A stretch of DNA of 13,217 bases, from positions 1 to 13,217 of the forward strand of contig JAGGVT010000107.1 of assembly GCA_021157815.1 (NCBI GenBank). The letters run 5' to 3'. The DNA is from a bacterium. GTDB taxonomy: Bacteria; JAJVIF01; JAGGVT01. Each line of letters starts with the position of its first letter. Within the stretch, counting starts at the first letter, position 1. The notes beneath the pieces were generated by a model. The model worked only from the letters and a program-made list of their open reading frames with translations. It was not told the DNA's origin and searched no databases. The translations under genes were made by a program, and so were the position numbers. Of this stretch, positions 1 to 13,217 are shown in pieces.

Positions 1-25
1 GAAAAAGCCTATTATATCCCAGACC

Positions 26-93
26 GTAGGGGCAACTCTCCGTGGTTGCCCCGTATTTATGCCAATATTTAGGGTAGGCACAGAGACCTACCC
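26..93. repeat. Two tandem hairpin repeats of the GTAGGGGC type
   Basis: Two stem-loops are visible. The first pairs GGGGCAAC (29-36) with GTTGCCCC (45-52) around an 8-nt loop. The second pairs GGGTAGG (72-78) with CCTACCC (87-93), also around an 8-nt loop. The first is preceded by GTA on the plus strand. The second reads TGTAGGGGG into its stem on the minus strand. The look is of a dispersed intergenic repeat rather than a terminator, because no T-run follows either stem. Similar modules occur near 9343-9380 and 11191-11222 in this window. Confidence 0.6.
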
Positions 94-104
94 CCTACAT
101 TCAG

Positions 105-125
105 CCCTTTTTCAACATCCCCTGG
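105..125 (+). repeat. TTTTTCAACA-box dispersed repeat, copy 1
   Basis: The core TTTTTCAACATCCCC lies at 108-122 and is followed by TGGA. The same core with one or two changes occurs at 7024-7038 and 9409-9423 on this strand, and inverted at 6829-6843. At 6829/7024 the two copies are the ends of a palindromic element, so this copy may be one remaining end of such an element. All copies are intergenic. Confidence 0.55.
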
Positions 126-180
126 AAGCCCGCAGCACAAACTTAGGAATATTAGCATTAATTTGAATGCAACTTGGTAT

Positions 181-332
181 AACTTGCTAACCTGCCAACC
201 TGCCAACCTGCTAACCTGCCAACCTGCTAACCTACTAACCTGCCAACCTGCTAACCTACTAACCTGCCAACCTGCCAACCTACTAACCTGCTAACTTGCT
301 AACCTGCTAACTCGCTAACCTGCTAACTTATC
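181..332 (-). repeat. Eight-base minisatellite array, 19 units
   Basis: Nineteen consecutive 8-bp units run without any insertion or deletion. On the plus strand they read AACCTGCT, AACCTGCC, AACCTACT or AACTTGCT, which on the minus strand is GGTTAGCA and relatives. A degenerate twentieth unit follows at 333-340. Unit differences are transitions, except in the last unit. A 24-bp higher-order period is visible at 213-284 (GCC, GCT, ACT endings repeated three times with one change). The same repeat family, in the opposite orientation, follows purB at 10832-11119. There are no spacers, so this is not a CRISPR. The array lies between the TTTTTCAACA box and the holA promoter. Confidence 0.9.
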
Positions 333-345
333 AACCTTAATCTTT

Positions 346-374
346 TTGCAACAGTTTTAAAATGCTGTTATAAT
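346..374 (+). promoter_or_regulatory. Promoter of holA operon
   Basis: A TTGCAA -35 box (346-351) and a perfect TATAAT -10 box (369-374) are separated by 17 nt. TGT directly precedes the -10, giving an extended -10 element. This leaves a leader of roughly 45 nt before the holA start. The AGGAG ribosome-binding site at 415-419 lies 8 nt before the ATG. Confidence 0.75.
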
Positions 375-427
375 CACATCTGACAGCGTTTTGCTCTTTA
401 ATTTCCTGATTAGCAGGAGTTTATGCC

Positions 428-1426
428 ATGCACCATCTCATTCAGGGAGATGACGAATACCTGGTCGCTGTAAAGCGTGATGAGCTTCAGGCGAGTTTCC
501 TGCGCGATGGTGATGCAACCATTGAACATCTGGATGGCACGAATAAAAAAACTGACCTGACCTCGCTTTTTCAATCCACTTCAACACTATCATTCTTCGA
601 GACACGAAAAATTGTAATTCTCGAAAACGCCAGTGAGTTTTTCGAGCGGGAAAAGAAATATCTGGCAAAAAAGGCCGGGATGAAAATCCTGGAGGACACG
701 CTCTCGGTTGGCGATGATGTCCTTTTGATTTTATGCTCGTATGAAAAGAGAATCGCGAAAAACACTCGTGTCTATAAAATGATCAGCCAGATGGGGAAAG
801 TCACGGAACTGAAAAGAATGTGGCACGACCCCAACGAGGGTTTGACGGGAGATCTTCAACGTTGGGTTCGCGCTGAAACAGCGAAGCGAAAACTCAATCT
901 ATCGGCAAAACAGCAGAATATGCTTGTTGCCCGTGTCGGCAGTGATCTCAGGCAAATCGCCAATGAACTCGACAAGTTAAAAGTCTATCTTGATGACGAT
1001 CCTGTGTCGAATCTGGATGCCAAAACACTGGCACATCTTGTGCCCCCAAGCCGAGAGTTGATAATCTTTAATCTCATCGACGCTGTCGCGCAGAAAAACT
1101 GTAAAAGAGCGCTGGCGTTTGTTAAAGACCTGACTACAAGCGGTTTAAGCGAATCGCATATTATAATGATGCTGCACCGTCAACTGCGGCAGATTTACTC
1201 ATGGCGGATTCTGGCAAAAAGGGAAATACCTGAAAACGATATTACTGCGGAACTTGGATTGACTCCTTTTACAACGCGAAAGTTGAAATCGCAAATCGGC
1301 AAATTCCCAACCAATAGTTTCCCCAGAATAATCAGCGCCCTTATATTAGCTGACGAGGAAGTAAAAAGCTCATCAATGGATAAACGGTTCATTCTGGAAA
1401 AACTGATAATCAGGCTGACGGGGTGA
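428..1426 (+). CDS. holA: DNA polymerase III subunit delta
   Basis: This is the delta subunit of the clamp loader, which opens the beta sliding clamp and helps load it onto primed DNA. At 332 residues it has normal family length. Family features visible are the N-terminal GDDEYL motif (residues 7-12); the segment STLSFFETRKIVIL (52-65), matching the beta-clamp-contacting region where most members read S-x-F-x-x-x-R followed by hydrophobics; and VGSDLRQIANELDKLKVYL (170-188), typical of the second domain. As expected for delta, no working P-loop is seen. The ATG at 428 is supported by AGGAG at 415-419. The ATG at 423 is out of frame. A promoter with an extended -10 sits upstream and the next gene starts 4 nt after the stop, so the two are probably co-transcribed. 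Confidence 0.93.
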   Translation: MHHLIQGDDEYLVAVKRDELQASFLRDGDATIEHLDGTNKKTDLTSLFQSTSTLSFFETRKIVILENASEFFEREKKYLAKKAGMKILEDTLSVGDDVLLILCSYEKRIAKNTRVYKMISQMGKVTELKRMWHDPNEGLTGDLQRWVRAETAKRKLNLSAKQQNMLVARVGSDLRQIANELDKLKVYLDDDPVSNLDAKTLAHLVPPSRELIIFNLIDAVAQKNCKRALAFVKDLTTSGLSESHIIMMLHRQLRQIYSWRILAKREIPENDITAELGLTPFTTRKLKSQIGKFPTNSFPRIISALILADEEVKSSSMDKRFILEKLIIRLTG

Positions 1427-1430
1427 AATA

Positions 1431-3104
1431 GTGGCCCGTCGAAAAAATAATAACAAACAAAATTCCCCTGTTCCCAAAATCAATTTTCAGAGCCTGAGGC
1501 TGTATGGTTTTTGGGCGCTAATCATTATTGTTATTTTTGGCGTTTTGATTTTTCTCGGCAGTAGTGTTTTCCTCAATTTTTACCGCGAACATATAACAGA
1601 TTACATAAATAAATACTCTGAAGGGCATCTGGTTGTCGCTGAAATAAAGGGGAATATCGCATCATATCTTATCCTGGAGGATGTTTACTACACAGTCAAG
1701 GATGTTGTCCCTCCGGAATATGTATTCACAAGCGACAGCATAGCCCTTAAATTCAGCATCTGGGACCTTCTCTCCAGAAATGTAATTCCTAAAAAAGTTA
1801 TTCTTGACGGCTTTGCTCTTCACATCAGGCAGGATGAAGATGGTAATTACATACTCCCCCGCATTACACCACCTCCTGAAAATGCTCAGGGTGGACAAAT
1901 GAGCATGCCGGATATGAGAATAATCATTAAGAACTCAAGCCTTGATTACACTGAAAACAAGCGCAAATTTAAAAACCCTCTGGAATTAAATGTGGATGAT
2001 ATCAATGCGAGTGTCTTTCTGAATAAATCGGGCAAGCTTAAAATTCGAAGATGCACAGGCAAATTCCTGGAATCCGAATTATCCGCTCGAGGTGAAATAG
2101 AAACTTTTTCATCGTATGAATCCAGTTTGAAATTAGATGTTGAGAAAATCGCGTTGTGGCAGCTTGCCAACACGCTGGGACGTCTCTTCCCATCCGAAAG
2201 CAAACTCAGACCAACCGGAGACGGTGAAATACAGGTCAGGATTTCAGGTCCTATACTTAATCCGAGAATTGAGGGCAAAGGCCATCTGGACAAAGCGACA
2301 ATCGGCAAATTCCATATTGAGGATGCGCATTTCAAACTGAAATACATGAATAAAAATGTCGAACTGACAGAAGGAATTGCGAAATGTTACGACGGCAGAA
2401 TCATTATATCTGGAGAAATTAATGCGGATGCTAATCCGCCGAAATTTAAACTGGATGCCAAAATGAAGGATTTCAACCTGGGCATGTATATAAAGCAGCT
2501 GGAGTGTGGTGTTGATCCGGTTTCAGGTTCGTTTGACGGCAAATTCACATGCAGCGGTGATTTTGTCAATCTGTCCGGTTTTAAAGGGGAAGGCGAATTA
2601 AGCTGCGAAAACGGCATGTACCTGAATCCATTCAAGAAAGCATCAACCGGCTTGTTTAAAAAACGCCAGGAAGTGCGAATGGGATTCAAAAGCCTTGACA
2701 TGGACCTGGCAATAAATGAATTGGAGGTTTTCCTGAACAGGTTTGAGATGGAAAGCAGCTCGACCAAAATAGACGCTGATGGGATAATCGATTTCGACGG
2801 CTCAATGAATCTGGAGGGAACAATCATCGCTGACAGTCAACTGTTCAAGTTCAATGAGAGATTCAGCGAGTTATTTGAACTGCTCCCTGCACGTAATGTA
2901 AACATTCCAGTCAGGTTCAGGCTGACAGGCAAGCCGTCTGAATATATCCTTGAATCAGCCTTTCCCGAGGAGATAATCGACAAGTATTTAGGCAACGATG
3001 AAACCCGCAAACGCGCCGCGCAAAAACTCCTGGAGAAATATTTCGGTGAAGCCGCCGGGATGTTTTCTGAAACAATCCCGGATATAAGCCCGGATACCAA
3101 CTGA
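1431..3104 (+). CDS. AsmA/TamB-like membrane-anchored protein
   Basis: The 557-residue product starts at GTG. It has a short basic N-terminus (MARRKNNNK), one strong membrane segment at about residues 24-48, and a long beta-rich remainder expected to lie on the periplasmic side. Residues about 66-140 have the AsmA/TamB N-terminal pattern: an Ile/Val-rich strand followed by GNIASYLILEDVYY, then a strand ending in WDLL, then a DG-x-x-L-x-I strand. The C-terminal part contains IPVRFRLTGKPSEYILE, like the closing strands of AsmA-type domains. Family members are linked to outer-membrane biogenesis and inter-membrane lipid transport; that role here is inference. The gene starts 4 nt after holA, and its likely binding site GGGGTGA overlaps the holA stop, suggesting coupled translation. 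The subfamily (AsmA, TamB, YhdP or a lineage-specific relative) cannot be decided by eye. It is much shorter than E. coli TamB. Confidence 0.7.
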   Translation: MARRKNNNKQNSPVPKINFQSLRLYGFWALIIIVIFGVLIFLGSSVFLNFYREHITDYINKYSEGHLVVAEIKGNIASYLILEDVYYTVKDVVPPEYVFTSDSIALKFSIWDLLSRNVIPKKVILDGFALHIRQDEDGNYILPRITPPPENAQGGQMSMPDMRIIIKNSSLDYTENKRKFKNPLELNVDDINASVFLNKSGKLKIRRCTGKFLESELSARGEIETFSSYESSLKLDVEKIALWQLANTLGRLFPSESKLRPTGDGEIQVRISGPILNPRIEGKGHLDKATIGKFHIEDAHFKLKYMNKNVELTEGIAKCYDGRIIISGEINADANPPKFKLDAKMKDFNLGMYIKQLECGVDPVSGSFDGKFTCSGDFVNLSGFKGEGELSCENGMYLNPFKKASTGLFKKRQEVRMGFKSLDMDLAINELEVFLNRFEMESSSTKIDADGIIDFDGSMNLEGTIIADSQLFKFNERFSELFELLPARNVNIPVRFRLTGKPSEYILESAFPEEIIDKYLGNDETRKRAAQKLLEKYFGEAAGMFSETIPDISPDTN

Positions 3105-3190
3105 AAAAATGGCTGTAAGCCTGTTGTCATTTTTCTCTTTTTAACTAAACATTTTACAGGTTTGTCAGTCTAACAATTTGAGGTGCAAAA

Positions 3191-4855
3191 ATGAAACGAA
3201 CATTTATCTCAGCAATTCTGCTAGGATTTCTCAGCATCTTATGCGGATTTACAACCGCGAATGCCACGGAGGAAACAGCACAGAACGCATTCAGGGAAAT
3301 CGGAGCATGCGACATGTCTGAGTTTTTCTCATGGCCTGTTTCCTTATCAACCTGCAATGATAATTATGGCTTTTTCACAGGTTACATTGAAACGACGGAG
3401 AACAATCAAAAGAAAAGGATTCAACATCTAGTAACAGTTGATCTGGAATCATTGGAAGTAGTTTCAAATGTGGAGATGGATTGGAAGATTAAAAGCATGT
3501 GCGCCACAAATGATTATCTGTATGTTCTGCATGTAATAACAAGACAAGAACATGAGGATACAACCGCTCATTTGAGGATTTTTGATGTGTCTAATCCTCA
3601 AAACAATTCACTTTTAGATTATGAATTAACTTTCAGGATAAATGGCGGCATTTTGCTTGTTGAGGATGACAATCTGGTTCTGGTCGCCGAAAGTTACACA
3701 TTGAAAGATGTAAACACAAAAATATTTCACATGAATATCAGCAATCCTGCAAAGCCTGAAAAACTCTCCAGCAGTTTCGTTGATGTCAAGAACGTCAGCC
3801 CGGTAATCGGCGATGATGGGAAAGCGGTGCGGGATGAAAATGGCAAAGTGGTTTATCGTTCGCTCAAGGACCATCATCACTCAATAATAGGAAAAGCGCA
3901 CAATGCCAGGTTGAATGGTGATTACCTGTACTTCATTCTTAATAATGACATATGGTCGTTTGATCTGGAGGGGCGCAATGAAGAGGGTGAAAAAAGCGAT
4001 CCTGAGGAAAGCAGGCCATTCTACATGGGTAGGTTAAAGGAAGAATATTCTCCGATTAGCAGCGCATCAAATAAAATCTATAACTACTGCTGGTCAGATA
4101 CTGAGGAAGAGGGATTTTTTAAAGGTGCCGATTATTTTTTTTTTCTTGGTGAGAATGAAAACGCTTTTAATATTACAGAACGAAAAATCGGCGAGCGCAC
4201 AATAAAAACACCCATAAGGAAATTTGGAGTTCTGGTGTTTCATTCCACGCACCAAAGCTACATGGGCGGCCATGGAGACACAAAGGTAACCAGGTGCCAT
4301 AAAATGTCTCAATTGGAACTTGAGTTTACGCCTTTATCAATCGAGTCAAATGGAAACTGGGTTTATGTGACAGGATATGAAGAAATCTTCACTGAAGAAA
4401 TGGAAAGAATGAAGCGTAAAGGCATCTTGTGTCTTCTTGATTCGTATAATCCCAAAGAAATCAAACTTGTCGATACAACCAGCACGGACTGGTATCCGTA
4501 TAAAACCATGAGAAATGGCAACAGATTATATATTACCGATTTGCAATCAAAACTGCATGTTCTGGAAATGACTCTTGAAAGCAAGGGATTCTCAAAGGAA
4601 ATATACAAACCCATGTCGAAAGCGGATAAAAAGAGAAGTGATAGCTACTTAAGGAAAGGACTGCCCAGATACTACATTTATCGCTATCAGGGTTATGATA
4701 TGGCATACAGGGATAAAATCAGCATCACAAAAAACAAGATGCCCAAAACCCGCATAATGGATTGGAAAATGGTAGGAATTGGCAAGGGAATTATTGTTAA
4801 TATATGGGAGTATATTCCTTACGAAGTCAGGCGGCGCTATAAACCATTTACATAA
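3191..4855 (+). CDS. Secreted beta-propeller-like protein of unknown function
   Basis: The 554-residue product has a clear Sec signal peptide: MKR, a hydrophobic core (about residues 5-20), then ANA with likely cleavage after Ala25. The mature part has recurring blade-like segments, for instance LRIFDVSNPQ-NNSLLDYEL, IFHMNISNPAKPEKLSS, LCLLDSYNPKEIKLVDTTS and LYITDLQSKLHVLEM. These resemble LVIVD-type repeats and secreted beta-propeller proteins. No catalytic motif is recognisable. A short His-rich stretch (DHHHS) lies near residue 228. The start is supported by GAGGTG at 3180-3185, 5 nt before the ATG. The 86-bp gap upstream holds no convincing promoter, so it could be read from holA or from its own weak promoter. 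A run of ten T residues lies inside the gene (4135-4144). The fold is inferred from sequence pattern only. Confidence 0.6.
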   Translation: MKRTFISAILLGFLSILCGFTTANATEETAQNAFREIGACDMSEFFSWPVSLSTCNDNYGFFTGYIETTENNQKKRIQHLVTVDLESLEVVSNVEMDWKIKSMCATNDYLYVLHVITRQEHEDTTAHLRIFDVSNPQNNSLLDYELTFRINGGILLVEDDNLVLVAESYTLKDVNTKIFHMNISNPAKPEKLSSSFVDVKNVSPVIGDDGKAVRDENGKVVYRSLKDHHHSIIGKAHNARLNGDYLYFILNNDIWSFDLEGRNEEGEKSDPEESRPFYMGRLKEEYSPISSASNKIYNYCWSDTEEEGFFKGADYFFFLGENENAFNITERKIGERTIKTPIRKFGVLVFHSTHQSYMGGHGDTKVTRCHKMSQLELEFTPLSIESNGNWVYVTGYEEIFTEEMERMKRKGILCLLDSYNPKEIKLVDTTSTDWYPYKTMRNGNRLYITDLQSKLHVLEMTLESKGFSKEIYKPMSKADKKRSDSYLRKGLPRYYIYRYQGYDMAYRDKISITKNKMPKTRIMDWKMVGIGKGIIVNIWEYIPYEVRRRYKPFT

Positions 4856-4877
4856 AGCGACGTTTGAGAAAATGAAA

Positions 4878-4883
4878 TATAAT
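4878..4883 (+). promoter_or_regulatory. Possible -10 box upstream of rimO
   Basis: A perfect TATAAT lies 48 nt before the rimO start, in a 75-bp A+T-rich gap. No good -35 box is found at normal spacing and there is no TG extension, so the call rests on the -10 alone. Confidence 0.35.
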
Positions 4884-4930
4884 TAAAAATTGCATTTACG
4901 CGCTTCACATACACCAGTAATATAGGTCCC

Positions 4931-6295
4931 ATGAACGATATTGAAAAAACACAAACGCACAAACCGAATGTAGCGATTGTTACGCTTGGCTGTGTGAAAA
5001 ATACGGTTGACAGCGAAATAATGCTGGGGCAGTTTATTAAAAACGGATTTCAAATCAGCCTTGACCCTCAAAGCGCGGATGTTATCGTTATCAATACGTG
5101 CGGATTTATCGAGGATGCGAAGAAGGAATCGATTGATGTTATCCTCGACGCGATTGAGCTGAGAAAAACAAATCCTGATGTGAAGATATTTGTTACCGGA
5201 TGCCTTTCGCAACGGTACTATAAATCGTTAATAAAGGAATTCCCTGAAATTGACGGCTTTTTAGGAGTCGAGAATTTTCATCAGATTGTTGATTTCATCA
5301 AGGATGAGAATCGTAATTCAGAAAAGTGGGCGCCAAAGGGAACCGGTTCTTTTTTATATGACCATACAACCCCGCGTGTAATTTCAACTCCCGGATATAT
5401 GGCATATACGAAAATCGCGGAGGGATGCTCGCACTCATGCAGTTTCTGCGCGATTCCGGCAATCAAAGGCCCGTTCAAAAGCCGTGAGATGGATTCGATT
5501 ATCGCTGAGGCTAACGATCACGCAAAAAACAATGTGAAGGAATTAACCATCATCGCGCAGGATACATCATACTGGGGTCGCGACCTTAATTCCAAACCGC
5601 ATCTCGCAGACCTTTTGGAGGAACTTGATAAAATCAATGAACTGGAATGGATTCGACTGCTGTATTTGCATCCCGATGAGATCGATGACCGCCTTCTTGA
5701 AACGATAGCATCCGCAAAGAGAATCGTGAATTATATTGATATTCCACTGCAGCATGTCAATCCGCGTATTCTCAAAGATATGGGTCGAGGATATAAAACC
5801 GACTTCAGGGAATTGATTGGGAAAATAAGAAACATATTCGATGGCGATGTCGCAATCAGAACAACATTCCTTGTCGGTTATCCGGGTGAGACAGATTACG
5901 ATTTCGATGAAATCCTGGACTTCCTTGAGGATGCGAAACTCGACCGTGTAACCGCGTTTGTCTATTCCGATGAGGAGGGAACGAAAGCGTACGAGCATAA
6001 GGACAAGCTTGACACGGAAATAGGCCGTCTCCGATATGAACGGCTGATGGATATCCAGCGCGACATTTCGTTCTTTAATAATGAGAAATTCATCGGAAAG
6101 AAACTGAAAGTGCTGGTGGAAAGTTCGCTTAAGGATGAGGGAAAGATTATGATTGTTGGCAGAAGTTATCGCGACGCTCCCGAGGTTGACGGCAATGTGA
6201 TTTTCAGGGGCAGCAACAACATGCCGGGTGAATTTGTGAATGTTACTATCACTGATGTGAATGATTACGATTTGATTGGAGAGATAGATGAGTGA
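4931..6295 (+). CDS. rimO: Ribosomal protein S12 methylthiotransferase RimO
   Basis: RimO is a radical-SAM enzyme that adds a methylthio group to an aspartate of ribosomal protein S12. All three domains are present in 454 residues. The N-terminal methylthiotransferase domain has its iron-sulfur cysteines at C21 (VTLGCVKN), C57 (NTCGFI) and C91 (VTGC). The radical SAM core has the CxxxCxxC motif at C166, C170 and C173. A C-terminal TRAM domain starts around residue 385 (IGKKLKVLVE). LGCVKNTVDSE, GCSHSCSFCAIPAIKGPFKSR and the QHVNPRILKDMGR region favour RimO over the related tRNA enzyme MiaB. The ribosome-binding site is weak (AGG at 4924-4926). The stop overlaps the start of the CinA-like gene by 8 nt (ATGAGTGA), indicating a two-gene operon. 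Confidence 0.95.
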   Translation: MNDIEKTQTHKPNVAIVTLGCVKNTVDSEIMLGQFIKNGFQISLDPQSADVIVINTCGFIEDAKKESIDVILDAIELRKTNPDVKIFVTGCLSQRYYKSLIKEFPEIDGFLGVENFHQIVDFIKDENRNSEKWAPKGTGSFLYDHTTPRVISTPGYMAYTKIAEGCSHSCSFCAIPAIKGPFKSREMDSIIAEANDHAKNNVKELTIIAQDTSYWGRDLNSKPHLADLLEELDKINELEWIRLLYLHPDEIDDRLLETIASAKRIVNYIDIPLQHVNPRILKDMGRGYKTDFRELIGKIRNIFDGDVAIRTTFLVGYPGETDYDFDEILDFLEDAKLDRVTAFVYSDEEGTKAYEHKDKLDTEIGRLRYERLMDIQRDISFFNNEKFIGKKLKVLVESSLKDEGKIMIVGRSYRDAPEVDGNVIFRGSNNMPGEFVNVTITDVNDYDLIGEIDE

Positions 6296-6788
6296 AAAAC
6301 CATCAGACGAATTATTATTTCATCATGCCGAAAGGCTTCTTTATCCCCTGAAATTAAAAAAAATGACAATCGCCTTTGCTGAATCAGTCACAGCTGGCGG
6401 ATTTATGTATTATCTGACATCCGTACCGGGCGCATCAGAGGTTTTTAAAGGAGGCATTGTCGCATATTCCAATGAAATAAAAACCGATGTCCTTGGCGTT
6501 TCAAAGGAGACAATCGAAAGATATGGGGTTGTCTCAAAAGAGGTCGCGATTGAAATGGCGAAGAAAGTAAGAGAAATGATGGGGACAACCATTGGCGTTG
6601 GCATTACAGGATACGCCGGCCCTGAAGGCGGGGATGAATTCGCGCCGGTTGGACAAATTTACATTGGTTACGTTGATAATGATTGTGAAGATGACCTTGA
6701 ATTAAATCTGAAAGGCGAAAGAGAGGAAATCCGTTTCGATATCATTATGAAAGGACTTGGTAGAATTCTTCGAAATGTTGTTTTGTGA
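6288..6788 (+). CDS. CinA C-terminal family nicotinamide-nucleotide amidohydrolase (PncC-like)
   Basis: The 166-residue protein is a stand-alone CinA C-terminal domain. Characterised members (PncC) deamidate nicotinamide mononucleotide to nicotinate mononucleotide, recycling NMN into NAD synthesis. Visible motifs are AESVTAGGF (31-39), which carries the conserved serine region usually written ESxT-GG; GGIVAYSNEIKTDVLGV (55-71); and GITGYAGPEGGDEFAPVGQIYIGY (about 105-128). The N-terminal MoCF-like domain of full-length CinA is absent, as in E. coli PncC. The start lies inside the 3' end of rimO, an 8-nt overlap. rimO and cinA often sit close together in bacteria, sometimes with pgsA between them; here pgsA is missing. 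The biochemical activity is inferred from the family. Confidence 0.88.
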   Translation: MSEKPSDELLFHHAERLLYPLKLKKMTIAFAESVTAGGFMYYLTSVPGASEVFKGGIVAYSNEIKTDVLGVSKETIERYGVVSKEVAIEMAKKVREMMGTTIGVGITGYAGPEGGDEFAPVGQIYIGYVDNDCEDDLELNLKGEREEIRFDIIMKGLGRILRNVVL

Positions 6789-6828
6789 TTACACAAATAA
6801 CAAAGATAACTGGAGCGCCGCAGTAGCC

Positions 6829-7038
6829 GGGGCTGTTGAAAAAATCAGTTTGTACCGTAACCCGGTCATGCCGTACCGGACAAAAGCAACAATTATCTAT
6901 AACGTGAATCAGGCATGCCGGGAAAGAGCCTATTTACACGGAACCCCGGCATGCATGATTTAGGTAGTAGAAAACGACCAGCCATATTCGGGACGGCATG
7001 ACCAGGTTACGGTGGAAATAACCTTTTTCAACAACCCC
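6829..7038. mobile_element. MITE-like nested palindromic element, 210 bp
   Basis: Three pairs of inverted arms nest within one another. The outer ends are 15 bp: GGGGCTGTTGAAAAA (6829-6843) and TTTTTCAACAACCCC (7024-7038), 14 of 15 matching. The middle arms are 21 bp (6854-6874 and 6993-7013), 20 of 21 matching. The inner arms are 16 bp: AATCAGGCATGCCGGG (6907-6922) and CCCGGCATGCATGATT (6945-6960), 15 of 16 matching, around a 22-nt loop. No credible gene lies inside. Size, terminal inverted repeats and lack of coding fit a miniature inverted-repeat element. I see no clear target-site duplication. The element fills most of the 325-bp gap between the CinA-like gene and ribBA and could fold into a large cruciform or RNA hairpin. 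Confidence 0.65.
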
Positions 7039-7047
7039 TGGACATCA

Positions 7048-7078
7048 TTGTTACGTTCAAACAAAAAAATGCTATAAT
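7048..7078 (+). promoter_or_regulatory. Promoter of ribBA operon
   Basis: TATAAT at 7073-7078 is preceded by TGC, an extended -10. TTGTTA at 7048-7053 may be the -35 with a long 19-nt spacer. An extended -10 can compensate for a poor -35. The leader to ribBA is only about 30 nt, so there is no room for an FMN riboswitch between this promoter and the gene. Confidence 0.65.
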
Positions 7079-7113
7079 ATTTAGTTCGAGAATCTATGGA
7101 TGTGATTAAATAA

Positions 7114-8322
7114 ATGCCTGTTGAAAGAAACATAGAAAATGCGTTCGATATCCTCCGCCAGGGGGACTTTATTATCGTTGTGGATAATGAAAGCCGCGAG
7201 AACGAGGGTGATCTTATCTGTGCCGCTGAATCAATTGATGCCGGGAAAATCAACTTTCTCGAGACGCATGTTCGCGGCTGGATTTGCGCGCCTGTCGCGG
7301 GGAACCGCCTTGACGAACTCGAACTGCCAATAATGGTCGAACGTAACACCGAGAGACACGGGACAGCGTTTACTGTCACGGTGGATTACAAACACGGGAC
7401 ATCAACAGGAATCAGTGCGGAGGACCAGGCGAAAACAATCCGGGCGCTTGTCGATGATAAATCCGAACCTGATGATTTCCTCCGGCCCGGACACGTTCGA
7501 CCGTTAAGAGCTCGCACAGGCGGCGTGTTAATTCGCGCGGGACATACTGAGGCATCCGTTGACCTTATGCGCCTTGCTAACCTGAAACCAGCCTCTGTAA
7601 TCTGCGAAATCAAAAACAAAGATGGCAGCATGGCTCGTTTGCCCGAATTAAAAGAATACGCGAAAAAACATAATTTTAAAATCTTCACAATAAAAAGCCT
7701 GATTGAATACAGGATGCGCCATGAAAAGCATGTCGAGCGGGTCGTAGAAACAACGCTGCCAACAAAACATGGCGAATTCAAACTAATCGGATACCGTTCA
7801 CTCACCGATGGCAGCGAGCATGTCGCACTTACGATGGGTGATATCAGGCCAGATAAAAGCATCCTTGTTCGAGTCCATTCGGAATGCCTGACCGGTGATG
7901 TTTTTCATTCGCTGCGTTGCGACTGCGGTTCGCAACTGTACGCTGCGATAAAAATGATCGCGGATGAGGGTTGCGGAGTGCTTTTATACCTCAGGCAGGA
8001 GGGTCGCGGAATCGGGCTTTTGAACAAACTGAAAGCCTACAAACTTCAGGACGATGGAATGGATACTGTCGAAGCCAATATCAAACTCGGATTCCCGGCG
8101 GACAAGCGCGATTACGGTATGGGCGCACAAATTCTTCGCGACCTGGGCTTGTCGAAAATCCGCCTCCTCACAAACAATCCGATGAAACTGGTCGGGCTGG
8201 AGGGTTATGGCCTTGAGGAAGTCGAGAGAGTTCCGATTGAAATTGAGGTTAACGAGTACAATCGGTCGTACCTTCAAACAAAGGCGCGGTCGATGGGACA
8301 TCTGTTGCATAAATTCATGTAA
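7114..8322 (+). CDS. ribBA: RibBA: 3,4-dihydroxy-2-butanone-4-phosphate synthase / GTP cyclohydrolase II
   Basis: This bifunctional riboflavin enzyme makes both precursors: the four-carbon phosphate from ribulose 5-phosphate (RibB) and the pyrimidine from GTP (RibA). The 402 residues match usual RibBA length. The RibB half (about 1-204) has the acidic metal loop [12 protein letters not shown] (22-33), GTSTGIS (95-101), RPGHV (124-128) and [11 protein letters not shown] (141-151). The loop is slightly unusual, NES where most have DED. The RibA half (about 205-402) has the zinc ligands C258, C269 and C271 (SEC...RCDC), [10 protein letters not shown] (293-302) and [11 protein letters not shown] (331-341). 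Both active sites look intact. The ribosome-binding site is weak (GGATGTGAT upstream of the ATG). ribH follows after 23 nt, so the two very likely share a transcript. ribD and the riboflavin synthase gene are not in this window. Confidence 0.96.
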
Positions 8323-8333
8323 TTATCATATTC

Positions 8334-8348
8334 AGGAGTAAATCTGTG
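8334..8348 (+). promoter_or_regulatory. Ribosome-binding site and GTG start of ribH
   Basis: AGGAG at 8334-8338 lies 7 nt before GTG at 8346-8348. This fixes the GTG as the start; there is no competing in-frame ATG nearby that would keep the conserved N-terminal strand. Confidence 0.7.
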
Positions 8349-8810
8349 GCAAGGGAAATAACTGGAAATCTGGATGGCAAGGGGCTTAAAATCGCAATCG
8401 TGTTAAGCCGATTTAACGATTTCATTACAGAGCGCCTTCTAAACGGCGCGATGGACGCGCTTAAACGTCACGGAGTATCAGATGATGATATCGTGGTTTC
8501 ACGCACTCCCGGCAGTTTTGAAATACCGCTGGTAGCGTGCAAACTCGCGGAATCAGGTAACTGGAACGCTGTAATAGCTTTATCAGCAATTATTCGCGGG
8601 GAAACCCCGCATTTTGATTTCGTTGCCGGCGAAATGGCAAAGGGTGTGGCAAAAGCATCGATGGATACCGGGATCCCGATTATCTACGGCGCGATTACCG
8701 CTGATTCGCTCGACCAGGCAATTAACCGGGCGGGCGCAAAAAGTGGAAACAAGGGATTTACGGCTGCGGAGGCGGCAATTGAAATGGCAAACCTTCTTAA
8801 GGAGATCTAG
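8346..8810 (+). CDS. ribH: 6,7-dimethyl-8-ribityllumazine synthase
   Basis: RibH condenses the RibB and RibA/RibD products into lumazine, the penultimate step of riboflavin synthesis; family members assemble as pentamers or 60-subunit shells. At 154 residues it has normal length. Signature positions are SRFN (21-24, aromatic contact to the substrate ring), GSFEIP (56-61), [15 protein letters not shown] (82-96) with phosphate-binding GET and the likely catalytic H89, and [11 protein letters not shown] (127-137) with the conserved arginine R128. The gene follows ribBA by 23 nt and precedes the DUF488 gene by 6 nt. It therefore sits in the middle of a three-gene cluster. Confidence 0.96.
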
Positions 8811-8816
8811 GATGCC

Positions 8817-9341
8817 ATGAACAAAACGATTTACACTATCGGCCATTCGAATCATGATCCGGATACCTTTATCCGCCTGTTGAAAAAATACAGGATTGAG
8901 GCTCTAATCGATGTTAGAAGCCAGCCGTACTCCAGTTATGTAAAGCATTTCAATAAAGAAGCACTTAAAACCCATCTAAAAAAACACAAAATCGATTACT
9001 ACTATGGCGGCGCTTATCTTGGCGGACGGCCATCCGATGAAAGCGTTCGCAGAGATGGCAAAGTCGATTACGAACTCCTTCGGAAAAAAGAAAGTTATAT
9101 AAAAGCTCTGAGATTGCTGTTAAAACTGGTTTCGCTGAAAATGGTCGTTTTAATGTGCTCAGAAGAAGACCCGGCTCGATGCCACCGGTCAACACTGATG
9201 ACTCCTGATCTAATCAAAAAGGGATATGAGATTCGGGACATCCGCGCGGATGGCTCATACGAAGTGGCTGAGCTTAAGCCTGTCCAATTGGAACTGCCGC
9301 AAACAGAAACCAAACCTACATCTGAAACAGCATCGACGTAG
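8817..9341 (+). CDS. DUF488 family protein
   Basis: The 174-residue protein matches the DUF488 family, whose biochemical role is not established. Diagnostic motifs are YTIGHSN (6-12), IDVRSQPYSSY (31-41), YLGGRP (67-72) and LMCSEEDPARCHRS (112-125), the last carrying the conserved C-x-E...P-x-x-CHR pattern. The final 25 residues are low-complexity (Pro, Thr, Glu) and probably disordered. The start follows the ribH stop by 6 nt. Its ribosome-binding site AAGGAGA (8799-8805) lies inside the ribH 3' end, pointing to co-translation with the riboflavin genes. A nearby ATG at 8813 is out of frame. The two conserved cysteines and the histidine suggest a metal or redox site, but that is inference. 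Confidence 0.85.
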   Translation: MNKTIYTIGHSNHDPDTFIRLLKKYRIEALIDVRSQPYSSYVKHFNKEALKTHLKKHKIDYYYGGAYLGGRPSDESVRRDGKVDYELLRKKESYIKALRLLLKLVSLKMVVLMCSEEDPARCHRSTLMTPDLIKKGYEIRDIRADGSYEVAELKPVQLELPQTETKPTSETAST

Positions 9342-9342
9342 T

Positions 9343-9380
9343 GGCACCGCTTGTAGCGCGCTACAAGCGGCGCCCCTACA
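9343..9380. repeat. Perfect 24-bp palindrome with TGTAGGGGC flank
   Basis: Positions 9347-9370 are a perfect palindrome (CCGCTTGTAGCG mirrored). It extends by three more pairs outside one mismatch (9343-9345 with 9372-9374). On the minus strand it is introduced by TGTAGGGGC (9372-9380), the same introduction seen at the first hairpins of the window. It begins 2 nt after the DUF488 stop. No T-run follows, so a classic terminator is unlikely, although the stem could still slow transcription. Confidence 0.65.
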
Positions 9381-9408
9381 TACAATAATTCACCAGCGTA
9401 AACAGAGT

Positions 9409-9423
9409 TTTTTCAACAGCCTC
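9409..9423 (+). repeat. TTTTTCAACA-box dispersed repeat, copy 4
   Basis: TTTTTCAACAGCCTC matches the ends of the palindromic element at 6829-7038 and the box at 108-122, with differences only in its last bases. It sits about 30 nt beyond the TGTAGGGGC palindrome and about 50 nt before the purB promoter. Confidence 0.5.
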
Positions 9424-9455
9424 AATTTTCTCCGCAACATTTCAGAACAAGGGAC

Positions 9456-9484
9456 TTAAACCCTTTGACTAATTCTGCTACAAT
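9456..9484 (+). promoter_or_regulatory. Promoter of purB
   Basis: TACAAT at 9479-9484 is preceded by TGC, giving an extended -10. TTAAAC at 9456-9461 is a weak -35 with 17-nt spacing. A better-looking TTGACT at 9465-9470 is only 8 nt away and cannot pair with this -10. The leader is roughly 40 nt. Confidence 0.5.
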
Positions 9485-9515
9485 CAACATTTGAATATCA
9501 TTTCCATCAACGAGT

Positions 9516-9532
9516 GAGAGGAATTCCAATTG
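9516..9532 (+). promoter_or_regulatory. Ribosome-binding site deciding the TTG start of purB
   Basis: GAGAGGA at 9516-9522 lies 7 nt before TTG at 9530-9532. The first downstream ATG in frame (codon 10, 9557) would remove the conserved ERY segment found at the very start of PurB proteins. TTG is therefore the likely start. Confidence 0.75.
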
Positions 9533-10837
9533 GACGAACGATACTGCCTTGAAAAAATGAAACGTGTGTGGTCATACGAAAATCGTTTTCGCAAATGGCT
9601 CTTAATTGAACTAGCAGTATGCCGTGTACGCCACAAACGGGGAGAAATCCCCGATGACGCCATGAGCGATATCGAACAGAAAGCGGATTTCGATATCGAC
9701 AGGATTAATGAAATCGAGGCAGAAACGAAACATGAGCCGATTGCTTTTCTGACATCGGTAAATGAATTTGTCGGTCCAGCCGGCAGGTTCATTCATGTCG
9801 GGATGACATCCTCGGATATCATGGACACCGGATTGAGCCTGCAAATTATGGACGCCTGCCATATTATCGAGGACGATTTAAAGCAGATTTATAAAGCGCT
9901 TGTACAGCTTGCGCTCAGGTATAAAGACCAGATTCAGATGGGGCGCTCGCACGGTGTTCACGCTGAACCTGTAACTTTCGGATTGAAGATGCTTCTGTTC
10001 GCCGAGGAATTCAAACGCAACATGCAGCGATTCGATGATGCAATAAAGATGATTGCTGTCGGGAAAATATCCGGCGCGGTTGGCACTTTCGCGTTTCTTG
10101 ATCCTGAACTCGAAGAGGAAGCGCTTGCTGAAATTGGCCTTAAAGCCGCAACGGTTTCAAATCAGATTGTCCAGAGAGACCGTCACGCGCAGATGATATC
10201 AACGCTTGCGATAATAGCCGGTTCACTGGATAAACTAGCAGTTGAATTACGGCATTTGCAGTGGACGGAGGTCGGTGAAGCCGCGGAGGGATTCACCAAA
10301 GGGCAAAAAGGTTCCAGCGCGATGCCGCATAAGAAAAATCCTGTTTCACTCGAAAATATCAGCGGCCTGGCAAGAGTGATTCGCGCAAACGCTCAGGCTG
10401 CGTATGAGAATCAGACTCTATGGGCTGAGAGGGACATTTCACATTCATCGGTCGAGAGAGTTATTTTCCCGGACAGTTTCCTTCTGATGAACTACCTTCT
10501 AAATCGCATGAACACAGTTTTGGAAAACCTTGTTGTCAACGGCGACCGGATGCTTGAAAACATGAAACATTCCTACGGCGCTTTTTTCTCGCAGCGATTG
10601 ATGCTTGAGATAATCGCGAAAGGCAAATCACGTGAGGAGACATACCCGATTGTCCAGAAACTCGCGCATGAAGCGGTAGAGGAAAAGGGCAGTTTTGAGA
10701 AGGTCGTGCGGGAGTCGAAGGAGCTAAAAAAGCTTTTCACTGATGAGGAATTAGACGCGATATTCGATTACGGCTATTTCACACGGCACGTAAACGCGAT
10801 TTTCCGGCGTGCCGGTTTGAATGTGGATAATGGTTAG
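9530..10837 (+). CDS. purB: Adenylosuccinate lyase
   Basis: PurB cleaves SAICAR to AICAR and adenylosuccinate to AMP, each releasing fumarate. The 435 residues are normal for the family. Fumarase/aspartase-superfamily features are the KHEP histidine (H68), IHVGMTSSDIMDTG (88-101, with H89), GRSHGVHAEPVTFG (138-151, with general-acid candidate H141) and the flexible-loop signature GSSAMPHKKNP (261-271) with the catalytic serine at 262/263. The start is TTG, supported by GAGAGGA at 9516-9522; the opening residues DERYCLEKMKRVWS align with the usual IERYT-x-x-EM-x-x-IWS. The stop codon TAG is part of the first eight-base unit of the downstream repeat array, so the array begins inside the gene's last two codons. 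No terminator follows. Confidence 0.96.
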   Translation: MDERYCLEKMKRVWSYENRFRKWLLIELAVCRVRHKRGEIPDDAMSDIEQKADFDIDRINEIEAETKHEPIAFLTSVNEFVGPAGRFIHVGMTSSDIMDTGLSLQIMDACHIIEDDLKQIYKALVQLALRYKDQIQMGRSHGVHAEPVTFGLKMLLFAEEFKRNMQRFDDAIKMIAVGKISGAVGTFAFLDPELEEEALAEIGLKAATVSNQIVQRDRHAQMISTLAIIAGSLDKLAVELRHLQWTEVGEAAEGFTKGQKGSSAMPHKKNPVSLENISGLARVIRANAQAAYENQTLWAERDISHSSVERVIFPDSFLLMNYLLNRMNTVLENLVVNGDRMLENMKHSYGAFFSQRLMLEIIAKGKSREETYPIVQKLAHEAVEEKGSFEKVVRESKELKKLFTDEELDAIFDYGYFTRHVNAIFRRAGLNVDNG

Positions 10838-11119
10838 CAGGTTAGTAAGTTAGCAGGTTAGTAGGTTAGCAGGTTAGTAAGTTAGCAGGTTAGTAGGTTA
10901 GTAAGTTAGCAGGTTAGCAGGTTAGTAAGTTAGCAGGTTAGTAGGTTAGTAAGTTAGTAAGTTAGCAAGTTAGCAGGTTAGCAAGTTAGCAAGTTAGCAG
11001 GTTAGTAAGTTAACAGGTTAGCAGGTTAGTAAGTTAGCAGGTTAGTAAGTTAGCAGGTTAGCAGGTTAGTAAGTTAGCAGGTTAGTAAGTTAGCAGGTTA
11101 GCAGGTTAGTAAGTTAGCA
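10832..11119 (+). repeat. Eight-base minisatellite array, 36 units
   Basis: Thirty-six consecutive 8-bp units read (A/G)GTTAG(C/T)A with no insertion or deletion in 288 bp. Only position 1 (A/G) and position 7 (C/T) vary, plus one unit AGTTAACA at 11008. From 11016 the units follow a perfect 40-bp higher-order period of five units, about 2.6 copies. A degenerate GGTTGG ends the array. The first unit supplies the purB stop codon. Because each unit contains TAG and 8 is not a multiple of 3, all three plus-strand frames close quickly. The same family occurs inverted at 181-332. Units abut directly, so this is not a CRISPR. Confidence 0.92.
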
Positions 11120-11146
11120 GGTTGGAGAAATTGAATTGCTAAATAA

Positions 11147-11166
11147 CACCATGCTTTAGCGTGGTG
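11147..11166. repeat. Hairpin between convergent genes
   Basis: CACCATGC (11147-11154) pairs with GCGTGGTG (11159-11166) around TTTA, eight pairs including one G-U. The 219 bp from 11120 to 11338 contain no gene, only hairpins and a short duplicated segment. This stem lies between convergent purB and the DUF4276 gene, so it may act as a transcript end, although no T-run follows. Confidence 0.45.
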
Positions 11167-11273
11167 CTCTATCAAATAGCTCGGGTGCCGCCCACACATC
11201 ACGTCTTTTTGTGATTTGTGGGTGAAATGCGTAACTTCGCAATTGGTTACCGGATGGCGCTCTATTAAATAAC
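11161..11273 (+). repeat. Short direct duplication, about 20 bp, 92 bp apart
   Basis: GTGGTGCTCTATCAAATAG (11161-11179) and GATGGCGCTCTATTAAATAA (11253-11272) are similar with a few substitutions, centred on GCTCTAT-AAATA. They flank the hairpin at 11191-11222 and may be the ends of a decayed repeat element. Confidence 0.35.
11191..11222. repeat. Hairpin with 8-nt loop between convergent genes
   Basis: CCCACA-C-ATCAC (11191-11202) pairs with GTGAT-T-TGTGGG (11211-11222), eleven pairs and one mismatch, around an 8-nt loop. The loop length matches the hairpins at 29-52 and 72-93. A T5 tract lies in the loop, not after the stem. Confidence 0.5.
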
Positions 11274-11338
11274 ATCATTTAAATATATGTCAAATCCGCA
11301 GAAAGAAAATAAACCGGATTCGAAATTCATGCGGGTGG

Positions 11339-11977
11339 TTATTTAAGTGATATCCCAGCAGCTAATGCCATCTGAACCATTTCATCAAGCATCATTTTGA
11401 AATGTGGACATTTGTCATAAACAACCTGAGGGTCCAATCGACTGAACAGATCACAACCATCGGTGGTTTTCTTATAGCTTCTTTTCGATTTTCTTTTGTT
11501 ATAAATATCCTGAATTACTTTTGATGGGTGGTTTTTGAAATTAACTCTTTCAGGATTTGCTGAATATTTATTTAGCTCGTCTCGTCGATTGCTTTGAAAA
11601 ACATTTGGGTCACTGAGAAGCCACGCTTCAAATTCATGCACCGCAAAGAACATCCTGAACTGATTATGATTTACATGATTCTCAATGGCTGCCTTTTTAT
11701 CCTTGAATAATTTAGCAACTCCTTTGGTGGTTCCCTTATGGTCAAAACCCAATCCATATAGGTCCAATAGGCCAATAACCGCCAGAATCTCTTTTTTCCT
11801 ATCTTCCTCTAAGAGTTTTTTTGCCTGCTTTTTGAATTTATCTTCCAGCTTTCCACCGATGGTAATCCTTTGCTTTATCCCGACTTTTTCGTTTAGTTTG
11901 CTATCCAACCATCTTTTTAGAAACTCCTGAATTGCTAATCTTTCAGTTTTCCCCTCGACGATTATGATGAATTTCAT
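11339..11977 (-). CDS. DUF4276 family protein, partner of the adjacent ATPase
   Basis: The 212-residue protein matches DUF4276. The opening IIIVEGKTER (4-13) carries the glutamate of a Toprim-like fold. LLDLYGLG (70-77) carries an acidic residue (D72) where the family has a D-Y-Y/LYGLP motif. HEFEAWLLSDP (114-124) is the family hallmark. The C-terminal K-x-Y-x-K...G and the CPHF segment (about 180-193) fit the family ending. Toprim-type partners of AAA ATPases in OLD, PARIS and AbiL systems act as nucleases; nuclease activity here is inference. Translation is coupled to the ATPase gene: its ATG shares one base with the ATPase stop (TAATG), and GGAGGA (11989-11984) lies 6 nt upstream inside the ATPase gene. 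The 3' end faces purB. No transmembrane segment or signal is seen. Confidence 0.8.
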   Translation of the reverse strand: MKFIIIVEGKTERLAIQEFLKRWLDSKLNEKVGIKQRITIGGKLEDKFKKQAKKLLEEDRKKEILAVIGLLDLYGLGFDHKGTTKGVAKLFKDKKAAIENHVNHNQFRMFFAVHEFEAWLLSDPNVFQSNRRDELNKYSANPERVNFKNHPSKVIQDIYNKRKSKRSYKKTTDGCDLFSRLDPQVVYDKCPHFKMMLDEMVQMALAAGISLK

Positions 11978-13191
11978 TACATATCCTCCAATTGGCGCAT
12001 TCTAAACATTTCACCAAGCGAATATTCCTTAAGCCATGACTTGAGTTTTTTCTTTGGTAGAATCTTCAGAGTGGTTTTACCATTAACACATTCCGTTACT
12101 GTTGTCGTTGGAGTTACGCTATGGAATGCATCCAGGAAATCAGCTGAGTGTGTCGTGATAATCACTTGTGTACGCTTTGACGCATCCACCGCGAAGTCAG
12201 CGATTATTGACAGCATCGTTGGATGAAGCCCGGTTTCCGGCTCATCGATAGCGACAAGGGAAGGTGGTTCAGGATTGGCAAGGATTGTTATCAAAAACAG
12301 GAAACGCAATGTGCCATCAGATATGTCAAGAGCTGATACTTCTCTCTTTAAAGATTTCCACCTGATTCTAAGTTGTATTTTTTGATCAGACGCCGGAGGG
12401 AAAACCAGTTTGTCAAAATCATCACCGAATGCGCTTCTCATCGCTAAATCAACGCTATTTTCAAAATCACGATTGCCCGTATATAGAGTGTGTAGCACTG
12501 AAATCAGGTTTGAACCATCAGGTTCAATTGTAGGGTCATACTGCGTAATGACTGGTTGCCTAATGGGAGCATCAGGTTCAGTTCGCAGATAATGATAGAA
12601 ACGCCAGTTTATAAGTTCTTTTTTATATTTAAAAAGCTGACTATACTCAGGCAATATGCTAGGTAGAGTTGATAATATGGTTTCAAAAAAATCTCCTCCA
12701 ATTGTATCTACAAGTTTACCTTCAAATTCGTTAAAAACACTGGATCCACCTATAGATTCTTTTATTAGTTCAATAGGCTTTGCTTTTTCTTTTTTCTTTG
12801 TTCTTAAATGTGCTGAAAGCAATTCTTGACAGTAGTAATTGATTTCAGGTGCATTATCATAAAACTGTAATTTATAGTCAAGCAAATAGTCAAGAGTCTT
12901 TGCTCGAGGAAAGTCACTACTTTTCGAAAAAGATAATTTGTGCGGAAAAGTTGTTAGGTTTATATCAACTAATTTAGCTGTTCCATCCCATAAAATCGAA
13001 TCCAAACCACCTTCCCTCCTAATAAATTCATCTAATCCTCCTTTTGCGGAGTGAGATATTAGTTCCAAAGCTCTCATCAAATTTGACTTCCCACTTCCAT
13101 TTGGACCAATGATTACGTTCAAATCACCGGGAGACCAGGTAATATCCTTTAACGAACGAAAGCCTTTTACCTTTAACTTTTGTATTTTCAT
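11977..13191 (-). CDS. AAA_21/OLD-like ATPase, upstream partner of the DUF4276 gene
   Basis: The 404-residue protein is an ABC/RecF-type AAA ATPase of the AAA_21 (COG4637-like) group. It opens with KIQKLKVKGFRSLKD, typical of RecF/OLD heads. Nucleotide-binding parts are Walker A GPNGSGKSN (29-37), an ABC-like signature LDISDGTLRF (288-297), Walker B LVAIDEPETGLHP (312-324) with catalytic E317, and the switch histidine in ITTHSAD (H348). Residues about 85-285 form a variable insert without recognisable motifs. The tail SLGEMFRMRQL (391-401) resembles the family's usual ending. There is no C-terminal Toprim domain as in single-chain OLD proteins; that role may lie in the DUF4276 partner. The start is supported by AGGAAAGGA on the minus strand (about 13194-13202). 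The promoter is outside the window. The gene is clearly more A+T-rich than the riboflavin genes, consistent with transfer. Confidence 0.85.
   Translation of the reverse strand: MKIQKLKVKGFRSLKDITWSPGDLNVIIGPNGSGKSNLMRALELISHSAKGGLDEFIRREGGLDSILWDGTAKLVDINLTTFPHKLSFSKSSDFPRAKTLDYLLDYKLQFYDNAPEINYYCQELLSAHLRTKKKEKAKPIELIKESIGGSSVFNEFEGKLVDTIGGDFFETILSTLPSILPEYSQLFKYKKELINWRFYHYLRTEPDAPIRQPVITQYDPTIEPDGSNLISVLHTLYTGNRDFENSVDLAMRSAFGDDFDKLVFPPASDQKIQLRIRWKSLKREVSALDISDGTLRFLFLITILANPEPPSLVAIDEPETGLHPTMLSIIADFAVDASKRTQVIITTHSADFLDAFHSVTPTTTVTECVNGKTTLKILPKKKLKSWLKEYSLGEMFRMRQLEDM
11984..11989 (-). promoter_or_regulatory. Ribosome-binding site of the DUF4276 gene inside the ATPase gene
   Basis: GGAGGA on the minus strand lies 6 nt before the ATG at 11977 and is embedded in the last ATPase codons. 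With the TAATG overlap it makes reinitiation by the same ribosome likely. Confidence 0.7.
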
Positions 13192-13217
13192 TTTCCTTTC
13201 CTGTGAGTGAATCCAGA

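Follow-up and report, generated by a model that had tools for sequence, protein, structure and literature searches.

Organization of the gene pair

Two overlapping genes at one end of the analyzed DNA (the window; 13,217 nucleotides in full) raise the question of whether an ATPase and its DUF4276 partner form an anti-phage unit and, if so, whether this unit is new. The initial annotation had read them as an OLD-like ATPase coupled to a Toprim-like protein, suggesting a trigger-and-effector unit with a different effector family from those of PARIS and AbiL. The window is contig C171 in its entirety, from a draft genome of 3.2 Mb, and the features concerned are as follows.

11977..13191, minus strand: OLD-type ABC ATPase (HEC-01A), 404 amino acids, ATG start; Walker A at 29-37, ABC signature SDG at 291-293, Walker B D316-E317, H348
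11339..11977, minus strand: DUF4276 protein with a predicted Toprim fold, putative nuclease (HEC-01B), 212 amino acids, ATG start; putative metal site of E8, E12, D72 (DxY), E115, E117 and K170
11974..11990, minus strand: putative translational coupling site, GGAGGA within the final part of the ATPase gene, followed by TAATG, where stop and start codons overlap

On the coding strand, the junction of the two genes read ...TTGGAGGATATGTAATGAAATTC, in which TAATG is a one-base overlap and GGAGGA lies a few bases 5' of the ATG of the DUF4276 gene. This confirmed the annotated arrangement, and the layout is, by its sequence, typical of translational coupling. Since the ATPase start was located 26 bases from the contig end, the promoter and upstream side of the operon were out of view. 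The pair was solitary, adjoining purB and a lineage-specific octamer array; the visible neighbors were housekeeping genes, and the GC content of the pair (37-38%) was lower than that of its neighbors (40-50%).

Sequence and predicted structure of the ATPase

The ATPase matched AAA_21 (1e-33) and AAA_15 (1.9e-25) in Pfam, and two PADLOC models: HEC-01A PDLC04175 (1.4e-65) and PDLC04177 (8.7e-62, across residues 3-400). All of the motifs previously annotated were present. The Walker A (GPNGSGKSN), signature and Walker B residues were invariant or nearly so among 59 relatives. The switch His (H348) was replaced by Gln in 46 of these relatives, and is therefore not a hallmark of the family. In the predicted model (pLDDT of 89.8), the ATPase resembled SMC, Rad50, PtuA, retron Eco8 and OLD ATPase domains in the PDB, all with Z of 19-22, suggesting an ABC-type head that would dimerize on ATP. 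The alignments used for structure modeling were built without plasmid-derived rows.

Fold and putative metal site of the DUF4276 protein

The DUF4276 family was matched over the whole protein length (5.5e-34), together with OLD-like_TOPRIM (9e-4, below the family cut-off) and PADLOC HEC-01B PDLC04188 (2.2e-24, across residues 3-203). Searches of PDB sequences with the protein and its profile gave no credible match. An AlphaFold2 model with 74 relatives as input had a mean pLDDT of 90.9, and in a Foldseek search against the PDB only C-terminal regions of OLD proteins reached E≤1e-3. By VIA-align, the nearest characterized fold was that of Bp OLD (Z of 9.3, rmsd of 4.3, 168 residues aligned). 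The comparison with AriB and GajA, which the initial annotation had proposed, also had a Toprim-like outcome: Z of 8.2 over 169 aligned residues and 7.4, respectively. Since unrelated lumazine synthases scored Z from 7.3-7.6, approximately 1-2 Z units lower, the Toprim assignment was based on the consistent ranking of the OLD family together with the residues described below, rather than on Z alone. The model supported a Toprim fold with a helical insert, the likeness being at the level of the fold. PH0156 from Pyrococcus horikoshii (2p62), an uncharacterized solved structure, was tied with Bp OLD at Z of 9.3.

The acidic residues singled out in the initial annotation (E8, D72 and the H114-E-F-E motif) proved to be strongly conserved among the 74 DUF4276 relatives: E8 in 73, D72 in 74, and H114, E115 and E117 in 69, 71 and 74, respectively. 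E12 (70), E143 (74) and K170 (60; Glu in the other 14) were also conserved. In Bp OLD, metal A is bound by E400, D455 and D457, and metal B by E404, T506 and E508, with K562 also used (PMC6755086). The residues E8, E12, D72, E115/E117 and K170 occurred in the same order as these, and the spacings of E8/E12 (4) and E115/E117 (2) equaled those of E400/E404 and T506/E508; this residue pairing was derived from order, spacing and the alignment range (1..205/393..594), not from superposed coordinates. By order and spacing, we infer that the acidic residues fit the two-metal site of Bp OLD. The second acid of the DxD motif was Tyr in 66 of the 74 relatives, so that the putative site reads D-x-Y; among the minority were distant paralogues with Asp or Glu at this position. 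Nuclease activity is plausible in spite of this substitution, because the second Asp of Bp OLD contacts only metal-bound waters.

Pairing, distribution and gene neighborhoods

Among 80 DUF4276 loci in public species genomes, the ATPase gene was directly upstream, abutting or overlapping, in 76 (including L061, with a short and weak ATPase match, and L018, which repeats L004); in the remaining four, no more than 126 bases separated the start of the match from a contig end. One HEC-01B model was matched by 72 of 76 relatives. Three DUF4276 genes were found in the source genome and, with these included, seven in the class, all directly downstream of an AAA_21-type ATPase gene, and the pairing looks obligate. 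The pairwise identities of the two proteins were correlated (r=0.95 over 59 pairs; at most 0.28 in 2000 label shuffles), suggesting that they co-diverge, with r raised partly by shared host ancestry. The two further pairs in the source genome (L002 on contig C195 and L003 on contig C150) were very divergent and located beside housekeeping genes.

The DUF4276 tree was not a simple reflection of host phyla, in that members from Acidobacteriota and Planctomycetota were interleaved in the close clade. The family was absent from one of four genomes of the phylum. A DUF4276 pattern search of viral contigs gave no close relative, nor was a close relative found in phage records. On plasmids, only three weak DUF4276 matches were obtained, from two near-identical Piscirickettsia plasmids and one Fischerella plasmid. 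ATPase relatives on Klebsiella and E. coli plasmids (approximately 30% identity) were left out, since in the single record inspected (p1658/97) an incomplete gene table listed no DUF4276 partner.

Several relatives were located within immune loci. In proteobacteria, the gene orders were HmaB-pair-HmaA (L026), type III MTase-pair-REase (L028), and DrmD-pair-MTase-REase with type III restriction genes (L066; L072 was similar). In the window's own clade, a BREX locus enclosed a pair with 43% identity (L015), in the order of PglX, a 672-residue ORF without identification, the pair, PglZ, and BrxL fused to a kinase-like domain. The C-terminal kinase-like region of this BrxL-type ORF (L015:13169-15481) matched the PD-T4-6 and mad6 models.

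The 80 immediate neighbors contained ResIII (10), N6_N4_Mtase (9) and SNF2 (7), each of which was found at most once among 80 control genes taken from these loci at distances above 6 kb. Next-door genes were therefore enriched for methylases and helicases, only a small part of which is explained by the longer proteins of the neighbor set (43 versus 29 thousand residues). The expectation that DUF4276 genes would cluster with defense genes was thus borne out for relatives in Hma, BREX, DISARM-like and restriction loci, but not for the window pair, with its housekeeping neighbors; most of its close clade also lay among housekeeping or metabolic genes.

Relationship to HEC-01 and other systems

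PADLOC-DB lists exactly this combination of an ATPase and a DUF4276 protein, as HEC-01A and HEC-01B. The pair is therefore a further member of a catalogued candidate system, and novelty of the effector pairing was not supported, although the biology proposed initially was largely upheld; the accompanying caveat of the initial annotation, that such pairs might already be listed as predicted defense genes, was correct. HEC-01 is reportedly a PADLOC-DB 2.0 candidate from a 2024 preprint by Payne et al., as cited in PMC12409356. It shares with the window the same two families and the same pairing, here as adjacent same-strand genes with a one-base overlap. While some HEC-01 relatives are literally embedded in Hma loci, the window copy was not embedded in any visible defense locus, and it belongs to a Planctomycetota/Acidobacteriota-type clade, which has approximately 25-28% identity with the proteobacterial clade found within Hma loci. 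HEC stands for "Hma-embedded candidate", and antiviral activity has been demonstrated for some HEC systems (PMC12988326, PMC12409356); HEC-01 is not named as tested in either paper. In a literature search for HEC-01, the sole relevant mention was a list of predicted systems in Desulfovibrio piger, and searching full texts for DUF4276 gave no paper. An earlier description of TOPRIM-linked OLD-ABC operons is credited to Aravind and colleagues in PMC12839542.

PARIS (class 4 OLD) consists of AriA, an OLD-ABC ATPase, and AriB, a Toprim tRNase, encoded by separate genes as in the window. AriB is presumably a DUF4435 protein, as described in the initial annotation. The DUF4276 protein did not match DUF4435 (at E≤1, Pfam gave DUF4276 and OLD-like_TOPRIM only) or the PADLOC AriB model (at E≤0.1), and the matches of the ATPase to AriA models involved profiles of approximately AAA_21/AAA_15 length and were not specific. 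OLD and Gabija cut DNA. Class 2 OLD and GajA of Gabija combine OLD-ABC and Toprim domains with the same two-metal residue pattern as that predicted here, but in a fused protein, whereas the window carries separate genes; Gabija also adds a helicase (GajB), whereas no helicase gene was found in the window, in which the visible neighbor is purB. AriB resembles HEC-01B not only in fold but also in a conserved N-terminal Glu (E26), and cuts tRNA (PMC12409363).

WonAB, with proven phage defense, is a two-gene OLD-ABC ATPase-nuclease operon like the window pair, but its PD-(D/E)XK nuclease differs in fold from the DUF4276 protein (PMC12137116). With regard to MADS, the ATPase matched PADLOC mad3 (8.5e-27), and mad4 was weakly matched to residues 2-68 (E of 0.0018); however, the NCBIfam MAD3 score of 82.6 bits was below the cut-off of 420, and no other MADS genes were found in the window. 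The ATPase also matched the AbiLi model of AbiL (2.7e-21), but the DUF4276 protein matched neither RloB nor AbiLii.

Proposed function and alternative explanations

The pair is very probably a phage-defense unit, and its mode of working is most likely that of PARIS or OLD, namely, an infection-triggered nuclease unit. We estimate a probability of approximately 0.72 that it is a member of HEC-01 acting as a split unit of the OLD type, with the ATPase as sensor and regulator and the partner as a two-metal nuclease of Toprim fold. For this unit, we infer the gating, trigger, nuclease activity and abortive outcome as follows. HEC-01A would sense infection and, before it, hold HEC-01B inactive. Infection may alter the nucleotide state of the ATPase, or the ATPase may bind a phage product, and the nuclease would then be released. 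The nucleic acid that HEC-01B would cut may be tRNA, the substrate in PARIS, or DNA, the substrate of OLD and Gabija; phage growth would stop, and the cell itself would probably be sacrificed. Should this reading hold, HEC-01 would be a split-OLD immune unit of wide distribution, present on its own as well as within immune loci of at least four kinds.

The archaeal OLD-family protein Cran1 is an ATPase-nickase, reported to be essential and apparently not antiviral (PMC12796447). By analogy, the pair may be a chromosomal housekeeping nuclease-ATPase for DNA repair, chromosome or cell-cycle function, and this fits the equal closeness of the ATPase fold to Rad50 and SMC heads, the adjoining purB, and the metabolic genes beside most close relatives. 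We consider it improbable, because the family is patchy and interleaved across phyla, missing from a genome of the phylum, present as three very divergent copies in a single genome, and found inside Hma, BREX and restriction operons. The mention of AbiEii in the description of PF13304 (AAA_21) would suggest a type IV toxin-antitoxin (AbiE-like) pair, but the ATPase has a complete set of ABC motifs and a fold of the OLD/SMC/Rad50 type instead of a nucleotidyltransferase, and the partner is Toprim-like and not an AbiEi-type regulator; on motifs and fold, this reading was rejected as scarcely credible.

The substrate of the proposed split OLD-type unit is a separate matter. That HEC-01B nicks or degrades DNA in the manner of Gabija and OLD, with an ATPase sensing nucleotide depletion or DNA ends, is a real possibility, somewhat short of an even chance: the best structural matches were C-terminal regions of DNA-cutting OLD proteins, and the spacing of Bp OLD is also seen for K170 and the putative second metal site (E12/E115/E117). 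On the other hand, the tRNase AriB, likewise part of a system split into two genes, has a Z score no more than approximately 1 unit away from OLD, and hence the fold does not decide the substrate. More tentative, and rather doubtful, is the idea that HEC-01B represents a distinct Toprim effector class with a D-x-Y site and its own substrate and trigger, shared by Hma, BREX, DISARM-like and type III restriction systems as a backup nuclease that would act once the host system has been blocked. The predicted nuclease activity can be tested directly through the putative active site (E8, E12, D72, E117 and K170, with D-x-Y in place of D-x-D), which is also relevant to effector swapping among OLD-type modules. 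The remaining interest of the pair lies in this testable Toprim site and in the occurrence of one module in several immune systems.

Other features of the contig

Two ORFs were located between holA and rimO: an AsmA/YhdP-like ORF (1431-3104) and a 554-residue ORF (3191-4855) without a clear family match in the profile search. Two intergenic arrays (180-327 and 10832-11123) consisted of one octamer in opposite orientation (TAACCTGC / GGTTAGCA). A 24-mer of this array had no match in three other genomes of the class or as a reversed control, and 130 exact matches across dozens of contigs of the source genome; judged from these counts, the arrays are a lineage-specific dispersed minisatellite.
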